A stretch of 64,000 bases of DNA from Pyrobaculum islandicum DSM 4184 (GTDB lineage Archaea > Thermoproteota > Thermoprotei > Thermoproteales > Thermoproteaceae). The stretch covers positions 310,001 to 374,000 of the forward strand of contig NC_008701.1 of the NCBI RefSeq assembly GCF_000015205.1, read 5' to 3'. Shown here in pieces: positions 1 to 64,000 of this stretch (within the stretch, counting starts at the first letter, position 1; each line of letters opens with the position of its first letter). Both the position numbers and the translations under genes were made by a program. The notes under the pieces were generated by a model. The model searched no databases, was not told the DNA's origin, and worked only from the letters and a program-made list of their open reading frames with translations.

Positions 1-879
1 GGCGGAGGCCCACATCACCTCTATGTTTCTCAACAGAAAAGCGACGGCAGCTGTTGCGACCAACTCCCACTTGTAGTTAGGCACCTGGCGGTAGAGTATG
101 GCTGGTATAAAATATGGTACACAAAGCGCTGACATAACTACTGCAAACGCCATATAGACAAAATGTGCGCCCAAGGGGGCCAGCGCTATTGCCCAACGGA
201 AGAAGAAGGCCCCAATGCCGTAGGCATCATTCAGCCGCGGTCTGGCATAGAGCGTTAGTGCTAACGATGGCAAAGCCATAGCCCAACTAAGGCCCACTTT
301 TGTAGCCACGTATGCCGCTAAATATAGCGCCGTCAATAACAACGCGCTTGGCGCAGTAAATCTCTTTCTTGCCCGAGAGAGCTCTATCCTATAGAGTAGA
401 GAATATACAGACGCCAGCGGGAAGGAAAATACCGCGTCTAAATGCGATGTAGATAGCGGCAATAAGAACAGGCCGGCGGCTGTTATTACATTGGGATAGT
501 AGGTAGGTTTTCCCCAAAGCCCTCTTAAATACAACACTATGTGTAGAAGAGAATAGGGCAGATATGCCAAATAGCCAAAGCTGATATAGCCGATAAGACC
601 TAGGAAAAAGAGAGCGAGGAGAAGCCATGTGACAACTCTGCGGGGCGTTGCGTTTATAAAACCAGGTAGTTGCATATACATCACAGCGTGGTAAAAGGCG
701 AGAAGGCCGGCGATCATTAAATAACCATGGAGTTGTTGCATATGGCCGGCTGTAGATACGCCAAGTATAAACAACGCCCCGGAAAGAAACAACGCTATAC
801 GTGTAGATAGAACTAAGTCGAGAGTTGCCTTGAAAAAGGCAGATTCGTCAGATTTGCCAATTACATGCCACATCGACAT
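1..879 (-). CDS. Polytopic membrane protein of unknown function (C-terminus cut by window edge)
   Basis: Reading the minus strand leftward from the ATG at 879, the frame stays open to base 1, giving about 293 codons without a stop. The product is very hydrophobic, with at least six likely membrane segments separated by short Arg/Lys loops, and has several histidines in its first third (AGHMQQLHGY, AFYHAVMYM). I do not recognise the family. An in-frame TAG lies at 889-891 and a TATA-like stretch at 894-908, so the start is GTG 882, ATG 879 or ATG 873. It is divergent from tldD and appears to share its promoter. The membrane location is clear; the function is unknown. Confidence 0.75.
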   Translation of the reverse strand, partial: MSMWHVIGKSDESAFFKATLDLVLSTRIALFLSGALFILGVSTAGHMQQLHGYLMIAGLLAFYHAVMYMQLPGFINATPRRVVTWLLLALFFLGLIGYISFGYLAYLPYSLLHIVLYLRGLWGKPTYYPNVITAAGLFLLPLSTSHLDAVFSFPLASVYSLLYRIELSRARKRFTAPSALLLTALYLAAYVATKVGLSWAMALPSLALTLYARPRLNDAYGIGAFFFRWAIALAPLGAHFVYMAFAVVMSALCVPYFIPAILYRQVPNYKWELVATAAVAFLLRNIEVMWASA

Positions 880-889
880 CACAATAAGC

Positions 890-909
890 TATATTTTTAT
901 ATATAAATC
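890..909. promoter_or_regulatory. Shared TATA region between divergent genes at 879 and 923
   Basis: The AT-only stretch around 894-908 (TTTTTATATATAAAT) lies about 25 bp from both the leftward start at 879 and the tldD start at 923. It reads as a TATA box on either strand. Only 43 bp separate the two start codons, so one near-symmetric element probably serves both leaderless transcripts. Confidence 0.55.
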
Positions 910-922
910 AATACTCTCGACT

Positions 923-2296
923 ATGGAGCTACTTGTAAAAGCGCTCGACTACGGTCGTTCTCTAGGTGCTACATATGTTGAAGTGAGGTGGCAAAAAGAC
1001 TATGGCTCCGTGGCGGCTGTGAGAAACGGTCAGTTTGAATTCTTAGCTACGTTCTCTTCCGAGGGGATTGCAATAAGAGCAATTGCAGAAGGCGGCTTGG
1101 GATTTGCGGCTACTCCAGAGCTAGAGCTAGACAAAGTTCTAAAAGCTGTTGAAAAAGCTGTAAAACTTGCTAAAGCCGCCGGCAGAGTTAGAAAAACGCC
1201 TGTGACTTTGAGCGAGGAGAAACTAGCAAAAATCAACTACAGCCTACCTGAGCTAGATCTAGACCCTCTAGACCTCGTAAAAACTCTTGATAGCCACACA
1301 GCGCCGGGATTGTCGGTGAGAAGATTCTATACCTCTGTTTGGATAACTGAAAAACATATTTTAACAAGTGATGGGGCGGATGTATACAGCAGGGTGCCCA
1401 GGGTGTATCTCTTCGGCATGTTTATAGCCCATGAGCCCTCTCTAGGTAGTCTCCAGAGGGATATATTCCTCGGCGGGACCTCCCCCGACTCCCTTAGAAA
1501 CGCTGAAAAGATAGTAGAAGAAGAGTCAAAGAAGACTCTAGTCCTTCTAGAGAAGGCCAGATCTGTTTCGCCGGGGAGATACGACATTGTTTTTGGCCCC
1601 GAGATGACTGGCATATTAGTACATGAATCAGTGGGGCACCCCTTTGAGTTAGATAGAATCTACGGCCGCGAGGGCGCCGAGGCCGGCGAGTCATATATAA
1701 AACCAAACAATCTAAAAGTTAGAATAGGTAGCGAGTTTGTTAATATCACAGACTACCCAGCTGTGCCAGGTACATACGGCTTTTATCTTGTCGACGATGA
1801 GGGGGTTGTAGCAAGACCGAAGAAACTTGTCAGCAACGGGTGGGCCACGGAGTTTATTACAAATAGACAATATGCAGCGGCGATCGGCGCCCATAGCAAC
1901 GCGGGAGCTAGAGCCTCGGCATTTGACAGAGAGCCTATCCCCAGGATGTCTAACACATATCTAGAGCCAGGCGATTGGCGCCCCGATGAAATAATTAGAG
2001 ACACACGCCGCGGGATTTATGTAGTGTCTTACACAGAGTGGAATATCAACGACACTAGATACTCTGGGAGGTACGGAATTTTTGAGGGATATTTAATCGA
2101 GGGGGGCGAGCTTAAACAGCCAGTGAAGGGCTTTATAGAGGTGGACACGCCAGAGCTTTGGGGCGGCGTAGACGCCGTCGGCAGAGACTTCCAACTGTTT
2201 ATAGGTACATGTGGCAAAGGCAACCCACCCCAAGGCGTGCCAGTTACAATGGGAGGCCCCACGTTTAGAAGTAGGGGGCTTAGGGTAGTGGTATGA
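923..2296 (+). CDS. tldD: TldD family zinc metalloprotease
   Basis: This 457-aa protein matches the TldD/PmbA family, close to the usual 450-480 aa. With TldE, TldD forms a heterodimeric zinc protease that cleaves unfolded peptides and, in bacteria, matures modified peptides such as microcin B17. The zinc-binding HExxxH motif is present as HESVGH near residue 235. A longer frame starts at 830, but it overlaps the divergent gene and its own TATA box. ATG 923 sits about 25 bp after the TATA, gives the expected N-terminus (MELLVKALDYG), and is preferred. The stop overlaps the tldE start (ATGA), so the two are coupled. The peptide substrate in this organism is unknown. Confidence 0.92.
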   Translation: MELLVKALDYGRSLGATYVEVRWQKDYGSVAAVRNGQFEFLATFSSEGIAIRAIAEGGLGFAATPELELDKVLKAVEKAVKLAKAAGRVRKTPVTLSEEKLAKINYSLPELDLDPLDLVKTLDSHTAPGLSVRRFYTSVWITEKHILTSDGADVYSRVPRVYLFGMFIAHEPSLGSLQRDIFLGGTSPDSLRNAEKIVEEESKKTLVLLEKARSVSPGRYDIVFGPEMTGILVHESVGHPFELDRIYGREGAEAGESYIKPNNLKVRIGSEFVNITDYPAVPGTYGFYLVDDEGVVARPKKLVSNGWATEFITNRQYAAAIGAHSNAGARASAFDREPIPRMSNTYLEPGDWRPDEIIRDTRRGIYVVSYTEWNINDTRYSGRYGIFEGYLIEGGELKQPVKGFIEVDTPELWGGVDAVGRDFQLFIGTCGKGNPPQGVPVTMGGPTFRSRGLRVVV

Positions 2297-3579
2297 TGTT
2301 ACTTAAGCTCATTAGGGAGAGAGTAGACGAGGCGGCAGTTGTAAAAACCGTAGTAGAAAACTATATGGCTAGATTTGCCAATAATGAAATTACTGTATTT
2401 AAAAACTGGACTATAGAAAATACATATCTATACCTTGCAAAAGGTAGAAAAACGACATTTCTTAGCGCCACCGGGTCTCTCTCTGTAGACCAAGTGGAGA
2501 AAGCCATCTCCCGTCTCATGTCGTTACCTGAGGACCCTCTATATGTGCCAGTAGGCGGGCCTAAGCCGTCTGACTACAGCGAGCCGCCTGAGGATTTTGA
2601 AAAAATACCTGATCTTGTCAAAAAGGCGATAGACGCCGCCGAAGGAGTTGAGAGAAACGCCGGAGTTATCCACTTGACATATACCAAGGCCTGGTATGAA
2701 GATACAACTGGGCGTGAGGGGTCTTATTCGGTGAATAGAGTATATATGACTGTTAGGTCTTTCCTCGGAGAGCTCTCTGCGACTGGCGCCATCGCCGGCC
2801 GTAGGCTTTCTGAAATCAGAGCCGAGGCTGTGGGTAGGGAGAATTCACAAATTCTCTCACTGGCGAGAGGCCTACCACATATACGTGTAGAGTCTGGCGT
2901 CGTTGATCTTGTACTTTCGCCGCTGGTCCTCGGCCACTTAATAGGACAAGTTGTCCAAATGTGGGCAAATGGGCTTGAGATCTTGAGCGGAAGCTCGCGA
3001 TATTCAAAAGAAGATTTGGGGAAGGAGGCAGCGTCTCCCCTTCTCACTGTAGTAGAGAAGACATACGACCCCTCTGTATATGGTTATGTACCTTTTGATT
3101 TTGAAGGCATAACGCCGAGACTTGTGGAGGTATATAAACGCGGCATACTCGGCGGATTTATACACAACAGAAGGACAGCTAATGCGTTTGGCACAGAATC
3201 TACAGGACACGCCTTATATGGCTGGGCAAGGCCAGCTGCTGGACATATAGATATAGCGCCGGGAGACGGGCCTAGAGAGCTAGACGCGCTTTTCTTAGAT
3301 CTAAAAAACGGCTTCTATATCCACAACAATTGGTATACTAGGTATCAAAATGTAAAAACAGGCCAGTTTTCAACTGTAGGTAGAGATATAGCTCTACAGA
3401 TAAAAAATGGAAAGCCGGCGGCTGTTGTTAAATACATCAGGATTGCAGACACGCTTGAAAACGTAGTAAAAAACGTGGCAGAGCTTTCTAAAGAGGCCAG
3501 ACAGATATATTGGTGGGACATGCCAGTCCCCTCGACAGCCCCCTACGCAGTTCTGAGAAATATCGGCGTAACTACTTAA
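2293..3579 (+). CDS. tldE: TldE/PmbA family partner subunit of the TldD protease
   Basis: The 428-aa product resembles the TldD/PmbA fold but shows no HExxxH motif; the equivalent region reads LGHLIGQVVQ. This is what is expected of TldE (PmbA), the non-catalytic partner that shapes the substrate tunnel. Its start overlaps the tldD stop (GTATGATG), which fits translational coupling and a fixed subunit ratio. A second ATG follows immediately, so the start could be one codon later. Its last 8 bp overlap the convergent livF. Confidence 0.88.
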   Translation: MMLLKLIRERVDEAAVVKTVVENYMARFANNEITVFKNWTIENTYLYLAKGRKTTFLSATGSLSVDQVEKAISRLMSLPEDPLYVPVGGPKPSDYSEPPEDFEKIPDLVKKAIDAAEGVERNAGVIHLTYTKAWYEDTTGREGSYSVNRVYMTVRSFLGELSATGAIAGRRLSEIRAEAVGRENSQILSLARGLPHIRVESGVVDLVLSPLVLGHLIGQVVQMWANGLEILSGSSRYSKEDLGKEAASPLLTVVEKTYDPSVYGYVPFDFEGITPRLVEVYKRGILGGFIHNRRTANAFGTESTGHALYGWARPAAGHIDIAPGDGPRELDALFLDLKNGFYIHNNWYTRYQNVKTGQFSTVGRDIALQIKNGKPAAVVKYIRIADTLENVVKNVAELSKEARQIYWWDMPVPSTAPYAVLRNIGVTT

Positions 3580-4276
3580 TAAACCCTAGGTAAAGTCTCC
3601 CCAACTCTTTTTCCTCCAGAAGTTTGTCTGCTGGGCCTACCCAATGGACGCGGCCGCTGACTAATAAATAGGCTTTATCTGAAACCTCAAGCGCCTTTTT
3701 CGCATTTTGCTCTACTAAAACAACAGTATAGCCCGCTTCTCTTAATTTCAAAACCACGTCCAAAACTTGGTTCGCCATCTTAGGCGCTAGTTGTGCCGTC
3801 GGTTCATCTAACATAAAAATAGTGGCACGTCTTACAAGAGCCATAGCTATTGCCACAAGCTGTCTCCAACCGCCGCTTAACTCGCCGGCACGTCTATTTA
3901 GAATTTCGCGAAGCGGCACGATATCTGAGACTTCTCTTAGCCTTTCTTCAAACTCTACGCTAGACATCTGATAGGCAGCCATACGTAAGTTTTCTAATAC
4001 CGTAAGTGTGGAGAATACGTTTCTAAGTTGGGAGACGTACGCAACTCCCAGCCTCGCTCTCTCATGTGTCGGAAGTTTTGTCACATCTCTATCTCCTATG
4101 TATATGCGGCCGTTGTATACCCTTGCTATACCGAATATTGCTTTAAGTAGTGTAGATTTTCCAGAGCCATTTGGGCCTAGTACTGCGGTTATCTCCCCCG
4201 GAAATGCCTCGAAATTTACATCGAATAACACTTGTAGCTTTCCATATCCTGCCTCTAAGTTTACAGTCTTGATCAT
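3572..4276 (-). CDS. livF: Branched-chain amino acid ABC transporter ATP-binding protein LivF
   Basis: 234-aa ATPase with Walker A GPNGSGKST near residue 34, the ABC signature LSGGW near 134 and Walker B IFMLDEPTA. Length and sequence fit LivF, one of two ATPases that drive LivH-LivM permeases importing leucine, isoleucine, valine or related amides. The signature reads LSGGWRQL rather than LSGGQ. It is the last gene of the leftward livK-livG-livF group, and its ATG overlaps the livG stop by 4 bp. Substrate specificity cannot be read from the sequence. Confidence 0.92.
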   Translation of the reverse strand: MIKTVNLEAGYGKLQVLFDVNFEAFPGEITAVLGPNGSGKSTLLKAIFGIARVYNGRIYIGDRDVTKLPTHERARLGVAYVSQLRNVFSTLTVLENLRMAAYQMSSVEFEERLREVSDIVPLREILNRRAGELSGGWRQLVAIAMALVRRATIFMLDEPTAQLAPKMANQVLDVVLKLREAGYTVVLVEQNAKKALEVSDKAYLLVSGRVHWVGPADKLLEEKELGRLYLGFIK

Positions 4277-5013
4277 AGCATAAACGCCTGAATTACCTGT
4301 GGATTAGATAAGACTTCGGCCGGCTCTCCCTCTGCTAACACTCTGCCGTTGTAAAGCACATACATATAATCGCCATAATCAGCTGCTATATCTAGCCTAT
4401 GTTCCACAACAAGGAGAGAAAAACCTCGGCGTGATAAATCACGCATAAATTGGAAAAGCTCATGTGCAAGAGTGGGGTTTAGCCCTGCGCCAGGCTCGTC
4501 CATTAATATAAGCTTAGAGTTAGCCATTAAAGCCCTAGCTATTTCCAAAAGCTTTAACTGGCCGCCACTTAATTGACTTGCCGGCCTATCCCACATATGG
4601 TCAAGTTTTACTAATTTTAAAACCTCAAATGCCCTCTTGACAAGTTCTCTCTCTCTCGCTTTCCACCTAAAGTCAAGAGGAGCATCTTTACTTACATAGC
4701 CAAATATAACGTTGTCAAGCACAGACATTTTATATGCAACACGCGGCGTTTGAAAAGTTCTCGCGATGCCGAGTTGCGCCCTTATATACGGCTTTGTGTA
4801 TGTGATATCACGCCCTTCAAATATCACCTTGCCTCTGTCTGGTTGATAAATACCGGAGATTACATTAAGTAAGGTGGTTTTACCAGAGCCGTTGGGGCCT
4901 GCTAAAATAACAAAAGAGTTGAGGGGTACTGCGATGGTTGCACCGTCAAGCGCCGTAAGCCCGCCGAATTTTTTTACTATATCACTAGCTACCAACAAGT
5001 GCCCAGAGTGCAT
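4273..5013 (-). CDS. livG: Branched-chain amino acid ABC transporter ATP-binding protein LivG
   Basis: 246-aa ABC ATPase with Walker A AGPNGSGKTT near residue 34, signature LSGGQ near 149 and Walker B LILMDEPGAGLNP, the last typical of LivG. It pairs with LivF on the cytoplasmic face of the LivHM permease. Its start lies inside the 3' end of livK (29-bp overlap), so the three genes are one transcript. About 9 residues precede the usual LivG N-terminus, so a start slightly downstream is possible. Confidence 0.92.
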   Translation of the reverse strand: MHSGHLLVASDIVKKFGGLTALDGATIAVPLNSFVILAGPNGSGKTTLLNVISGIYQPDRGKVIFEGRDITYTKPYIRAQLGIARTFQTPRVAYKMSVLDNVIFGYVSKDAPLDFRWKARERELVKRAFEVLKLVKLDHMWDRPASQLSGGQLKLLEIARALMANSKLILMDEPGAGLNPTLAHELFQFMRDLSRRGFSLLVVEHRLDIAADYGDYMYVLYNGRVLAEGEPAEVLSNPQVIQAFML

Positions 5014-6337
5014 AATCTGCGGTGTCTCTATCGTGGTTTTGGTTAAGCTTTGTTAATCCAGAGGCGCCAAAGTAGTTGGCGGCTACCTCTGGGAATTTGG
5101 CAAAGAACTTCGTCGTGTCCGAATCTCCACCGTTTTGTAATATAGTGTATGTTATTAGCCAAACTGCATCATATGCATTATAGGCATACGCGTCTGGCTC
5201 CCTACCGTATTTGCTTAATATATAGTTTCTAACACGGTCGTAATACTGGCTTTTTGCTGGGGCAAATTTCGTGCTAACAAAACCGCCAACTTTCAATGCA
5301 AATTGACAAACCTTGGGGTCTGTCAACTCTTTTAGGCCTGTAGAGCCGTCAGTGCCGTACCATCTCACTTGACTTAATACTGGATAGTTAGCTGCAGTTA
5401 GAAAGATTGCTTGTAATTCTGCAAAACCTGGCGCCACAACAGCGACTTTATCCGCGCCGTATTTATTAACTGCGTAAGATACCTTTTCTGCCAAAGTGCT
5501 TACCTCTGCAGAAAATTCTGACTTCTGAGGGTCATATGCGGCCGCGGCGATAACTTCCATTTCGTCTTTTAGGAGATTCTGCAACTGTGTGGCTATGCCG
5601 CGCCCCCAGTCGTCGTTGCGGAATATTAACACAACGGCCTTAGCGCCTTGTTGTTTAAGCACCGCGGCTAAAGCCTTTGCTTGTCTTGTGTCGTCTGGCG
5701 GCAGACGGAAGACATAGTCACTCGATGTTACTAAGCCAGGCGCTGTAGAAGAAACAGATATTAAAACTAGTTTGTTCTCATTTGCATAAGGCTTCATCTG
5801 TCTAACTTCGCCAGAGGTTCTCACGATATAATACTTCACGCCTTTTGCATGTAGCGACTTTAACTTCTCTAGTGCTAGAGCGGGATCTGCCTGTGTGTCA
5901 TCTGCCAAAATTCTAACTCTAAACGGCGCGCCAATTTTAGTAAGATAGCGGTTGACGTCTTCAGCCGCTAATTCAGCCGCGGCTCTCGCAAGCTCGCCTA
6001 ACGAACCAAGCCTACCTGAGAGAGGTTGAAGCACGCCAATGTCAATAAACTTGTCGGCAGGTGTTACAGTGATGTTTACAATGACCGGCGTCAATACGCC
6101 TTGAGGCGGTGTTACTGGTTGAGGCTCGCCATATATAACTCTGTCCTGAGATGCTATATACATGCCGACGAGCTTCCATGTACAATTCAAAGCCTTAGGC
6201 GTCTGAGCAATAGCCGTAGTAGGCTGTGGAGGCGTAGTGGTTTGTTTGGCGGCAGGTGTTGTGCCAATTAGTAAAAATGTCGCTACTGCTAGAATTACTA
6301 ATATACCAATTATTATGCCTAGAGTTTTTGAACTCAT
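4985..6337 (-). CDS. livK: Branched-chain amino acid ABC transporter substrate-binding protein LivK
   Basis: 450-aa Leu/Ile/Val-binding (type I periplasmic-binding) protein. An N-terminal hydrophobic segment (GIIIGILVILAVATFLL) anchors or exports it, followed by a Thr/Pro/Gln-rich linker typical of archaeal surface binding proteins, then the two-lobe domain (GVLQPLSGRLGSLGELARAA, AYNAYDAVWLI). The frame opens at 6385, but ATG 6337 places the TATA-like sequence 20-30 bp upstream and starts just before the membrane segment, so I chose it. It is divergent from livH across a 50-bp spacer. It probably captures amino acids outside the cell for LivHM. Confidence 0.88.
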   Translation of the reverse strand: MSSKTLGIIIGILVILAVATFLLIGTTPAAKQTTTPPQPTTAIAQTPKALNCTWKLVGMYIASQDRVIYGEPQPVTPPQGVLTPVIVNITVTPADKFIDIGVLQPLSGRLGSLGELARAAAELAAEDVNRYLTKIGAPFRVRILADDTQADPALALEKLKSLHAKGVKYYIVRTSGEVRQMKPYANENKLVLISVSSTAPGLVTSSDYVFRLPPDDTRQAKALAAVLKQQGAKAVVLIFRNDDWGRGIATQLQNLLKDEMEVIAAAAYDPQKSEFSAEVSTLAEKVSYAVNKYGADKVAVVAPGFAELQAIFLTAANYPVLSQVRWYGTDGSTGLKELTDPKVCQFALKVGGFVSTKFAPAKSQYYDRVRNYILSKYGREPDAYAYNAYDAVWLITYTILQNGGDSDTTKFFAKFPEVAANYFGASGLTKLNQNHDRDTADYALWALVGS

Positions 6338-6348
6338 AGAAAGGATAA

Positions 6349-6372
6349 TGAAAAATATTTTAAAGTATTTTC
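6349..6372. promoter_or_regulatory. Divergent livK/livH promoter
   Basis: The AT-rich AAAAATATTTTAAAGTATTT lies midway between the livK start (6337) and the livH start (6388). It is near-symmetric and places a TATA-like box about 25 bp from each start codon, so both halves of the transporter are probably fired from one site. Confidence 0.5.
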
Positions 6373-6387
6373 TTCTTTCGCGCACTT

Positions 6388-7359
6388 ATGAACAAATCTA
6401 CTGTCTTTTGGCTTATTGTTATTCTACTGGCGGCGGGTTGGCTTTTCTCACTTATATATTCCACACGTTTGGCGGTCGACGGTGTGATGTACTCAAGCAT
6501 ATTGGCATTAGCTGCCGTAGGTTTGACAATGACCTACATCACTACAAAAGTTCCCAACTTTGCACACGGCGCTATAATGGGAGTAGGCACACTTACTGCG
6601 CTTGCGTTAAGCCAGAAATTTGGAATCTCGCCCTACGTCGCTGGACTTATTGCATTGCCTTTTTCTATCGCCATCTCGGTTGTATTGTATTATACACTCA
6701 TGCCAATATATAAGCGCGGCGCCTCTCCCACAATTCTCATGATGGCGTCTATGGCGTATAACATCATAATTCTAGGCGCGTTAAATGCAATAGCAGATTA
6801 CCTCGGCAGAATATGGGGTATCTTCACCAGAGGCTATACGCTTAGGAGTATGGATTTTAACATAGGAGACTTTCCAGGCCTTGCAATTATTGGCCCGCTT
6901 TCTGTTGCCCTCACCTCAGCGGTTTTATATATTTTTCTCGTAAAAACTAAGCTTGGCATAGCGTTAAGAGCTGCTGTAGAAAACGAAGAACTCGCCAGGT
7001 CTTTAGGTATAGACGTAGATAGAGCCTATCTAGTGGCTTGGATTATCGCCGGCGTATTAGCTGGATACTCCGGTGCTGTGTTAACTCTTTATCTCTCCGT
7101 AGAGCCAGATACAGGTTGGATGATTCTTGCAAATATCTTCGCCGCTAGTATAGCCGGCGGCCTTAGTAATATATTTGGAGCTGTATTAGGCGCCTTCTTC
7201 ATGGGCTTTGTGGAAGTACCACTTGCCACATATATTGCGTCTATTGTTGCCATAGAACCGTATGTAGTACTTCAGTATAGGCCTCTCCTACCGCTTATAG
7301 CAGTGGCTCTTTTCCTAATTATAATACCACAGGGATTGACCTCTCTTAGAAGGAGATGA
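6388..7359 (+). CDS. livH: Branched-chain amino acid ABC transporter permease LivH
   Basis: 323-aa integral membrane protein with about eight hydrophobic segments. Family-typical stretches include VPNFAHGAIMGVG near residue 50 and the EAA-type cytoplasmic loop LGIALRAAVENEELARSLGID near 195. It forms the membrane channel with LivM. The start sits about 26 bp after the shared TATA and there is almost no leader. The livM start overlaps its last codons by 4 bp (ATGA). Confidence 0.9.
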   Translation: MNKSTVFWLIVILLAAGWLFSLIYSTRLAVDGVMYSSILALAAVGLTMTYITTKVPNFAHGAIMGVGTLTALALSQKFGISPYVAGLIALPFSIAISVVLYYTLMPIYKRGASPTILMMASMAYNIIILGALNAIADYLGRIWGIFTRGYTLRSMDFNIGDFPGLAIIGPLSVALTSAVLYIFLVKTKLGIALRAAVENEELARSLGIDVDRAYLVAWIIAGVLAGYSGAVLTLYLSVEPDTGWMILANIFAASIAGGLSNIFGAVLGAFFMGFVEVPLATYIASIVAIEPYVVLQYRPLLPLIAVALFLIIIPQGLTSLRRR

Positions 7360-8480
7360 AGCCGCTTAGTTTAATTGGGCTGTATATCTACCTCCTTTCG
7401 GTTCTAGCCGTCGCTTTAACGGGTTTAGACGTCGTATCGTATGTATTAGGTACTATCATAGACGTGGCAATATTCACAATTATAGCACTTTCAGTAAATC
7501 TAGAGGCGGGAATTGGTGGGATACCAAATTTTGGAAAAGTTCTAACAGTAACAGCAGGCGCTTTTATAGTCGGCGGAGTTATATCTAGGATAGCTATGGC
7601 TATGTATGGCGTAAGTGGCGACTTTGTCTACGACAATCCAACTATCGTATCTACTTTGTCGAGAGTAATGGACTTCCAAGGCGCTTTTCTATTGCTTCTA
7701 ACCTCACTCGTAATATCGCTTATTGTAGGCGCTGTTATTGGCGTCGCTATGTCAGCGCCGGCGGTTAGACTTCGCGAAGATTATCTCGCAATTACTCTAC
7801 TTGCCTTTGGCGATTTTCTATTCTACATCGGGAGGTATTATGAACCTCTCGTGGGAGGTACTTTTGGCGTATCAATTCCGCCTATATTTGAAAAAATCTT
7901 TGGCGGCGGCGTTGCTAGATATATAGGTGCTGCAGCTTTAAGCGGCGCTATCGCACTCCTCATATATCTAGCGCTAGAGAGAATTATACAATCTCCCTAC
8001 GGCAGAGCTCTCAAAGTACATAGAGAAGATCCTGAACTTGTAGAGGTATTCGGCCGCAAAGCCACGGCGCTGAGACTATGGGCTATGGCTATAGGCGGTG
8101 CTGTGTCTGCTGTAGCAGGGGCTTTATATGCACTTTATGCGGGGGCTGTGCACCCGAGTTCTTTTACTAGAATAACCTTCACCTTCTACCCATGGCTTAT
8201 AATGATTCTAGGCGGCATGGGTAATAACCTCGGTGTCGTAAATGGGGTTTTCATTTTTGTAACTATGCGCCGCCTGGTAGACATGTATAAATATGAGCTA
8301 TCTGCAGTGTTGGGCTTCGACCCCGTGTGGTTGGCGTATATGGTTTTCGGCGCACTTGCGCTAGCGATAATAGCCATAAAGCCAGAGGGCTTGGTGCCAG
8401 AAGAATCCACGCCACTTGCAGTTAAGAGGAAAGTAACAAAATTAGATAGACAAGGAGGTGGTGCGGCCGCCGGGATTTGA
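7356..8480 (+). CDS. livM: Branched-chain amino acid ABC transporter permease LivM
   Basis: 374-aa membrane permease, partner of LivH, with about nine hydrophobic segments, NLEAGIGGIPNFGKV near residue 48 and the EAA loop SPYGRALKVHREDPELVEVFG near 215. The last codons (QGGGAAAGI) are encoded by the 3' end of the tRNA-Phe gene on the other strand. The overlap is 22 bp, so livM probably acquired its present stop by reading into the tRNA. With livH, livK, livG and livF the transporter is complete. Confidence 0.9.
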   Translation: MKPLSLIGLYIYLLSVLAVALTGLDVVSYVLGTIIDVAIFTIIALSVNLEAGIGGIPNFGKVLTVTAGAFIVGGVISRIAMAMYGVSGDFVYDNPTIVSTLSRVMDFQGAFLLLLTSLVISLIVGAVIGVAMSAPAVRLREDYLAITLLAFGDFLFYIGRYYEPLVGGTFGVSIPPIFEKIFGGGVARYIGAAALSGAIALLIYLALERIIQSPYGRALKVHREDPELVEVFGRKATALRLWAMAIGGAVSAVAGALYALYAGAVHPSSFTRITFTFYPWLIMILGGMGNNLGVVNGVFIFVTMRRLVDMYKYELSAVLGFDPVWLAYMVFGALALAIIAIKPEGLVPEESTPLAVKRKVTKLDRQGGGAAAGI

Positions 8481-8551
8481 ACCCGGGCCCGCCCGTTGAA
8501 GGCTCGGCGAGCTGTCTTCAGCCGGGCGCTCTCCCGCTGAGCTACGGCCGC
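8459..8551 (-). tRNA. tRNA-Phe (GAA) with an 18-nt intron at the non-canonical position 39/40; CCA encoded
   Basis: The minus strand folds as a tRNA: acceptor GCGGCCG/CGGCCGC, D stem GCTC/GAGC, T arm CCGGG-TTCAAAT-CCCGG, discriminator A, then a genomic CCA (8459-8461). The anticodon loop CTGAAGA carries GAA. The anticodon stem pairs (CCCGG/CCGGG) only if 8496-8513 is removed. That segment folds with its flanks: central helix GAAG/CTTC, bulges ACA and AAC, inner helix GCTC/GAGC. Cutting after base 2 of each 3-nt bulge gives exactly the mature stem, with the intron after base 39. The outer helix is interrupted, a relaxed HBh' motif as handled by crenarchaeal splicing endonucleases. Confidence 0.93.
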
Positions 8552-8572
8552 CTATATGTTTAAATCTTGTAG

Positions 8573-8582
8573 ATTTTTAAGC
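8573..8582 (-). promoter_or_regulatory. TATA box of tRNA-Phe
   Basis: On the minus strand GCTTAAAAAT sits about 26 bp upstream of the first tRNA base (8551), the usual spacing for an archaeal tRNA promoter. Confidence 0.6.
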
Positions 8583-8716
8583 TTTTTACGCCAATTTATA
8601 ACTCAAGCCGCCGAAAGTTTTGTAATTTGGCATACGACGAGCGACAGCTAAACCTCTTTTATCTATAGTGATATTTCATTCAAATATTCTCAGTTGGCCA
8701 CTATCTATTTTTCGAA

Positions 8717-9169
8717 ATGTATTTAGACGAATTTTTAAACAGATCTTTGAGAGACACCATGCTCTGGGTTTTTCTAGTTACTACGGTGCTTTTAGTCGCC
8801 GCGGTTTTAAAAACCAGAGATAATGTACTGGCCTCTATCTCCTTAACTTTTCTAGGGGTAGTTGTAGCAGGGGCTGTCTGGGCTTTTCATCCTGCGCTAT
8901 CTATAGCGTTTATACTTATAGCTCTAGTGTATATAGTTGCTGCTTTAACTCTTGTAATTATCGCCGCTGCGTCAATTGCCGAAGATAGAAGACCTACCGA
9001 GGCAAGAGCCATCGCGCTTGCCTCATTGGCTGCCATTCCCTTAGTTCTATTGCCCACTTACCCCATTCAAAAAACGCCAAATGTCACACTAGACATTTGG
9101 CTTATCCCTCTTCTAGCGGTGTTACTTCTCTACTCCTTCATAATAGCCGCTAGGTTAACTCATGATTGA
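8717..9169 (+). CDS. nuoJ: Complex I membrane subunit NuoJ-like
   Basis: 150-aa protein with about five hydrophobic segments. Size, composition and position immediately before nuoK fit subunit J (ND6) of respiratory complex I / Fpo-type dehydrogenases, part of the proton channel array. Sequence conservation in this subunit is low, so the call rests largely on order (J-K-M-L-N). It is the first gene of the cluster; an AT-rich AAATATT at about 8683 is a plausible TATA. Its end overlaps nuoK by 8 bp. Confidence 0.75.
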   Translation: MYLDEFLNRSLRDTMLWVFLVTTVLLVAAVLKTRDNVLASISLTFLGVVVAGAVWAFHPALSIAFILIALVYIVAALTLVIIAAASIAEDRRPTEARAIALASLAAIPLVLLPTYPIQKTPNVTLDIWLIPLLAVLLLYSFIIAARLTHD

Positions 9170-9398
9170 GGTGGCGTTAATTATAGTGCTTTTGGTCGGC
9201 GGCATGGCTGTTGTAGCAACAGCCGTATCACTTGTACGTGTCATAATCGGCGTCGAGATGGCGGTAATGGCCGGCATATTGGGCGCCGCTATGTCTGAAG
9301 ATATCTCGCTTGTGGCTATAGCATCTGTAGCCGGGGTTGCCGAGACTGTGCTCATGGTAGCCGCGTTATTTAAAATGGCAAAGGAGGGCTATGTATAG
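9162..9398 (+). CDS. nuoK: Complex I membrane subunit NuoK-like
   Basis: 78-aa protein of three membrane helices with the NuoK feature of a glutamate inside a helix (VIIGVEMAVMAGILGAA). Family members are usually about 100 aa, so this is short. It overlaps nuoJ upstream and nuoM downstream by 8 bp each. It is part of the ion-conducting hydrophilic axis of complex I. Confidence 0.8.
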   Translation: MIEVALIIVLLVGGMAVVATAVSLVRVIIGVEMAVMAGILGAAMSEDISLVAIASVAGVAETVLMVAALFKMAKEGYV

Positions 9399-10668
9399 CG
9401 AATTGTTCATATTGGCTACAGCACTATCGGTATTGTTAGCACTTGTCGCATTAAGGCTGGGACACTTGGCGGCTCTCGTGTCTATAGCGTTAATGCTACT
9501 CTTCCTAACCCCCGGCTCCGCCGTCTTAACCACCCTGCCGTATGTAGGACAAGTTACAGTAGCCATGGATGGACATAAACTACCCTTTATAGCCACCGCA
9601 ATACTGTTGGGTCTGCTTGTGACTTTCTACGCGCCTCGGTATCTAAAACACTTGGGCGCCCCCAACTGGTACTACGGCGTCCACGCGTTATACGTCCTCT
9701 CCTTCGTCTACATTATACTGTTTGAGAATCTCTTCTTCGTCTTCCTGGCGCTGGAGCTCAGCATCGTCACTAGCTTCCTCCTCATATGGTACTTCGGCTA
9801 CGGCAACAGAAGGTTTGTGGGACTGCTATACTTCATATGGGCCCAGATTGGGTCGATACTATTCTTAATAGGGGTCGCCCTCACTGGCAGATTTACGGCG
9901 GGAGAATTCACGGCAACTAGCCTAGCCTCTTTCCTCGTGTTGCTGGGCCTTCTGGTTAAGATGGGCACGGCGGGCGTCCACTTCTGGCTTCCATATGCAC
10001 ACGCCGAGGCGCCCACTCCCCTCAGCGCGCTCTTGTCGCCTATACACGTGGGTCTCATGGCCTACTGGATATGGCGTCTTAAGACCGGCGCCGGGTGGCC
10101 GCTTGAGGCCTTGTTTTTATACGGCTTGGCCACCGCCGTCTACGGCTCCCTACTTGTGTTTAGAGAGGCCGACTTCAAACGCGCGCTGGCGGACTCAACA
10201 ATCGCCAACATGGGCCTACTGCTGGCGGCGGCCTCTATTAAGGCGGACTTCGGCTACACGGCCGTTGCTCTCCTCTTTGTAGGCCACGCCTTCGCCAAGG
10301 CGGCTCTCTTCATGTTGGCCGGGATTTACATTGTCTCTTTACATACTAGAGAGATAGACGCTGTCAGGTGGGACCGCCACCTTCTGGCTGTCGGGATTCT
10401 CGGCTTCGTGGCTCTGGCCGGTCTTTTTGGCATAAACCTCCTAGGCAAGGCGTACGTCGCCGCCGGGGTTCCCGCGACCTTTTCGGCAGTGGCTCTGGCT
10501 GTCTTTGCGTTTCTCTCCACCGCGGTCTATAGCTTCTACCTGCTCAACCGGTTGTATAGAGCCGGCGAAGCACAGGTGGAGTACCCGCTTGACATGTACG
10601 CCGCAACTCTAGCGGCGGCCGCCGCACCTTACGTCCTGCTAGCGGCTCTGCCCCTATGGCTACACTAG
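9391..10668 (+). CDS. nuoM: Complex I antiporter-like subunit NuoM-like
   Basis: 425-aa, about 12-14 membrane helices, proton-translocating antiporter-like subunit. The diagnostic stretch HFWLPYAHAEAPTPLSALLS (near residue 190) corresponds to the PFHTWLPDAHxEAPT region of NuoM/NuoL. A helix glutamate (ALELSIV) and a helix lysine (LVKMG) fit the pumping residues. Shorter than bacterial NuoM (about 500 aa). Base composition is clearly more GC-rich from about 9.6 kb on than in the liv genes. M versus N assignment is by resemblance and order. Confidence 0.85.
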   Translation: MYSELFILATALSVLLALVALRLGHLAALVSIALMLLFLTPGSAVLTTLPYVGQVTVAMDGHKLPFIATAILLGLLVTFYAPRYLKHLGAPNWYYGVHALYVLSFVYIILFENLFFVFLALELSIVTSFLLIWYFGYGNRRFVGLLYFIWAQIGSILFLIGVALTGRFTAGEFTATSLASFLVLLGLLVKMGTAGVHFWLPYAHAEAPTPLSALLSPIHVGLMAYWIWRLKTGAGWPLEALFLYGLATAVYGSLLVFREADFKRALADSTIANMGLLLAAASIKADFGYTAVALLFVGHAFAKAALFMLAGIYIVSLHTREIDAVRWDRHLLAVGILGFVALAGLFGINLLGKAYVAAGVPATFSAVALAVFAFLSTAVYSFYLLNRLYRAGEAQVEYPLDMYAATLAAAAAPYVLLAALPLWLH

Positions 10669-12272
10669 AGCTTCTCTTGGCGCTTGCCTATACCGCAGCG
10701 CTAGCTGACCTTCTAGTCTCTAGAGGCTATGCCGCGGTGGCCGCAGGCACCGCCTTTCTCCTAGGCGTCCTCCTAGGTGCCAACCCCTCCACGCCGTATC
10801 TAACGGCAAAGTACCTAGAGCCAGCGGCCTTCGTTGCCGGCGTCTACCTAGCCATTGTCGTCTACTCCCACTTCTACATGAAAGGCTTTGAGAGGCCCGG
10901 CTGGTTCTGGGGGTGGATGGGGGTGTTCTTCGCCTCCATGGAGCTGTTTCTCCTCGCCGACCACTGGGCCCTTCTGGTGGCGGGGTGGGCTGGACTGGAT
11001 CTAGCCAGCTGGGGCCTCATCTTGACGTATAGAGACGGCTACGAGATGGGCTATGTGGGTGACGGCGAATACGCCGCCGGGATGAGGTGGCTGTGGCCTC
11101 CCTCCGCGTCGGCGTTGCGCGCCATATTGACTGTGGAGGTGGGCACCGCCGCCATCCTCATCGGGCTGGCCACCACGGCAGTCCAATACGGCGACTACTT
11201 GAGCAGGTGGGGGCCCTTGGGGGACGTAGCCGCGGCGCTTATACTGCTAGCCGCCTTTGTAAAAGCCGCCCAGCTACCCTTCACTGACTGGCTTATGACG
11301 GCCATGTCGGCCCCCACGCCTGTGAGCGCTCTGTTGCACAGCTCTACCATGGTTAAGGCGGGGCCCATCCTCCTCCTCAAGCTTGGTCACGTGATGCCAC
11401 ACTGGACCGCGGGGGTTGCACTAGCGGTGGGCGCCGCAACTGCCTTTATCTCCGGCTTAATCGCGCTGGGTCAGAGGGAGCCCAAGCTCACATTGGCCGC
11501 GTCGACAGCCTCTTACCTCGGCATGATCACAGCACTAGCCCTGGAGAAACCCCACGAGGCGCTCCTCCTTATATACGCCCACGGCTTTGCAAAGGCGACG
11601 CTGTTTATGGCAGTTGGTCACGCAATTCATGTAAGCCACAGCCGCTTCCCCCAGGCTTACCCTTTAGTTGCTAAAGTCGCGATAGCGCTTGCCATGTTCA
11701 CGCTCCTTGGCATAACGCCTGTGGGGGCATTGGCTAAAAACGATGCACCTCTGTGGACTGTGGCAGTTTCAGTCTTGACTGCTGGCTACCTCGGAAAACT
11801 ATTGATAAAGCCGACAGAAGGAGATTGGGAACCTATGTGGATGCCCTATCTAGCCCTAGTAGTAGTGCCAAATTTCTTCCTCTTCACATTGCCAAAGCCT
11901 ATACTCCTGGGGTCACTCGCCGGTTTTATATTGGCATTTGCCGGAGAGCCTAATTTGCTAAGGCGTAGGCTTTATCTGCCGATCCTCTTTGATAAAATAG
12001 CGCCTGTGTTTTATACAGCGTTGTGGAAGGCGGTGGCAGATTTCGACCACTTTGTAGATGAGGTGTTGAAAAGAGTTGCGCCAGCTTGGCGTCTTTTAAC
12101 AGATGTTGTAACCATAGGAGACAAACTCTTAGACACTGCGCTTCACGGCGGTTTTGTTGAAATAGTGCGTAGAGTTTCGGCTAGAGTATCTAGTTTAAGC
12201 CTTGACTACTATCTCTACCTAGTGGGTATCGCAACGGCATTTATCCTATTGGTGGCACTATGGCAAGCATAG
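10656..12272 (+). CDS. nuoL: Complex I antiporter-like subunit NuoL-like
   Basis: 538-aa polytopic membrane protein with the NuoL hallmark QLPFTDWLMTAMSAPTPVSA followed by LLHSSTMVKAG near residue 215-235. The first part carries the antiporter fold. The last 120 residues hold an amphipathic segment and a final helix, as expected for the lateral HL element of NuoL, shortened here (bacterial NuoL is about 610 aa). It overlaps nuoM by 13 bp and nuoN by 13 bp, so it is co-translated. It probably pumps protons or sodium. Confidence 0.88.
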   Translation: MATLELLLALAYTAALADLLVSRGYAAVAAGTAFLLGVLLGANPSTPYLTAKYLEPAAFVAGVYLAIVVYSHFYMKGFERPGWFWGWMGVFFASMELFLLADHWALLVAGWAGLDLASWGLILTYRDGYEMGYVGDGEYAAGMRWLWPPSASALRAILTVEVGTAAILIGLATTAVQYGDYLSRWGPLGDVAAALILLAAFVKAAQLPFTDWLMTAMSAPTPVSALLHSSTMVKAGPILLLKLGHVMPHWTAGVALAVGAATAFISGLIALGQREPKLTLAASTASYLGMITALALEKPHEALLLIYAHGFAKATLFMAVGHAIHVSHSRFPQAYPLVAKVAIALAMFTLLGITPVGALAKNDAPLWTVAVSVLTAGYLGKLLIKPTEGDWEPMWMPYLALVVVPNFFLFTLPKPILLGSLAGFILAFAGEPNLLRRRLYLPILFDKIAPVFYTALWKAVADFDHFVDEVLKRVAPAWRLLTDVVTIGDKLLDTALHGGFVEIVRRVSARVSSLSLDYYLYLVGIATAFILLVALWQA

Positions 12273-13360
12273 AGCTTGTTTTACCAACTTACTTTGCCAT
12301 AAGAGTAGCCGTCGGCTTTAACAGATGGGGGGTTGTCGCCGATGTGACATATATAACATTAGTCGCCTTCCTCATGTGGCAGAACTCCCCGCTATACCTC
12401 CTGTCTCTACCATTCTATTTGGCTGTCGTAGCTATAGGCGGCGTGTTTAGGAACTACGCCGGCCTTGCCTCAGCCCTATCTATAAGTGGAGTCTACTTGA
12501 TGTTTCAACAACCGACATATCTAAAGGGGCTTGGATTTCTTTTTGCAATACTAGCACCGGCGGCACTTGTCGCAACTGTTAGAGACAGGGGAAGTTTAGA
12601 GGGCTTTTTTAGATATCTAGTAGTATCCACCTTCGCTTCTTCTTTCTTATTCATTGGACTTGGCCAAAGAAGCACGGCAATGGGCGAAGCGTTTATATTA
12701 ATGGCGGTAGCGTTAGAACTAGGCGTAGCCCCTATGTTTCTATGGGTTCCAGATGTCTACGGCAGGACACATCCAGCTGGCCTGGCCATACTGGCGAGTT
12801 TGCCCAAGCTTTCCGCAACTTTTGCACTACTTGCAATAAGACCAGAGACGCCGGCTGTTTTATTTTACGCACTGGGCGCTCTCTCAATGGCCGTGGGTAA
12901 CCTCGGCGCTTTGACTAGCGTAGAACCTAGGCGGATACTAGCCTACTCCACTGTGACACATACAGGTTTCGCCATTTTTATATATCCAATTGCGCCCGAG
13001 GTCACTTTGGCATTAGTATTAGCCGACGCATTCGGAAAAATGGGCTTGTTCTACGCGTTAAACACAGGAACGTACCGTTGGACAACGAGAATTCTGGTGC
13101 TACACCAGATAGGCTTGCCCCCGCTCTTTGGCTTTTGGCCTAAAGCCGCCCTGGTGATTTTAGTCGCAGAAAAAATGGGCACTGTTTATGCACTCTACGT
13201 CTTGGCTAATATTGTGGCGATGGCCCCCTACTACTTTAGACTTATGGAAGTAATAACAGAGGGCAGAGACGTCTTTCCAGCCGCCGTCGGAATAATTATA
13301 GCCGCTATAGGCGTAACCGCACCTCTTTGGTTTATTTATCATGTTAGTTCGTTATTATAA
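12260..13360 (+). CDS. nuoN: Complex I antiporter-like subunit NuoN-like
   Basis: 366-aa membrane protein with the third antiporter-type signature (MFLWVPDVYGRTHPAGLAIL near residue 160; GLPPLFGFWPKA near 275). Matches NuoN, though shorter than the bacterial form (about 480 aa). It closes the first block of membrane-arm genes. An 82-bp gap with its own TATA follows before the oxidoreductase genes. Confidence 0.85.
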   Translation: MASIELVLPTYFAIRVAVGFNRWGVVADVTYITLVAFLMWQNSPLYLLSLPFYLAVVAIGGVFRNYAGLASALSISGVYLMFQQPTYLKGLGFLFAILAPAALVATVRDRGSLEGFFRYLVVSTFASSFLFIGLGQRSTAMGEAFILMAVALELGVAPMFLWVPDVYGRTHPAGLAILASLPKLSATFALLAIRPETPAVLFYALGALSMAVGNLGALTSVEPRRILAYSTVTHTGFAIFIYPIAPEVTLALVLADAFGKMGLFYALNTGTYRWTTRILVLHQIGLPPLFGFWPKAALVILVAEKMGTVYALYVLANIVAMAPYYFRLMEVITEGRDVFPAAVGIIIAAIGVTAPLWFIYHVSSLL

Positions 13361-13366
13361 AATAAA

Positions 13367-13392
13367 ATTTCTACTAGGTTATCCGTAGAAAT
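13367..13392. repeat. Inverted repeat ATTTCTAC-N10-GTAGAAAT after nuoN
   Basis: Perfect 8-bp arms (13367-13374 and 13385-13392) separated by TAGGTTATCC. It lies 7 bp past the nuoN stop and 20-45 bp before the TATA of the next operon, so it could be a transcript-end hairpin or an operator. Confidence 0.4.
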
Positions 13393-13409
13393 AAGAAAAC
13401 TAAGAACTT

Positions 13410-13421
13410 AACATATTTTAA
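13410..13421 (+). promoter_or_regulatory. TATA region of the oxidoreductase block
   Basis: CATATTTTAAAT lies about 25 bp before the GTG at 13443, giving a leaderless start. It is an internal promoter within the nuo cluster. Confidence 0.5.
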
Positions 13422-13442
13422 ATCTACACGCCTTCTTAACAC

Positions 13443-14381
13443 GTGCGTATAGAAACTCTCTGGCTTGGCCGTGGGGGTCAGGGAATCGTCACTGCTACAT
13501 ACATCATCGCAAATGCCGCTGTTATGGACGGATTCTACGCCATTGCAAACCCAGAGTTTGGCGCAGAGAGAAGAGGCGCGCCTGTCAAGGCCTTCCTCAC
13601 TATAGACAAAAACCCCATTGAGGATTTAGAGCCCATCAAGACGCCGGATGCCGTCATTATATTTGACGATAAACTTATCGACTCCATGAGATTTGCTATA
13701 GATGCTGTAAAGCCCGGTGGCTATGTCATTGTAAACAGCGCTAAGCAACCCGAGGAGGTGCGGAAGATTGTAGGGAGAAACGACGTCTATATCGTAGTGG
13801 TGGACGCAGTCGGCATCGCCATGAAACACGTGGGTCTCCCCGTTCCAAACGGTCCGCTGGCTGGCGCCTTCTCCAAGGTGATGGGCTTCCCCAGGCTTGA
13901 GTCGATAAAAACCGCGTTTGAGAACCAGCTGGGCAAGGCCGTGGAGGAGAACTTCGCCGCCACGAAGGAGGCCTACGAGGTGGCCGTTGTCCTCAAGCCC
14001 GAGAAGGTGGACACCTCCGCGAAGCCGAAAGGGGTAATATCCACCACATCGGCCTTCTTGACCGGGCCCTACGAGCTGGTGGGTTGGCAACAGGTGAACA
14101 AGGGCGGCGCCGTCGGTCCTGGCAGCAGCTTGCAGTATCTCACGGGCGGCTGGAGGATAGAGAAGCCTATTATAGACCACTCCAAGTGTATAATGTGCAG
14201 AAAGTGCTGGCTGTATTGTCCAGACGACGCCATAATAGAGGCTTGGAGGGAGGCGCCGGGGCCGAGAGGCCGCGTCTTTAGGACTAAGGTCATCGACTTC
14301 GACTACCAGTACTGCAAGGGCTGTGGGATCTGCGCAGAGGTCTGTCCAACAGGGGCAATACAGATGGTGAGAGAGATATGA
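13443..14381 (+). CDS. 2-oxoacid:ferredoxin oxidoreductase, fused gamma and delta subunits
   Basis: 312-aa fusion. Residues 1-190 match the gamma domain (LWLGRGGQGIVTATYI, GAERRGAPVKAF). Residues 240-312 are a delta-type two-[4Fe-4S] ferredoxin domain with CIMCRKCWLYCP and CKGCGICAEVCP. The gamma domain binds CoA-related elements and the clusters carry electrons to ferredoxin. Gamma and delta are often separate genes, and fusion is known in some families. The start is GTG after a TATA at 13410-13421; the alternative ATGs lie too deep. It overlaps the alpha gene by 4 bp (ATGA). Pyruvate is the likeliest substrate, but 2-oxoglutarate or branched 2-oxoacids cannot be excluded. Confidence 0.9.
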   Translation: MRIETLWLGRGGQGIVTATYIIANAAVMDGFYAIANPEFGAERRGAPVKAFLTIDKNPIEDLEPIKTPDAVIIFDDKLIDSMRFAIDAVKPGGYVIVNSAKQPEEVRKIVGRNDVYIVVVDAVGIAMKHVGLPVPNGPLAGAFSKVMGFPRLESIKTAFENQLGKAVEENFAATKEAYEVAVVLKPEKVDTSAKPKGVISTTSAFLTGPYELVGWQQVNKGGAVGPGSSLQYLTGGWRIEKPIIDHSKCIMCRKCWLYCPDDAIIEAWREAPGPRGRVFRTKVIDFDYQYCKGCGICAEVCPTGAIQMVREI

Positions 14382-15586
14382 CAGCCCAAGCCCTGGTCCC
14401 GAGAGAGAAGAAAATAGCCCAGAAGAGGATAGCGCTAACTGGAAACCATGCAGTTGCCCTAGCCGTCAAGATGTGCAGACCCGATGTCATCGCAGCCTAC
14501 CCAATCACCCCACAGACCCCAGTGGTGGAGAAGCTGGCCGAATATGTAAACAACGGCGAGCTAGACGCCGAATATATACCGGTCGAGAGCGAACACAGCG
14601 CGATGTCTGCTGTTATTGGAGCATCGGCAATGGGCGCCCGCACCTTTACAGAGACCTCATCACAAGGCTTGATGCATATGTATGAAAACCTCCCCATCGC
14701 TGTAGGTCTAAGACTGCCAATAGTCATGGGGGTTGCGGCAAGAACAATATCTGCGCCTATCAATGTGTGGGGCGACTACAGCGATGTGATGACTATGAGA
14801 GAGCTGGGTTGGATCATATACATAGTCCAAAATGCTCAAGAGGCCTTTGATACAATCATACAGGCATACCGCGTTGCAGAAGACCAGAGAGTCCACCTAC
14901 CTGCCGTAGTGGCTTACGACGGCTTTTGGACAAGCCACGTCCTTCAGCCGCTTGATGTACCGGAGGATGAGGAAGATGTCATAAGATTTTCCCCAATTAC
15001 TAGGTCTTGGGTTAAGCTCGATGTCGACAAGCCGCTTCAACTTGGTGCTGTAGGGACGCCTGAGTGGTACTGGGAAATAAGATGGCAAGCAGTTGAAGCC
15101 TTGAGAGAGTCTCTTAAAGTGATAGAGGAGATAGATAGGGAGTTCGACAAGTGGTTTGGCAGGAGCTATGGCCTTTTTGACACATACAGACTAGAAGATG
15201 CAGAGCTGGCCATAGTGACGTATGGCTCTATCTACGGCCTTGTTAAAAAGGTGGTCAATAGGCTTAGGGAGGAGGGCGTCAAGGCCGGCGCCTTGAGGTT
15301 ACGCGTGATTAGGCCTTGGCCCGGCGACAAGTTACGTAAAGCGCTAGACAACATAGAAAAAGTCTTTGTGATAGATAGGGCAATTAACCACGGCGGACCT
15401 CTTATAGGGCCGATGGCAACTGAAGTTGCGGCTACTCTACAGAGGCCTGTCTACAACGCGTTGGCGACTATCGGCATGAGGGCGATAGACAGCGACATGA
15501 TATACGAAGCGGCTGTAAAGGTTGCCAAGGGGCTGTGGGCCCCTAACCAGACCTACACAATCGGCTTGAGGGGCGGCTATGAGTAG
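14378..15586 (+). CDS. porA: 2-oxoacid:ferredoxin oxidoreductase alpha subunit
   Basis: 402-aa alpha subunit with the family's first-domain motif AAYPITPQTPVVEKLAEY near residue 40 and PVESEHSAMSAVIGASAMGA near 68, which help bind thiamine diphosphate and position the substrate. The enzyme oxidatively decarboxylates a 2-oxoacid to acyl-CoA and CO2, reducing ferredoxin. About 20 residues precede the usual PorA start (KRIALTGNHAVA), a short extension. It sits between the gamma-delta and beta genes with overlaps of 4 and 8 bp. Confidence 0.92.
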   Translation: MTAQALVPREKKIAQKRIALTGNHAVALAVKMCRPDVIAAYPITPQTPVVEKLAEYVNNGELDAEYIPVESEHSAMSAVIGASAMGARTFTETSSQGLMHMYENLPIAVGLRLPIVMGVAARTISAPINVWGDYSDVMTMRELGWIIYIVQNAQEAFDTIIQAYRVAEDQRVHLPAVVAYDGFWTSHVLQPLDVPEDEEDVIRFSPITRSWVKLDVDKPLQLGAVGTPEWYWEIRWQAVEALRESLKVIEEIDREFDKWFGRSYGLFDTYRLEDAELAIVTYGSIYGLVKKVVNRLREEGVKAGALRLRVIRPWPGDKLRKALDNIEKVFVIDRAINHGGPLIGPMATEVAATLQRPVYNALATIGMRAIDSDMIYEAAVKVAKGLWAPNQTYTIGLRGGYE

Positions 15587-16643
15587 CGGAGGCCGCTTCG
15601 CTAAGATCCCTGTCTACATCCGAAAGAACTACATGGTGAAAACTGCGGTGAAGGCGGCTGAGGAGTACGAGGGACAGTACGAATATGCAACCTTTGAGCT
15701 TCCAAATGAGGAGCTCTTCCTGCCAGGGCATGGGCTTTGCGCCGGCTGTACTATCGGAGTAATTGCAAGGCACATGCTGAAGGTCTTCGGCCCAGACACC
15801 GTCATTATAAACCCGACGGGTTGCGCCGAGGTCTCCACGGTGGTCTACCCGCGCACCAACTGGGCCGTGCCATGGATCCACGTCGCTTTTGGAAACGGCG
15901 GATCGGTGGCCTCTGGCATAGAGGCTGCGATCAAGGCATTGAAGAGGAGAGGCGTTATTGACCCCAATAGGAGGATAAACGTGGTGGTCTTCGCCGGCGA
16001 TGGAGGGACAGCCGACATAGGCTTCCAAGCCCTCAGCGGAATGTTGGAGCGGGGCCATAAGGTGATTTACGTCATGTACGACAACGAGGGCTATATGAAC
16101 ACCGGCATACAACGTAGCGGGACAACGCCCTTCGGCGCCTCTACCACCACCTCGCCTGCAGGCAAGGTGGTTCCTGGCAACATAAGGCATAAGAAGCCCA
16201 TGGCGGCGATCGCGGCCGCCCACGGCATCCCGTATGTCGCTACGGCGAATCCTGCCTACGTGCACGACATGGTATACAAGTTTAAGAAGGCAATGGAGGT
16301 GAACGGCCCCTCCTTCATACACATACTACAATCCTGCACCCCCGGCTGGCGCTTCGAGCCGAAGTACGCCATCAGGGTGCTGGAGTTGGCAACGGAGACC
16401 GGCTACTGGGTAAACTACGAAATAGAAAACGGCGAATTCAGAGTCACACTGCCGGTACCCAGGAGAAAACACGTCAAGTGCTTCCTCCAGCTTCAGGGCA
16501 GATTTAGACACCTTAAGCCAGACGAGATAGAGTACATACAGAAAGTAATTGATCGCGACGTCGAGGAGATAAACCGGCTCATGGGGAGGGAAGTCATAGG
16601 CCCCCTCGACCCTTCTCTGCCCTGTCTCACCGAGCGGAAATGA
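15579..16643 (+). CDS. porB: 2-oxoacid:ferredoxin oxidoreductase beta subunit
   Basis: 354-aa beta subunit. Thiamine-diphosphate motif GDGGTADIGFQALSGML near residue 145 with NxGYMNTG further on. Cysteines for the catalytic-side [4Fe-4S] cluster: CAGC near residue 53, one in NPTGCAEV and one in QSCTPGW. This completes a gamma-delta/alpha/beta set. Its stop overlaps nuoI (ATGA), so translation of a ferredoxin-reducing enzyme is directly coupled to a complex I ferredoxin-type subunit, an informative junction. Confidence 0.92.
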   Translation: MSSGGRFAKIPVYIRKNYMVKTAVKAAEEYEGQYEYATFELPNEELFLPGHGLCAGCTIGVIARHMLKVFGPDTVIINPTGCAEVSTVVYPRTNWAVPWIHVAFGNGGSVASGIEAAIKALKRRGVIDPNRRINVVVFAGDGGTADIGFQALSGMLERGHKVIYVMYDNEGYMNTGIQRSGTTPFGASTTTSPAGKVVPGNIRHKKPMAAIAAAHGIPYVATANPAYVHDMVYKFKKAMEVNGPSFIHILQSCTPGWRFEPKYAIRVLELATETGYWVNYEIENGEFRVTLPVPRRKHVKCFLQLQGRFRHLKPDEIEYIQKVIDRDVEEINRLMGREVIGPLDPSLPCLTERK

Positions 16644-17038
16644 TAACCCACCTAAAGATGTTTGGAGTAGCGCTGAAGTACGTCTTCCAACGCCCCATCA
16701 CAGTAAGGTGGCCGGAGGAGAGGAGAGACTACGGAGATCGTATTAGGGGCTTCATAATAAACGACAGGACTAAGTGTATAAGTTGCCAGCTGTGCGAAGC
16801 CGTCTGTCCCGCCAAAGCCATAAGGTTCCACTTGGAAGCGGATGGGAAGAGATATCCTGGCATCGACTGGGGCCGCTGTATCCTCTGCGGCTACTGTGTA
16901 GATGCGTGTCCCACTGGCTCCCTTAGACATATAAATAACACAGAGATTGTCTGGACAGATCTAAATGTATATCGCAAACCAAACGAAATGGATCCCGACG
17001 ACGTAAGTCCTATCGTTGGCACAAAATCGCTTGTGTAA
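16640..17038 (+). CDS. nuoI: Complex I iron-sulfur subunit NuoI
   Basis: 132-aa protein with two CxxCxxCxxxCP motifs (CISCQLCEAVCP near residue 47, CILCGYCVDACP near 80), which ligate the two [4Fe-4S] clusters N6a and N6b. NuoI passes electrons from the input module to NuoB. With no NuoEFG in the window, it is the likely docking site for reduced ferredoxin, as proposed for other 11-subunit complexes. Four-base overlap with the porB gene; the nuoH ATG follows one base after its stop. Confidence 0.92.
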   Translation: MITHLKMFGVALKYVFQRPITVRWPEERRDYGDRIRGFIINDRTKCISCQLCEAVCPAKAIRFHLEADGKRYPGIDWGRCILCGYCVDACPTGSLRHINNTEIVWTDLNVYRKPNEMDPDDVSPIVGTKSLV

Positions 17039-17039
17039 T

Positions 17040-18002
17040 ATGTTCATTCCAAGCGATATATTTGCCGCCGTTGTATTTCCAGGGGTAATGGGAGTCTTCG
17101 GATTTTTAGTAGTGGCTATTTGGCTAGAGAGAAAACTTGTGGCTAGAGTCCAATGGCGCTACGGTCCCCTATATGTGTCTAGAAGATTTGGCGGATTTCT
17201 CCAGCCGATCGCCGACCTTGTCAAACTTGTTTTTTCCGAACTTGTGCTACCTACTCACACCAATAGAGCTCTCTTCGCCGTCGCCCCCATTATCTTATTT
17301 TTCGCAGAGGCCATCCCCCTGGTTTTTATAGCGGCGGCGCCGGGGTTTGTCGTTGTTTATCATCCCCACGGCTTAGCTATCGCCCTGGTGTTAATACTGC
17401 TTGTGGCCGTGCTTGTGGTGGCCATGGCTTGGACTGAAGCAGATAAGTTCACCTACATTGGGGCGGTGAGAGAAATACTTCTAACCGCGGCGTATGAAGC
17501 ACCCCTCCTCCTATCGGCTTTAGCCATGTTTCTACTCTATAAATCTGCAGATCCCTTTGGCGTTGTAGAGACCCAGAGAGAGCTATGGGGCATCTTCTTA
17601 AACCCGCTGGCGTTTGTCACATATTTTGTGACTCTACTCATGGCTACGACTAGGCTACCTTTTGAAATACCAGAGGCCGAGCCCGAGGTAGTGTTAGGGC
17701 CATATACAGAATACGGCTCCACACTTTTTATCTACGCCTTTGGCTCTAACTATGTCAAACTATACACTCTTTCGTTACTCGGCACGGTGTTATTTCTCGG
17801 CGGCTGGACTCCAGCAGATGGCCTCCTTGGCGTGGTTATTACAGCAGTAAAAATGGCAGTGTTTATCATCCCTGCCCTCTTGGTAAGAGCTATCTACCCT
17901 CGCTACAGAATTGACCAGGCGCTGGAGTTAGGCTGGGGCAAGTTATTAGTGCTCTCAATAGTTGCTGTGGCCTGGTCTCTTGTATTGCTATGGTTGCGTT
18001 AG
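17040..18002 (+). CDS. nuoH: Complex I membrane subunit NuoH
   Basis: 320-aa, eight-helix subunit that joins the peripheral and membrane arms. Typical segments: FGGFLQPIADLVKLVFSEL near residue 55, TEADKFTYIGAVRE near 135 and the quinone-site loop EIPEAEPEVVLGPYTEYGS near 210. A frame extends back to 17016, but it would overlap nuoI, and the ATG at 17040 gives the normal N-terminus. Overlaps nuoA by 13 bp. Confidence 0.92.
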   Translation: MFIPSDIFAAVVFPGVMGVFGFLVVAIWLERKLVARVQWRYGPLYVSRRFGGFLQPIADLVKLVFSELVLPTHTNRALFAVAPIILFFAEAIPLVFIAAAPGFVVVYHPHGLAIALVLILLVAVLVVAMAWTEADKFTYIGAVREILLTAAYEAPLLLSALAMFLLYKSADPFGVVETQRELWGIFLNPLAFVTYFVTLLMATTRLPFEIPEAEPEVVLGPYTEYGSTLFIYAFGSNYVKLYTLSLLGTVLFLGGWTPADGLLGVVITAVKMAVFIIPALLVRAIYPRYRIDQALELGWGKLLVLSIVAVAWSLVLLWLR

Positions 18003-18337
18003 TACTCTTCATACTCCTCTTTATAACACTTCTAACGGCTCTTGTGGCAATAAGCTACTTTCTAGCCCCCCGAAGGCCCTCTGAGGTAAAGCAGAGGAGG
18101 TTTGAGGCAGGGGGGCCGCCTTATGGAACTATTCAGAGGAGGTTAGTTATGCAATACATCGGCTACATCTACCTAGTGACTACTGTAGAAGCCACACTAG
18201 GCCTGGCCATAGTTGCCGTTTTAACAAATGAAAATATGCTACCGCTTAGTCTCTCCCTAGCGCTCCTAATGGCTATACTAGCCGCAATTGTAGCCAGATA
18301 TCTCAAAATCCTAGCTGACGTGAGAAAATGGAGTTAG
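17990..18337 (+). CDS. nuoA: Complex I membrane subunit NuoA
   Basis: 115-aa protein with three membrane helices. The conserved loop after helix 1 reads KQRRFEAGGPPYGTIQRR, with YE-CG of bacterial NuoA replaced by FEAGGPP; the cysteine is absent, as in many archaeal forms. Helix 2 includes the acidic residue in TTVEATLGL. It lies at the joint of the quinone chamber. A 110-bp gap with promoter-like sequence separates it from nuoB. Confidence 0.85.
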   Translation: MVALVLFILLFITLLTALVAISYFLAPRRPSEVKQRRFEAGGPPYGTIQRRLVMQYIGYIYLVTTVEATLGLAIVAVLTNENMLPLSLSLALLMAILAAIVARYLKILADVRKWS

Positions 18338-18401
18338 CGACCTCTGTATCAACCTCTAGAATATTAGACAGTTGGCTGATATCTATCTCGAATTTGACGA
18401 A

Positions 18402-18451
18402 TTTTTAATTATATAAAATTTCAGAAATTCTTATATAAAGAAAAAGAGGTG
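18402..18451 (+). promoter_or_regulatory. Promoter region and Shine-Dalgarno of nuoB
   Basis: Two TATA-like boxes (TTAATTATATAAAAT about 18404-18418 and CTTATATAAAG about 18430-18440) precede nuoB, followed by GAGGTG at 18446-18451. The purine block is 6 bp before ATG 18458. If the first box is used the transcript has a short leader with the Shine-Dalgarno; if the second, it is nearly leaderless. Confidence 0.5.
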
Positions 18452-18457
18452 AAACTA

Positions 18458-18901
18458 ATGAGGGGGGCTATCTCTCAAGCTGTTTCTAGAGTGGCCAGAT
18501 GGGGCACGAAATGGTCTCTCTGGCCGCCACATTTAGTTACCGCTTGTTGTGGCGTCGAGTTTGCACACACCTTTGGCCCCGCTTATGACGCCGAGAGATT
18601 CGGCATGTTGCCTATAGGTAGCCTTAGGCAGAGCAATATCCTAATCTTGGAGGGCACTATAACGCTTAAGATGGCTAAATTTGTAAAATATATATACGAC
18701 CAAATGCCTGAGCCTAAGTACGTAATCGCCATGGGGGCCTGCGCCATTAAGGGAGGCGTCTTCTACGGGAGTTATCACATGGTTCCCGCCTCCAAAGTTG
18801 TCCCAGTTAACGTATACGTCTCCGGCTGTCCGCCGACTCCAGAAGCTGTTTTAAAGGCTGTAGAAAAGATACAGAAGCAGATATACCATGCAGAGAGTTG
18901 A
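18458..18901 (+). CDS. nuoB: Complex I iron-sulfur subunit NuoB (first copy)
   Basis: 147-aa NuoB carrying the N2 cluster next to the quinone site. All ligand positions are visible: the tandem Cys in TACCGVEF, the Cys in MGACAIKGG and the Cys in SGCPPTPEA. A GTG at 18449 opens the frame, but GAGGTG then overlaps that start, and ATG 18458 has it at proper spacing. It overlaps nuoD by 14 bp. Notably nuoC, normally between B and D, is missing here; it lies at 23.2 kb on the other strand beside a second nuoB. Confidence 0.93.
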   Translation: MRGAISQAVSRVARWGTKWSLWPPHLVTACCGVEFAHTFGPAYDAERFGMLPIGSLRQSNILILEGTITLKMAKFVKYIYDQMPEPKYVIAMGACAIKGGVFYGSYHMVPASKVVPVNVYVSGCPPTPEAVLKAVEKIQKQIYHAES

Positions 18902-20111
18902 GTGGCCCTTTAACCTACAGTTTGGCAACACCTTCTATATACAGAACGAGGAGGAGCTGAGAAGAGGCGAGAGGGGACTTGTCGTGGTCGTCGGCCCGCA
19001 ACATCCAGGCTCAGGCCACATGAGACTATTCGTGGTTTTAGACGGCGATATCATAAAGGAGGTGGTACCGGATCCAGGCTTCGTCCATAGAGGCATGGAG
19101 AAGCTGGCTGAAAACAGGCCCTACTGGACCCTTATCCCCCTGGTAGAGAAGGCCTCGATAATGGACAGTATGAACATAACCCTCCCCATCACCCTAGCCC
19201 TTGAGAAAGCCCTAGGTCTAGAGCCGCCTCCCAGAGCAAAGTACTTAAGGACATTAATGGCGGAGCTATCACGTATAAGAACACACCTCTACGACCTCGC
19301 GCTGTTGGGTATATTTCTCGGGCACTCCACGGCCTTTATGTGGAGCTTCGCTCTCATGGATCTCTACGCCGAGGTCTTTGCGAAGATCACCGGCGCTAGG
19401 ACAACAGTGGCCTACCCAGTCCCCGGCGGCGTGAGACGAGACGTAAAGAGGGAACACCTCGAGGCCGTGGAGAGGTTGCTCAAGAAGACGGAAGAGAAGC
19501 TGAGAGACCTCAAAACTATCTTCCTCGACAACCCAGTGACCAAGGCCCGCCTAGAGGGCGTCGGCGTGATAGACGCAAAACGCGCCGCAGAGCTAGGCGT
19601 CGTGGGACCCTTCGCCAGAGCCGCCGGGATAGACTACGATATAAGAAAGATATATCCATATGACGCATACCCAGAGATAGAGTTTGAAATAGCGACAGAG
19701 AAGGAGGGAGACGCACTTGCTAGAGTAATAGTTAGATGGCGAGAGATTTACGAATCTATAAAAATAGTTAGACAGATTATAAAAGAATTGCCTCAAGGCG
19801 ATGTAATAGACGAGGCTCTGTTGTTTAAAAACCCTGAATATCGTAGAGAAGGCATAGGAGGCGTATTGGGCGTCTACACCTACATATATCCTGAGCCGGG
19901 AGAGTACGCCGCAGTTGCCGAGGCAGCCAGAGGTACCACCTACATCCACCTCTGGACAACCGGTGCCCAGAGGGTCTACCGCATGCGCTACGTCACCCCG
20001 AGCTGGCGCAACCTAAAGGCCATGGCAGAGGCCATGAAAGGCGAGAGACTCGCCAACATGCCCACCGTGTACATGTCATTCGGGTACTTCCCACCAGAGG
20101 CAGATAGGTAG
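18888..20111 (+). CDS. nuoD: Complex I 49-kDa subunit NuoD
   Basis: 407-aa NuoD, homologous to the large subunit of NiFe hydrogenases. The quinone-site loop reads GPQHPGSGHMRL near residue 37, and PDPGFVHRGMEKLAENRPYW near 62 is also conserved. The C-terminus MSFGYFPPEADR replaces the usual DPVMGEVDR. It lacks the hydrogenase nickel-binding CxxC pairs, so this is a quinone- or acceptor-reducing subunit and not a hydrogenase. The next ORF starts one base after its stop. Confidence 0.93.
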   Translation: MQRVEWPFNLQFGNTFYIQNEEELRRGERGLVVVVGPQHPGSGHMRLFVVLDGDIIKEVVPDPGFVHRGMEKLAENRPYWTLIPLVEKASIMDSMNITLPITLALEKALGLEPPPRAKYLRTLMAELSRIRTHLYDLALLGIFLGHSTAFMWSFALMDLYAEVFAKITGARTTVAYPVPGGVRRDVKREHLEAVERLLKKTEEKLRDLKTIFLDNPVTKARLEGVGVIDAKRAAELGVVGPFARAAGIDYDIRKIYPYDAYPEIEFEIATEKEGDALARVIVRWREIYESIKIVRQIIKELPQGDVIDEALLFKNPEYRREGIGGVLGVYTYIYPEPGEYAAVAEAARGTTYIHLWTTGAQRVYRMRYVTPSWRNLKAMAEAMKGERLANMPTVYMSFGYFPPEADR

Positions 20112-20112
20112 T

Positions 20113-20382
20113 ATGCAGATCCGCCTCTTCGACCTAGACCAACGCCGCGAGGTAATCGTCGACATAGACGGCAAAGCCCACATCACAGAACTGATAAAAC
20201 GCCTGAAGGAGATGGGCGTCTTGAGACAAAACGAGGCGGCCATGATAGGCGTCCCACTAGATGAGAAGAGGATAGCCTACGTACCAGCCGCGAACGTAGA
20301 ACAGCTAGTGGCCTACGCCAACCAGAAAAAAACAGTAATCGCATTCAGACGATACCCGCTCTACGGACTCACCACCACATAG
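20113..20382 (+). CDS. Small 89-aa protein of unknown function at the end of the nuo operon
   Basis: Starts one base after the nuoD stop, so it is very likely co-translated. It begins MQIRLFDLDQRREVIVDIDG, a beta-hairpin-like opening, followed by a short helix (ITELIKRLKEMGV) and two more strands. By eye this could be a ubiquitin-like beta-grasp fold, but there is no C-terminal di-glycine. No cysteines, no membrane segment. It may be an accessory or assembly factor of the complex; that is inference from position only. Confidence 0.7.
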   Translation: MQIRLFDLDQRREVIVDIDGKAHITELIKRLKEMGVLRQNEAAMIGVPLDEKRIAYVPAANVEQLVAYANQKKTVIAFRRYPLYGLTTT

Positions 20383-20390
20383 CTCCCCTT

Positions 20391-20545
20391 CACAACACCG
20401 GCCTTCCCCGGGGGAGCTCGGGGCTCGCCCCCGCCGGACGCCTTGGTGGGCGGGGCGGGGCGGGGGGCCCGGCCGTGCCCGGGCGGACGGGCGCGCCAGA
20501 TGTAACAGTCGGCCGGGGCCCCAAGGCCGGTTGGTTCATGAGTGA
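20391..20545 (-). ncRNA. Predicted omegaRNA-like GC-rich block downstream of intact tnpB (copy A)
   Basis: The 150 bases after the tnpB stop are far more GC-rich than anything around them. They share landmarks with the blocks at 24.4, 44.2 and 47.9 kb: a GCTCGGGGCTCG-type segment after a short hairpin, and GTTCATGAGTGAAG next to the tnpB end. TnpB nucleases use an RNA covering the tnpB 3' end and element right end, so an RNA made from this strand is the natural reading. This copy has diverged at its far end (GCTCCCCTTCAC where others have GCCCCCTT). Expression is not shown by sequence. Confidence 0.55.
20448..20467 (+). other. G-quadruplex motif
   Basis: GGGCGGGGCGGGGCGGGGGG consists of four G-runs of three or more with single-C loops, a near-ideal intramolecular quadruplex on the plus strand. 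It lies in the omegaRNA-like block. The tnpB-sense transcript would carry the C-rich complement. Confidence 0.7.
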
Positions 20546-20551
20546 AGAAAC

Positions 20552-21808
20552 TTACGAGGTTAAAAGTGTGATGGTCGTTGAGACGGAGGAAAAAACGGGT
20601 TGTTTCTGGAGTAGCTCCCAGTAGCGCTTTTTAGCCCATAACAACGGCACGTTGTCTCTGTTGTCGTTGAAGCCGCAAGAAGGACAACGCATCCGTCTGT
20701 TACTCAGCTCCTCCATCTTTGCTCCACAACGGGGGCAGATGGTTGAATACAACCGCACTTCTCTATACGGCTGTCCGTACCACTCAGCGAGCGCTTGTAG
20801 GCGTCTCCTCAACTGCCCAAGCCCATCGTAGAGGTGCTTCTTATCGCCGCTTTCGCCACTCTGCTTCCGCTCTAGATACGTCTCCTCCTCCATCGTGTCC
20901 ACCACGATCGCGGCTTGATGCTCCCTCGCCAGCTTAATTATCTCACTAACGACGTATTTAACGACGCCTCTTATCTTCCTAAACCGCTTTGATGCAAGGT
21001 GGCGGGCTCTGTCTTCGAGACGTCTCTTTCTGGCGGGGTCCGCCTCCCTAGCGGCTTGTTCGTCGAGACGGCTTATCTCCTCGTGAAGTCTCCTCAGCTC
21101 CCTTACCACGTTCTCGTCTAGTAGTCTCATCCGCCTTACGATCTTGCCGTCTACAACGAGTCCCACCACGACGCCGTGGTCGAGACGATTCACGTCAACG
21201 GCGACTATCGCCTTGGGCTCTATCTGTTGAACTTCGCGGGCGAAGACTAGGGCAACGTATAGCTTGTCATAAGTCGGCTCCTTCTCACCATCTCTCTTCT
21301 CAACGCCGAGAAACGCCAACTTGAGTTTGGCACCCTCCTCCAACCTCCGCCTAATCCAGGCGACGTTGCTCTTTTTCAGCTTGACGGCGAAAGGCGGTAT
21401 GCCGAGTTTTCTTACTCTAACAATACAGCTCTTTAGGTCGACAAAGACCGCCATACTTATGTCTCTTTCGTTCCCAACTCTAAGTTGGGCGTTGAGCGGA
21501 ACCGCCCTGTGGAACACTACGTCGCGCCAGAAGAACTTAGCCCACTCTGCGATATATCTCTTAAGTCCGTACTTGGGAAACACCTCCTCGATAATCCGCC
21601 GTGCCAGCTCCCGTCTGTCGGGAGTAAGCAAGCAGACAAGCTCCTCCGGCGCGAGCTTGGGCTCCTCTTGCCCCGTCAACTCCTTTAACAGCCTTCTGGC
21701 GTACTCCTCCACCGCTAGGCGCATCCTTACGGCGAGGCCGAGGACGTCCGGTCGCTCTTCGACGAGGCGCCAGGGGATCTCAACCCTCAGCGTCCTGTAT
21801 GCGTACAT
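20552..21808 (-). CDS. tnpB: IS605-family TnpB RNA-guided nuclease (only intact copy)
   Basis: 418 aa from the ATG at 21808; the frame opens earlier (21925), but the homologous start YRTL(R/K)VEIPW of a second copy supports this one, and a TATA-like TTTATAA lies about 40 bp upstream. TnpB is an RNA-guided DNA nuclease and Cas12 ancestor. Seen: RuvC-I aspartate in IVAVDVN, zinc finger CPRCGAK...CPSCGF and a RuvC-III aspartate in NRDN. The RuvC-II position reads VVDTMEEE, where most TnpB have an E-D pair, and RDN is followed by V instead of the usual x-N-A, so activity is uncertain. No tnpA is nearby, so the element cannot move by itself. Confidence 0.9.
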   Translation of the reverse strand: MYAYRTLRVEIPWRLVEERPDVLGLAVRMRLAVEEYARRLLKELTGQEEPKLAPEELVCLLTPDRRELARRIIEEVFPKYGLKRYIAEWAKFFWRDVVFHRAVPLNAQLRVGNERDISMAVFVDLKSCIVRVRKLGIPPFAVKLKKSNVAWIRRRLEEGAKLKLAFLGVEKRDGEKEPTYDKLYVALVFAREVQQIEPKAIVAVDVNRLDHGVVVGLVVDGKIVRRMRLLDENVVRELRRLHEEISRLDEQAAREADPARKRRLEDRARHLASKRFRKIRGVVKYVVSEIIKLAREHQAAIVVDTMEEETYLERKQSGESGDKKHLYDGLGQLRRRLQALAEWYGQPYREVRLYSTICPRCGAKMEELSNRRMRCPSCGFNDNRDNVPLLWAKKRYWELLQKQPVFSSVSTTITLLTS

Positions 21809-22395
21809 GGCCTTGTATGTGGTGGGGCTGAAATCTCTGTTGGTTATAAAAGGCGCATGGGGGCAGGCCAAAAGTTTTACAAGACAAACCCACGGCGCCG
21901 TCGTAAAGGCGGCGTCGAGAGACACTTGTCGGCCATGTTGTTGACCTTCGCCGCCACTAGGGCGGTCGTCGTTGCTAGCAACTTGCCGACCCTCGCCGGC
22001 GTCATACGCCGCTGATGCCGCCCCTCGCGTTGTTCATACCGATATTCCCCATCGCCGTGTTGACGGCGCTCGCGGTAAAAACCGCCGTAAACCCGTTTTT
22101 TAACCCACCCACACCTCTAACGCAGTCCCCACCACTTTCTACTACCTCGGTTCACCTGCCTGACGACGTCGCTGTCAGGCAGGTTAGTCGAAATAGTTGA
22201 AAGGGCGTCTCTGGCTTTCTGCGCATGTGGCGGGGGAGGTGTGAAGATGTCGCATACATTGTAAACACCGCCTGGCGGATACTAACTGTGGTTTCCCCGT
22301 TTACCCAGCGACAGCTTTCCCAAGACCGGCGCCCTACTTGCTCAACAACGAGGGGGACCTCGACGCCTAACTAGCTTTTCTCCCCCACGCCCCAT
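21809..22395. other. Gene-poor stretch upstream of tnpB
   Basis: No convincing gene. On the minus strand two short open stretches end near 22010 and 21860 (including a 42-codon frame starting with MTPARVGKLLATTTALVAA), with no homology that I recognise. A strong hairpin at 22154-22184 is listed separately. The region probably holds the left end of the tnpB element and decayed sequence. Confidence 0.4.
22154..22184. repeat. Perfect 11-bp inverted repeat with 9-nt loop
   Basis: ACCTGCCTGAC (22154-22164) and GTCAGGCAGGT (22174-22184) flank GACGTCGCT. It lies between tnpB and the next tnpB remnant. It could be a transposon-end hairpin or a transcript-end structure; there is no adjacent T-run. 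Confidence 0.55.
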
Positions 22396-22825
22396 GTGCA
22401 TATGAGCCAAGTCTACAGAACACTGAAGGTGGAAATCCCCTGGAAACTCATCGAAGAGCGACCGGACGTCCTAGACCTAGCGACGAGGATGCGCCTAGCG
22501 GCAACGGTCTCAAGAAGCACTTCGTGGATAAGGCCAAGGTGTTTTGGCGCGACGCAGTGTTCTACAGGGCGGTTCCGTTAAACGCCAGTTGAGAGTGGAA
22601 AACGAAAGAGACATGAGTATGGCAGTCTTCGTCGACCTAAAGAGCGGCGCTCTCAGAGTGCGGAAGTTGGGCATACCGCCGTTTGTTGTAAAATTGAAGA
22701 AGAGCGACATCGCTTGGATAAGAGAGAGACTACAGGAAGGCGCCGAGCTTAAGTTGGCATTCTTGGACATAAACCGAAACTCACCACAACAGACTTCTAA
22801 CCCCCAAACCCAGACAAACCGGTAG
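22396..22825 (+). pseudogene. TnpB remnant, plus strand, frameshifted with internal deletion
   Basis: Begins MSQVYRTLKVEIPWKLIEER, matching the N-terminus of the intact TnpB on the other strand. After RMRLA about 50 codons are missing, and the frame shifts. From about 22560 a second frame continues the homology (RAVPLNAQLRV, MSMAVFVDLKSG, LGIPPFVVKLKKSDIAWIRE) and then runs into unrelated sequence after LAFLDI. The RuvC and zinc-finger parts are gone. Clearly dead. Confidence 0.85.
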
Positions 22826-23155
22826 CAACACAGCTACACATGCGCCTACTACATACCATAGATGTAGATAAACGACGGGAGAAGATTCCCCCGGGTTGCT
22901 ACAGACGTACGCCTAGTGAAAAGCTATCGCGGTCTATGTATACCAAGTTAAAGCCGCCGGCCTGCAGACGCCAGCCTAGGCACCGTGTACACAATCAACG
23001 GGCGCCTGCGCTACACGATACCTACATCTCTACAAACCTACAGCAGACTCATAGATAGAAACCGCCGTGTGAACCTACGTCAAAACCTTCTTGAGCAGAT
23101 AATCCAGCCATGACGCGCAGATACGACAGAGGTGAGAAAAAGACAACCCCCTCCC
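22826..23155 (+). other. Decayed sequence between tnpB remnant and element end
   Basis: No intact gene. One plus-strand frame from about 22965 is open to a TGA at 23111 (reading TINGRLRYTIPTSLQTYSRL and on to EQIIQP). An upstream frame (KAIAVYVYQVKAAGLQ) would join it with a single frameshift near 22970. That suggests a decayed coding sequence of unknown family. Confidence 0.35.
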
Positions 23156-23190
23156 CACCCTAAAGGGTGAGGCTTTCGGTTATAACGAAC
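23156..23190 (+). repeat. IS605-type element end (hairpin plus conserved tail), copy 1
   Basis: CACCC-TAAA-GGGTG hairpin followed by AGGCTTTCGGTTATAA. The same arrangement recurs at 25148-25180 (GAGACTTTCGGTTGTAA). Both sit at the right of plus-strand tnpB-type remnants, so this is read as an element right end. It abuts the 3' end of nuoC. Confidence 0.6.
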
Positions 23191-23206
23191 TTTACTATCC
23201 TAGGGT

Positions 23207-23740
23207 TTAGCCCATCAGCCCCCAGTCTGGCACTTTGAAGTCCTTACGTAGTGGGTAGAGGGGTTTGCCTGTTTTTTCATCTATGCAACAGTCTGGGTCT
23301 AGTAAGAAGCGTTTGCCCATGTGTGGGTTTCCTTCGAACCATATGCCGAACATCTCGTGGCACTCTCTCTCGTCGTAGTCCGCCGAGGGATATATATCGG
23401 CTATAGAGGCTATCTTGGGGTCGTTGCGGGGTATCTCAGCTCTGACGTGTAGGAGCTGGTTTTTGAGGTCTGGGTTTAGGTATGAAGCGTAGACATACGT
23501 CACCAAGAACTTGCCTTCGGCCATGTAGTCCACGGCGCTTAGGGAAAGGACATGGTCGAAGCCCAACTCCTTTAGCTTGGTAGCGACTTCTCTCACCTTT
23601 CCGGGGGGCACCATGAGACATAGGTGGCCCTCTGGCGTCACGCCGTGGTTCAAGATGGCGTCTCCCAACGCCGCCTTTAGTTTCTCAAGCAACGGGTGGT
23701 CGGCAGGGGGTGGGCACTTGGGTGGTATTTTCGCCGACAT
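23207..23740 (-). CDS. nuoC: Complex I 30-kDa subunit NuoC
   Basis: 177-aa NuoC with the family block YPSADYDERECHEMFGIWFE near residue 117 and the C-terminal KRFLLDPDC...PLRKDF. NuoC sits beside NuoD in the peripheral arm and is a necessary structural subunit. It is absent from the expected place between nuoB and nuoD (18.9 kb) and instead lies 3 kb away on the opposite strand, one base after a second nuoB, with tnpB remnants on both sides of the pair. Unusual cysteines (DPDCCID) occur near the C-terminus. It probably completes the single 11-subunit complex. Confidence 0.93.
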   Translation of the reverse strand: MSAKIPPKCPPPADHPLLEKLKAALGDAILNHGVTPEGHLCLMVPPGKVREVATKLKELGFDHVLSLSAVDYMAEGKFLVTYVYASYLNPDLKNQLLHVRAEIPRNDPKIASIADIYPSADYDERECHEMFGIWFEGNPHMGKRFLLDPDCCIDEKTGKPLYPLRKDFKVPDWGLMG

Positions 23741-23741
23741 A

Positions 23742-24293
23742 TTACCCAGCCTGTTGAGCCATGGGTTTTGGCTGTGGCTTTGGCGGAGGCGGTAGGTACG
23801 GCGTTAAGTCCACCTTTGTCGGCTCGACGTAGGGCCCTGGCTGGCCCTTGATCTTGTTGTGAAGCATTATAAAGGCTCTAATTACAGCCTCAGGCGTCGG
23901 CGGGCAGCCGGCTATGTAGACGTCTACAGGCACTACTGTGTCTACCTGAACCACGTGGTAAGAGTTCCAGAAGAGGCCTCCTCTAACTGCGCAAGCTCCC
24001 ATGGCGATTACGTACTTAGGCTCGGGCATTTGTTCATACACCATCTTGAGAACCTTTGCCATCTTCTTAGTTATAGTTCCCTCCACCAATATGACGTTGC
24101 TCTGGCGCATAGTGTGGAAGGGCAGAACTCCCCATCTCTCGGCGTCGAAGCCCGGGCCTGAGGTGTGCGCCACCTCTACTCCACAACAAGACGTGACTAA
24201 GTGTACTGGCCAAAGACTCCACCTCACGCCCCATTTAAATAACTTCTCAAGTTTGGCCTTCTTAAGTAAAAACTCTCTTAAAGCTTGTGACAT
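23742..24293 (-). CDS. nuoB: Complex I subunit NuoB, second copy, with proline-rich tail
   Basis: 183 aa from ATG 24293, chosen because TATATAAAG lies about 25 bp upstream; the frame opens at 24530 but would run through transposon sequence. All N2 ligands are present (TSCCGVE, MGACAVRGG, AGCPPTPEA), and it is plainly similar to the first NuoB by eye over about 130 residues. It differs by an N-terminal helix and a C-terminal tail of about 25 residues rich in Pro and Lys (LPPPPKPQPKP). Cotranscribed with nuoC. It could be the B subunit of an alternative complex or the original partner of NuoC. Confidence 0.92.
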   Translation of the reverse strand: MSQALREFLLKKAKLEKLFKWGVRWSLWPVHLVTSCCGVEVAHTSGPGFDAERWGVLPFHTMRQSNVILVEGTITKKMAKVLKMVYEQMPEPKYVIAMGACAVRGGLFWNSYHVVQVDTVVPVDVYIAGCPPTPEAVIRAFIMLHNKIKGQPGPYVEPTKVDLTPYLPPPPKPQPKPMAQQAG

Positions 24294-24396
24294 ACAGATT
24301 AGGGTAGAAAACCCTTTATATACGTTGTTATCTACATTTGATGACTGAATGGTTCGGCGCTGATATATGACGATTAGCCCTACACGAGGATAGTTA

Positions 24397-24530
24397 GCCC
24401 CCCTTTTGCGGCTCCCGGCCTCCCCCGGAAGCTCGGGACCCGCCCGGAGTCGCTTGGGCGATCGCGGGCGAGGGGCTCGGGTCATTGGGGGCTGGCGGCG
24501 CCGAGGCCCAGGACCAGGGATGTGGTTCAT
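24397..24530 (-). ncRNA. Predicted omegaRNA-like GC-rich block (copy B)
   Basis: Same layout as copy D at 47.9 kb: GCCCCCCTTTTGCGGC at the far end, a C-rich hairpin followed by GCTCGGGACCCG, then GGGTCATTGGGG and GGGATGTGGTTCAT next to the broken tnpB. AGCCCC near the end can pair with GGGGCT near the GGGTCATT, closing the structure. The tnpB here is dead, so any RNA could act only with a TnpB from elsewhere. Confidence 0.55.
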
Positions 24531-24542
24531 AGGTGGAAGAGT

Positions 24543-24877
24543 TTATAAAGTGAGATAGCCGCCGAGAGGGGAAAAGCAGGTTGTTTTACCTTTCGGAAGA
24601 TTTCCCAATAACGTCTCTAGGCCCATATCGACGGTATATTGTCTTTGTGGTCGTTGAAGCTGTAGGAGGGGCGTGTCGTCTTCCTGTTCTTCAACTCCTG
24701 TAGCTTCGCGCCGTATCTCAAACAGACTGTTGAATACGACTCTAGACACGGCAACCCGTACCGCCGTGCGGGCTTGTACTCCATCACCAACTTGACGATC
24801 TCTCCGGCGATCTGCGCCACGGCGCCACATATCTTCGCGTAGCGCTTCGATTTGAGGTATCTCGCGATCTTCTCCAA
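24543..24877 (-). pseudogene. TnpB C-terminal remnant with internal deletion
   Basis: The minus-strand frame reads KSKRYAKICGAVAQIAGEIV, corresponding to the helix before RuvC-II. It then jumps from MEYKPA straight to YGLPCLESYSTVC, losing RuvC-II and about 50 codons. The zinc finger is eroded (CLRYGAK, RPSYSFN in place of CxxC pairs) and the frame stops at IWA. It shares these changes with the copy at 48.1 kb, so they descend from one degenerate lineage. No start or N-terminal half. Confidence 0.85.
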
Positions 24878-24922
24878 ACGTGCCTTCTTGGCCGAGTCCC
24901 CTACGGCTCGTTCGTCAAAAGG

Positions 24923-25180
24923 GGCTTTCTTCTTGCCCGTGTCTTCATTGGCATCTATGACGTCTCAGGCGTGGGGCCAGGCGGCTCTCCCCCAGCGCAG
25001 GGCAGAGCCCCACAACACGGCTGTTGCCGGGGTTAGTGGGCGGCAGACGTCCCCCTGCCAGAGCCGTCCTCAAGCGACCCGCCCAACCGTATTAAACACA
25101 TCTCTTTCTTCACCACTCTGCCATGAAAAATATAGTCTACAAGACATCCCCGCCTTAAAGGGCGAGACTTTCGGTTGTAA
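24923..25180 (+). pseudogene. 3' remnant of a plus-strand IS605-type element with its right end
   Basis: A plus-strand frame GFLLARVFIGIYDVSGVG (24923-24976) matches a segment at 62.25 kb (FLLAHAFTGIYDASGVG), with most differences conservative. That points to shared coding ancestry, presumably the C-terminal tail of another tnpB type. About 170 bp later comes an element-end signature CCCCGCCTTAAAGGGCGAG followed by ACTTTCGGTTGTAA, like the end at 23.16 kb. It abuts the broken minus-strand tnpB on one side and tRNA-Gly on the other. Confidence 0.55.
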
Positions 25181-25211
25181 AGCTTTAATAGTGGGGGGTA
25201 TCACCTAAATG

Positions 25212-25303
25212 GCGGCGGTAGTCTAGCCTGGTTTAGGATGGCGGCCTTCCACGCCGACGGCGAGGAAAGCCGTTGATCCCGGGTTCAAATCCCGGCCGCC
25301 GCA
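25212..25303 (+). tRNA. tRNA-Gly (TCC) with a 16-nt intron at 37/38
   Basis: Acceptor GCGGCGG/CCGCCGC, discriminator A, T arm CCGGG-TTCAAAT-CCCGG, anticodon loop CTTCCA|A with TCC. The intron is 25252-25267 (CGCCGACGGCGAGGAA) and forms a full bulge-helix-bulge: outer helix GCGGC/GCCGT, central helix CTTC/GAGG, 3-nt bulges CAC and AAA, inner helix GCC/GGC. Cleavage after the second bulge base gives the canonical 37/38 site. No CCA in the DNA (ATC follows). A TATA-like CTTTAATA lies about 28 bp upstream at the edge of a transposon remnant. Confidence 0.95.
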
Positions 25304-25306
25304 TCT

Positions 25307-26362
25307 TTACCCCCAGATCACTAAAGCTCTGTGGTGTTTTCCCTCTCTTAGGTTTTGATATGCTTGGTTTATCTCGTCTGGCGTATATCTATGAGATATG
25401 AGTCTACCCGGCTGTATTTTGCCGGAGGCCGCCAAGGCTAAGAGCTCTGGTATGTCAACTCTTGGTCTATAGCCGAGACTTCCCACAATTTTTATGCCAT
25501 TCATAACTAGGTGGTTTGCTGGAATTTCTATTTTAGAAGAGCCAAGCCCTGTCACTAGGATTGTCCCGCCTCTTTTCACAACTTCTATCGCAAGTTTAAG
25601 ATCGGGGGTTGGCTTGGTTTCATATACCACGTCTGCGCCTTGTGGCAATATGTCTCTTATGCTCGATGTTGGATCCTCCGTTACAGCGTTAACAACATGA
25701 GTAGCGCCCAGCTCCTTTGCTTTTTTAAGCGCCATCTCTCTTATATCGATTGCTATTATAGGATAAGCGCCGAGAGCATTGGCAAGTTCTACCGCCGCCA
25801 GCCCAACTCCTCCTACGCCAATTACCACAAGCGAAATACCTGGCCTTACCTCAGCCTCTTTTAGCGCTCTGTAGGCTGTTCCATAGGCACATGAAATTAC
25901 CGCGGCAGTGTATACGTCCAGACCCTTTGGTATTGGAAAAACTGCGGTCTCAGGCACTACCATATACTCGGCATGTCCTCCATTGAGTCCGAGAATTCCA
26001 GGCATTCTTGTTGCAGCATATGGGCAGTAATTTTCTTGGCCGTGGACACACCAATAGCATTTTCCACATGGGATTATCCATGATACTACAACAGGATCTC
26101 CTGAAGATAGACCGTGCGGGTTTTCGCATCTAGGGCCGAATTCTACAACCCAGCCCGACACCTCATGTCCTAATATAAAACCATCGGGCGGCGGTATCAT
26201 TTCGCCGTCTAATATATGTAAGTCTGAGTGACATACGCCGGTTGCTGCGACTTTTATAAGCACCTCGCCTTCGCCTGGCATCGGCGTTGGAATTTCTGAC
26301 AATTCTAGATTGCGGGTTGACGATCTGTAGAGAGCTGCCCTTATTCTTATAGGTATTTTCAT
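25307..26362 (-). CDS. Zinc-dependent medium-chain alcohol dehydrogenase
   Basis: 351-aa MDR dehydrogenase. Catalytic zinc ligands in GVCHSDLHILDG near residue 43 and GHEVSGWV near 66; structural zinc cysteines CGKCYWC and the one in QENYC near 99-113. Rossmann motif VIGVGGVGLAAVE near 178, with IDIREMAL suggesting NAD preference (acidic residue at the end of strand 2). It interconverts an alcohol and aldehyde or ketone; the substrate is not deducible. It overlaps the upstream SCP2-like gene by 4 bp, so they are cotranscribed. Its 3' end is 3 bp from tRNA-Gly, convergent. Confidence 0.92.
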   Translation of the reverse strand: MKIPIRIRAALYRSSTRNLELSEIPTPMPGEGEVLIKVAATGVCHSDLHILDGEMIPPPDGFILGHEVSGWVVEFGPRCENPHGLSSGDPVVVSWIIPCGKCYWCVHGQENYCPYAATRMPGILGLNGGHAEYMVVPETAVFPIPKGLDVYTAAVISCAYGTAYRALKEAEVRPGISLVVIGVGGVGLAAVELANALGAYPIIAIDIREMALKKAKELGATHVVNAVTEDPTSSIRDILPQGADVVYETKPTPDLKLAIEVVKRGGTILVTGLGSSKIEIPANHLVMNGIKIVGSLGYRPRVDIPELLALAASGKIQPGRLISHRYTPDEINQAYQNLREGKHHRALVIWG

Positions 26363-26775
26363 TCTATACCAACCTTTTGTGCTACTTTTATCATAGCCAG
26401 TGCTGCTGAGGCGTATTGAGCTAGCGTTGCAAAACTGCCTTTTTTGACTTTGATTTTGCCTAAAACCATGGCTGGTATTGGCTGTAATTTCCCAGATATT
26501 ACATCAAGCCACGTCTTGTAATCAGCTTCAAGGATATATGGCGCGTCGGCTTGTGATATAGACTCGCCTGTGTATACCTCTACTCCGTGGCAGTAGCCAT
26601 GTTTAAGATATAGTTTCATAGCCGATTTCTCGCCAACGCCAAGTTGAGAAGGTGTGTTTGTCACTAAGAAGATTATATCGCCCTCCCATCTAGTGGCAGC
26701 GCTTCTATACTCGGCAGATTCGTTTAAAGCCCTACAGAATTCTTCAGCCCATTCTTTGCTTGGAAACTTCGCCAT
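26359..26775 (-). CDS. Sterol-carrier-protein-like (SCP2) small protein
   Basis: 138 aa from ATG 26775; a longer frame starts at 26805, but TATTTAAATA at about 26792-26803 fits a leaderless start at 26775. The central part (GESISQADAPYILEADYKTWLDVISGK) resembles the SCP2 lipid-binding fold, with a KGSF-type end. Such proteins bind acyl or hydrophobic ligands; archaeal forms are often linked to acyl-CoA metabolism. Directly upstream of and overlapping the alcohol dehydrogenase. The family assignment is by general resemblance. Confidence 0.6.
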   Translation of the reverse strand: MAKFPSKEWAEEFCRALNESAEYRSAATRWEGDIIFLVTNTPSQLGVGEKSAMKLYLKHGYCHGVEVYTGESISQADAPYILEADYKTWLDVISGKLQPIPAMVLGKIKVKKGSFATLAQYASAALAMIKVAQKVGIE

Positions 26776-26805
26776 ATATAAAAATTCAGACTTATTTAAA
26801 TACAT

Positions 26806-27098
26806 TGTTTATTTTTAGAAATTTTTAAGTTGAGAAATTGCTAAGGTGAAAAATTTTGATACAGTAGCATATCCGTTTTCACGTGGTATTTAGGACATAT
26901 ATATCTTATAGGTGCTTTAGAAAATAATTTCTGACGGAGATTTCCGTCTCTCTAGTTTACTTTGTTTTAGCTGAAGATGTTGTATATAACATGGACGTGT
27001 GAGGGTCTCTCTTATACACGGCAATGTGTCTACCGTTCGATCGATCTTGCTATCTTATCTATGATTACCGCCACGACGCTTAAATCTAGGCAAACGCC
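26806..27098. other. Intergenic stretch without a recognised gene
   Basis: AT-rich near 26.8 kb (promoter of the SCP2-like gene), then mixed composition to the end of the next leftward gene. I see no ORF, tRNA or clear C/D box pattern. Confidence 0.5.
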
Positions 27099-27857
27099 TT
27101 AGTGTTTTCTCTCTAGTAGAAGGTCGAGAGATTTCCTCTCTAAAGTGCTGAGAGCTTCTTTTAAGGCTTTGCATCCTGCCGTATCGCTCTCTTTACATTT
27201 CTTATAGCGTGCTAACGCTTTCTCTGCCAACTCTTTGTTAACCTCTGTGCTTCTCCTGGCCAATGCTTTGAGAATCATGGCTGTCTCTGTGACGCACTCC
27301 AAGTCGGGGCCCTGCGTTTTTTCAATTGTGCCGTCTCTTCTATAGGTGGTTAGATATACTGAGCATGTGTCGTAGTCGTAAGAGATCTCGACTTTTTCTG
27401 TCTTAGACCTCGCCGGCAGCTCAACGCCGGTTTTAAAAGTCTCTTCTATTCCAACGGCATATTTAAGTAGCTTCATACCTAATCTCACAGATTTCTTGTC
27501 TAGTCTACCGAGTAGTTTATACGCCACCCTTTTCAAGTCGGTTATTTCTTCAAAGGTGAGTTGAGAGGGGTCTTTGTTTAATATCTCATCTATTTTATCT
27601 AAGTCTTCTACTGTCAGAGGTTCTGTCGTAGATATTTTCTTTAGAGCATCTGCCTCTACTTGTGTAACTAAGCCTTTTGATACTAATAGCGAGGTTAAAA
27701 ACTCCATTAAGATATAGTCTCTTTCTCTCTTCCTAATTATCTCGGCGTAGAGAGGAATTAGATATATCTCAAGCGATTTAACTAGCCTATACATTATGAG
27801 ACCTAGTATTGTAATTGAGACAGCAATTGTAGTGATAAACAGAAGCGTTAAGTCCAC
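27099..27857 (-). CDS. Membrane-anchored helical protein of unknown function
   Basis: 252 aa: one N-terminal membrane segment (LLFITTIAVSITILGLIMY), then a charged helical body (residues 40-140, LTVEDLDKIDEIL, LTFEEITDLKRVAYKLLG), a short beta-rich part with two cysteines (DTCSVYLTTY, LECVTET), and a Lys/Glu-rich C-terminal helix. No family recognised. Single gene, divergent from the THUMP gene; TATA-like sequence lies about 25 bp upstream (27875-27890). Confidence 0.75.
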   Translation of the reverse strand: MDLTLLFITTIAVSITILGLIMYRLVKSLEIYLIPLYAEIIRKRERDYILMEFLTSLLVSKGLVTQVEADALKKISTTEPLTVEDLDKIDEILNKDPSQLTFEEITDLKRVAYKLLGRLDKKSVRLGMKLLKYAVGIEETFKTGVELPARSKTEKVEISYDYDTCSVYLTTYRRDGTIEKTQGPDLECVTETAMILKALARRSTEVNKELAEKALARYKKCKESDTAGCKALKEALSTLERKSLDLLLERKH

Positions 27858-27913
27858 AGAGAGCTACTTGTCTATCTATAAAAATGTTTTATAAAATGTC
27901 TTTAGAGAGGTCT

Positions 27914-28438
27914 ATGAGTTGGAATTTAGTTGTAGCCACCGGCTGGCGGCAGGAGAGACTATGTTTGGAGGAGTTGTATAGAGTTGGCGATATCGTTGGA
28001 AGACGAGTTGAGGAGGTTTGGTTCACTGGGTTTGACGGCTTGTTAACTGCCAAAGTAGAGGGGGACCCTGTGGAGTTTGTCAAAATGCTCATAGATGTGG
28101 TTAAAAGCGGCTATTATATACCTAGGTATATCCTTAGAGTGACGCCTATTATGACTGTTGTAAAGACCGATTTAGACGAAATACAGAAGGCCGTGGGCGA
28201 GCTGGCCGAACGCTATATTGCGCCACAGGAGAGTTTCAAAATTGAGCTTAAGAAGAGGGGCGTGAAGTTCGACCGCATGTCGGTTATTGAATATGTCGCC
28301 AGAGCGGTCAACCGGAGGGTAGATTTGACAAAACCTGACAAAGTCGTGTGGATTGAGATGTTCCCTAGCAGAACCGGCATCTCTGTAATTAGAGAGGATG
28401 AGACCTTCTCACTTATGAGATCTAGATCTGCCACATGA
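27914..28438 (+). CDS. THUMP-domain protein, Tan1-like tRNA acetylation factor candidate
   Basis: 174 aa from ATG 27914, chosen because TTTATAAAAT at about 27887 fits a leaderless start; the frame opens at 27884. The sequence (LVVATGWRQERLCLEELYRV, PESFKIELKKRG-type THUMP strand, IEMFPSRTGISVI) matches the small THUMP proteins related to Tan1, which helps Rra/Kre33-type acetyltransferases make ac4C in tRNA. THUMP domains bind tRNA acceptor regions. Four-base overlap with the following hydrolase gene. Confidence 0.75.
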   Translation: MSWNLVVATGWRQERLCLEELYRVGDIVGRRVEEVWFTGFDGLLTAKVEGDPVEFVKMLIDVVKSGYYIPRYILRVTPIMTVVKTDLDEIQKAVGELAERYIAPQESFKIELKKRGVKFDRMSVIEYVARAVNRRVDLTKPDKVVWIEMFPSRTGISVIREDETFSLMRSRSAT

Positions 28439-29022
28439 GAGAGGAATACGTAGAGGTCGGGGGTAGGAGAGTGAGATATATCGCTGGGGGAGTTGGCAAG
28501 CCGTTGGTCTTGCTACATGGCTGGTCTTTTAATGCAGATACTTGGGTTGAAAGCGGGATTTTTCCCGCTCTGGCTAAACACTACACTCTATATGCAATAG
28601 ATATGCCATATGGCGCAAAGACAAAAAGCGAGAGATTTAGCGCCCCCCGCCGGGAATATGCCGAATTTCTCCGAGGAATTTTAGACGCGCTGGGTCTTGT
28701 AGACCCGCCGCTCGTAGGGCCGAGCGCCTCTGGTGAAGTTGTTTTATGGTATGTAGCGCGGCGGCTTCCGACAAAGGCTGCAATTGTAGTAGGCCCAGTG
28801 GGTCTCGCAGAGGAGTTGCTCACGGCAGTTGCAGAAATAGATGTGCCTATTCTAGCCATATGGGGTGAGAGAGACGAAATCTCGCCCCCCTCTAATGCCA
28901 AATTGTTAAGGGGTAAGAGGGTAAAGATAGCGATTTTAAAAGAGGCTGGACACGCCGCATATTTAGACAAGCCCGGCGAGTTTATAGACGTCGTCTTAAG
29001 CTTTTTGAAAGAGTTTTACTAA
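28435..29022 (+). CDS. Alpha/beta hydrolase with altered nucleophile elbow
   Basis: 195-aa alpha/beta hydrolase: oxyanion region LLHGWSFNADTW near residue 27, candidate acid in IWGERDEISPP and candidate histidine in EAGHAAYL near 178. The nucleophile elbow reads VGPSASGE, where GxSxG is usual; the serine is present but the second glycine is shifted by one. Short for the family (usually 230-280 aa), with little cap domain. Coupled to the THUMP gene by ATGA. Substrate unknown. Confidence 0.75.
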   Translation: MREEYVEVGGRRVRYIAGGVGKPLVLLHGWSFNADTWVESGIFPALAKHYTLYAIDMPYGAKTKSERFSAPRREYAEFLRGILDALGLVDPPLVGPSASGEVVLWYVARRLPTKAAIVVGPVGLAEELLTAVAEIDVPILAIWGERDEISPPSNAKLLRGKRVKIAILKEAGHAAYLDKPGEFIDVVLSFLKEFY

Positions 29023-29895
29023 ACTCTCGGCAAGGCGAACTGCCTGTCTAGTCTCGCGGGGATTGTGCGTCCTTACTACGTGGGCGCCGTTAAGAACGGC
29101 TATTGTCTCGGCGGCTAGAGAGGCCGGTAACACTTCGTCTGGGCTTTCTACGCCAGTTATCTTCCTGAGAAAGGATTTTCTAGACACGCCTATTAAAATA
29201 GGCTTATTTAACGCCCTGAGTTTGGCTAGATTAGCTATTATGTATAGATCCCACCTCCACCATGGCCATTGTTCATCTCCGTGTCTATACTCGCCTCTGA
29301 CTACATAAGGTTCGTCTCTCTGTGGAAGTAATGGAAAGCCTATCCCAGGGTCTACGACTATTTTTCTCTGATCTACGCCACATTTTTCAAAATGTTCTAG
29401 GGATTCTCTTAACGCATAGACAACTCTAGCCACAGGGTCTACGCCTCTTCTCGCCTCTTTTTCTCTAGCTACTACCACCACCGAGGCGCCGTAATCTGCA
29501 ATAATGCGGCATATCTCTGGGTATAGCTTCCCCCCTGTGACGTCGTTTATTATAGAGGCGCCTACCTTCAAGGCGTATTCAGCCACTTGGGGCCTGTATG
29601 TATCTACGCTTATTGGAACCTTTACGTTTTTTATAATGTCTGGCAAAACGGCCTTAAGTCTCTCTAGCTCTTTTTCCGGCGGGATCCATGTCTCTAAATA
29701 CGGCGCCGTCGACATTGCTCCAATGTCTATTACATCGCTATATTTCTCTAATTCCATAGCTTTTTCAACGGCATTGTGTATCGCCACAGAGCCTTTGAAA
29801 AACGACTCTGGCGATATGTTAAGCACAGCCATTATTCTCACTGGGTGTCCATCTCCGACTTTAAGACCACCTAGTTCACCCGCTATCATATGCAT
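28996..29895 (-). CDS. folP: Dihydropteroate synthase-like protein
   Basis: 299 aa with DHPS TIM-barrel signatures: IMAVLNISPESFF near residue 22, DVIDIGAMST near 54, INDVTGG near 117, VVDPGIGFP near 170 and IGVSRKSFL near 238. DHPS joins a pterin diphosphate to an aminobenzoate derivative in (methano)pterin synthesis. The metal/pterin D-x-G and SRKSF elements are kept. The STAPY segment replaces the usual STRPG, so a methanopterin-type variant is possible. It overlaps the convergent hydrolase by 27 bp. The start may be one or more codons downstream (second ATG at 29889). Confidence 0.85.
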   Translation of the reverse strand: MHMIAGELGGLKVGDGHPVRIMAVLNISPESFFKGSVAIHNAVEKAMELEKYSDVIDIGAMSTAPYLETWIPPEKELERLKAVLPDIIKNVKVPISVDTYRPQVAEYALKVGASIINDVTGGKLYPEICRIIADYGASVVVVAREKEARRGVDPVARVVYALRESLEHFEKCGVDQRKIVVDPGIGFPLLPQRDEPYVVRGEYRHGDEQWPWWRWDLYIIANLAKLRALNKPILIGVSRKSFLRKITGVESPDEVLPASLAAETIAVLNGAHVVRTHNPRETRQAVRLAESLVKLFQKA

Positions 29896-29926
29896 AAACT
29901 ATATATTTTTGTTGTAGATAAAGATT

Positions 29927-30229
29927 ATGCAAAAAGTTATTCGTAGTAAATCTTATGTATTTGAGGGAGAGTTGCCAGAAGAGATATCAACATTACTAGA
30001 GAAGTGGGGGAGGTTAGTAAAAAGAGGCGAGGTCGCCGTTTATATGATAGACTCCGGTGAGATAAAGATGCGTAAAATCTCTGAAAATCCGACGCAAGTA
30101 GTGAGGAGGATCTATATCCACCCATCTTGTGGATGTATGTTAGAAATTGACGAAACTAGAGATTTTGAACAAGGGAAGACAACCTACACCTTGTATATGA
30201 AAAAGCTCTGTCAGGAGCATAAATCTTAA
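29927..30229 (+). CDS. Small conserved-looking protein with C-terminal cysteines, unknown function
   Basis: 100 aa. Begins with helical/charged sequence and ends with HPSCGCMLEI and KKLCQEHKS, three cysteines and two histidines that could bind metal. No known family recognised. TATA (CTATATATTT) lies about 24 bp upstream, so it is leaderless. Followed 23 bp later by the methylthiotransferase gene. Confidence 0.7.
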   Translation: MQKVIRSKSYVFEGELPEEISTLLEKWGRLVKRGEVAVYMIDSGEIKMRKISENPTQVVRRIYIHPSCGCMLEIDETRDFEQGKTTYTLYMKKLCQEHKS

Positions 30230-30252
30230 GTTTAGAATTCCCACACTCTCCC

Positions 30253-31500
30253 GTGGGCCGTATCTATGTAGAGACATATGGCTGTTGGCTAGCTAAAGCA
30301 GATGCCGAAATTTTACGACAGAGACTAGGCTACGAACAAGTTTCTAATGTAGATGAGGCAGACGTAATTTTAGTATATACATGTGCTGTTAGAGAAGATG
30401 GAGAAGTGCGACAGTTGGCTAGAATTAGAGAACTTGTAAAACTGGGGAAAGAGCTTATAGTGGCTGGGTGTCTCGCAAGACTTAGGCCATATACAATAAA
30501 ATCTCTAGCCCCACATGCCAAGTTGATCTACCCCTCGGAGATAGAGGGCGGGAAAGAGCGCAGCATGAAGACATTGCCTAAATACGAGAGGGGGCTTATA
30601 TATACAGTGCCACTACAAGTGGGTTGTCTTGGCAATTGTACCTTTTGTGCAACTAAATACACTAGGGGAGGCGCGGGGTATGTAAAAAGCGCAGATCCAG
30701 ACGATGTAGTACGCCATATAAAAGAGGCTGTAGCTAAAGGCGCGCGCGAGATTTATCTAACGGGACAAGACGTTATTACCTACGGTTTTGATGCCGGTTG
30801 GAGAGGCGGCTGGACGCTTCCAGACCTACTCGATAGAATCCTAAAGGAGGTCGAAGGTGAGTATAGAGTGAGAATTGGAATGTCTGAGCCTTGGATATTT
30901 GAAAAATTTGTAGACCAGCTATTAGACATTATAAAGAGAGACCACAGAGTCTATAGATATTTCCACCTCCCTGTCCAATCTGGAAGCGACAAAGTGCTTG
31001 TCGCGATGGGTAGGAAGTACACTGTAGAGGAATATAGAGGTCTCATACGTAGGATAAGACGGGAGCTCGGCGACAACGTCTTTATAGCCACTGACATAAT
31101 TGTGGGATTTCCCGGCGAAACAGAAGAAGACTTTCAGGAAACTGTCAAGCTTGTGGAGGAGCTACAGTTTGACAAAATCCACGTGGCGAGATTTAGCCCC
31201 AGGCCTTTTACAGAAGCCGCAGTAATGCCTAGACAAGTGCCAGACGCCGAGAAGAAGAGGCGGAGTAAAATCTTGTCGGAAGTAGCCATGAGGATTGCCC
31301 ATTTGAGAAACGGCGCTCAAGTGGGAAAGAGAGATGTTGTGTTAATAGATGAGGTAGACCACGGCCTTGTGGTGGGGAGGGCGAGCGACTATAGACAAGT
31401 GGTGGTTAAGAGAGGAGCCGGCGACGGACTATTGGGAGAGTTTGTAAACGTTAGGATAGCCGCAGCAAGTCCAGTGTACCTTTACGGCGAAATCCTCTAG
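30253..31500 (+). CDS. Radical-SAM tRNA methylthiotransferase (MiaB/MtaB family)
   Basis: 415 aa with the three parts of the family. UPF0004 domain with cluster cysteines in [23 protein letters not shown] and VAGCLARL. Radical-SAM domain with [17 protein letters not shown] near residue 125. C-terminal TRAM domain from about 355. Archaeal members (e-MtaB) attach methylthio to t6A37 in tRNAs reading ANN codons. The second half of the radical motif is CxxxCxxC as required. GTG start; only 4 bp overlap with convergent metG. Confidence 0.93.
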
Positions 31501-33200
31501 AGCAACACTTGTTCCCAGGGGTATTTCTTAGAGGCTCTCTGGCTTCTCAACTCCTCAAGCTTCTTCAACATGTCTTTTACCTCTTCCTCTGTGAATTTTC
31601 TAAACAACGGCCTTACATCCCCCAGCGGAGTACCTGGCGTCGGTGGTTTATAGGCCTCGTCCCAACTTGGCTGTGAAATGCCAAGCATCTTCCAGAGCTC
31701 AGCGGCGCTTCTCGGCGTAACTGGCGTTAAGCCGGCAGCTATAGTTTTAAGCGACCAATAGGCGCGGTACATAACTGCGTTTGCGACTTCTATGTCTCTA
31801 CGTAGGAGCTCCCAGGGAGCTCTGGCGTTAAGATACCGGTTGCCCTCTCTAGCTATTTCTACCACGGTGTGGAGGGCGTCTTTTAGCTCTATGGCGTCGT
31901 AATGTTTCTCTGCCTTCTTAAACAACTGTATTACTCTATTGATAAACTCCTCATCTTCTCTAGTAGGCGCGCCAGGCGGAGGCACAACCCCACCCATTCT
32001 ATTTTTGATGAAAGTAAGCACTCTATTTATGTAGTTTCCCACGTCGTCATTCATGATTTTATTTATGATCTCCAACGCAAGAGCCCAGGTAAAACTTGTG
32101 TCTCTATTTTCTGGGCGGATATAGATGAGGATAAAGCGCCAGTAGTCTGGCGGCATAAGTTGGAGAGCTTCGTCTATCCATATACCCCACCTCCTGCTTT
32201 TAGAAAACTTGTCACCTTCATATAAGAGATATTCGGTAGATGCAGTAGTGGTCGGGAGGGTGTAGCCTTCGCCATTTGCAAGAAGAAGCGCAGGTAGTAT
32301 AATGACGTGAAATGGAATGTTGTCTTTGCCTACGAAAAATACAATTTTTGTCTCTGGGTCTTTCCAATAGCGTTCCCATTTACCGGCGTCCTCTCTAAAG
32401 AGCTCAACTACGGCGGATATATACCCAAGCACGGCCTCAAACCAAACATATATAGTCTTACCCTCCGCCCCTGGAAATGGCGCAGGTATGCCCCATTTGT
32501 TATCTCTTGTAATTGCCCGCGGCTTTAGCCCCTCTTTCAACATCCCTAGAGACATCTCTTTGGCATTGGGCGGAAGATGGGGGTTCTCCTCTACATATTT
32601 CCTTATTCTATCCTCTAGTTTTCTCAAGTCGAGATACCAGTGTTTTGTAATACGCCACTCTGGTCTTGAGCCACATATGGCGCATCTCGGCTCTATCAAC
32701 TGTTTGGGATCTAGAAGGCGGCCGCAGTTTTCACATTGGTCTCCCCTAGCTCTCTCGTAACCACAGTAGGGACATTTGCCAATGATAAATCTATCGGGTA
32801 GATATATCTTGTCTCTGGGACAGTATGGCACCTCTTCTTCTTTTGTAAATATATAGCCATTATTATATATCTTTAGAAAGAAGTTTTGGACAAATTTTAT
32901 ATGGGTGTCTGAGTGAGTGTGAGTGTAGAGATCGAAAGATATGTCCCATCTTTTAAAAAGTTCGGCGACGATCTGGTGCATTTTTTTCGCATACTCCTCT
33001 GGGTCTACCCCCAGTTGTATAGCCTCCACCTCTATCGGCGTTCCATGCATATCGCTACCAGATACAAATACCACGTCGTGGCCACGGAAACGTAGATATC
33101 TGGCGTATACATCTGCAGATAGGACAGAGCCTATTAAATTGCCGAGATGGGGCACCGTCTGGACGTAGGGCCACGCAGATCCAATTACGTATTTAGCCAC
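31497..33200 (-). CDS. metG: Methionyl-tRNA synthetase, catalytic chain
   Basis: 567-aa class I MetRS. HIGH motif as VPHLGNLIG near residue 16, KMSKS as [10 protein letters not shown] near 338, and two zinc knuckles ([18 protein letters not shown] and CAICG). It charges tRNA-Met for initiation and elongation. The C-terminal tRNA-binding OB domain found in many MetRS is absent here and encoded separately at 34547-34876 in the same leftward gene group. Complete otherwise. Confidence 0.96.
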
Positions 33201-33225
33201 GGAGAGAGAAACGTCGAAATTTAAA

Positions 33226-33846
33226 TTACTTCTGCCTTACTATTGATCTAAGAGCTTCACGTATAGCGCTCTTTAGCCCCCCGCTTTCATACGCCACGAG
33301 AACTCTTGACCACTTTATCCTAAGTACTAATATCGTCACCACTAGAGTGGCCACAGCTACAATCGCCATAGACAGCCTAACGTCGCCTAGGTATCTATCA
33401 ACGGCCATTAACGCCGCGTCTGTAAATAACGCTATGGCTGAGGCGAGAAGAAGCTTTCCAGCAAATACAGCGAGGAAAAACCGCCTTATGCTATAGCCGG
33501 CGGCTCCCAGAGGGATATATAAAACGTCGTCTGCCAACGGAGATGTCGCAAATATAAAGACCGCCACGTCTATGCCCCATTTCGATATTTTATCAAAAAA
33601 CTTCTTTGCGTATTGAAACTCCTCGCCCATGACTACTCTCCCAATTCCATAGCCGTAGAAAAACACCAACACCTTTCCAAGAGTTGCGCCAAGCGCCGTC
33701 GTTAAAACGGCGGCTGTCACACTGACGGCGTCACTGTGTGTAGCAACATAGGTCACTGTGGCCAAGTAGCCGGGGAGTGGGATAAATGGTATGAAATGCG
33801 ATATAAAAACCGCTAGGAAGACGCCGAGTAGTCCGACGTAATCCAC
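33226..33846 (-). CDS. DedA/VTT-domain membrane protein
   Basis: 206 aa with about five hydrophobic segments and the SNARE-associated (VTT) pattern: an early [13 protein letters not shown] segment, [17 protein letters not shown] near residue 55, and a re-entrant-type [19 protein letters not shown] near 105. Bacterial DedA proteins recycle undecaprenyl phosphate and other lipids across the membrane. It sits 6 bp downstream of a cis-prenyltransferase gene, which makes a polyprenyl-phosphate flippase role attractive here (inference). Cell membrane. Confidence 0.82.
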
Positions 33847-33852
33847 GGCGCG

Positions 33853-34578
33853 TTATTTACCAAACCTCCTTTGTCTTCTGGAGTATTCCTCAACTATGTA
33901 GACAAGATCCTCTCTCTCTATCTCAGGCCATAGCTTGTCGAGGAAGATAAGCTCGGAGTAGGCAGATTGATAAAGTAGGAAGTTGCTTAACCTCTTCTCG
34001 CCGCCTGTTCTTACAACTACGTCAGGCTCGGGGTTTGGTAAATCTCTAGTGTCTAGACACTGAAATAGCGTCTCTTCGTTTATATCAGCGATTTTAACCT
34101 CGCCGTTTAAAAGCCGTTTTATACAACGTACAATTTCTGCCCTACCGCCGTAGCCTAAGGCGAAGGTTAAGTTATACGACGAATAACTTCTTGTGACAGA
34201 TTCCAACTCCTCCATTAGCTTCACTACCCTCCCAGGTAGTAACGATCTGTCGCCAATAAACCTAATTCTCACCTTATTTTCGTGGATCAAGGGGTCTTCG
34301 AGAGATTTTCTAAACTCCTCCTCAAATATCCTAAATAAAATCTCCAACTCTAGCCTACTCCTCTGGAGATTCTCTGTAGAAAGCGCATAGAAGGTAACGT
34401 TTCTAATTTCTCTAAACTCAAGCGCCCAGAGAAGAAAACTACGCACTTTTTCCACGCCGCGTTTGTAGGCGTGGTAAAAATCGAGCCCTGCTTTTTTTGC
34501 AAATCTCCTATTGCCGTCTGGAATTACAGCGATATGACTGGGTATTTTAACAGACCCGCTCTCCCACATGTTCATCAC
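33853..34578 (-). CDS. uppS: Cis-prenyltransferase (undecaprenyl/dolichyl diphosphate synthase family)
   Basis: 241 aa with HIAVIPDGNRRFAKK near residue 15 (catalytic Asp, diphosphate-binding Asn/Arg), FYALSTENLQR near 68 and PDVVVRTGGEKRLSNFLLYQ near 190, followed by ...SELIFLDKLWPEI. It condenses isopentenyl diphosphate in cis to make long polyprenyl diphosphate, the archaeal carrier for protein glycosylation. The start is uncertain among close ATGs (34578, 34575, 34569); all overlap the upstream MetRS-beta gene. Next to the DedA-like gene. Confidence 0.92.
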   Translation of the reverse strand: MMNMWESGSVKIPSHIAVIPDGNRRFAKKAGLDFYHAYKRGVEKVRSFLLWALEFREIRNVTFYALSTENLQRSRLELEILFRIFEEEFRKSLEDPLIHENKVRIRFIGDRSLLPGRVVKLMEELESVTRSYSSYNLTFALGYGGRAEIVRCIKRLLNGEVKIADINEETLFQCLDTRDLPNPEPDVVVRTGGEKRLSNFLLYQSAYSELIFLDKLWPEIEREDLVYIVEEYSRRQRRFGK

Positions 34579-34876
34579 CCCCCTTCTCTATTGTAAGAAG
34601 CACAGGCTTGTCACAAGTGGCAAGTAGCATTCCTTGACTCTCCACGCCCATTAATCTCTTGGGCTCTAGATTTGCCACAACCACGACGTATTTACCCACT
34701 AGATCCTCAGGCTTGTAATACTCAGCCAAGCCGGCGACGATCTGTCTCTTTTCGGCACCTAGGTCGACCACTAGTTTTATAAGCTTTCTAGAACCCTCGA
34801 CTCTCGCCGCCTCTAAGACCTTACCCACGCGAAGGTCAATACGTCTAAATTCGTCAATTGAAACTAACGACATCAC
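34547..34876 (-). CDS. MetRS beta chain: free-standing tRNA-binding OB domain
   Basis: 109-aa EMAP/ARC1-type OB fold (FRRIDLRVGKVLEAARVEGSRKL, IVAGLAEYYKPEDLVGK, VVVANLEPKRLMGVESQGML). This domain is fused to the C-terminus of MetRS in many bacteria; in several archaea it is a separate chain that dimerises and adds tRNA affinity. The catalytic MetRS gene lies 1.3 kb downstream on the same strand, with a DedA-like and a cis-prenyltransferase gene between. The start may be ATG 34873. TATA-like sequence lies about 25 bp upstream. Confidence 0.92.
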   Translation of the reverse strand: MMSLVSIDEFRRIDLRVGKVLEAARVEGSRKLIKLVVDLGAEKRQIVAGLAEYYKPEDLVGKYVVVVANLEPKRLMGVESQGMLLATCDKPVLLTIEKGGDEHVGERVC

Positions 34877-34896
34877 AACGCCGTGTATACGTATAT

Positions 34897-35292
34897 TTAA
34901 AGGTTTAGTTTAAAATCTCGGTAGGCGTTGCCAACGCTGTATATTACCACCTCCGCCAACTTAGGCCCGGCGCCCAGTTCGTATTTAAAATAAACAGCAA
35001 CACCTTGGACTAGATGGATATAACTCCTTTTCTCTACAAACCCCTCTTTAATCTCCTCACTGGGCGGGAGGACGTTTACAAAGTCTCCGTTGGCAGTCGC
35101 TAGATATACATCTACCCGCTCCACGACATCTCTAGTTACTTTACATTCTAAATATAGCGGGGTGTCTAAATGCATATGTCTAATAGATGCACCTATTTGC
35201 TTTAGTCTGCCAACTACATAGTTCACAGTCTGTAGTACTTGCTCTTTTGATGCAAGAGGCAAGACTATCACAGCCGGCGGGACTGCTAACAC
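34897..35292 (-). CDS. Hypothetical protein downstream of the surface protein
   Basis: 131 aa, mixed alpha/beta, no membrane segment; residues 1-40 (VIVLPLASKEQVLQTVNYVV) and later strands (TPLYLECKVT, VDVYLATANGDFV) suggest a small globular domain. No family recognised. Only 5 bp after the stop of the 803-aa gene, so cotranscribed with it. Confidence 0.7.
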   Translation of the reverse strand: MLAVPPAVIVLPLASKEQVLQTVNYVVGRLKQIGASIRHMHLDTPLYLECKVTRDVVERVDVYLATANGDFVNVLPPSEEIKEGFVEKRSYIHLVQGVAVYFKYELGAGPKLAEVVIYSVGNAYRDFKLNL

Positions 35293-35297
35293 ACTGT

Positions 35298-37709
35298 CTA
35301 AATCCCTCTCTTTAATATTCGTTTCGTTGCCACTGCAGCAATAAAACCTATGGCCAACGGCATTAGGTATACGGCTAGGAGAAACACGGGTATACCAAAG
35401 TAGCTCGTCTCTACAGTTACAACAACGACGTTAGATCTATTTGATAAGAGATAGTCATTACCTAAAAACTCCGCGTATATCATATACACGCCGGTGTTTT
35501 TAAACCTAAGTGTGACAACCGTCGATTTGTCAACCAATACATCTTCAACATCTGTAGAGTTGTATGTTTTATTTATCTTATATATCAAAACGCGGCCTTC
35601 CTCCTGTCCCACCGGGCTTTCTAAATTAACCACAAGCGGAAGGCCGCCGTCTATAAGCGCCATTTTTCTCTCGGCTCTAATCTCTATTTTGGCAGGGTTT
35701 TTAACCGCTAAATAGAATTGGGAAGTCCAACATGGGTAGTAACTATCATCGCCTGGGAAAAAGACTGTAATATTGTATACCCCAGTTTTGTTAAAAACAA
35801 GCTGAGGCCCTGCTACACTTCCGTTGATGTATATATATGTTGGAAAAGAGACTAACGGTTGGACTACGTATCTCCTAAGTACATATACTGTGTTATTAAC
35901 GACTTCGCCTCTTAAAACAAAATGTATTACACACTGCGCCCTGTCTATAAATACATATGTGATGTTTTCCACACTTGAATAGTTGGGATCAAAGCTATCA
36001 AATCTTGCAGTAATCTTAAAAACGCCGCCGCGTGGAGGCAACCACATGCCTTGGTAAGACGAGGAGTTTCCTGAGTAGACCACCGTGCCGTTTATTATGA
36101 GGTATAGTCTACCAGCCACCCCGCTGGGTTGTAGAAACATTCTAACGGGCAACGCCTCTCCATAAACACCTCTCTTTGGCACGTCGAGAATTAGTTTAAC
36201 AATTGCACTACTTACAAAAACGTTAAATGTGGCCTTTGTACTAAGAAGCCCAGGGGCCTCGGCTATAGATACTGTACCGAGATATGTGCCGGCGGGTATG
36301 CCAACTATTTTCAAAACGCCCACGCCGTTTATCACTCTGACCGTGTAGTTAAAGACGTGGAATCTCCCCATTAGCTCTACACGTGCCGTGGCGTTTATAG
36401 GCCTTCCATATAGCCGTAGAAATATCGGTATGTCCAGTTCTTGTCCATAGACCGTAGAGAACGTTTTGTTAACTATAATCTCCGGCGTCGAGGGGGCGAC
36501 GAAAACTAGCATAGAGAGTTTTGCATTTCGAAAGTTCCTAGTGGTCGGGGTAAATACGACTGTCAAATTGTGAAGGCCAGGCCCGATCTTTAGCGTATCA
36601 ACAAGGGAGCCGCTTGGCGCTCCGTTTACAAACACCGTCAGTAACCCACGCGGTTCTACTAACGATAGAGCCTTTGCTGATATAGACAACAGCTTGCCAT
36701 ACTCTACCACATAGGGGTTAGAGAAAGTCCTATTGATTTTTACATCTAGTTGAACAGGTGCTGGAGATACCCGGAGAACTCTGTTGACGCCTATCGACGT
36801 AATATTTCTATCTTCTGCCACAGCCACATAGAGCTGGTAGACGCCTACGTCTAAGAGTCTAAATATTAGAGAGCTTGGAGACTTCACTAGAATTGGCGAC
36901 GACCGATTCATAACTATAGAAACAGTAGCTCTATAGTCCCTACGTCCTACAAATACTCTCACTGTGATGTTGATAGACTCGCCGTATGTATATTCATCTT
37001 TATGAATCACCTGTAGGTTTGGCACAGCCTTTATGACGGTCAGGTTGTAAGTCGTAACTATGTCTCCCATAGTTAACGTCAATGTGTAATTACCCGCGCC
37101 AAGACTCCACGTGTCTACTGCAATAAGCTCAGACGCAGGTAATACAAAAGTACCTATTGAAACTAAGCCGCGTCGGGGCGGCGGATGGAGGTTTATTTTC
37201 ATCACCTCTCCAAAGACATTATTGACAACTGAGATATTCGGAATGACTACGACTTTTGTCTTTTGGTAAAATACGCCGTCTGTAGCCACTAGGTAGTACA
37301 GCCCGGAGTATTGTGGAACAAATGCCGTAGTAGGAGCCTTAGACCCATTTACATAGAGCATAACTGTTCCACATCCCCTCTCTGTCATATTAACCGAAAT
37401 TTTTGAAGTCATATTTGCTGCGTTTATCTCTATTCTACATTTATCAACGACAGGTAGTTTAACAACTTTGCCATTTATCCTCAATGTGATATCGCCTGTT
37501 GTTTTCAATGGCCTCACGCCGAGATAGATCGTACTACCAGAAGTAATATTGAAATCCACGACGACGCCCTCTACTACCTCCACTTGTTTAGCCCCGCGGA
37601 TTGTGAGATTTGTATATGTATATGCGTTAACGTACTCTGGCTCGATACTTACAGCGACGACTATAGCCACTATTGCCACTGTAAATATGAGACAGCGACG
37701 CACATACAT
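35298..37709 (-). CDS. Large surface protein with repeated Ig-like domains and C-terminal membrane anchor
   Basis: 803 aa. N-terminal signal/membrane segment (CLIFTVAIVAIVVAVSI), about eight beta-sandwich repeats of roughly 85-95 residues with a recurrent pattern (for example EVVEGVVVDFNITSGSTIYL, VVEYGKLLSISAKAL, YGQELDIPIFL, YGEALPVRMFL), and a C-terminal membrane helix (IPVFLLAVYLMPLAIGFIAAV) with a basic tail. Many N-x-S/T sites suggest glycosylation. It would be mostly outside the cell, anchored in the membrane. The motif (V/Y)YG(E/K/Q)xL recurs at the start of the repeats. Function unknown; could be S-layer-associated or adhesive. Confidence 0.8.
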   Translation of the reverse strand: MYVRRCLIFTVAIVAIVVAVSIEPEYVNAYTYTNLTIRGAKQVEVVEGVVVDFNITSGSTIYLGVRPLKTTGDITLRINGKVVKLPVVDKCRIEINAANMTSKISVNMTERGCGTVMLYVNGSKAPTTAFVPQYSGLYYLVATDGVFYQKTKVVVIPNISVVNNVFGEVMKINLHPPPRRGLVSIGTFVLPASELIAVDTWSLGAGNYTLTLTMGDIVTTYNLTVIKAVPNLQVIHKDEYTYGESINITVRVFVGRRDYRATVSIVMNRSSPILVKSPSSLIFRLLDVGVYQLYVAVAEDRNITSIGVNRVLRVSPAPVQLDVKINRTFSNPYVVEYGKLLSISAKALSLVEPRGLLTVFVNGAPSGSLVDTLKIGPGLHNLTVVFTPTTRNFRNAKLSMLVFVAPSTPEIIVNKTFSTVYGQELDIPIFLRLYGRPINATARVELMGRFHVFNYTVRVINGVGVLKIVGIPAGTYLGTVSIAEAPGLLSTKATFNVFVSSAIVKLILDVPKRGVYGEALPVRMFLQPSGVAGRLYLIINGTVVYSGNSSSYQGMWLPPRGGVFKITARFDSFDPNYSSVENITYVFIDRAQCVIHFVLRGEVVNNTVYVLRRYVVQPLVSFPTYIYINGSVAGPQLVFNKTGVYNITVFFPGDDSYYPCWTSQFYLAVKNPAKIEIRAERKMALIDGGLPLVVNLESPVGQEEGRVLIYKINKTYNSTDVEDVLVDKSTVVTLRFKNTGVYMIYAEFLGNDYLLSNRSNVVVVTVETSYFGIPVFLLAVYLMPLAIGFIAAVATKRILKRGI

Positions 37710-37770
37710 CTATATGGTCTGTTATAAATTTTTCGCGGCACAAAATTAAATATATTGAAATTTACATGTC

Positions 37771-38523
37771 GTGGCTAAGATAATTACAATAGATGTGTGG
37801 GGCACCTTAGTGCCTGTGGAGCCGGCTATAAAAGCTGTCGTCGATGTATTACACAAGAGTCTTGGGGGGAGGATCCCCTACCAGACTGTTCAAGCTCTTA
37901 TAAATGAGGAGAGGAGAAAGATGAAGCTTGCAAGACGGGAGAAACACGAAGTTGTGCCACCCATATACACATTACTTGACATACAGAGACAACTACGTAA
38001 TAGGGGTATAAATACATTTTTTGACGTATATCAAACACAAGATGCTATAGACGACGCTATTTCTCGTCTTGAAATTACGCCTTATGAAGACGCTGTTGAG
38101 GCGATAAAACACGCCAAAGCCGAAGGCTATAGAATTGGAATAATTTCAAATGTCCTACTCTGGAGATCTCGCGCAACTAGAAAGTTATTGGAAACCCTCG
38201 GCATTTCACAACTAGTAGATTTACAGCTATATGCCGACGACATTGGTTATGTAAAACCTGCTGTACAAATTTTTGAAGCTGCCAAAACGCTTTTATTAGG
38301 CGATGTAGAACCCGATGTATATCTACACATAGGTGACGACTTCTATGAGGATTTCCTCGGCGCGTTAATGGCTGGCTACGGCGCTGTGTTGATAGATAGA
38401 AGAGAGCAACACACAAAGAGAGAATTGACAGAGGCAGTGCCCTGTAGGGCATATATCGTAAGGAGTTTAAAGGCTCTACCGTTAGTGCTACATGAAGCAG
38501 AAAGCTGTATTAAGCCAAGTTAG
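37771..38523 (+). CDS. HAD-superfamily hydrolase
   Basis: 250 aa. HAD motif I is IDVWGTLVP at residue 7 (DxWGT, where DxDGT is most usual), motif II near IGIISNVLLW and motif IV as HIGDDFYEDFLGAL with K in YVKPAV. A small helical cap sits between. Probably a phosphatase or dehalogenase-type enzyme acting on a small metabolite. GTG start (an ATG 5 bp earlier is out of frame); TATA-like AAATATATTG lies about 22 bp upstream. It overlaps the convergent ParA-like gene by 14 bp. Confidence 0.85.
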   Translation: MAKIITIDVWGTLVPVEPAIKAVVDVLHKSLGGRIPYQTVQALINEERRKMKLARREKHEVVPPIYTLLDIQRQLRNRGINTFFDVYQTQDAIDDAISRLEITPYEDAVEAIKHAKAEGYRIGIISNVLLWRSRATRKLLETLGISQLVDLQLYADDIGYVKPAVQIFEAAKTLLLGDVEPDVYLHIGDDFYEDFLGALMAGYGAVLIDRREQHTKRELTEAVPCRAYIVRSLKALPLVLHEAESCIKPS

Positions 38524-39274
38524 ACATCAAATATTTCACATATTCAATAATCGATTTTACAGCCGGCGACTCCGTAGGCTTAAGTTTTAACACCTCTATT
38601 TCCAACGCTTGTCTCGCAGCTTGTAGAAGTTTATCAAAAGGTACGATGTGTGGAGGCTCTCCAAACGTCTTTTCTACTACACGTTCCCACGGCATTGAGT
38701 GGACGGCACTTATGGAGTACTCGGGGATATACATATTGAGCACTGGCCTAAGCCTTCTGCCTCCTAACAACTCTACGTAGCTCTTTGTCGTTTCAATAGC
38801 CGATATATCGGGCGTTACAACAGGCACTACATAATCCACAAGACCCGCCGCCAAACTCCCAAATGGAGATGGGGGCATGTCGATAATAAGCACCCCCGGC
38901 TTTAGCCTAGATTCAACTATCTGTAAGACATGTTCTAATTGCCGCTTGGTGAGAAAGCCGTCTCTACCTAGAAATGTAAAGACGAGTTGAAAAGCGCCCT
39001 TTTCTGTATTCCACCTCCTTAGGTAAAACGCCCTAATTGGGTCGGCAAGTTTACCTATGACGTAGTCAGATAGAGAGGGCCTTCCCCAAGTTGCAAGAGA
39101 CTCCCCTATGAGTATAAGCGCCGCCGTACCTATATTAGGCGTGAGATCTATAAAAACTACGGGGTAGTAGGACACATTTCTCCAGGCATAAGCTAATAAA
39201 ACCGCTGTGTTTAACGCTAACGTAGTCTTGCCAGTGCCTCCCTTAGTTCCAGAGGAGAAGACAAGCCTCTTCAT
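38510..39274 (-). CDS. ParA/MinD-type ATPase
   Basis: 254 aa with the deviant Walker A SGTKGGTGKTTLALN at residue 8 (signature lysine present), Walker A' VVFIDLTPNIGTAAL near 45 and Walker B VLIIDMPPSPFG near 127. Such ATPases position DNA, plasmids or protein complexes. No ParB-like partner is adjacent. Upstream and overlapping by 4 bp is a small two-helix membrane protein, and upstream of that a 104-aa unknown, so a membrane-linked role is possible. It is chromosomal in context. Confidence 0.88.
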   Translation of the reverse strand: MKRLVFSSGTKGGTGKTTLALNTAVLLAYAWRNVSYYPVVFIDLTPNIGTAALILIGESLATWGRPSLSDYVIGKLADPIRAFYLRRWNTEKGAFQLVFTFLGRDGFLTKRQLEHVLQIVESRLKPGVLIIDMPPSPFGSLAAGLVDYVVPVVTPDISAIETTKSYVELLGGRRLRPVLNMYIPEYSISAVHSMPWERVVEKTFGEPPHIVPFDKLLQAARQALEIEVLKLKPTESPAVKSIIEYVKYLMSNLA

Positions 39275-39501
39275 ACCTCTGGCGCAGAGACAGGCCTCCT
39301 CTTTATTTCTTCCGGGGTGATCTCCCTCTTGGTTTCTACTTTCTCCTCTTTCTTCTTTTCTCGCCTAGGCATTATTAAAACAAGACTAGCCACATAGAAT
39401 AAAATTGCGGCAATAGGCCATTGACATAAGACGGCCAGTGTAAACGCCGTGATATTGAGCACTATGCCTATGGCGAATTTCACGTAATCTACAAGCGACA
39501 A
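39271..39501 (-). CDS. Small membrane protein with charged tail
   Basis: 76 aa: two membrane helices (FAIGIVLNITAFTLAVL, PIAAILFYVASLVLIM) then RREKKKEEKVETKREITPEE, a strongly charged C-terminal tail. Its stop overlaps the ParA-like start by 4 bp. It could be a membrane tether for that ATPase (inference). Confidence 0.75.
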   Translation of the reverse strand: MSLVDYVKFAIGIVLNITAFTLAVLCQWPIAAILFYVASLVLIMPRREKKKEEKVETKREITPEEIKRRPVSAPEV

Positions 39502-39510
39502 CTTATTTAT

Positions 39511-39825
39511 CTATTTAACTACTTTAGAATAGTTGTATAACACGCCTTCTATAATTTCACAAAGCCCCTCTACGTCCCCCGCCTTGGCTTTCACCCACAA
39601 CGGCGTGTCTCTCCTTAGTATATACTTTTTCCCGATTTTCTCAAGATATCCGGCTACGAGCAAGGCCTCAGACATATTAGCTACTTTAAATACTATAGAT
39701 CTCGTTGGCCTTATCTTTGTCTCAGCCCACTTTGAGACGTCGCCAACGACAAAACTAACTACATTGCCGCGGGCCCCCTCTACAAGTTCTACTAGAAACC
39801 TAGCCAATATCTCGCACATTCTCAC
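39511..39825 (-). CDS. Hypothetical 104-aa protein
   Basis: Helical start (CEILARFLVELVEGA) followed by alternating beta strands (NVVSFVVGDVSKW, SIVFKVANMSEALLVAGYLEKI); a small alpha/beta protein with no family I recognise. A GTG at 39825 matches the TATA at 39843-39853; ATG 39819 is the alternative. It heads the leftward group with the small membrane protein and the ParA-type ATPase. Confidence 0.7.
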   Translation of the reverse strand: MRMCEILARFLVELVEGARGNVVSFVVGDVSKWAETKIRPTRSIVFKVANMSEALLVAGYLEKIGKKYILRRDTPLWVKAKAGDVEGLCEIIEGVLYNYSKVVK

Positions 39826-39842
39826 ATTTTAAAAACGCGTAT

Positions 39843-39853
39843 CGTATATATAT
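39843..39853. promoter_or_regulatory. Shared symmetric TATA between 39825 and 39872
   Basis: GTATATATATC is nearly self-complementary and lies 24-25 bp from both the leftward start (39825) and the rightward start (39872). The two start codons are 47 bp apart and there is no room for a second promoter. Confidence 0.55.
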
Positions 39854-39871
39854 ATCTTTCTATCGGCTTAT

Positions 39872-41008
39872 ATGCGCGTTCTTATCATCGGCACCACAGG
39901 CCTAAATATGAAGGCCTTGGCGTCTTCACTAGAGAAGTTCCATAGAGAACAGAGCCGTGGAAAGCTCGGCTTGTACTTCGTAGAGGAGGAGTTAAAGAAA
40001 GAAGTAGACTGGGTTATTTTTCTTGACAGCGACGATTATTATTGGCAAGAACGCGTCTGGAGAGAGGCAGTGGCTAAAACAGTTGCTAGAGTAGAGGAGG
40101 AGGCGCCAGACCACGCGGCCATATTTATGAACTTGCCATATTTTCGCAAAAGCCGCTTTTTCCCAGCTGTCGACATCTCAGTATTACGGGCATTTAAGCC
40201 AGATCTCCTCATGACTTTGATAGAGGAGGCGCATGTCATTTGGCGTAGAATACAGATACGGGAGGGCCGTGAGAAAACTGGCGCAACTCTCAGACTTAAA
40301 GACGTATTTGCTTGGCGTACAGCCTCTATTCTCATAGGCGACACAATAGCTAAGGCGCTAGGCGTACAAAATGTAGTGGTTGCAGTAAAACACCCAGCTA
40401 AGACCATATACGGCATAGCCATAGGCGCCGCAAGACCTAGGTTCTACCTCTCGTTTCCAATAACATATACTAGAGGAGATCCAGAAGCGCGGCGGGAGAT
40501 AGACGCCTTTAGAGCCGAGATGCACAAAAGATTTTACGCCTTCGACCCTTTGACAATAGACGAAAGAGTACTGCGGACGGCGAAAAGACAGGGAAATATC
40601 GTAGTCATAGAGGCGGAGGACCGCTGGCTTCTGCCAGAGGGCGTGAGGCCGGCTGTCGAAGACGAGCCAGAGCTCTATCCAATGGAGATACCCGTGGATC
40701 AAGTAGAGGAGGTTTTAATAGATATAGACAACTTAATCAGATTTAAAGACTTCCGCTTTATACTCCAGTCAGACGCCGTCGTCGTTTATAGACCATTTAT
40801 GAAAAAAATGTTTCACAAGGGGGTCTTCAGCGAGATTATGTACGCCTCAAATACCGCCCACAAGAGACTTTTTATCTATCTACCACCTGACGACAGAACT
40901 ACAGGCATGGACTCTCCCTTTGATCCCGGCGTTGGAACAATTGAGGAGAGATTAGAAAAGTTTTTCGAAGTTATTGAGAGATTTGCCGCCCGTTTTTCAG
41001 CTGAGTGA
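39872..41008 (+). CDS. Hypothetical protein, nucleotide-kinase-like N-terminus
   Basis: 378 aa. It opens MRVLIIGTTGLNMKALASSL, a strand-loop-helix like a P-loop but without a GK[ST]. The middle part (LSFPITYTRGDPEARREIDAF near residue 190; VVVYRPFMKKMFHKGVFSEIMYA near 315) resembles Rossmann-type nucleoside 2-deoxyribosyltransferase-like domains in which SFPI and E-containing segments form the pocket. No membrane segment. Function not recognised; a nucleotide-related enzyme is a guess. Leaderless from the shared TATA. Confidence 0.75.
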   Translation: MRVLIIGTTGLNMKALASSLEKFHREQSRGKLGLYFVEEELKKEVDWVIFLDSDDYYWQERVWREAVAKTVARVEEEAPDHAAIFMNLPYFRKSRFFPAVDISVLRAFKPDLLMTLIEEAHVIWRRIQIREGREKTGATLRLKDVFAWRTASILIGDTIAKALGVQNVVVAVKHPAKTIYGIAIGAARPRFYLSFPITYTRGDPEARREIDAFRAEMHKRFYAFDPLTIDERVLRTAKRQGNIVVIEAEDRWLLPEGVRPAVEDEPELYPMEIPVDQVEEVLIDIDNLIRFKDFRFILQSDAVVVYRPFMKKMFHKGVFSEIMYASNTAHKRLFIYLPPDDRTTGMDSPFDPGVGTIEERLEKFFEVIERFAARFSAE

Positions 41009-41165
41009 TAAACTCAACAATTTTCTCACGGCCGCGAATCTCGAGGAACCCCCTTCTCTCATCTACCACATAGAGCACATCTTCGTCTACGAAAGGCATA
41101 TACAACACCTTGATCTCCCCCGGCCATTCCCCCTGGGGATTTCTAGTTACTAAATAGGCTCTCAC
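40971..41165 (-). CDS. Small 64-aa hypothetical protein
   Basis: MRAYLVTRNPQGEWPGEIKV with further strands (FVDEDVLYVVDERR) and a final helix (EKIVEFITQLKNG); a compact alpha/beta product. GTG start. It overlaps the 3' end of the convergent 39872 gene by 38 bp, which lowers confidence, but composition is protein-like and the upstream region is AT-rich. Confidence 0.5.
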   Translation of the reverse strand: MRAYLVTRNPQGEWPGEIKVLYMPFVDEDVLYVVDERRGFLEIRGREKIVEFITQLKNGRQISQ

Positions 41166-41416
41166 GACGTATGTATCCTAAAACAAGTTAATAACTCCAT
41201 TGTTTATAGACAGAATCGCCAAGTTAGATAAAACTTTCAGCGTCGTCTAGCCTCTTCATCTATCAAGCCGACCGAACCTCAACATCAAATTATAGATTAC
41301 CCATATATAAAAACTATGAGAACCCCGCCATTAATCTGGCAAGAGTTCTACATTTCGGCCATAATGTCTTAACTCTGGGGAGAACAAAAATACTTAAAAT
41401 AAGCGTATATACCTAC
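41166..41416. other. Intergenic region with promoter of the solute-binding protein gene
   Basis: No ORF. AATACTTAAAATA at about 41389-41401 is about 22 bp before the ATG at 41417 and is the likely TATA. A second AT-rich block (CATATATAAAAAC, about 41309-41321) has no gene at a suitable distance. Confidence 0.5.
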
Positions 41417-42229
41417 ATGGACTACAAACTTGCCGCGGGGGTTGCCATAGGGCTTATAATCGGAGTTATAGCGACCATGTTATTTATCCCCCAGCCACAG
41501 TCTCAACAACAGAGCGCTCCGCCTTGTCCAACTTCTCTAGATTTGATAAAGAAGAGGGGGAAACTTATAGTTGGAACCTCCGCCGACTGGCCGCCTTATG
41601 AATATGTAGAAAGTGGAAAAATCGTAGGTATTGATATAGATATCGCCAGAAGAATTGCAGATAGTCTCGGAGTCCAGCTTGAAATACGTGATATGAAGTT
41701 TTCAGCACTTATAGAAGCTGTCAGAAAGGGAGATGTCGATTTTGTTATAGCCGACATGGCTATAACACCTGAGAGAGAAAAACAAGTCCTCTTTTCTATT
41801 CCATATCAGGTAGATTCGTCTACTGTTGTTGTAAAGAAGGGAACACAAATTAGAAGCGTAGAGGATCTAAGAGGCAAGACCATCGGCGTACAAGTGGGAA
41901 CTGTACAAGAGGATTGGGCTGTTAGAACCCTCGGCAACTATTCAAAAATTGTGAGATATGACAGAGTGTATCCCTATATGGTTGAGGCTTTGCGTAAAGG
42001 CGATGTCGATGCGATTGTCGTCGGGGGAGTTGTTGGAGATGCAGTAGTTAAAAGATTTCCAGAGTTTGAAAAAGCGTTTTCAGTAGGAGTGCGCTACAGC
42101 GCTGTTGCAATGCCGATATGTGCCTACGATTTAAAACTACAAGTAGATAAAGTGATATACGACATGTTACAAAGCGGCGAAATGGAGCGGCTGATAAACA
42201 ACTGGGTAGAGAAATGGCTCTATGGCTAA
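41417..42229 (+). CDS. Amino-acid type ABC solute-binding protein (family 3), orphan
   Basis: 270 aa: N-terminal membrane helix (LAAGVAIGLIIGVIATMLFI), a Gln/Ser/Pro linker, then the SBP_bac_3 fold (LIVGTSADWPPYEYVESGKIVGIDIDIARRIA is the ligand-site region; FVIADMAITPEREKQVLFSIPYQ the second). The Asp in VGIDIDIA and the Arg in TPEREK fit amino-acid binding. No permease or ATPase gene is adjacent, so it must work with components elsewhere. It overlaps DUF192 by 16 bp. Confidence 0.88.
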   Translation: MDYKLAAGVAIGLIIGVIATMLFIPQPQSQQQSAPPCPTSLDLIKKRGKLIVGTSADWPPYEYVESGKIVGIDIDIARRIADSLGVQLEIRDMKFSALIEAVRKGDVDFVIADMAITPEREKQVLFSIPYQVDSSTVVVKKGTQIRSVEDLRGKTIGVQVGTVQEDWAVRTLGNYSKIVRYDRVYPYMVEALRKGDVDAIVVGGVVGDAVVKRFPEFEKAFSVGVRYSAVAMPICAYDLKLQVDKVIYDMLQSGEMERLINNWVEKWLYG

Positions 42230-42600
42230 TTATTAAACTTTCTCTCGTTTTAATATCCCCCTTTTCTACAACAACAACGTTTGAACTAAATAACGTTGTA
42301 TATACAGTATATGTCGCAGATAACTTTGTAAAGTGGGTTATTGGCTATATGAATGTGACCTCTTACGACCCACGCGGCGTTGGGGCCGTCGGTATGTTAT
42401 TTATATTTCCCAGAAATTCTACATACTGCTTCTGGATGAAAAACACTTATATCCCCCTTAGGATTGTCTGGGTCAGCGGAAGTAGAATTACGGGACAGGC
42501 CTTGGGAAGGCCTCTAGACAAAACTCCGGTATGTGGCTACGGCGACAAAGTGCTAGAGCTTAAACCTGAGATTACACTTGGCGAGCAACAACAAAAATAG
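42214..42600 (+). CDS. DUF192 family exported protein
   Basis: 128 aa with N-terminal hydrophobic segment (LIIKLSLVLISPFS) and the DUF192 core (GAVGMLFIFPRNSTYCFWMKNTYIPLRIVWV near residue 65). The family is small, beta-rich, widespread and of unknown function. Overlaps the upstream binding-protein gene, so probably cotranscribed. Confidence 0.85.
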   Translation: MALWLIIKLSLVLISPFSTTTTFELNNVVYTVYVADNFVKWVIGYMNVTSYDPRGVGAVGMLFIFPRNSTYCFWMKNTYIPLRIVWVSGSRITGQALGRPLDKTPVCGYGDKVLELKPEITLGEQQQK

Positions 42601-43060
42601 GCCTTTCTCGTTTTCAACTCACAACTAAGCGGGAACCGCCCCGGGAGAACATCACACCGCATTAGCTACAAACAACCGAAGGCCGCTATGGTATCTCTAT
42701 CCTTGGTGTTCTATGCACGTTCATATGGGACCTCTGGAGTAGGGGAGAAAAGTCAGTGTCTACACCGTGGCGGCGCTATTCTAAACGTCATAACTTGGCA
42801 ATTGACAGTGACATAGGCTAAGATACGACGAAAAACAGAACGTCTAATAAGACCGTTTCACGTAGACACCGACAAATACGCCAAGTCAGCACTCTGACCA
42901 ACTCCGCCGCAACTGAATTACGTGCCAGACCTACTTCAACCCACGAGCCTCTGGAATAGAACCTCTATAACACATTATGCCTAGATATCGCCGATATCGC
43001 AACGCTGAGAAATCGCGTGGCATGTATCCAAGGACGTGGGTATACACCGGCAGTACATCA
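42601..43060. other. Gene-poor region
   Basis: No ORF with coding character. Mixed composition, no hairpins beyond chance that I can see, no tnpB homology recognised. It ends at the promoter of the broken protease gene. Confidence 0.5.
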
Positions 43061-43062
43061 GG

Positions 43063-43070
43063 TATAAAAA
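43063..43070 (+). promoter_or_regulatory. TATA box of the broken protease gene
   Basis: TATAAAAA, about 24 bp before ATG 43091. It shows that the true start is 43091, and not the frame opening at 42977. Confidence 0.6.
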
Positions 43071-43090
43071 GCCGGGTCTCGGCCTCGGCC

Positions 43091-44002
43091 ATGAGGTTGG
43101 GCGTGGTGGTGGCTGCGGCGGCTTTGGCGCTGGCTCTGGCGGTATACATCGCGGCGGCCGCCGGCTCGGACAGCAAAGCGCAGTCCGCGCAAGACGCGGC
43201 GATCGAGGGGCTGGCGATTGTGGAGCCCGACTACTACGACTCCTTCTGGTACATGTACGGCAGACTGCCGAGGAAGATGAATATTGAGGTTGACGACGTG
43301 GTTAGGCGTATTTTGGAGAGGCCGGTTGGGGCTCCCGGGCCTGCGAGAGGCGAATTTCAGATTGACGAGAGACAGTGGTTTCACAGCGACGCGGCGGGTA
43401 GGGAGGTTTACGAGAGGTGTTTTGGGGGGATTTTTGTAGACGCGGCGAGGATATACATCGTGGTGACAGACAGAGCCTGCGGAGAGAAGATAATGAGGGC
43501 CGTGGAAGACCTTGCGAGCCAGTACGGCGCCGAGCTAGTCTTCCTCAAAGGCAAATACACATACAAACAGCTAAGCCAGTGGGCAGACGCGCTGTTTCAT
43601 AAGGTGTCTAAGGAGGGGCTTCAGGATAGGCTGAAGCAGATATGTGGAAAATACGTCGTCACTATGCTCATGGTAGACTAAGCAACTAACCAGATCATCG
43701 TAGGTGTAAACCCAGACTGCATAAGCCGGGCCGTCATCAGAGAGCTAGCCAAGGCTCTCGACGAGTTGGGAATCCCGAAAGACGCCGTAATCCTAGAGAA
43801 ATTCCCCGGTGTTGCGCCGTATCCGTTGCCAGTCGGCGTTGTGGAGTCTAAGGATTGTTCTCTTGTGTTTACTGGGGTTCGCGGTGTTGGAAACCCCTTC
43901 GCCCTTACGGCTGGCGGCTGTGTGGTGTCCTACATAGATGTGTTAGACCACCGTAGATGTGTGATATTACCGCCTGGTGTCTGGGATATGTTGGGTAGTT
44001 AG
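43091..44002 (+). pseudogene. Secreted chymotrypsin-fold (S1, streptogrisin-like) protease, broken by an in-frame TAA
   Basis: From ATG 43091 the frame encodes a signal or membrane segment (VVVAAAALALALAVYIAAAA), then about 170 residues, then TAA at 43679-43681. The same frame continues without a gap for 106 more codons to 44002. Around the stop the text VTMLMVD-stop-ATNQIIVGVN resembles the C-terminal part of an alpha-lytic-type prodomain. Downstream CSLVFTGVRGVGNPFALTAGGC mirrors the CSxGF...TAGHC start of such proteases, with the catalytic His replaced by Gly. The sequence ends before the Asp and Ser regions. So it is a truncated, inactive protease remnant. GC-rich compared with neighbours. 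The family call rests on motif resemblance. Confidence 0.65.
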
Positions 44003-44196
44003 GGCTGTGTGGCAATTCTGCATTGGTGCTGTACCACTGCGATAGCCACAAAGGGAGGTAGCGGCACACCCGTCCTCACGCCTTGGGTTGTTCTATCTTT
44101 CGTCCGCTGACTATTTTGTGACTCCGATATCGGTAGCTCTTCGAGATTTTTGAGGCGGTGTAGATTAAATTCCTCGTTGAGGTAGAATTTAATAGT
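44003..44196. other. Intergenic, no gene seen
   Basis: Contains a short inverted repeat TAAATTC (44166) / GAATTTA (44186), next to the omegaRNA-like block. No ORF. Confidence 0.4.
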
Positions 44197-44378
44197 GCCC
44201 CCTTACGGCTCCCGATCCTCTTCGGGAGGCCGCCGGAGTCGAAGGCCCGGCCCTGGAGTCTAGCGGCTGGGAGCGCCGCCAGCCCTAGTGACCTGGCTCC
44301 TCTCTGTCCGCGATCGCCCTAGCGCAGTCACGAGTGGGTCAAACCCCTAGGGAGAGTCGGCGCCGGGGAAGGGGGATG
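44197..44378 (-). ncRNA. Solo omegaRNA-like GC-rich block without tnpB (copy C)
   Basis: Shares with copies B and D the far end GCCCCCTTACGGC, a hairpin CCTCTTCGGGAGG, an interior GTGGGTCAAACCCCTAGGG in place of GGGTCATTGGGG, and GGGGGATGT at the other end. No tnpB homology follows on either side. It is therefore a stand-alone copy, either a deletion relic or a small element mobilised in trans. Confidence 0.45.
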
Positions 44379-44380
44379 TA

Positions 44381-44427
44381 ACGATGTTGTCCCGCCGACT
44401 TTTATAGTCGGCGAGCAACGACATCGT
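44381..44427. repeat. Long imperfect inverted repeat next to the solo GC block
   Basis: ACGATGTTGTCCCGCCGAC (44381-44399) and GTCGGCGAGCAACGACATCGT (44407-44427) can pair with one mismatch and a small bulge across a 7-nt TTTTATA loop. It would form a hairpin of about 18 bp. It sits where the tnpB end would be in the other copies. Confidence 0.6.
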
Positions 44428-44487
44428 CACTAGTCAGAGGGGTTCCTCCTCCTCACCAAGTTTAAATATATGACCGCTTTTAAAAAC

Positions 44488-45099
44488 GTGCTTCTGTGGG
44501 TTTACCTCGCCTTGGCGTCTTATGTTGTCTCTATAGGCTTTGGGCTCGCGGGCATGTCTGCGGCTTCAGCTGCGGCTGGCGCTATTTCCACTGTTCTTGT
44601 GGGAATTACACTCACTAAAGCCTACCGGGAGTTGCTTAATATCAGAGATATGTATTGGGATAAGCTCGGCGGCGTGTGGCTCGGCGGCGAATACGTCGTT
44701 GCCATCTGGCTTTTTGTAATCTCGGGTGTATCGTCACAACCAATTGCTCTGTTTCTAGTACATCAATTTGAAATTCTTGCAGACAGAAATGTGGAACAGA
44801 TAGATTTTACAAAGTTGATGGGCTTGGGGGCGCTTGTCTTGGGGCTTCTTCTTCTAGTGGCAGTCTGGATAGTTGCTTGGGCCTACTTGATTGAGGTTTT
44901 TACACGGGATATATACATCGTTAAAGTCGCAACGGGAGTCGGCACTTTTAGACCCTCTAGCGCCACGTTTTATATCGTGCTTAGTGTCATTACAATAGGT
45001 TTTTTATACTTCTACTGGTTATATAGCGTATGGAAGTGGATTTCTCAACTGAAGACATCGACGAAGTTGCCGCACTTATCGCAAAGTCGGACTGTGTAG
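44488..45099 (+). CDS. Membrane protein of unknown function
   Basis: About 203 aa with four to five membrane segments (VLLWVYLALASYVVSIGFGLA, AISTVLVGITL, YVVAIWLFVISGV, GALVLGLLLLVAVWIVAWAYL, TFYIVLSVITIGFLYFYWLY). An ATG at 44470 is only 2 bp after TTTAAATATA; a GTG at 44488 lies at the normal distance from that TATA and is preferred. Its last 70 bp overlap the sir2 start in another frame, an unusually long overlap. No family recognised. Confidence 0.7.
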   Translation: MLLWVYLALASYVVSIGFGLAGMSAASAAAGAISTVLVGITLTKAYRELLNIRDMYWDKLGGVWLGGEYVVAIWLFVISGVSSQPIALFLVHQFEILADRNVEQIDFTKLMGLGALVLGLLLLVAVWIVAWAYLIEVFTRDIYIVKVATGVGTFRPSSATFYIVLSVITIGFLYFYWLYSVWKWISQLKTSTKLPHLSQSRTV

Positions 45100-45794
45100 T
45101 GGCGCTCACAGGCGCAGGGGTTTCTACAGCAAGCGGCATTCCAGACTTCCGAGGGCCTCAGGGCATTTGGAAGAAAATAGACCCTGAGAAATTCGACATA
45201 GAATACTTCTATAGAAATCCAGATGAGGTTTGGGATCTCTTTATCGAGTTCTTTCTCCCCGCCTTTGATGTAAAGCCTAATCCCGCCCATTATGCTTTAG
45301 CCGAGCTGGAAAAAATCGGCAAATTGTGTGCTGTGATTACACAAAACGTAGACATGTTACATCAAGCCGCTGGCAGTAGGAATGTAATTGAGCTCCACGG
45401 CGCGCTCAGAGACGCCGTATGTGTTAAATGCGGTGCTAGATATCCACTTAGAGAAGTATTAAAGTGGCGTAGCAGCGGGGCGCCTAGGTGTCCCAAATGT
45501 GGAGGAGTTCTTAAGCCTGATGTAGTATTCTTTGGAGAGCCTCTTCCACAGAGTGCACTAAGAGAGGCTCTTATGCTAGCCGAGATGTCTGACGTATTTA
45601 TCGCAGCGGGGACTTCGCTAGCTGTATATCCTGCAAATCAACTGCCGGTAGTCGCTAAGAAAAGAGGTGCAAAACTCGTGGTTGTAAATGCCGACGAGAC
45701 TTATTACGATTTTTTCGCAGACTATGTGCTGCGGGGTAAAGTCGAAGAGATCTTGCCCAAGCTCGTGGAGAAGGTTAAAGACATTCTATTTTAA
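45030..45794 (+). CDS. Sir2-type NAD-dependent protein deacylase
   Basis: 254-aa sirtuin: GAGVSTASGIPDFRGPQGIW near residue 28 (NAD site), TQNVDMLHQAAG near 106, catalytic His in IELHGAL near 122, zinc CxxC pairs CVKCG and CPKCGG, then GTSLAVYPANQLP and VVNADET. In crenarchaea Sir2 removes acetyl or other acyl groups from proteins such as Alba. The start overlaps the upstream membrane protein by 70 bp but gives the normal N-terminal length. Its 3' end overlaps the convergent DUF309 gene by 20 bp. Confidence 0.95.
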   Translation: MEVDFSTEDIDEVAALIAKSDCVVALTGAGVSTASGIPDFRGPQGIWKKIDPEKFDIEYFYRNPDEVWDLFIEFFLPAFDVKPNPAHYALAELEKIGKLCAVITQNVDMLHQAAGSRNVIELHGALRDAVCVKCGARYPLREVLKWRSSGAPRCPKCGGVLKPDVVFFGEPLPQSALREALMLAEMSDVFIAAGTSLAVYPANQLPVVAKKRGAKLVVVNADETYYDFFADYVLRGKVEEILPKLVEKVKDILF

Positions 45795-46293
45795 ACGGCT
45801 TCTTTTCTACAAGAGCCTTTTCTACTTTCTTGCGGAGTTTTCTAATTTTTATACAACCTACGTCTTTTTCTAACAGCTGTATCGCTTCTTTTATCAACCT
45901 CTCAAATTTGTCCAGCTGACCCTCCTGGAGTTTTACAAATGATGCGGCCAACATTATTAAGCCTTGTAACGTCGGCTCTCTAGTTTTTCTCCAGACGCCC
46001 TCTAGTACGTTATGCGCCTCCCAAAATCTCTCTTTATTAAAAAGCTCTACGTATTTCTCAACGTCTCCACCGACTTCTTCAAATGTTATATCTATGACGT
46101 CTAGAACTCTGCCTATTTTCCTCTCTACCTCAACCACGGCCGTTTCTAAATCGTCGGTTTTAACATCAACTTCTACATGCGATGACGCAACTCTTATAGT
46201 TATAACTGGGAGAGACGCCCTCAGCTGCTTAATTAGAAACTCTCTATGAGACGGAAGATAGCCTGGGTTCTCCGCTATTATTAGATACCTCAT
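45775..46293 (-). CDS. DUF309-containing protein
   Basis: 172 aa. The C-terminal half carries the DUF309 signature (RFWEAHNVLEGVWRKTREPTLQGLIMLAASFVKLQEG near residue 88), a small helical family of unknown function. The N-terminal half (MRYLIIAENPGYLPSHREFL, two strands and helices) is not part of that domain and is unassigned. Last gene of the leftward operon; its ATG overlaps the CBS gene stop by 4 bp. Confidence 0.8.
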   Translation of the reverse strand: MRYLIIAENPGYLPSHREFLIKQLRASLPVITIRVASSHVEVDVKTDDLETAVVEVERKIGRVLDVIDITFEEVGGDVEKYVELFNKERFWEAHNVLEGVWRKTREPTLQGLIMLAASFVKLQEGQLDKFERLIKEAIQLLEKDVGCIKIRKLRKKVEKALVEKKPFKIECL

Positions 46294-46709
46294 TTAGCCA
46301 GTGAGAATAACATAACAACAAAATCTACTACGTCTCTAAATGATAACATTCCAACAAGTCTTCCCGATGTATCTACCACGGGGAGATGTCTAATATTTTG
46401 CACACGCATTTTTTCCATCGCCTCTGTAATTAGAGCGTCTTCTCTGATTACTATTGGATTCTCTGTCATTACCATCCAGGCTGGCGTATCCGGCGCTAGA
46501 GACCGGGCTACTACATACACTAGATCTCTTTCCGTAATTATGCCCACGGGTTTTCCCTCTTCATCTACTATAACTACACTACCAACTTTGTTTTCATACA
46601 TTTTTATAGCTATGTCTTTTATTTTGTCGTCTTTTTTCGCAGTAATTACGTTTCTCACCATTACATCTGACACTCTGAGTGGGAGCTCTCTACGTTTTAA
46701 CAGTGGCAT
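46290..46709 (-). CDS. CBS-domain pair protein
   Basis: 139 aa consisting of two CBS repeats (VSDVMVRNVITAKKDDKIKD; GKPVGIITERDLVYV; AWMVMTENPIVIREDALITE; GRLVGMLSFRDVVDFV). CBS pairs bind adenosine nucleotides and regulate partners. The ITERD and SFRD ends are typical. It has its own TATA-like AGTTAAATA and a GAGGGG purine block upstream inside the operon. It probably senses ATP/AMP or SAM for a partner not identified. Confidence 0.9.
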   Translation of the reverse strand: MPLLKRRELPLRVSDVMVRNVITAKKDDKIKDIAIKMYENKVGSVVIVDEEGKPVGIITERDLVYVVARSLAPDTPAWMVMTENPIVIREDALITEAMEKMRVQNIRHLPVVDTSGRLVGMLSFRDVVDFVVMLFSLAK

Positions 46710-46736
46710 AAATTCTGTCTTGTCCCCTCTATTTAA

Positions 46737-47066
46737 CTATATCTTTACTAGCATTTTTCTCACAGAGAGGTCTAGATCCACTATTACTTTTACATCTCCG
46801 TAGACCTCTCTCATCTTTCTAACTGTAGATATCAGTCTGTCTAATCTTCTTATGAAGTCTGCATTGTCTGGTAGGGGTCCGCCGGCATAAAACTCGACAC
46901 CCTCTGCAGGTTTTAAATCGATGCCAAAGGCAAAGGCAAGCTCTTGAAACTTCAGCCACCTCTCTTCTAACGCCTCTAGAGCTAGTCTATTTGTTCTATA
47001 CTTCTCGGCGTATTCTCTAATTGACGTCAACAACGTCTCTAGCTCAGACAGCGTAATTAATATCAT
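46737..47066 (-). CDS. Hypothetical helical protein in the small-gene operon
   Basis: 109 aa, mostly helical (LSELETLLTSIREYAEKYRTN, LEALEERWLKFQELAFAFG, DFIRRLDRLISTVRKMREVY) ending in a beta segment (KVIVDLDLSVRKML). No family recognised. Its ATG overlaps the stop of the upstream gene. Confidence 0.72.
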   Translation of the reverse strand: MILITLSELETLLTSIREYAEKYRTNRLALEALEERWLKFQELAFAFGIDLKPAEGVEFYAGGPLPDNADFIRRLDRLISTVRKMREVYGDVKVIVDLDLSVRKMLVKI

Positions 47067-47488
47067 CTCGAAAGGTAGTACGCTATCTCTACGTTGTCGA
47101 CACAGAATTTAACCATGCCTGGCGTAAGGTCGTGGCATCCAAATGTGTTGAGTCTAGTCTCTTCTCTTGGCAACGGCGGGATTTCTCTAGGTTGTGGAAG
47201 CGTAGGTATTACCTCTGGAAGAGAGGCCGGCGTTATATAGCTCTCGTCCGGCCCTATCACCACTGTGTAATCTCTTAACTTGAGATCTTCAGCCATTTTG
47301 TCAGCTTCAACAAGTGTTTCTAAGACAGAAGAGAGCGCTGTGTAAATATAACCGAGGGTGCCGAGGCCTATTGTGTAGTTGCCAACTTGTCGGCGTGCTA
47401 GTAATATCGGCGTTGATTCTATCTGTGGCACAAGCGACCTTAAATGCCAGATGAGCTTCTCAATATTTGTTGAGCTTACTACGATCAT
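47063..47488 (-). CDS. Hypothetical protein in the small-gene operon
   Basis: 141 aa. The N-terminal half is alpha/beta (NIEKLIWHLRSLVPQIESTP, GTLGYIYTALSSVLETLVEAD). A proline-rich linker follows (LPEVIPTLPQPREIPPLP), then a C-terminal segment with two cysteines (FGCHDLTPGMVKFCVDNVEI). Unknown family. Coupled at both ends by ATGA overlaps. Confidence 0.72.
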   Translation of the reverse strand: MIVVSSTNIEKLIWHLRSLVPQIESTPILLARRQVGNYTIGLGTLGYIYTALSSVLETLVEADKMAEDLKLRDYTVVIGPDESYITPASLPEVIPTLPQPREIPPLPREETRLNTFGCHDLTPGMVKFCVDNVEIAYYLSR

Positions 47489-47622
47489 ATTATTATCCTT
47501 GTCTTACCGCCAGCTATTTCTATGTACACTTCTTCGTTTGGACCAAGCACCTTTAACAACACCTCTTTTATACGTGGGTCTATCTGTAGCTCTGCAACTT
47601 TTTTCTTCTGGAGCGTTCTCAT
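47485..47622 (-). CDS. 45-aa protein in the small-gene operon
   Basis: Frame MRTLQKKKVAELQIDPRIKE continuing to GGKTRIII. It begins inside the stop of the 70-aa gene (CCATGA) and ends inside the start of the 141-aa gene (ATATGATC), so both junctions are 4-bp ATGA overlaps, strong evidence that it is translated. Basic N-terminus, then a helix and two strands. Unknown function. Confidence 0.75.
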   Translation of the reverse strand: MRTLQKKKVAELQIDPRIKEVLLKVLGPNEEVYIEIAGGKTRIII

Positions 47623-47831
47623 GGCACAACTATGAGCGTATTTCTGCCCCTAAATACAACATACATATCTGGCGGAAAATATCGTAGTATATTCAACGGC
47701 ACTCCAGTCGGCTGCGGAGGCCAGTAAAAATTTACCCTGGAGCCTCTTATAGCAACTGGCTTTACCTTATATCTCTCTAGGATAGATTCCACATCTTCTA
47801 TAATATGGAGTTGCGACGTATGTAAAATCAT
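47619..47831 (-). CDS. 70-aa protein heading the small-gene operon
   Basis: Small alpha/beta protein (IIEDVESILERYKVKPVAIR, LNILRYFPPDMYVVFRGRNT). TATA-like AAATATATAAAT lies about 25-35 bp upstream and GAGGGTG 6 bp before the ATG, so this is the operon promoter with a Shine-Dalgarno. No family recognised. Confidence 0.75.
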   Translation of the reverse strand: MILHTSQLHIIEDVESILERYKVKPVAIRGSRVNFYWPPQPTGVPLNILRYFPPDMYVVFRGRNTLIVVP

Positions 47832-47903
47832 ATCTGCACCCTCTGGCGTATTTATATATTTTACTTTAAAGTATCAAGTCTTTGTCGCTCTGGAGTTAGG
47901 AAT

Positions 47904-48055
47904 CCCAGCCCCCTTATGCGGCGTCGGCCCTCTCCGAGAGGGCTCGAGACCCGTCCGCAGCCGCCGTTTAGCAACCGCAGACAAGGGGGCTGGGTCATTG
48001 GGGCTTGCGTTCGTCACCGCGGTATGCCAGACCCTAGGCCGGGGGATGTCGTTCA
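47904..48055 (-). ncRNA. Predicted omegaRNA-like GC-rich block (copy D), best-preserved structure
   Basis: CCCAGCCCCCTT (47904-47915) pairs perfectly with AAGGGGGCTGGG (47983-47994), a 12-bp closing stem. Inside is a 7-bp hairpin GCCCTCT-CCG-AGAGGGC (47927-47943) followed by GCTCGAGACCCG. Then come GGGTCATTGGGG and GGGGGATGTCGTTCATGAGA leading to the tnpB remnant. The strand sense is that of tnpB. The compact fold and the recurrence at four places argue for a structured RNA. Confidence 0.6.
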
Positions 48056-48145
48056 TGAGAGAGAAAGTTTTCTGAAGAGAAAATCTAGATAGTTGTCGAG
48101 ACGGAGGCGAGGGAAACGAGTCATTATGGCTTTCTCTAAGAGTTT

Positions 48146-48620
48146 CTAATATCTCCTCTTGGCCCATATCGACGGTATATTGTCTTTGTGGTCGTTGAAG
48201 CTGTAGGAGGGGCATGTCGTCTTCCTGTTCTTCAACTCCTGTAGCTTCGCGCCGTATCTCAAACAGACTGTTGAATACAACTCTAGATACGGCAACCCGT
48301 ACCACTGTGCGAGCTCTTGTAACCTTTTCCGCAATTGGCCTAGCCCGTCGAGGAGGTGCTTCTTCTCTCCGTCTCCGTCGCCCTCCCTCAACTCCCAATA
48401 GCTCTCGTCTTCTATCTTGTCGACGACTACGGCGGCTTTGTACTCCATTGCCAACTTGACGATCTCTCCGGCGATCTGCGTCACAACGCCCCCTATCTTC
48501 CTAAACCGCTTGGACTTGAGGTGGCGCGTCCTCTCCTCAAGCCGCCTCCTTCTGACGGGGCCCGTCTCCCTTGCGGCCCGTTCTTCCAACCTACTTATCT
48601 CCTCGTGAAGTCTCCCCCGA
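48146..48620 (-). pseudogene. TnpB C-terminal half remnant
   Basis: From about 48620 leftward the frame reads LHEEISRLEERAARETGPVR through KSKRFRKIGGVVTQIAGEIV, VVVDKIEDESYWELREG (RuvC-II region) and DGLGQLRKRLQELAQWYGLP to an eroded zinc finger (CLRYGAK, CPSYSFN) and IWAKRRY. The N-terminal half and RuvC-I are absent. Zinc-finger cysteines are changed as in the copy at 24.6 kb. Non-functional. Confidence 0.85.
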
Positions 48621-48660
48621 CTCCCTCGCCACAGAAAGGTCAGAGTGCTTTGGCGCCTAG

Positions 48661-48795
48661 TGGGAGAGACCGGAAATCCTAGACATCGCCACGGGGATGC
48701 ACTCAACCGTAGAGGGATACGTCAAGAGATTGCTTAAGGAGGCTACGTGACTAGAGGAGCCAAAGCTCACGACAGAGGAGTTTGACAAGGAATCC
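48661..48795 (+). pseudogene. TnpB N-terminal fragment, plus strand, with in-frame stop
   Basis: From 48664 the plus strand reads ERPEILDIATGMHSTVEGYV then KRLLKEAT-stop-LEEPKLTTEEFD. It matches the intact TnpB N-terminal region (EERPDVLGLAVRMRLAVEEY, RRLLKELTGQEEPKLAPEE). A TGA interrupts it. It lies head to head with the minus-strand C-terminal half, so the locus is a rearranged tnpB. Confidence 0.75.
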
Positions 48796-48855
48796 CACAC
48801 CGCTTTGTATACTCCTCTCGGCTAACAGATTTTAACCTGGGAAAACTTCTTTTCT

Positions 48856-49539
48856 ATGCAAGCTGTGATTTTAGCCGGTGGGTTTGGAAAACGGCTTGCG
48901 CCACTGACAAACGAATTACCTAAGCCGCTGTTGCCAGTTGGCGGAAAGCCTATTCTTGTGAGACAGATCGAATGGCTTAGGAGATATGGAATTGTCGATA
49001 TTATACTGGCCGTGGGTTACCTAAGGCATAAGATCTTTGAGGCTCTGGGAGATGGGCGTAAATACGGCGTTCGTCTCTTCTACAGTGTTGAGGAGGAGCC
49101 CCTCGGCACTGGGGGCGCTATAAAAAACGCCGCTCCCTATCTAACAGACGATGTATTTATAGTAGTGAACGGCGACGTGTTGACTAACCTGCCTGTAGAT
49201 AGAGTTGTTGAAGCTCTAGAGAACGCAGATGGGGCAATTGCGCTTGTGCCTCTCAGAAGTCCCTACGGCATTGTTGAGTTTGACTCTAACGGCTATATCT
49301 CTAGGTTTAGAGAAAAGCCGCTGTTAGAGGGCTTTTATATTAACGCAGGCGTTTATGCTCTAAGGAAAAAAGTGCTGTCGGAGTTGCCAGACAGGGGGAA
49401 TATAGAGGAGACTCTCTTCCCCTCGCTGGCGCAACAGAGACGTCTTAAGGCTATTGTATTTAGAGATGTCTTTTGGCGTTCTGTAGATAGTCTAAAAGAC
49501 TTAGAAGAAGTAGATAAGTATTTTACTAATGAATCTTGA
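48856..49539 (+). CDS. Sugar-phosphate nucleotidyltransferase
   Basis: 227 aa with the N-terminal nucleotidyltransferase motif [27 protein letters not shown] (residues 6-32), [10 protein letters not shown] near 81 and the metal-binding FIVVNGDVL near 98. It makes an NDP-sugar (probably GDP-mannose or dTDP/UDP-glucose) from NTP and sugar 1-phosphate for glycosylation. It lacks the C-terminal left-handed beta-helix found in longer archaeal relatives, so nucleotidyltransfer only. It overlaps gltX by 11 bp. Confidence 0.9.
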
Positions 49540-51241
49540 AGAGCTAGTTTTAAAATACGCCTTAGCTAACGCCGTTAAATACGGAGGTAAGGCAGATGTT
49601 AAAGCTGTTATGTCAAAAATCATGGCCGAAGTGCCAGAGCTCCGGCCGAAGGCTAGAGAGGTGAAGAGTATGGTAGAGGCCGTTGTGGCTAGGGTAAATT
49701 CTATGTCTCTAGAGGAACAACTTAGGTTGCTACGGGAGAGGTGGCCTGAGACTTTAGAGGAGAGGAGAGTTGAACAAAAGAGGCCAGGCATTGAAAATTT
49801 GGCAGAGCTGCCTAATGTAAAAGGCGGCGTGGTTGTACGTTTTGCGCCTAATCCGGACTTTGTGCTTCACTTAGGTAGCGCTAGACCTGCTATTTTAAAC
49901 TACGCATATAGACTAAAATACGGCGGTAAGTTCATACTACGGTTTGAAGATACCGACCCCCGAACGAAAAAGCCGCTTGTAACCAGCGAAATTAATGCCT
50001 ACGAAACCATACGGGAAGACCTCAAGTGGCTTGGCATCAAATGGGACGAGGAGTATATACAGTCTATGAGAATGGAAATCTACTATGAACATATCAAAAA
50101 ACTATTGGAAAAGGGAGCTGCGTATGTTGACCTCTGCCGCCCCGAGGAGTGGAGAAAGTTGAGAAACGCCGGTAGAGCTTGTCCACATAGAGAACAAAGT
50201 CCAGAGGAGAACTTAGAGCTGTGGGATAGGATGTTGGAAGGCCGTTTTAAAGAGGGAGAGGCGGTGGTGAGGATAAAGACCGATCTGTCGCACCCAGACC
50301 CAAGTGTGCGAGACTGGGTTGCGTTTAGGATAATTGATACGTCTAAAACACCCCACCCTCTGGTTGGGGATAAGTATATCGTCTGGCCTACGTATAACTT
50401 TGCTGTTTCTATAGACGATCATTTAATGGGCATCACCCATGTGCTTAGGGCACAGGAACACAGCGTGAATACAATAAAACAGTCTTACATCTTTAAACAC
50501 TTTGGCTGGGAGCAGCCTGTCACTATACACTTTGGGAGACTTAAGATTGAGGGAGCTTCTCTTAGTAAATCTAAGCTAAAGGCGCTTGGCGTTAGATACG
50601 ACGACATAAGTCTGCCGACTCTCGCAGGTTTGAGAAACAGAGGTATTCTCCCCGAGGCCATCTGGGAGCTTATACTCACGGTGGGAGTAAAACCATCTGA
50701 TTCAACTATAGCGCTGTCTAACCTCTTTGCTCTTAATAGAAAGAGGATAGAGCCGATAGCAAATAGGTATATGTATGTGGCAGACCCTATCAAACTCGTG
50801 TTTAAATCTGATAGAGAGCTTTTAGCAAAAATACCTCTACACCCAAGTTTTAGAGAGCGTGGAGAGAGGATCTATAAGTTTGGGCCAGGTACAATAGAGC
50901 TGTTTGTACCTAGGCAAGATATAAAGCCTGGAGCTGTCGTCAGACTGATGGAGCTTGCCAACGTCGAAATCATAGCCGTAGAAAACGGCGTTGCCCATGG
51001 CCGTTTACACAGTGTTGGCATTGACGAGGCTAGGAAGGTGGGCGCACCTATAATCCAATGGGTTTATGAGCCCATCGAAATACATGTCGTAAAGCCTGTG
51101 GCCGTGGGGAAAAAGGTAGAAGAAATAGGGCTTGGAGAGAGCGCTCTTGAGAAAGTAGAGACCGGCGCCTATGTCCAATTTATGAGATATGGCTTCTTAA
51201 AAAAGGTGGGGCCTTCGGCTTTTGTCTACGTTCATGATTAA
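49529..51241 (+). CDS. gltX: Glutamyl-tRNA synthetase (archaeal type)
   Basis: 570 aa, archaeal/eukaryotic class: an N-terminal extension of about 95 residues, then [20 protein letters not shown] (HIGH region; HLGS here), [11 protein letters not shown] near 140, the KMSKS region as EGASLSKSK near 345, and a beta-barrel anticodon domain. It charges tRNA-Glu; it may also serve tRNA-Gln in organisms using the amidotransferase route. It overlaps the next gene by 8 bp. Confidence 0.95.
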
Positions 51242-52235
51242 GTTAATATTTGACGCCCTCACGCCTAAACAAGCAAGGATTGCTGCTGTTTTATACCAAG
51301 AGGGGAGTAGACGTGGTATCAACGTTGTTATTACATGTCGTAACTATTTCCATTTAGCTGATATACTTAGAATATATGGAGTTCCTTACGTATGTATAGG
51401 TAGGTATGGAGTTACGCCATATGAAAAACTGGTCTATGGCTTGGAGAGACAGAGAGAGCTTGTGGAGTATGTAAAAGACGTAGATGGCATGCTTAGCTTT
51501 CCCTCTCCAGACCTAGCCCGAGTGGTATTTGGACTTGGTAAGCCAGTTATTGTGATGAATGATACTCCTCATGCAAGTCATGTGAATAGGCTTGTCATAC
51601 CGCTTTCCGAAGTGTTGATAGCGCCTGCCGCCATACCTCAGGAAATTTGGAAGTCGTATTGCCCAAGGCGTGTTGTGACATTTGATGGTGTGTTTGAATA
51701 TATGTGGATTTCTAAATTTGCGCCTAATGAGGAGGTTATCAAGAGACTGGGGCTTAGGAGAGGCGAATACGTAGTTTTTAGACCTGAGGAAGAACATGCG
51801 TCTTACTATCTGTGGAACACCGCCACAATAAGAATGAGACTTGTGGAAGAGTTTAGAAAGAGGGGCTACGTTATAGTAAATGTGCCTAGATATTCGGATC
51901 AAATTATAAACGGAGTTTTTAACTTGACGGAGGCTGTTGACCATTTACAACTAGCCTATTTCTCCGCAGGCGTTGTGACAGGCGGCGCAACTATGGCGAC
52001 TGAAGCAGCTCTCCTAGGCGTGCCGGCTCTCTCGTATTTCCCAGGTGACTACTATTTAGACAGATACATAAGAGATAGAGGCGCGCCTCTATTTAGATGT
52101 AGAGATCTAGAGAGTTGTCTTGTTGCAGTTGAGGAGATGTTAAAAATTGGAAGGACTTCACCGCCAAAATTTGAAGACCCCACCCCTCTAATATTGGAAA
52201 CTGCCACCGAAGTTGTTTCACTTCGTGAGAATTAG
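51234..52235 (+). CDS. DUF354 family glycosyltransferase-like protein
   Basis: 333 aa from ATG 51234 (the TTG at 51222 is unlikely). Matches the DUF354 pattern: [19 protein letters not shown] at residue 5, [27 protein letters not shown] near 90, [11 protein letters not shown] near 185 and a C-terminal [15 protein letters not shown] near 250 like GT-B nucleotide-sugar sites. Predicted UDP-sugar-dependent enzyme or epimerase-like; activity unknown. It follows a nucleotidyltransferase in the same operon. Confidence 0.8.
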
Positions 52236-52264
52236 ATTTAAAAGTCTCAACGTAACGACAATCA

Positions 52265-52648
52265 ATGAGAGCTGTCGCTCTGCTTAAGGTGGGCCGCGAC
52301 TACGGCGTAACTTTTCTAGACCTTAAAATTGCGGGTCTTAGAGAAACTGATACAAAACTTGCTAAATACGCTGAGGAACTTGAGATGATACAAAATGATC
52401 TCATCGGAATTATGCCAAAACTAAAGGAAATGTATGTCTTAGATATAACACTTGAAGATACAATGGGGAGGAGGTATATAGCTAGGTTCTACACCTACGG
52501 GGGAATTGTATATTATGCCATCCTGATATCTCCAAAAAGTACCATGGGGACTGTGCTTAAGAAATTAACGCAACAAGGTTGGAAACTTCTTATACTAATA
52601 GAGAGGAAAGCTGTTAAAAAGAGCGCTAGCGAGACAGACGTTCGATAA
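52265..52648 (+). CDS. Hypothetical 127-aa protein
   Basis: Alpha/beta protein: MRAVALLKVGRDYGVTFLDL, a helix with LAKYAEELEMIQNDLIG, and strands YIARFYTYGGIVYYAILIS, ending basic. TATA-like GATTTAAAAG about 25-30 bp upstream gives it its own promoter. No family recognised. It overlaps the convergent kinase-like gene by 23 bp. Confidence 0.7.
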   Translation: MRAVALLKVGRDYGVTFLDLKIAGLRETDTKLAKYAEELEMIQNDLIGIMPKLKEMYVLDITLEDTMGRRYIARFYTYGGIVYYAILISPKSTMGTVLKKLTQQGWKLLILIERKAVKKSASETDVR

Positions 52649-53198
52649 ACTCTAAAAATCCCGTCTTCTCTGAATATTCAAGCCAATCTACTCTGTCGCT
52701 TCTACACCGCTTAGTTATACATCGTTTTAATACCTCAAATGTCTCCTCTGGGCTTCTTAATGTTACATCTATCTGGAATACTCTATGCCATCTTTCACTA
52801 GCAGATGTATAAACTATGTCTAAAATCTCGGCCCAAACATTATCCACTACCTTCTTAAGAGGCCACCCCCTGTTTAACAACTCTTTGAAAAGGACGTCTG
52901 GCGCTTTGCGCAACACTATAACAATTTCTGGATCTGGAGACACTTCTACTACGTGTGTATCTATGATGCTTCCAGGCCTTGTCGCTTTATATACGACCTC
53001 CTTTGCCCCTTCTAAATCCACTATTTCGTATGTATCTAGCTCTGGGATATATTTCACATATGGCGTATTTATCAACAACTCTCCCACAGATATGCACCAC
53101 GTCGAGAAATACGCCGCAAGTTTTCTACACTGGCTAGTTTTTCCAACTCCCGGCGTGCCTGTAATTAGGGCCTTAGGGCTTTGTCCTTCTGATGTCAC
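52626..53198 (-). CDS. AK6/Fap7-type nucleotide kinase
   Basis: 190 aa with Walker A ITGTPGVGKTSQCRKL at residue 12 and the short lid and base pattern of the adenylate-kinase-6/Fap7 family (NVWAEILDIVYTSA). Fap7 acts with uS11 in small-subunit ribosome maturation and has NTPase/AMP kinase activity. Its start overlaps the end of asnS by 26 bp, so it belongs to that operon. The family's C-terminal part is somewhat extended here. Confidence 0.85.
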   Translation of the reverse strand: MTSEGQSPKALITGTPGVGKTSQCRKLAAYFSTWCISVGELLINTPYVKYIPELDTYEIVDLEGAKEVVYKATRPGSIIDTHVVEVSPDPEIVIVLRKAPDVLFKELLNRGWPLKKVVDNVWAEILDIVYTSASERWHRVFQIDVTLRSPEETFEVLKRCITKRCRSDRVDWLEYSEKTGFLEFIERLSR

Positions 53199-54471
53199 GT
53201 GGAAACGGCACTACATCTCTTATATGATCCGCGCCCGTAATCCACATAACTAGGCGGTCAACGCCAAGGCCAAAGCCTGAGTGTGGAACTGAGCCATACC
53301 GCCGTAGGTCGATATACCATTGGTAATCCTCAGGGTTTAGCCCGAACCGTATTATTTTATCTATAAGTTCCTTTGCGTCATAAATCCTCTCGCCGCCGCC
53401 AATAACTTCTCCATAGCCCTCTGGCAGAAGTACGTCAAAACTTAGCGTCACTTCAGGCCTTTGGGGATTATTTCTATGGTAGAAAGCCTTTAGTTTTTCA
53501 GGAAATCCATACAAAATAATCGGCTTGTCAAACTCTAGCGTTAACGCTCTTTCTTCGTCCGCACCTATGTCGTCGCCCCAATTTATATTCAAGCCTTTTT
53601 TTCTCAAAATCTCTATTGCCTCATCGTAACTAACTCTATAAAACGGCGGCTTGGCCTTTTCTAACGCTTCAGTCTTACGTCCCAAGAGCTTAAGCTCTTC
53701 TCCCCTCTCCTGTAAGACTTTTTCGACTGTATAACTTATGACTTCCTCGCCTACGCGCGCGGCGTCTTCCATACTTGCCCACGCCATCTCCATTTCTGCA
53801 TGCCAAAACTCTGTGAGATGTCTTCTCGTTCTAGAAGGCTCAGCTCTAAAACTAGGCGCTATTGTATATACTTTTTCAAGACTATATATGAGGGCCTCTA
53901 GATAAAATTGTGAGCTTTGTGTTAAATATACCGGCCGTCCAAAGTAATCTACTCTAAAGAGCGTCGCACCTCCTTCTACTGCAGCAGTTATAAACATGGG
54001 GGCTTGTACTTCATAGAAACCGTTTTTTCTAAAGTAGTGGTGTAACGCCTCAAATACTGTATGTCTAATTTTCAGGACTGCTTGCATTTTTCTACTTCTA
54101 AGCCATAAATGTCTCACGTCTAATAGATATTCGCTATCTGCAGTTACGGCATCTTCATTTATTGGATACGGCTCTCCTATATAAACCCAATCTATGCTTT
54201 CAACGTGCAATTCTACGCCTCCAGGAGCTCTCGGCTCTTTTACCAACAACCCACTTACCACAATAGAGGACTCTATATTGAGCTCTTCGGCTATTTTAAA
54301 CCGATCTCTCGGAAAGACAAGTTGTATAATTCCTGTCGAGTCTCTAAGCACTACAAACACCTTCTCTTTTAACACCCTTTTCCGATACACCCAGCCTCTA
54401 ACTGTAACGTATCCGGTGCTGAGCTTTATAGCCTCAGATATTGGAATGGCTTTCTTAAACACCTCCATCAC
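53173..54471 (-). CDS. asnS: Asparaginyl-tRNA synthetase (class IIb)
   Basis: 432 aa: N-terminal OB anticodon-binding domain (TVRGWVYRKRVLKEKVFVVL), then the class II core with motif 2 APSFRAEPSRTRRHLTEFWHAEMEMAW near residue 210 and motif 3 GFGLGVDRLVMWITG near 400. EFWHAEMEM and the absence of AspRS-type substitutions favour AsnRS over AspRS; a biochemical check is needed to be certain. Direct charging of tRNA-Asn follows. It overlaps a small upstream membrane-protein gene by 4 bp. Confidence 0.88.
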   Translation of the reverse strand: MMEVFKKAIPISEAIKLSTGYVTVRGWVYRKRVLKEKVFVVLRDSTGIIQLVFPRDRFKIAEELNIESSIVVSGLLVKEPRAPGGVELHVESIDWVYIGEPYPINEDAVTADSEYLLDVRHLWLRSRKMQAVLKIRHTVFEALHHYFRKNGFYEVQAPMFITAAVEGGATLFRVDYFGRPVYLTQSSQFYLEALIYSLEKVYTIAPSFRAEPSRTRRHLTEFWHAEMEMAWASMEDAARVGEEVISYTVEKVLQERGEELKLLGRKTEALEKAKPPFYRVSYDEAIEILRKKGLNINWGDDIGADEERALTLEFDKPIILYGFPEKLKAFYHRNNPQRPEVTLSFDVLLPEGYGEVIGGGERIYDAKELIDKIIRFGLNPEDYQWYIDLRRYGSVPHSGFGLGVDRLVMWITGADHIRDVVPFPRDIRRTKP

Positions 54472-54722
54472 GTCTGTAGAGGAGCTTCTTTAAAAATTCC
54501 AATTATGACCCCGCCCTCACATTCGGCGGTCTGTTTTCCCACGTAGTCTCCCTCTTGGTAACGTCTCTTTTTTTCAGTCCCGTCGCCGCAACGAACTAAT
54601 GTAAATATCTCTGCTGGTCTCTCTCTGTCTCTAGTCGCTGTCACTCTCCAGAACATGTACATAAAGAACAGCAATACTAACAGGGATGTTATAAGTACAA
54701 CGAGGTAATCCCACACATTCAT
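54468..54722 (-). CDS. Small single-pass membrane protein
   Basis: 84 aa: one membrane helix (LVVLITSLLVLLFFMYMFW) followed by a basic stretch and a soluble tail with two cysteines (LVRCGDG, TAECEGG). Its stop overlaps the asnS start and its start overlaps the dehydrogenase stop (ATGA). Unknown function. Confidence 0.75.
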   Translation of the reverse strand: MNVWDYLVVLITSLLVLLFFMYMFWRVTATRDRERPAEIFTLVRCGDGTEKKRRYQEGDYVGKQTAECEGGVIIGIFKEAPLQT

Positions 54723-55525
54723 TTTCTGCCTGCGAGATATCCGGCTTTTACATAGTCTTCATCTCCGTACCCCAGTGCAGTTAAAAGTTCGTATAGCGCC
54801 TTGACTCCGCTTATGGCTACTGACCCGGACTCAGCCTCGCCTGCGGCAGTGGCGGCGTAGCGCATATCTTTTGCAGCATTTCTAATAGTAAACGTCGGTT
54901 GTCCGCTGCCTAACATTCTATCAATATAACGCGCCGCCACTTCTTTAAACACAGTCATAGACAAAAGTTCTTTAAACACCTCGGGTTTAATGCCGTATTT
55001 AACAGCCAGAGAAAGAGACTCGCCTAATGTAGCCACTGTAGAAATCAGTAGAGAATTAAAGGCTAGTTTAAGAGCAGTGGCTTTTACGTTATCTCCAACG
55101 TAAAACAACGTGCCAAATTTCTCAAGCGTCGGCCTGAGTTTTATATATAACTCATCGGGGGCGCCTACGATATATATAGCGTCTCCCCCTTCCACATTGC
55201 GCGGACTGCCTACTACCGGCATGGCAAAAACTCTCTTTTCTCCTAGCGTCTCCACCGCTTTTTTAACAGCACCGATAGAATATGTGCCACAAAGCGCTAT
55301 GTAATCACCGCCGATATTTGGGAGCACGTTGAAGAGAGCGGTATCGTCCGCGACAAAAATAGCCACAAATCCTCTTGCCTCCTCTGGCTTGTTTATAGCT
55401 TTGCCAGGCGCGTCTTTAACCTTCTCTCTAGTTCTATTCCACCAATATACATTATAGCCTAGCGATGCAGCGCGTTTTGCAAACGCCTTACCCATATTTC
55501 CCATGCCAATAATAGTTATATCCAT
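54719..55525 (-). CDS. NAD(P)-binding 6-phosphogluconate / beta-hydroxyacid dehydrogenase family protein
   Basis: 268 aa from ATG 55525. The frame opens at 55669, but that would run through the shared promoter and the next gene. Rossmann motif TIIGMGNMGKAF at residue 4 with WWNRTREK after strand 2 (Arg suggests NADP). The substrate loop MPVVGSPRN and the conserved lysine in KLAFNSLL fit the hydroxyisobutyrate dehydrogenase family. Archaeal relatives include glyoxylate or succinic semialdehyde reductases. Leader of a leftward operon with asnS. Confidence 0.88.
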   Translation of the reverse strand: MDITIIGMGNMGKAFAKRAASLGYNVYWWNRTREKVKDAPGKAINKPEEARGFVAIFVADDTALFNVLPNIGGDYIALCGTYSIGAVKKAVETLGEKRVFAMPVVGSPRNVEGGDAIYIVGAPDELYIKLRPTLEKFGTLFYVGDNVKATALKLAFNSLLISTVATLGESLSLAVKYGIKPEVFKELLSMTVFKEVAARYIDRMLGSGQPTFTIRNAAKDMRYAATAAGEAESGSVAISGVKALYELLTALGYGDEDYVKAGYLAGRK

Positions 55526-55544
55526 ATGGCGGGGACTGTACAAG

Positions 55545-55557
55545 TTTATATTTCTAC
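55545..55557. promoter_or_regulatory. Shared TATA between 55525 and 55572
   Basis: AGTTTATATTTCT lies about 22-25 bp from both the leftward ATG at 55525 and the rightward GTG at 55572, with 46 bp between start codons. Confidence 0.5.
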
Positions 55558-55571
55558 ATCCCTCTGCTACT

Positions 55572-56621
55572 GTGCTTTTACTACGTACAGATCCCCTTAA
55601 GCCAGACGCCGACGTAATTAGATTTGCCGCCGAGGTGTTAAAAAGAGGGGGCATAGTGGCGGCGCCCACAGAGACTGTCTACGGCCTTTTTACACATGCA
55701 TATAGCGATGGGGGGTGCGCCAAGGTTTTTAAAGCCAAGGAGAGACCCCCCGACAATCCCTTGATTGTCCACGTAGACTCGGTAGAAATGGCCGCACAAA
55801 TCGCCTATATTCCAGAGGAAATTGTAGACGTACTCAGGCGCATATGGCCCGGCCCGATAACACTTGTAATGAAGTCTAGAGGGGCCGTCTCACGTTGTGT
55901 AACCGCCGGCTTAGATACTGTCGCAGTCAGAGCGCCGGCACATCCCATACCTCTGGCAATAATAAAAGAGTTAGAAGCTCCTATAGCAGGCCCTAGCGCA
56001 AATAAGGCGGGGAGGCCCAGCCCGACGACTGCAGAACATGTCGTCGAGGATTTAAATGGCGAAGTCGACGTAATTATAGACGGGGGGCCTACGTTTTTCG
56101 GTGTCGAATCGACAATTATAGATGTTACTAGAAAACCGCCTATCCTCCTCCGCCCAGGCCCCTTTACAGTTGAGGAGCTTGAGAAGTATTTTGGGCCTGT
56201 GGAGATACCACCCGTCGCCCGCGGGCTTATTGAAACAGATGTGGCGTTAGCCCCCGGCATGAAGTATAAACATTATGCGCCAAATACGCCGCTTGTAATA
56301 GTCCATTTTGACCTCTCTCTGGCAGTTGAAACGCTAAGGTCTAAAGGGCTTAAAGTAGCTGTGTTATGTGCAACTGGCCGGTGTACTAATGCAGATGTTG
56401 TAATAAAAATGGGCGATGATTTATACGAAGTTGCTAAAAACCTCTATAGATCTCTTAGAGAGTTAGATAGATTTTCTGTAGATATTGGAGTTGTACCTGC
56501 TGTTGAAGAGACAGGCATTGGTCTCGCTATTATGAATAGGCTTAGAAAAGCTTCTGGGCATAGAGAGGCTTTTAACCTAGGCCAATTGTTAAAGTATGGA
56601 CTGGCTCAGCCAGTTTTTTGA
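55572..56621 (+). CDS. Threonylcarbamoyl-AMP synthase Sua5
   Basis: 349 aa from GTG 55572 (the frame opens at 55503, before the promoter). YrdC domain: KRGGIVAAPTETVYGLFTHA near residue 25, KERPPDNPLIVHV near 55, PGPITLVMKS near 93 and GPSANKAGRPSPT near 137. C-terminal Sua5 domain from about 220 (APGMKYKHYAPNTPL). It makes threonylcarbamoyl-AMP from threonine, bicarbonate and ATP for t6A37 in tRNA. It overlaps the methyltransferase by 26 bp. Confidence 0.93.
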   Translation: MLLLRTDPLKPDADVIRFAAEVLKRGGIVAAPTETVYGLFTHAYSDGGCAKVFKAKERPPDNPLIVHVDSVEMAAQIAYIPEEIVDVLRRIWPGPITLVMKSRGAVSRCVTAGLDTVAVRAPAHPIPLAIIKELEAPIAGPSANKAGRPSPTTAEHVVEDLNGEVDVIIDGGPTFFGVESTIIDVTRKPPILLRPGPFTVEELEKYFGPVEIPPVARGLIETDVALAPGMKYKHYAPNTPLVIVHFDLSLAVETLRSKGLKVAVLCATGRCTNADVVIKMGDDLYEVAKNLYRSLRELDRFSVDIGVVPAVEETGIGLAIMNRLRKASGHREAFNLGQLLKYGLAQPVF

Positions 56622-57369
56622 CGATATATATCTCGATTTTATACAACATTATAAAGGCGAGTGGGAGTCAAAAACTGAGGCGTTATTTATACAACGCGCC
56701 CTCCGTATTGAGCCCGGCATGAGAGTATTAGATGTCGCTTGCGGACATGGGAGACATATGGCGTATATGCCTAAAGATACTGTAGTTGGCGTAGATATAA
56801 ACCTGAAGTATCTAGAGATTGCGAAAAAACATGGAGATGTTGTACAGGCAGATGTAAGAAGCCTCCCGTTTAGAAAAGGAGCTTTTCACGGGGCGTATAT
56901 AATGCACTCTACATTTGGCATGTTTGGCGTTGAGACAGAAGTAGAGATTTTAACTTGGCTCTCTGGCATATTAAAACAAGGCGGACGGCTGTTAATCGAC
57001 GTAGCAAATAAGGAGAAGATTGAAGACATATACCACTCTCTAGGCGAGGTGTGGAACTTCTGGATCTCGGCAGGCCCCTATAGAGTCTTAAGTACGGCAT
57101 ATTACAACCCTCTTACCTCACGTATTAGAGAGGTGAGACATATATACAAGAGCGGGCAGTATGTCGGCGAGAGAGTACTCGAGCTTACTTTATACAGCCT
57201 TGGCGAGTTACGTGTAATGTTTTCAACAGTCGGCTTCTCCATTGAAGATATTTATGGCGGTTTCAACGGCGAAAAATATGATAGACACGCAGATAGGCTT
57301 ATCGTAATCGCTGTAAAAACCGGCGGTATATCAAGGGCGTTAAAAGAAGCTGTCGTATGGAATGTATAG
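56596..57369 (+). CDS. Class I SAM-dependent methyltransferase
   Basis: 257 aa with motif I VLDVACGHGRHMAY at residue 44, motif II acidic VGVDINLKYLE, VQADVRSLPF near 82 and MHSTFGMFG-type motif near 102. C-terminal beta segment (VGERVLELTLYSLGELRVMF) as in metabolite methyltransferases. The substrate cannot be told; both small molecules and tRNA are possible. It overlaps sua5. Confidence 0.88.
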   Translation: MDWLSQFFDDIYLDFIQHYKGEWESKTEALFIQRALRIEPGMRVLDVACGHGRHMAYMPKDTVVGVDINLKYLEIAKKHGDVVQADVRSLPFRKGAFHGAYIMHSTFGMFGVETEVEILTWLSGILKQGGRLLIDVANKEKIEDIYHSLGEVWNFWISAGPYRVLSTAYYNPLTSRIREVRHIYKSGQYVGERVLELTLYSLGELRVMFSTVGFSIEDIYGGFNGEKYDRHADRLIVIAVKTGGISRALKEAVVWNV

Positions 57370-57397
57370 CTTAAAACTCACGTCGGTTTTCTAACTT

Positions 57398-58255
57398 ATG
57401 GATATCTTAGCTTTTCAAAACGCGGTCGACCTCGTAACAGAGTTAGAGAAAGTGGGAGTGGTAAAACAGGTAGAAGAGCGGGTTTTTCCAGATGGCGAGG
57501 TCTTAATTCGTCTCCCAGAGACAGGTCCAGAAGTCGCACTTGTCCTTCGGCTCTATCCCAGCGTCAATGACAACATAATTAAATTGGTTTTAGCGCTTGA
57601 CGCGCTTAGCGATATAGGCGTGCGTAAAGTGGTTTTGCTAACGCCATATTTCCCATATGCCAGACAAGATAGGAGGTTTAGAACAGGAGAGCCGATCAGT
57701 TCTAAGACTATTCTCAAGCTGTTGGCTAATTACCCCGTCTTCGCTATTATTACGCTGGATCTACACAAGCCTTACATTGCCGAGTACGTACCGCGTATTA
57801 CTACAAGAAATATATACCCAGCCGTAGAGTTTGCTGAAAGACTTAAAGACGTAGACATAGTACTAAGCCCAGATTTTGGCTCTGTCTACCGTGCTGAGGC
57901 TATAGCAAAAATATTGGGGGTGTCATATACATACTTCGAGAAGTATAGAGATAGAGACACTGGAAGCATCACACTTGTCCCACGCTATGATGTTAATCTC
58001 AAGGGTAAAAACGTCGCCATTGTCGACGATATATTATCGACAGGGGGCACTTTAGTAGACGCTTGTAAATCTGCGCGGGCGCTTGGCGCAAATAAAGTAT
58101 ATGCCGCAGTAACCCATTGCCAACTTCTTAGAGATGCTAGAGAAAAAGTGAGGGGGTGTGTTGACCGCTTAATATGTACCGACAGTATACCTAATGAATT
58201 TGCAGAAGTGAGGACTGGCCCTATTTTGAGAAGAGAGTTGGAGCGTCTCCTATAA
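57398..58255 (+). CDS. prs: Ribose-phosphate pyrophosphokinase (PRPP synthetase)
   Basis: 285 aa with [11 protein letters not shown] near residue 30, [18 protein letters not shown] near 87 (flexible ATP loop), the cation loop LDLHKPYI near 120, and the PRPP-binding loop [19 protein letters not shown] near 205. It transfers pyrophosphate from ATP to ribose 5-phosphate, feeding purine, pyrimidine, histidine and tryptophan synthesis. Archaeal class length. Its 3' end overlaps the convergent HDAC-family gene by 6 bp. Confidence 0.95.
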
Positions 58256-59260
58256 TCTCCAATATCGGCCGACGTAGCTCTTGACCTCCTTTATAATTTC
58301 TTCAAACTTCTCTAAGGTGTGTACGTCTGTAGAAGTTTGGCTTTCGCCTGGGGCAAACTCCCCAGCGTCTGCTAGTCTAATGAGAGCTTTTGTACCTCTT
58401 CTTATCACCTCACGGTTGTAGCCGCCTTCAAGTAGAAATATTACAGGCTTCTGTAGACGTAATACTGTTTCAAAGACGTAGAGATAGCTTTTAAGCGATA
58501 GTTTCATATCGGCTAGGGGATCTTCCTTATGCGCATCCCAACCTAGTGAGATTATCACAAGACGAGGGTTGTATTGTCTCAACACAGATGTTATAATCTC
58601 GTCAATTACTTTGATGTACACATCGTCGCCAGTATGAGGCGGCAGTGGGATATTTATATTGTAGCCCTCCCCCTTGCCCTCTCCCACCTCTTCGGGATAT
58701 CCCGTGCCTGGGTAGAGCGTGAGCGGATGTTGATGTGTAGAGATATACAACAGATCTCTGTCATATAGTATTTCCTGTGTGCCATTACCGTGATGTACGT
58801 CTATGTCTAATACGGCTACTCCCTCTTCTCCATAAAGTGCGCCTATAGCAGCTGTATTAAAGATACAAAACCCTTGACTTGGCGCAGAGAGAGCTCTACC
58901 GGCAACCCCGGCGTGGTGACCCGGCGGTCTTGCCGCAATTAACGCCGTCTCTTTTCTCTCCACTGCGTTTATAATCGCGGACACGGCTAACGCTGCGGCA
59001 TCGCATGTACCGCTTGATATGTATGTATCGCCGTCGATTTCGGCATGTCCTTCTCTACAAAGTCTACGTACTAGCTCTACATAGCTCTTGTCGTGTATAG
59101 ACTCTATAATGTGCCAGACGTCTTCGCGCATAACGGGCTCCTTTATCTCGGCCCCGGCCTCCCGAGCCCCCTCTAACAAGTGGTCTAGTCTATCTGGCGC
59201 CTCTGGATGTCTAAACGGCGGCGTGTGTTTTTTAAATATTGGCGAATAATACACAAGCAT
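58250..59260 (-). CDS. Histone-deacetylase-family (AcuC-like) amidohydrolase
   Basis: 336 aa with the class I/II deacetylase markers: ARPPGHHAG near residue 108 (charge-relay His pair), [13 protein letters not shown] near 148 (zinc Asp/His), [27 protein letters not shown] near 236 (zinc Asp; Gly-Trp-Asp as in polyamine/acetoin types) and LLEGGYN near 275. It removes acetyl groups from polyamines or proteins by zinc catalysis. The substrate is uncertain. With Sir2 at 45 kb, the window carries both deacetylase mechanisms. Confidence 0.92.
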
Positions 59261-59319
59261 AAGTCTATCAGATAAGACATTATTTAAGCCTTCAGTTAGA
59301 TTTAAAAGTTGTATAAAAT

Positions 59320-59505
59320 GTGTCTATTTTGAAAAGAAAGAAGAAAGAAGAGGAGGAAGACGATTTAGAGAAAATTCTTTCTGAACTGAAGGAAAATGAT
59401 GAAGGCAACGACGTCACTACTGTCACTATTCAAATAGCTGGACTTAAGGAGTTGACTAAGGCCATACAAGAGTTAGCTGAAGCTATGAAGAAATGCAATA
59501 GCTAA
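59320..59505 (+). CDS. Small highly charged protein
   Basis: 61 aa, GTG start. A Lys/Glu-rich N-terminus (KRKKKEEEEDDLEKILSELK), then a beta-like TTVTIQIAG and a helix ELTKAIQELAEAMKK. It may be coiled-coil forming. Two AT-rich boxes lie within 25 bp upstream. The overlapping ATG 2 bp earlier hits a stop at once. No family recognised; its 3' end overlaps convergent arfB by 4 bp. Confidence 0.65.
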   Translation: MSILKRKKKEEEEDDLEKILSELKENDEGNDVTTVTIQIAGLKELTKAIQELAEAMKKCNS

Positions 59506-60122
59506 ACTTTGAGAAACTCCTCTACTTTTTTTAAAATCCTCCCTAGGGCGTCTTCCAACATCCTTCTCCCCCTTTCGGCTGAGACTTCTCCAGATTTGAG
59601 ACAGCCAACGATGCCGCTTTTCGAAAATTTATCTACAGACATCTTTCCGAATAGGGAGATGTCCCCCTCGCATATGTCGACTAAATCGCCTGTTAGTTTT
59701 CCGCCTATTGCAAGATATATACTAGTTTCGTCACTACCTGCGTGATCTCTTACAAAGATGTACGACCAAACTTTTATGGCTAATACCCGGGGCCCCAGCT
59801 CGTAGTTTAATTGTTGCACCAAGAGACTAACGGCTTCCCACACTCCGCCGTGGCCTACCACAGCTACTACCTTGCCACATTTCTCTACTGCAGATCTAAG
59901 CACATCCTCTAGGTATGGTATGAGACTTCGGCACCTTACAGAAATTGTATTTGGAAACGCACGATGTTCGTCGCTACAGGTATACCAAATCGGAGGTAGT
60001 ACCTGTGCCGTAATTTTTTCAGCTAATTTCAACGCTATATATTGCGCTATCTCTGTATCAACAGTAGGGGGGAGGTGGGGGCCGTGTTGTTCATATGAAC
60101 CTATTGGCAATATACAGACCAC
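59502..60122 (-). CDS. arfB: Creatininase-family deformylase, probable ArfB
   Basis: 206 aa with creatininase features: LPIGSYEQHGPHLPPTVDTE at residue 5 (metal-binding E, H, D), GHGGVWE near 112 and a later AGSDETS (DETS metal site). ArfB removes formate from the GTP cyclohydrolase III product in archaeal riboflavin and F420 synthesis. The call is supported by the neighbours: arfA divergent 88 bp away, then arfC and ribB. Start GTG 60122. Confidence 0.87.
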   Translation of the reverse strand: MVCILPIGSYEQHGPHLPPTVDTEIAQYIALKLAEKITAQVLPPIWYTCSDEHRAFPNTISVRCRSLIPYLEDVLRSAVEKCGKVVAVVGHGGVWEAVSLLVQQLNYELGPRVLAIKVWSYIFVRDHAGSDETSIYLAIGGKLTGDLVDICEGDISLFGKMSVDKFSKSGIVGCLKSGEVSAERGRRMLEDALGRILKKVEEFLKV

Positions 60123-60155
60123 ACACAGAGATTTTGTTCATTTATTCTCTTCGCC

Positions 60156-60171
60156 GTAAACTAAAGTTTAC
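60156..60171. promoter_or_regulatory. Palindromic operator candidate, arfB/arfA
   Basis: GTAAACTAAAGTTTAC is a perfect inverted repeat GTAAAC-N4-GTTTAC, just upstream of a TATA (AGTATTTATAT, about 60180-60190). A further half-site GTTTAC lies at 60199-60204, next to the arfA start. The same architecture precedes ribB. Confidence 0.7.
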
Positions 60172-60210
60172 AATACACAAGTATTTATATGATCGGTAGT
60201 TTACCACCAT

Positions 60211-60876
60211 GTGCACGGCATCGCAGTGATTGAGCTCAAAGGATATAGAGAGTGGACAGAAAGCTTGGGCCCCCGTAGGGAACATATAATCCAACAGATT
60301 CAAGCCAAGCTACACGCGACGCTTTGGAAAAGTTTTACCACAGTGGGGGCCCTGCCCCATCATTTTAGATACGACTTTTTTATAGCGCTTGTTAACAACA
60401 TAAGTAGTGCAGCTGTAGAGTCGGCTGTTGCAAAAATAGCGAGACACTCCCCAGTACCTATAGACTTCTGTATAGGAACAGGCGACACTCCCTACAGCGC
60501 GTATCTAAACTGCAGAGGTAAAGAGGTAGAAGCTACAAGTTTCTCTATCGTAGCCCATATGGATATTGTAAATAGTACCAAGACTACAAAACTCAACGGT
60601 CCGTTAGACGTATATTCACACATAGTAAGGTTGATAGACACACTTTTAGATGTGTGTAAAGAATATGGATGTCTAGTTTTTTACCTAGGTGGAGATAACA
60701 CAGCTCTCTTCTTGCCAACGCCTGATGTAATCAACGAAATTGTAAGAAATATAGATACAAGAGTTAGAGTGGGCGTCGGCGTGGCGAAAAAACCATACAA
60801 CGCGTTTGTCAAAGCAACTAGAGGTCTTGACTACCTCCGGTCAACAAATAGAGAGGGGATAAAAATAGTGAAATGA
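60211..60876 (+). CDS. arfA: GTP cyclohydrolase III (ArfA)
   Basis: 221 aa, the archaeal GCH III family: IAVIELKGYREWTESLGPRRE at residue 3, TFSIVAHMDIVNST-type central segment near 110, CLVFYLGGDNTALFLP near 150 (cyclase-like fold with metal-binding Asp) and VGVGVAKKPYNAFVKAT near 190. It opens GTP to the formylated pyrimidine that starts riboflavin and F420 synthesis. GTG start about 27 bp after the TATA; the nearby ATG at 60209 hits a stop. Overlaps arfC (ATGA). Confidence 0.92.
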   Translation: MHGIAVIELKGYREWTESLGPRREHIIQQIQAKLHATLWKSFTTVGALPHHFRYDFFIALVNNISSAAVESAVAKIARHSPVPIDFCIGTGDTPYSAYLNCRGKEVEATSFSIVAHMDIVNSTKTTKLNGPLDVYSHIVRLIDTLLDVCKEYGCLVFYLGGDNTALFLPTPDVINEIVRNIDTRVRVGVGVAKKPYNAFVKATRGLDYLRSTNREGIKIVK

Positions 60877-61526
60877 GACCATACGTCTATCTAGTTGCCG
60901 CAACTACGATAGACGGTAGGATAGCTAGTTATACAGGATATTCACGTTTGTCATGTCCATACGATTTAAAAAGACTTCATTCGATAAGGGCTAGTGTAGA
61001 CGCAATAATAGTGGGGGCAAATACCGCCATTGTAGACAACCCTAGGCTAACAGTGAGGTATGTCGAGGGAAAAAACCCGATGCGTGTATTGATAGACGGG
61101 GCGCTTCGCGCCCCCCTCACGCTCCGTATATTCGACTCCTCGGCGCCGACTGTTGTATTTACTACACATAAAGCGCCGCAAGACAAGATACATGAGCTGC
61201 AAAAACGTGGTGTGAAGATCTATATAACGGAAGGCGAAACAGTCGACCCCGCTTATGTGTTAGATACGTTATATAAACAGGGAGTGAGGAAAGTGTTACT
61301 AGAGGGGGGCGGCAGGACGAATTGGGAATTTCTCTCCAAGTGTCTTGTCGATGAAATAATTCTAACTGTAACGCCATATGTATTTGGAAGAGGGGTCTCC
61401 CTAGTAGAGGGGGCCGGATTTGCCACTACTGAAGATACGCCGTTTGCTCTTACGCTACATTCTATAAAGCTTTGTGAATGCGGCCAAGAGGTAGTGTTGA
61501 AATACCACGTATCTTGTAAACATTAG
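60873..61526 (+). CDS. arfC: Diaminohydroxyphosphoribosylaminopyrimidine-type reductase (ArfC / RibD C-terminal)
   Basis: 217 aa, RibD reductase domain alone: YLVAATTIDGRIA at residue 6, DAIIVGANTAIVDNPRLTVR near 46, VLLEGGGRTNWEF near 146, FGRGVSLVEG near 172. It reduces 2,5-diamino-6-ribosylamino-pyrimidinone 5'-phosphate with NADPH in the archaeal pathway. It carries no deaminase domain, as normal in archaea. Its last 11 bp lie under the next operator palindrome. Confidence 0.93.
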   Translation: MRPYVYLVAATTIDGRIASYTGYSRLSCPYDLKRLHSIRASVDAIIVGANTAIVDNPRLTVRYVEGKNPMRVLIDGALRAPLTLRIFDSSAPTVVFTTHKAPQDKIHELQKRGVKIYITEGETVDPAYVLDTLYKQGVRKVLLEGGGRTNWEFLSKCLVDEIILTVTPYVFGRGVSLVEGAGFATTEDTPFALTLHSIKLCECGQEVVLKYHVSCKH

Positions 61527-61531
61527 TTTAC
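61516..61531. promoter_or_regulatory. Palindromic operator candidate, ribB
   Basis: GTAAACATTAGTTTAC is the same GTAAAC-N4-GTTTAC, overlapping the end of arfC. A half-site GTTTAC at 61558-61563 is next to the ribB start, with TATA-like AAGTATATT between. The spacings are within one base of those before arfA (26 versus 27 bp between palindrome and half-site). Confidence 0.7.
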
Positions 61532-61565
61532 AGAAAAGTATATTAGCAGTGACAAAAGTTTACTT

Positions 61566-62207
61566 ATGCCAATTGAGGAGGCCATTAAGGCTTTAAGAGA
61601 GGGACGCATAGTTATGATATACGACGGAGATGAGAGAGAAAACGAAGTAGATTTTGTCATACGTGGCGACGCTATAACTCCGTCGTTAGTGCGATGGTTG
61701 CGTAAAAACGCCGGGGGACTGCTGTGTTTTGTTACTACTGAAAAAGTGGGGAGAACCCTAGGCTTAGAATTCCTAAGCGAATATTACGGAAGAAGAGGCT
61801 ATGTTACTAAGGCGCCATATGGCGATAATCCAGCGTTTATGGGATATGTAAATCACATCAAGACTAAAACTGGCGTAAGAGATGCAGATAAGGCGTTGAC
61901 TATAAGAGAGCTAGCCAGAATTGTAGAGCTAGCTCTTAGAGACCCCGATGCGGCTTATGAAGAGTTTAGAAAGAACTTCTACCTTCCCGGCCATGTGCCG
62001 ATTCTCGGCGGCAGAGTTGGAACAAGATGGGGGCATACAGAGCTTGCGCTTATATTAGCCAACGCGGCCGGGATACCTCCGGCTTTGGCTATAATAGAGG
62101 CGTTAGGCGATTATCAAGAAGCTATGCCACTAGAAGAGGCTAAAGAGTTGGCATCTATACTGGGGATACCTCTTGTCACAAGTAGGGAAATTAGACCTTT
62201 AGCTTAA
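61566..62207 (+). CDS. ribB: 3,4-dihydroxy-2-butanone 4-phosphate synthase
   Basis: 213 aa with the RibB signatures: VMIYDGDERENEVDFVIRGDA at residue 18 (acidic metal site), a LLCFVT segment, a substrate loop with TKTGVRDADKALTIREL near 105, and PGHVPILGG near 140 followed by a late catalytic region (GHTELALILANAAG). It makes the four-carbon unit of riboflavin from ribulose 5-phosphate. No RibA domain. Preceded by the same operator as arfA. Confidence 0.93.
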   Translation: MPIEEAIKALREGRIVMIYDGDERENEVDFVIRGDAITPSLVRWLRKNAGGLLCFVTTEKVGRTLGLEFLSEYYGRRGYVTKAPYGDNPAFMGYVNHIKTKTGVRDADKALTIRELARIVELALRDPDAAYEEFRKNFYLPGHVPILGGRVGTRWGHTELALILANAAGIPPALAIIEALGDYQEAMPLEEAKELASILGIPLVTSREIRPLA

Positions 62208-62223
62208 GTTCCACGACCCGTCT

Positions 62224-62249
62224 GTCCCTAGGCCGTTATGCCTAGGGAC
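62224..62249. repeat. Perfect 10-bp hairpin after ribB
   Basis: GTCCCTAGGC and GCCTAGGGAC (62224-62233, 62240-62249) around CGTTAT. It lies 17 bp after the ribB stop and just before the transposon remnant, and could be a transcript-end hairpin or part of the element. Confidence 0.55.
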
Positions 62250-62377
62250 TTTCTCCTTGCCCACGCCTTCACGGGCATCTATGATGCCTCCGGCGTGGGG
62301 TCATCGGGCATGGGGCTGGACGGCGCGCGGCCCTCCGCGAGCGTCTTCGGAGCAGAGCCCCTCATTTAGGGAGGGGC
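62238..62377 (+). pseudogene. IS605-type element 3' remnant (second copy of the 24.9-kb segment)
   Basis: A 43-codon frame from ATG 62238 (MPRDFLLAHAFTGIYDASGV, ending FGAEPLI) shares FLLA-x-x-F-x-GIYD-x-SGVG with 24.93 kb. It ends at TAG 62367-62369, within a hairpin GCCCCTC-ATTTAGG-GAGGGGC (62357-62377) like an element right end. The DNA also holds nested hairpins (CCCACGCC/GGCGTGGG around GGCATC-TAT-GATGCC), largely kept in the other copy through G-U pairs. The rest of the gene is missing. Confidence 0.5.
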
Positions 62378-62529
62378 GTGTACATGTATTTAAGTCTTCT
62401 GCCTGTATTCACAGCAACCGCTTCCTGCTCATGCGGGGTTTCCACCGCGGAAGTCTCGGCCGTTGTCTCTTTAATGTCACGTAATATACTCTATCTTTAC
62501 TGTCTCAACCTTGGCTTATGTTCTTTGTT
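62378..62529. other. Intergenic, no gene seen
   Basis: T-rich sequence between the transposon remnant and the end of the leftward cysteine-cluster gene. No ORF with coding character. Confidence 0.5.
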
Positions 62530-62955
62530 TTATGGCTTAAAGTGTCTACGAAGTCTAAGCTTTATCTTTGTTAATTTAGTCTCCTTAACAAACTCGATAA
62601 CATATGGAGCTAAACGTTTAACCTCACTTTTTGAAACTGTATACCAAACTGGACATGTCCTATCTATATCTACTTTCTCTCCGTCGAAAATAAGTGGATA
62701 TAAACGACAGCCGATGGGCCTTATGTCGTATATCTTACACATCTTGGTGTCTGGGTCGTAGAATACACAGTGGCCATTCACGTTTTTCAGCCTATATACG
62801 CCGTCGCGCTCCTCTGCAAAATCCTCTAACTTATAGCCCTTTGATGTTATCCGCAGTATATCTTCGACAAGGAGCTCCATTTCAGTACCTATACAACAGA
62901 TGCCACATTTAATACAGCGAAATTTTACCTCAAACCAACTGGCGTCTTCCCACAT
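62530..62955 (-). CDS. YkgJ-family cysteine-cluster protein
   Basis: 141 aa with the Fe/Zn-chelating cysteine pattern of the YkgJ (UPF0153) family: [21 protein letters not shown] near residue 13, [27 protein letters not shown] near 60-85 and RTCPVWY near 100. About eight cysteines. Usually proposed to bind a metal or Fe-S cluster; role unknown. Starts ATG 62955, divergent from the flavoprotein at 63013, with 57 bp between. Confidence 0.88.
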
Positions 62956-63012
62956 TGTTTACGACTCTCCAACAGTGGAAAAAATATTTTTTGAAATAAA
63001 AACAGCGACAAT

Positions 63013-64000
63013 GTGATATATGACGTTATAATAGTAGGAGCTGGGCCCGCCGGCTCTACGGCTGCGTTAATGGCAAGAAGACTCGGGCTAAAGACGTTGG
63101 TAATAGATAGGGCGCAACCGCCGCGCGAAAAGCCTTGTGGAGGGGGGCTAACGCCACGTACGTGGAAACTATTGGAGAGACTTGGCATAGAGTATCCTGT
63201 ATATGGCTCTTGTAAAAGTATAGAGACTAGAGCGGCAGGCTATCGCCATGTGTTAAAAAAAGAGCCTATACTTATCACCAGAAGGCCGGACTTCGATTAC
63301 GCCATACTTAAACAAAGCGGCGTAGATTTTATAAAAGACCATATATTAGGCGTAAGAGAGGGAGGTGTAGTTGGTAGAGCTGGCGAATACCAGGGCAGAG
63401 TTATAATAGGCGCCGACGGCTCGACAAGCGTAGTGGCAAAATCTATAGGCGTAAGAAATTTCCGCGGTGAGAAAAGCCACGCCATCGCATATGTGACAAT
63501 CGCCAAAGGGCCTACTTCCGATATATGTGTGATAGACTTTGACGCCGTGGTAAACAATACTGGGAGAGTTGGCTACGCTTGGATTTTCCCCTTAGACCAA
63601 GGCGCTAATATCGGCGCAGGTGTGGGGTGGGGTAAATGGCTAGACCTCAGAAAGTTGGTTGTTGAATATGCAGAGAAAGAAGGCTATAAGCCAGGCCCAG
63701 TACTAGGCCACCCAATATCTCTAGGCTACATAGCCGGCTTGGGGAGGCGAAATGTAATACTTGCAGGAGAGGCGGCGGGTTTTGTCGACGCCACAACAGG
63801 AGAAGGCATCTATTACGCTATAGCAACTGGAGCCTTGGCAGCAGTAGCGGCATATACTGCGCTTAAGATATATGGCAATGAGAAATGGACTTTTGACATA
63901 TATAGCGAACTAGCTAAGCCATATGTAGAAGAAGTTAAAAAGACAAGATGGCTTTCACATATGGCGAGAACCCTCGGCGCAAGGAGATGGGTAGTTAAAC
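63013..64000 (+). CDS. Geranylgeranyl reductase-family flavoprotein (cut by window edge)
   Basis: 329 codons to the right edge, still open. FAD Rossmann motif VIIVGAGPAGSTAALMARR at residue 5, EKPCGGGLTPRTW near 38 (the PCGGG of geranylgeranyl reductases) and GEAAGFVDATTGEGIYYAI near 250. In archaea these flavoproteins saturate the isoprenoid chains of membrane lipids or reduce respiratory quinone side chains. GTG 63013 is the start; nearby ATGs are out of frame. AT-rich AAATATTTTTTG lies about 25-30 bp upstream. C-terminus not seen. Confidence 0.88.
   Translation, partial: MIYDVIIVGAGPAGSTAALMARRLGLKTLVIDRAQPPREKPCGGGLTPRTWKLLERLGIEYPVYGSCKSIETRAAGYRHVLKKEPILITRRPDFDYAILKQSGVDFIKDHILGVREGGVVGRAGEYQGRVIIGADGSTSVVAKSIGVRNFRGEKSHAIAYVTIAKGPTSDICVIDFDAVVNNTGRVGYAWIFPLDQGANIGAGVGWGKWLDLRKLVVEYAEKEGYKPGPVLGHPISLGYIAGLGRRNVILAGEAAGFVDATTGEGIYYAIATGALAAVAAYTALKIYGNEKWTFDIYSELAKPYVEEVKKTRWLSHMARTLGARRWVVK

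What the first reader, a model, noticed from the sequence alone, without database searches (positions are those of the whole stretch)
60156..61563. Same palindrome plus half-site in front of arfA/arfB and ribB: a probable riboflavin operator
GTAAAC-N4-GTTTAC occurs at 60156-60171 and 61516-61531. In both cases a TATA follows and a lone GTTTAC half-site touches the start codon (60199, 61558), with a palindrome-to-half-site spacing of 27 and 26 bp. Independent recurrence in two promoters of one pathway, with matching geometry, is hard to get by chance. Archaeal riboflavin genes are known in some lineages to be controlled by the kinase-repressor RbkR; whether this is its site is unknown.
Basis: partly seen in the sequence, partly recalled or inferred. 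Interest (0 to 1): 0.72.

Follow-up and report, generated by a model that had tools for sequence, protein, structure and literature searches.

The report
Paired riboflavin operators, probably for RbkR
Two promoters of the vitamin B2 genes in a heat-loving archaeon each carry the same pair of regulator-binding DNA sites about three helix turns apart, conserved in its relatives, and probably bound by a known kind of regulator that is also the riboflavin kinase.

Summary
GTAAAC-N4-GTTTAC occurs exactly twice in the 1.83 Mb genome, both times at riboflavin promoters (arfB/arfA, ribB); the reversed control pattern occurs 0 times. In 19 genomes of the family, 22 of 36 sites with at most one mismatch lie at these two promoters; the other 14 match the control background (13). 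So it is a pathway-specific operator, not chance.

The 'half-site' is better read as a second, degenerate palindrome. In 24 promoters its left arm peaks at the same 4-nt gap (consensus ATAAAC-N4-GTTKAC). The two operators are 32-33 bp apart, about three helix turns. The related genus g8 (probably Vulcanisaeta) has the same paired layout at 30-32.5 bp with a changed half-site and spacer, before both ribB (10/10) and arfA (8/9).

The genome encodes one RbkR: winged helix plus CTP-dependent riboflavin kinase. It is the best candidate binder (about 0.8); binding is untested. The anatomy favours repression, but the direction is not settled. ribH, riboflavin synthase and rbkR lack the site.

RbkR operators in archaea are published (paper not readable here), so this is a new member of a known kind with a conserved paired geometry that I could not find described.

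The parts
60156..60171 (.). Distal operator, arfB/arfA intergenic: GTAAAC-TAAA-GTTTAC
   Evidence: exact palindrome, one of only two in the genome; conserved at 9-12 of 12 positions in front of arfA in all 17 family genomes examined
60182..60190 (+). TATA-like element of arfA (TATTTATAT)
   Evidence: sequence; about 25 nt before the start codon, consistent with a leaderless transcript (inference)
60189..60204 (.).
   Evidence: in G033 this site is a palindrome with one mismatch, ATAAACCGGTGTTTAC
59502..60122 (-). arfB candidate (creatininase family), divergent from arfA
   Evidence: PF02633 1.9e-37; ArfB model NF033501 1.5e-12 but below its cut-off; assigned by context
60211..60876 (+). arfA, GTP cyclohydrolase III/IIa
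   Evidence: PF05165 2.5e-34
60873..61526 (+). 2,5-diamino-6-ribosylaminopyrimidinone 5'-phosphate reductase (arfC/RDR)
   Evidence: TIGR01508 over its cut-off
61516..61531 (.). Distal operator of ribB: GTAAAC-ATTA-GTTTAC, overlapping the reductase stop codon (61524-61526)
   Evidence: conserved in 15 of 17 family genomes, a short-spacer variant in G027, absent in G033
61537..61544 (+). TATA-like element of ribB (AGTATATT)
61548..61563 (.). Proximal operator of ribB, degenerate: AGTGAC-AAAA-GTTTAC, centre 32 bp from the distal one
61566..62207 (+). ribB, 3,4-dihydroxy-2-butanone 4-phosphate synthase
   Evidence: PF00926 1.1e-41; NF004437 over its cut-off

Best explanation
Each of the two riboflavin promoters carries a pair of operators on the same face of the helix, about three turns apart: a strong distal palindrome upstream of the TATA box and a weaker proximal palindrome between TATA and start codon. 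The most likely binder is RbkR, the protein that joins a winged helix to a CTP-dependent riboflavin kinase, encoded elsewhere in the genome (G000:C1:836446-837081). Two dimers bound side by side would enclose the core promoter and shut it, so that flavin or CTP status read by the kinase domain sets expression of arfA, the reductase, ribB and, through the shared distal site, the divergent arfB. Shown: the sites, their specificity, conservation and spacing, and the presence of RbkR. Inferred: that RbkR binds them, cooperativity, and repression rather than activation.
For: Genome specificity. Conservation at both promoters over the family while the coding DNA and even the orientation of arfB change. 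In G033, where the reductase and ribB coding regions leave no promoter gap, the ribB operator is gone too. Left arm of the proximal site: mean 3.38 of 6 matches at gap 4 against 0.7-2.4 at other gaps over 24 promoters; 21 distinct sites, 3.33 against 1.84 +/- 0.24 in shuffles, none of 20,000 reaching it. Spacing between operators varies by only 1 bp while TATA shifts by about 5 bp between the two promoters. The same pairing with a variant motif in genus g8. RbkR: PF01982 3.4e-46, winged-helix/riboflavin-kinase model NF010762 4.2e-53 but under its cut-off, PDB 3cta/5trd T. acidophilum 6.9e-37 with the helix-turn-helix part aligned. Recognition helix [ST]RQG[LA][YH]K throughout genera g1 and g2, which carry the motif, and TPQGASK in g3, which has no site with at most one mismatch at these genes.
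Against: No binding or expression data. rbkR itself, ribH and riboflavin synthase lack the site, whereas I recall rbkR as a usual member of RbkR regulons. From memory of the RbkR paper's abstract (not readable here), FMN weakens and CTP strengthens DNA binding, which fits an activator better than a feedback repressor. In genus g2 the arfA promoter has only a distal site 35-38 bp from the TATA-like element, inside the arfB coding end, where occlusion is hard to see. The left-arm signal is clean for ribB but confounded by AT/AC-rich sequence for arfA alone (gaps 6 and 8 score as high). The link between recognition helix and motif rests on few independent events.
Confidence: 0.72

Rival explanations
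1. RbkR binds the same sites but acts mainly as an activator from the distal operator (DNA-bound when FMN is scarce), with the weak proximal site serving as a brake at high RbkR levels.
For: The distal site is the stronger and more constant one and sits just upstream of the TATA region, where archaeal activators often bind (general knowledge); remembered FMN/CTP effects on RbkR binding; distal-only arfA promoters in genus g2 and in G036.
Against: The distance from distal site to TATA differs by about half a turn between the two promoters, awkward for a fixed contact with TBP/TFB; in g8 arfA the upstream operator overlaps the TATA-like run and the other reaches the start codon (inference).
Confidence: 0.3
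2. The operators belong to a different, unidentified regulator; RbkR is only the kinase here.
For: No site near rbkR; no binding data; the NF010762 model is matched below its cut-off.
Against: The winged helix is intact and aligned with T. acidophilum RbkR and kept in all family genomes where the N-terminus could be read; no other helix-turn-helix gene was found beside the cluster among the proteins scanned; RbkR is the established riboflavin regulator in archaea (cited in PMC8305020, PMC10746257).
Confidence: 0.18
3. Chance recurrence or an RNA element (terminator, riboswitch) rather than an operator.
For: The ribB palindrome overlaps coding sequence, and part of its conservation may be protein-driven.
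Against: About 0.1 exact sites expected in the genome at uniform base composition (length / 4^12), 2 found, both at rib promoters; conservation in 17 genomes; no Rfam match; no T-run follows the palindromes; the conserved right arm at ribB is intergenic.
Confidence: 0.02

Closest known systems
RbkR regulons of archaea (Rodionova et al. 2017, doi 10.1093/nar/gkw1331; not readable here, known from citations and memory)
   Same: Winged helix plus CTP-dependent riboflavin kinase protein; palindromic operators before riboflavin biosynthesis genes; single-pathway regulon
   Different: No site before rbkR, ribH or riboflavin synthase; operators come as a pair 30-33 bp apart. Whether that paper already lists this motif or the pairing for Thermoproteales could not be checked.
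Thermoplasma acidophilum RbkR (PDB 3cta, 5trd)
   Same: Similarity over residues 21-211, E 6.9e-37
   Different: Recognition helix differs (SQQSASR against TRQGLYK in the alignment)
Archaeal regulators binding several helically phased sites, such as Ss-LrpB (from memory)
   Same: Regularly spaced operators at a promoter, about three turns apart
   Different: Different protein family and ligand; comparison of layout only

Membership tests
RbkR operator/regulon | Genome encodes a winged-helix + CTP-dependent riboflavin kinase fusion | tested here: met
RbkR operator/regulon | Shared palindromic operator before riboflavin biosynthesis genes, conserved in relatives and rare elsewhere | tested here: met
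RbkR operator/regulon | Operator also before rbkR, ribH, riboflavin synthase or other riboflavin genes (usual but, from memory, lineage-variable; not strictly defining) | tested here: not met
   no site of 10 or more of 12 in ribH/riboflavin synthase loci or near rbkR; the other four near-matches in G000 are not in front of riboflavin genes; transporter genes were not searched by name
RbkR operator/regulon | RbkR protein binds the site, modulated by CTP and FMN | not testable with these tools
   needs gel shift or footprinting
FMN riboswitch (RFN) | Match to the RNA family in the leader | tested here: not met
   no Rfam match in 58000-62600

The most novel reading that the evidence does not exclude
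Thermoproteales RbkR regulates through a cooperative pair of operators fixed at about three helix turns, with operator-operator spacing rather than position relative to TATA under selection; the pair is kept while half-site and spacer drift from N4 to N5 together with the RbkR recognition helix. This would be a paired-operator mode not described for RbkR.
Probability: 0.35. Interest if true: 0.55.

Novelty: new member of a known kind. Interest (0 to 1): 0.42.

Why it matters
It gives a base-level, testable operator map for flavin control in a hyperthermophilic archaeon. The two conserved spacings allow a direct test of whether a metabolic enzyme-regulator works by paired binding around the TATA box, and whether it represses or activates, which determines how flavin feedback works in archaea that have no FMN riboswitch.

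Tried and rejected
Riboswitch or terminator reading: no Rfam match, no T-run after the palindromes. A wider regulon: the four further one-mismatch sites in the genome are not in front of riboflavin genes; ribH, riboflavin synthase and rbkR have none. Extension to other orders of the class: the 19 genomes outside this order returned no ribB match, so no comparison was possible. The RbkR paper is not held; papers that cite it and were opened gave no motif for this order. No structure prediction was run, because sequence alignment already covers the winged helix.

Full report
The window lies at 310001-374000 of a single-contig genome of 1,826,402 bp.

Observation. Both palindromes, both half-sites and the stated spacings are present as described. 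The exact 12-base palindrome occurs only at these two places in the whole genome; the same pattern read backwards occurs nowhere. Within the window GTTTAC alone is not enriched (28 found, 32.5 expected), so the signal is the arrangement, not the hexamer.

Genes. The first palindrome lies between a creatininase-family gene on the minus strand (ArfB candidate by context; its score is below the ArfB cut-off) and arfA (GTP cyclohydrolase III). The reductase follows arfA. The second palindrome overlaps the reductase stop codon and precedes ribB.

Relatives. Exact matches in 45 genomes of the order: 13 places, 10 of them at these two junctions. With one mismatch allowed, 19 genomes of the family hold 36 places, 22 at these junctions; the other 14 are close to the control count of 13 (my tally). 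At arfA all 17 family genomes that hold the cluster keep 9-12 of 12 positions; at ribB 15 of 17 keep 10 or more, G027 has a short-spacer variant and G033 has lost the site together with the promoter gap. arfB is divergent from arfA in the home genus and co-oriented with it in the second genus.

The half-site is a second operator. I took the proximal GTTKAC of 24 promoters and scored the upstream hexamer against GTAAAC at every gap: the best gap is 4, the same as in the distal palindrome. On 21 distinct sites the value exceeded all 20,000 shuffles; related sequences are not independent, so this is indicative. ribB alone shows it cleanly; arfA alone is confounded by AT/AC-rich sequence. In G033 the proximal site is a palindrome with a single mismatch. 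Distance between right arms is 32 or 33 bp in all 24, while TATA-like elements sit 22-24 bp from the distal centre at arfA and mostly 16-20 at ribB in the home genus (the TATA picker failed in two cases). Hence the pair, not its register to TATA, seems to be held constant.

A second genus with another motif. In genus g8 of family f3 (probably Vulcanisaeta), ribB has TAAAC-N5-GTTTA plus a weaker upstream copy 31-32.5 bp away in 10 of 10 genomes, and arfA has the pair at 30-31 bp in 8 of 9. The half-site core and the spacing persist although the spacer length changed.

Regulator. One RbkR gene lies elsewhere in the genome, overlapping the gene before it by 4 bases, without the motif nearby. Its C-terminus is the CTP-dependent riboflavin kinase domain and its N-terminus a winged helix; the best solved relative is T. 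acidophilum RbkR. RbkR control of riboflavin genes is reported for other archaea by papers citing the original work. Recognition-helix residues are shared by the two genera with the motif and differ in g3 and family f3. This is suggestive only.

Mechanism. Sites that flank TATA and reach towards the start codon favour repression by enclosing the core promoter. My recollection that FMN weakens RbkR binding points the other way, and some promoters have only the distal site. I therefore put repression at about 0.6 given RbkR, and name the experiment that decides.

Novelty. RbkR operators are a known kind, and I recall that 94 archaeal genomes including Crenarchaeota were covered; this motif may already be listed. 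The paired three-turn layout is the part I could not find described in what I could read.

Noticed in passing
62208-62400: GC-rich non-coding stretch after ribB that matches 40 places in this genome at E <= 0.001 (itself included), like a dispersed REP/MITE-type repeat.
   Followed up: partly
8459-8551: ARAGORN calls a tRNA with an undefined four-base anticodon (aaga), possibly a tRNA with an intron.
   Followed up: no
58250-59260: Histone-deacetylase-family protein next to the riboflavin cluster (PF00850 1.1e-73).
   Followed up: no
L033, L034, L035, L040 (genomes of genus g5): Genus g5 of family f3 keeps an RbkR with winged helix but no arfA or ribB match was found, as if it took up riboflavin; what RbkR would regulate there is open.
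   Followed up: no
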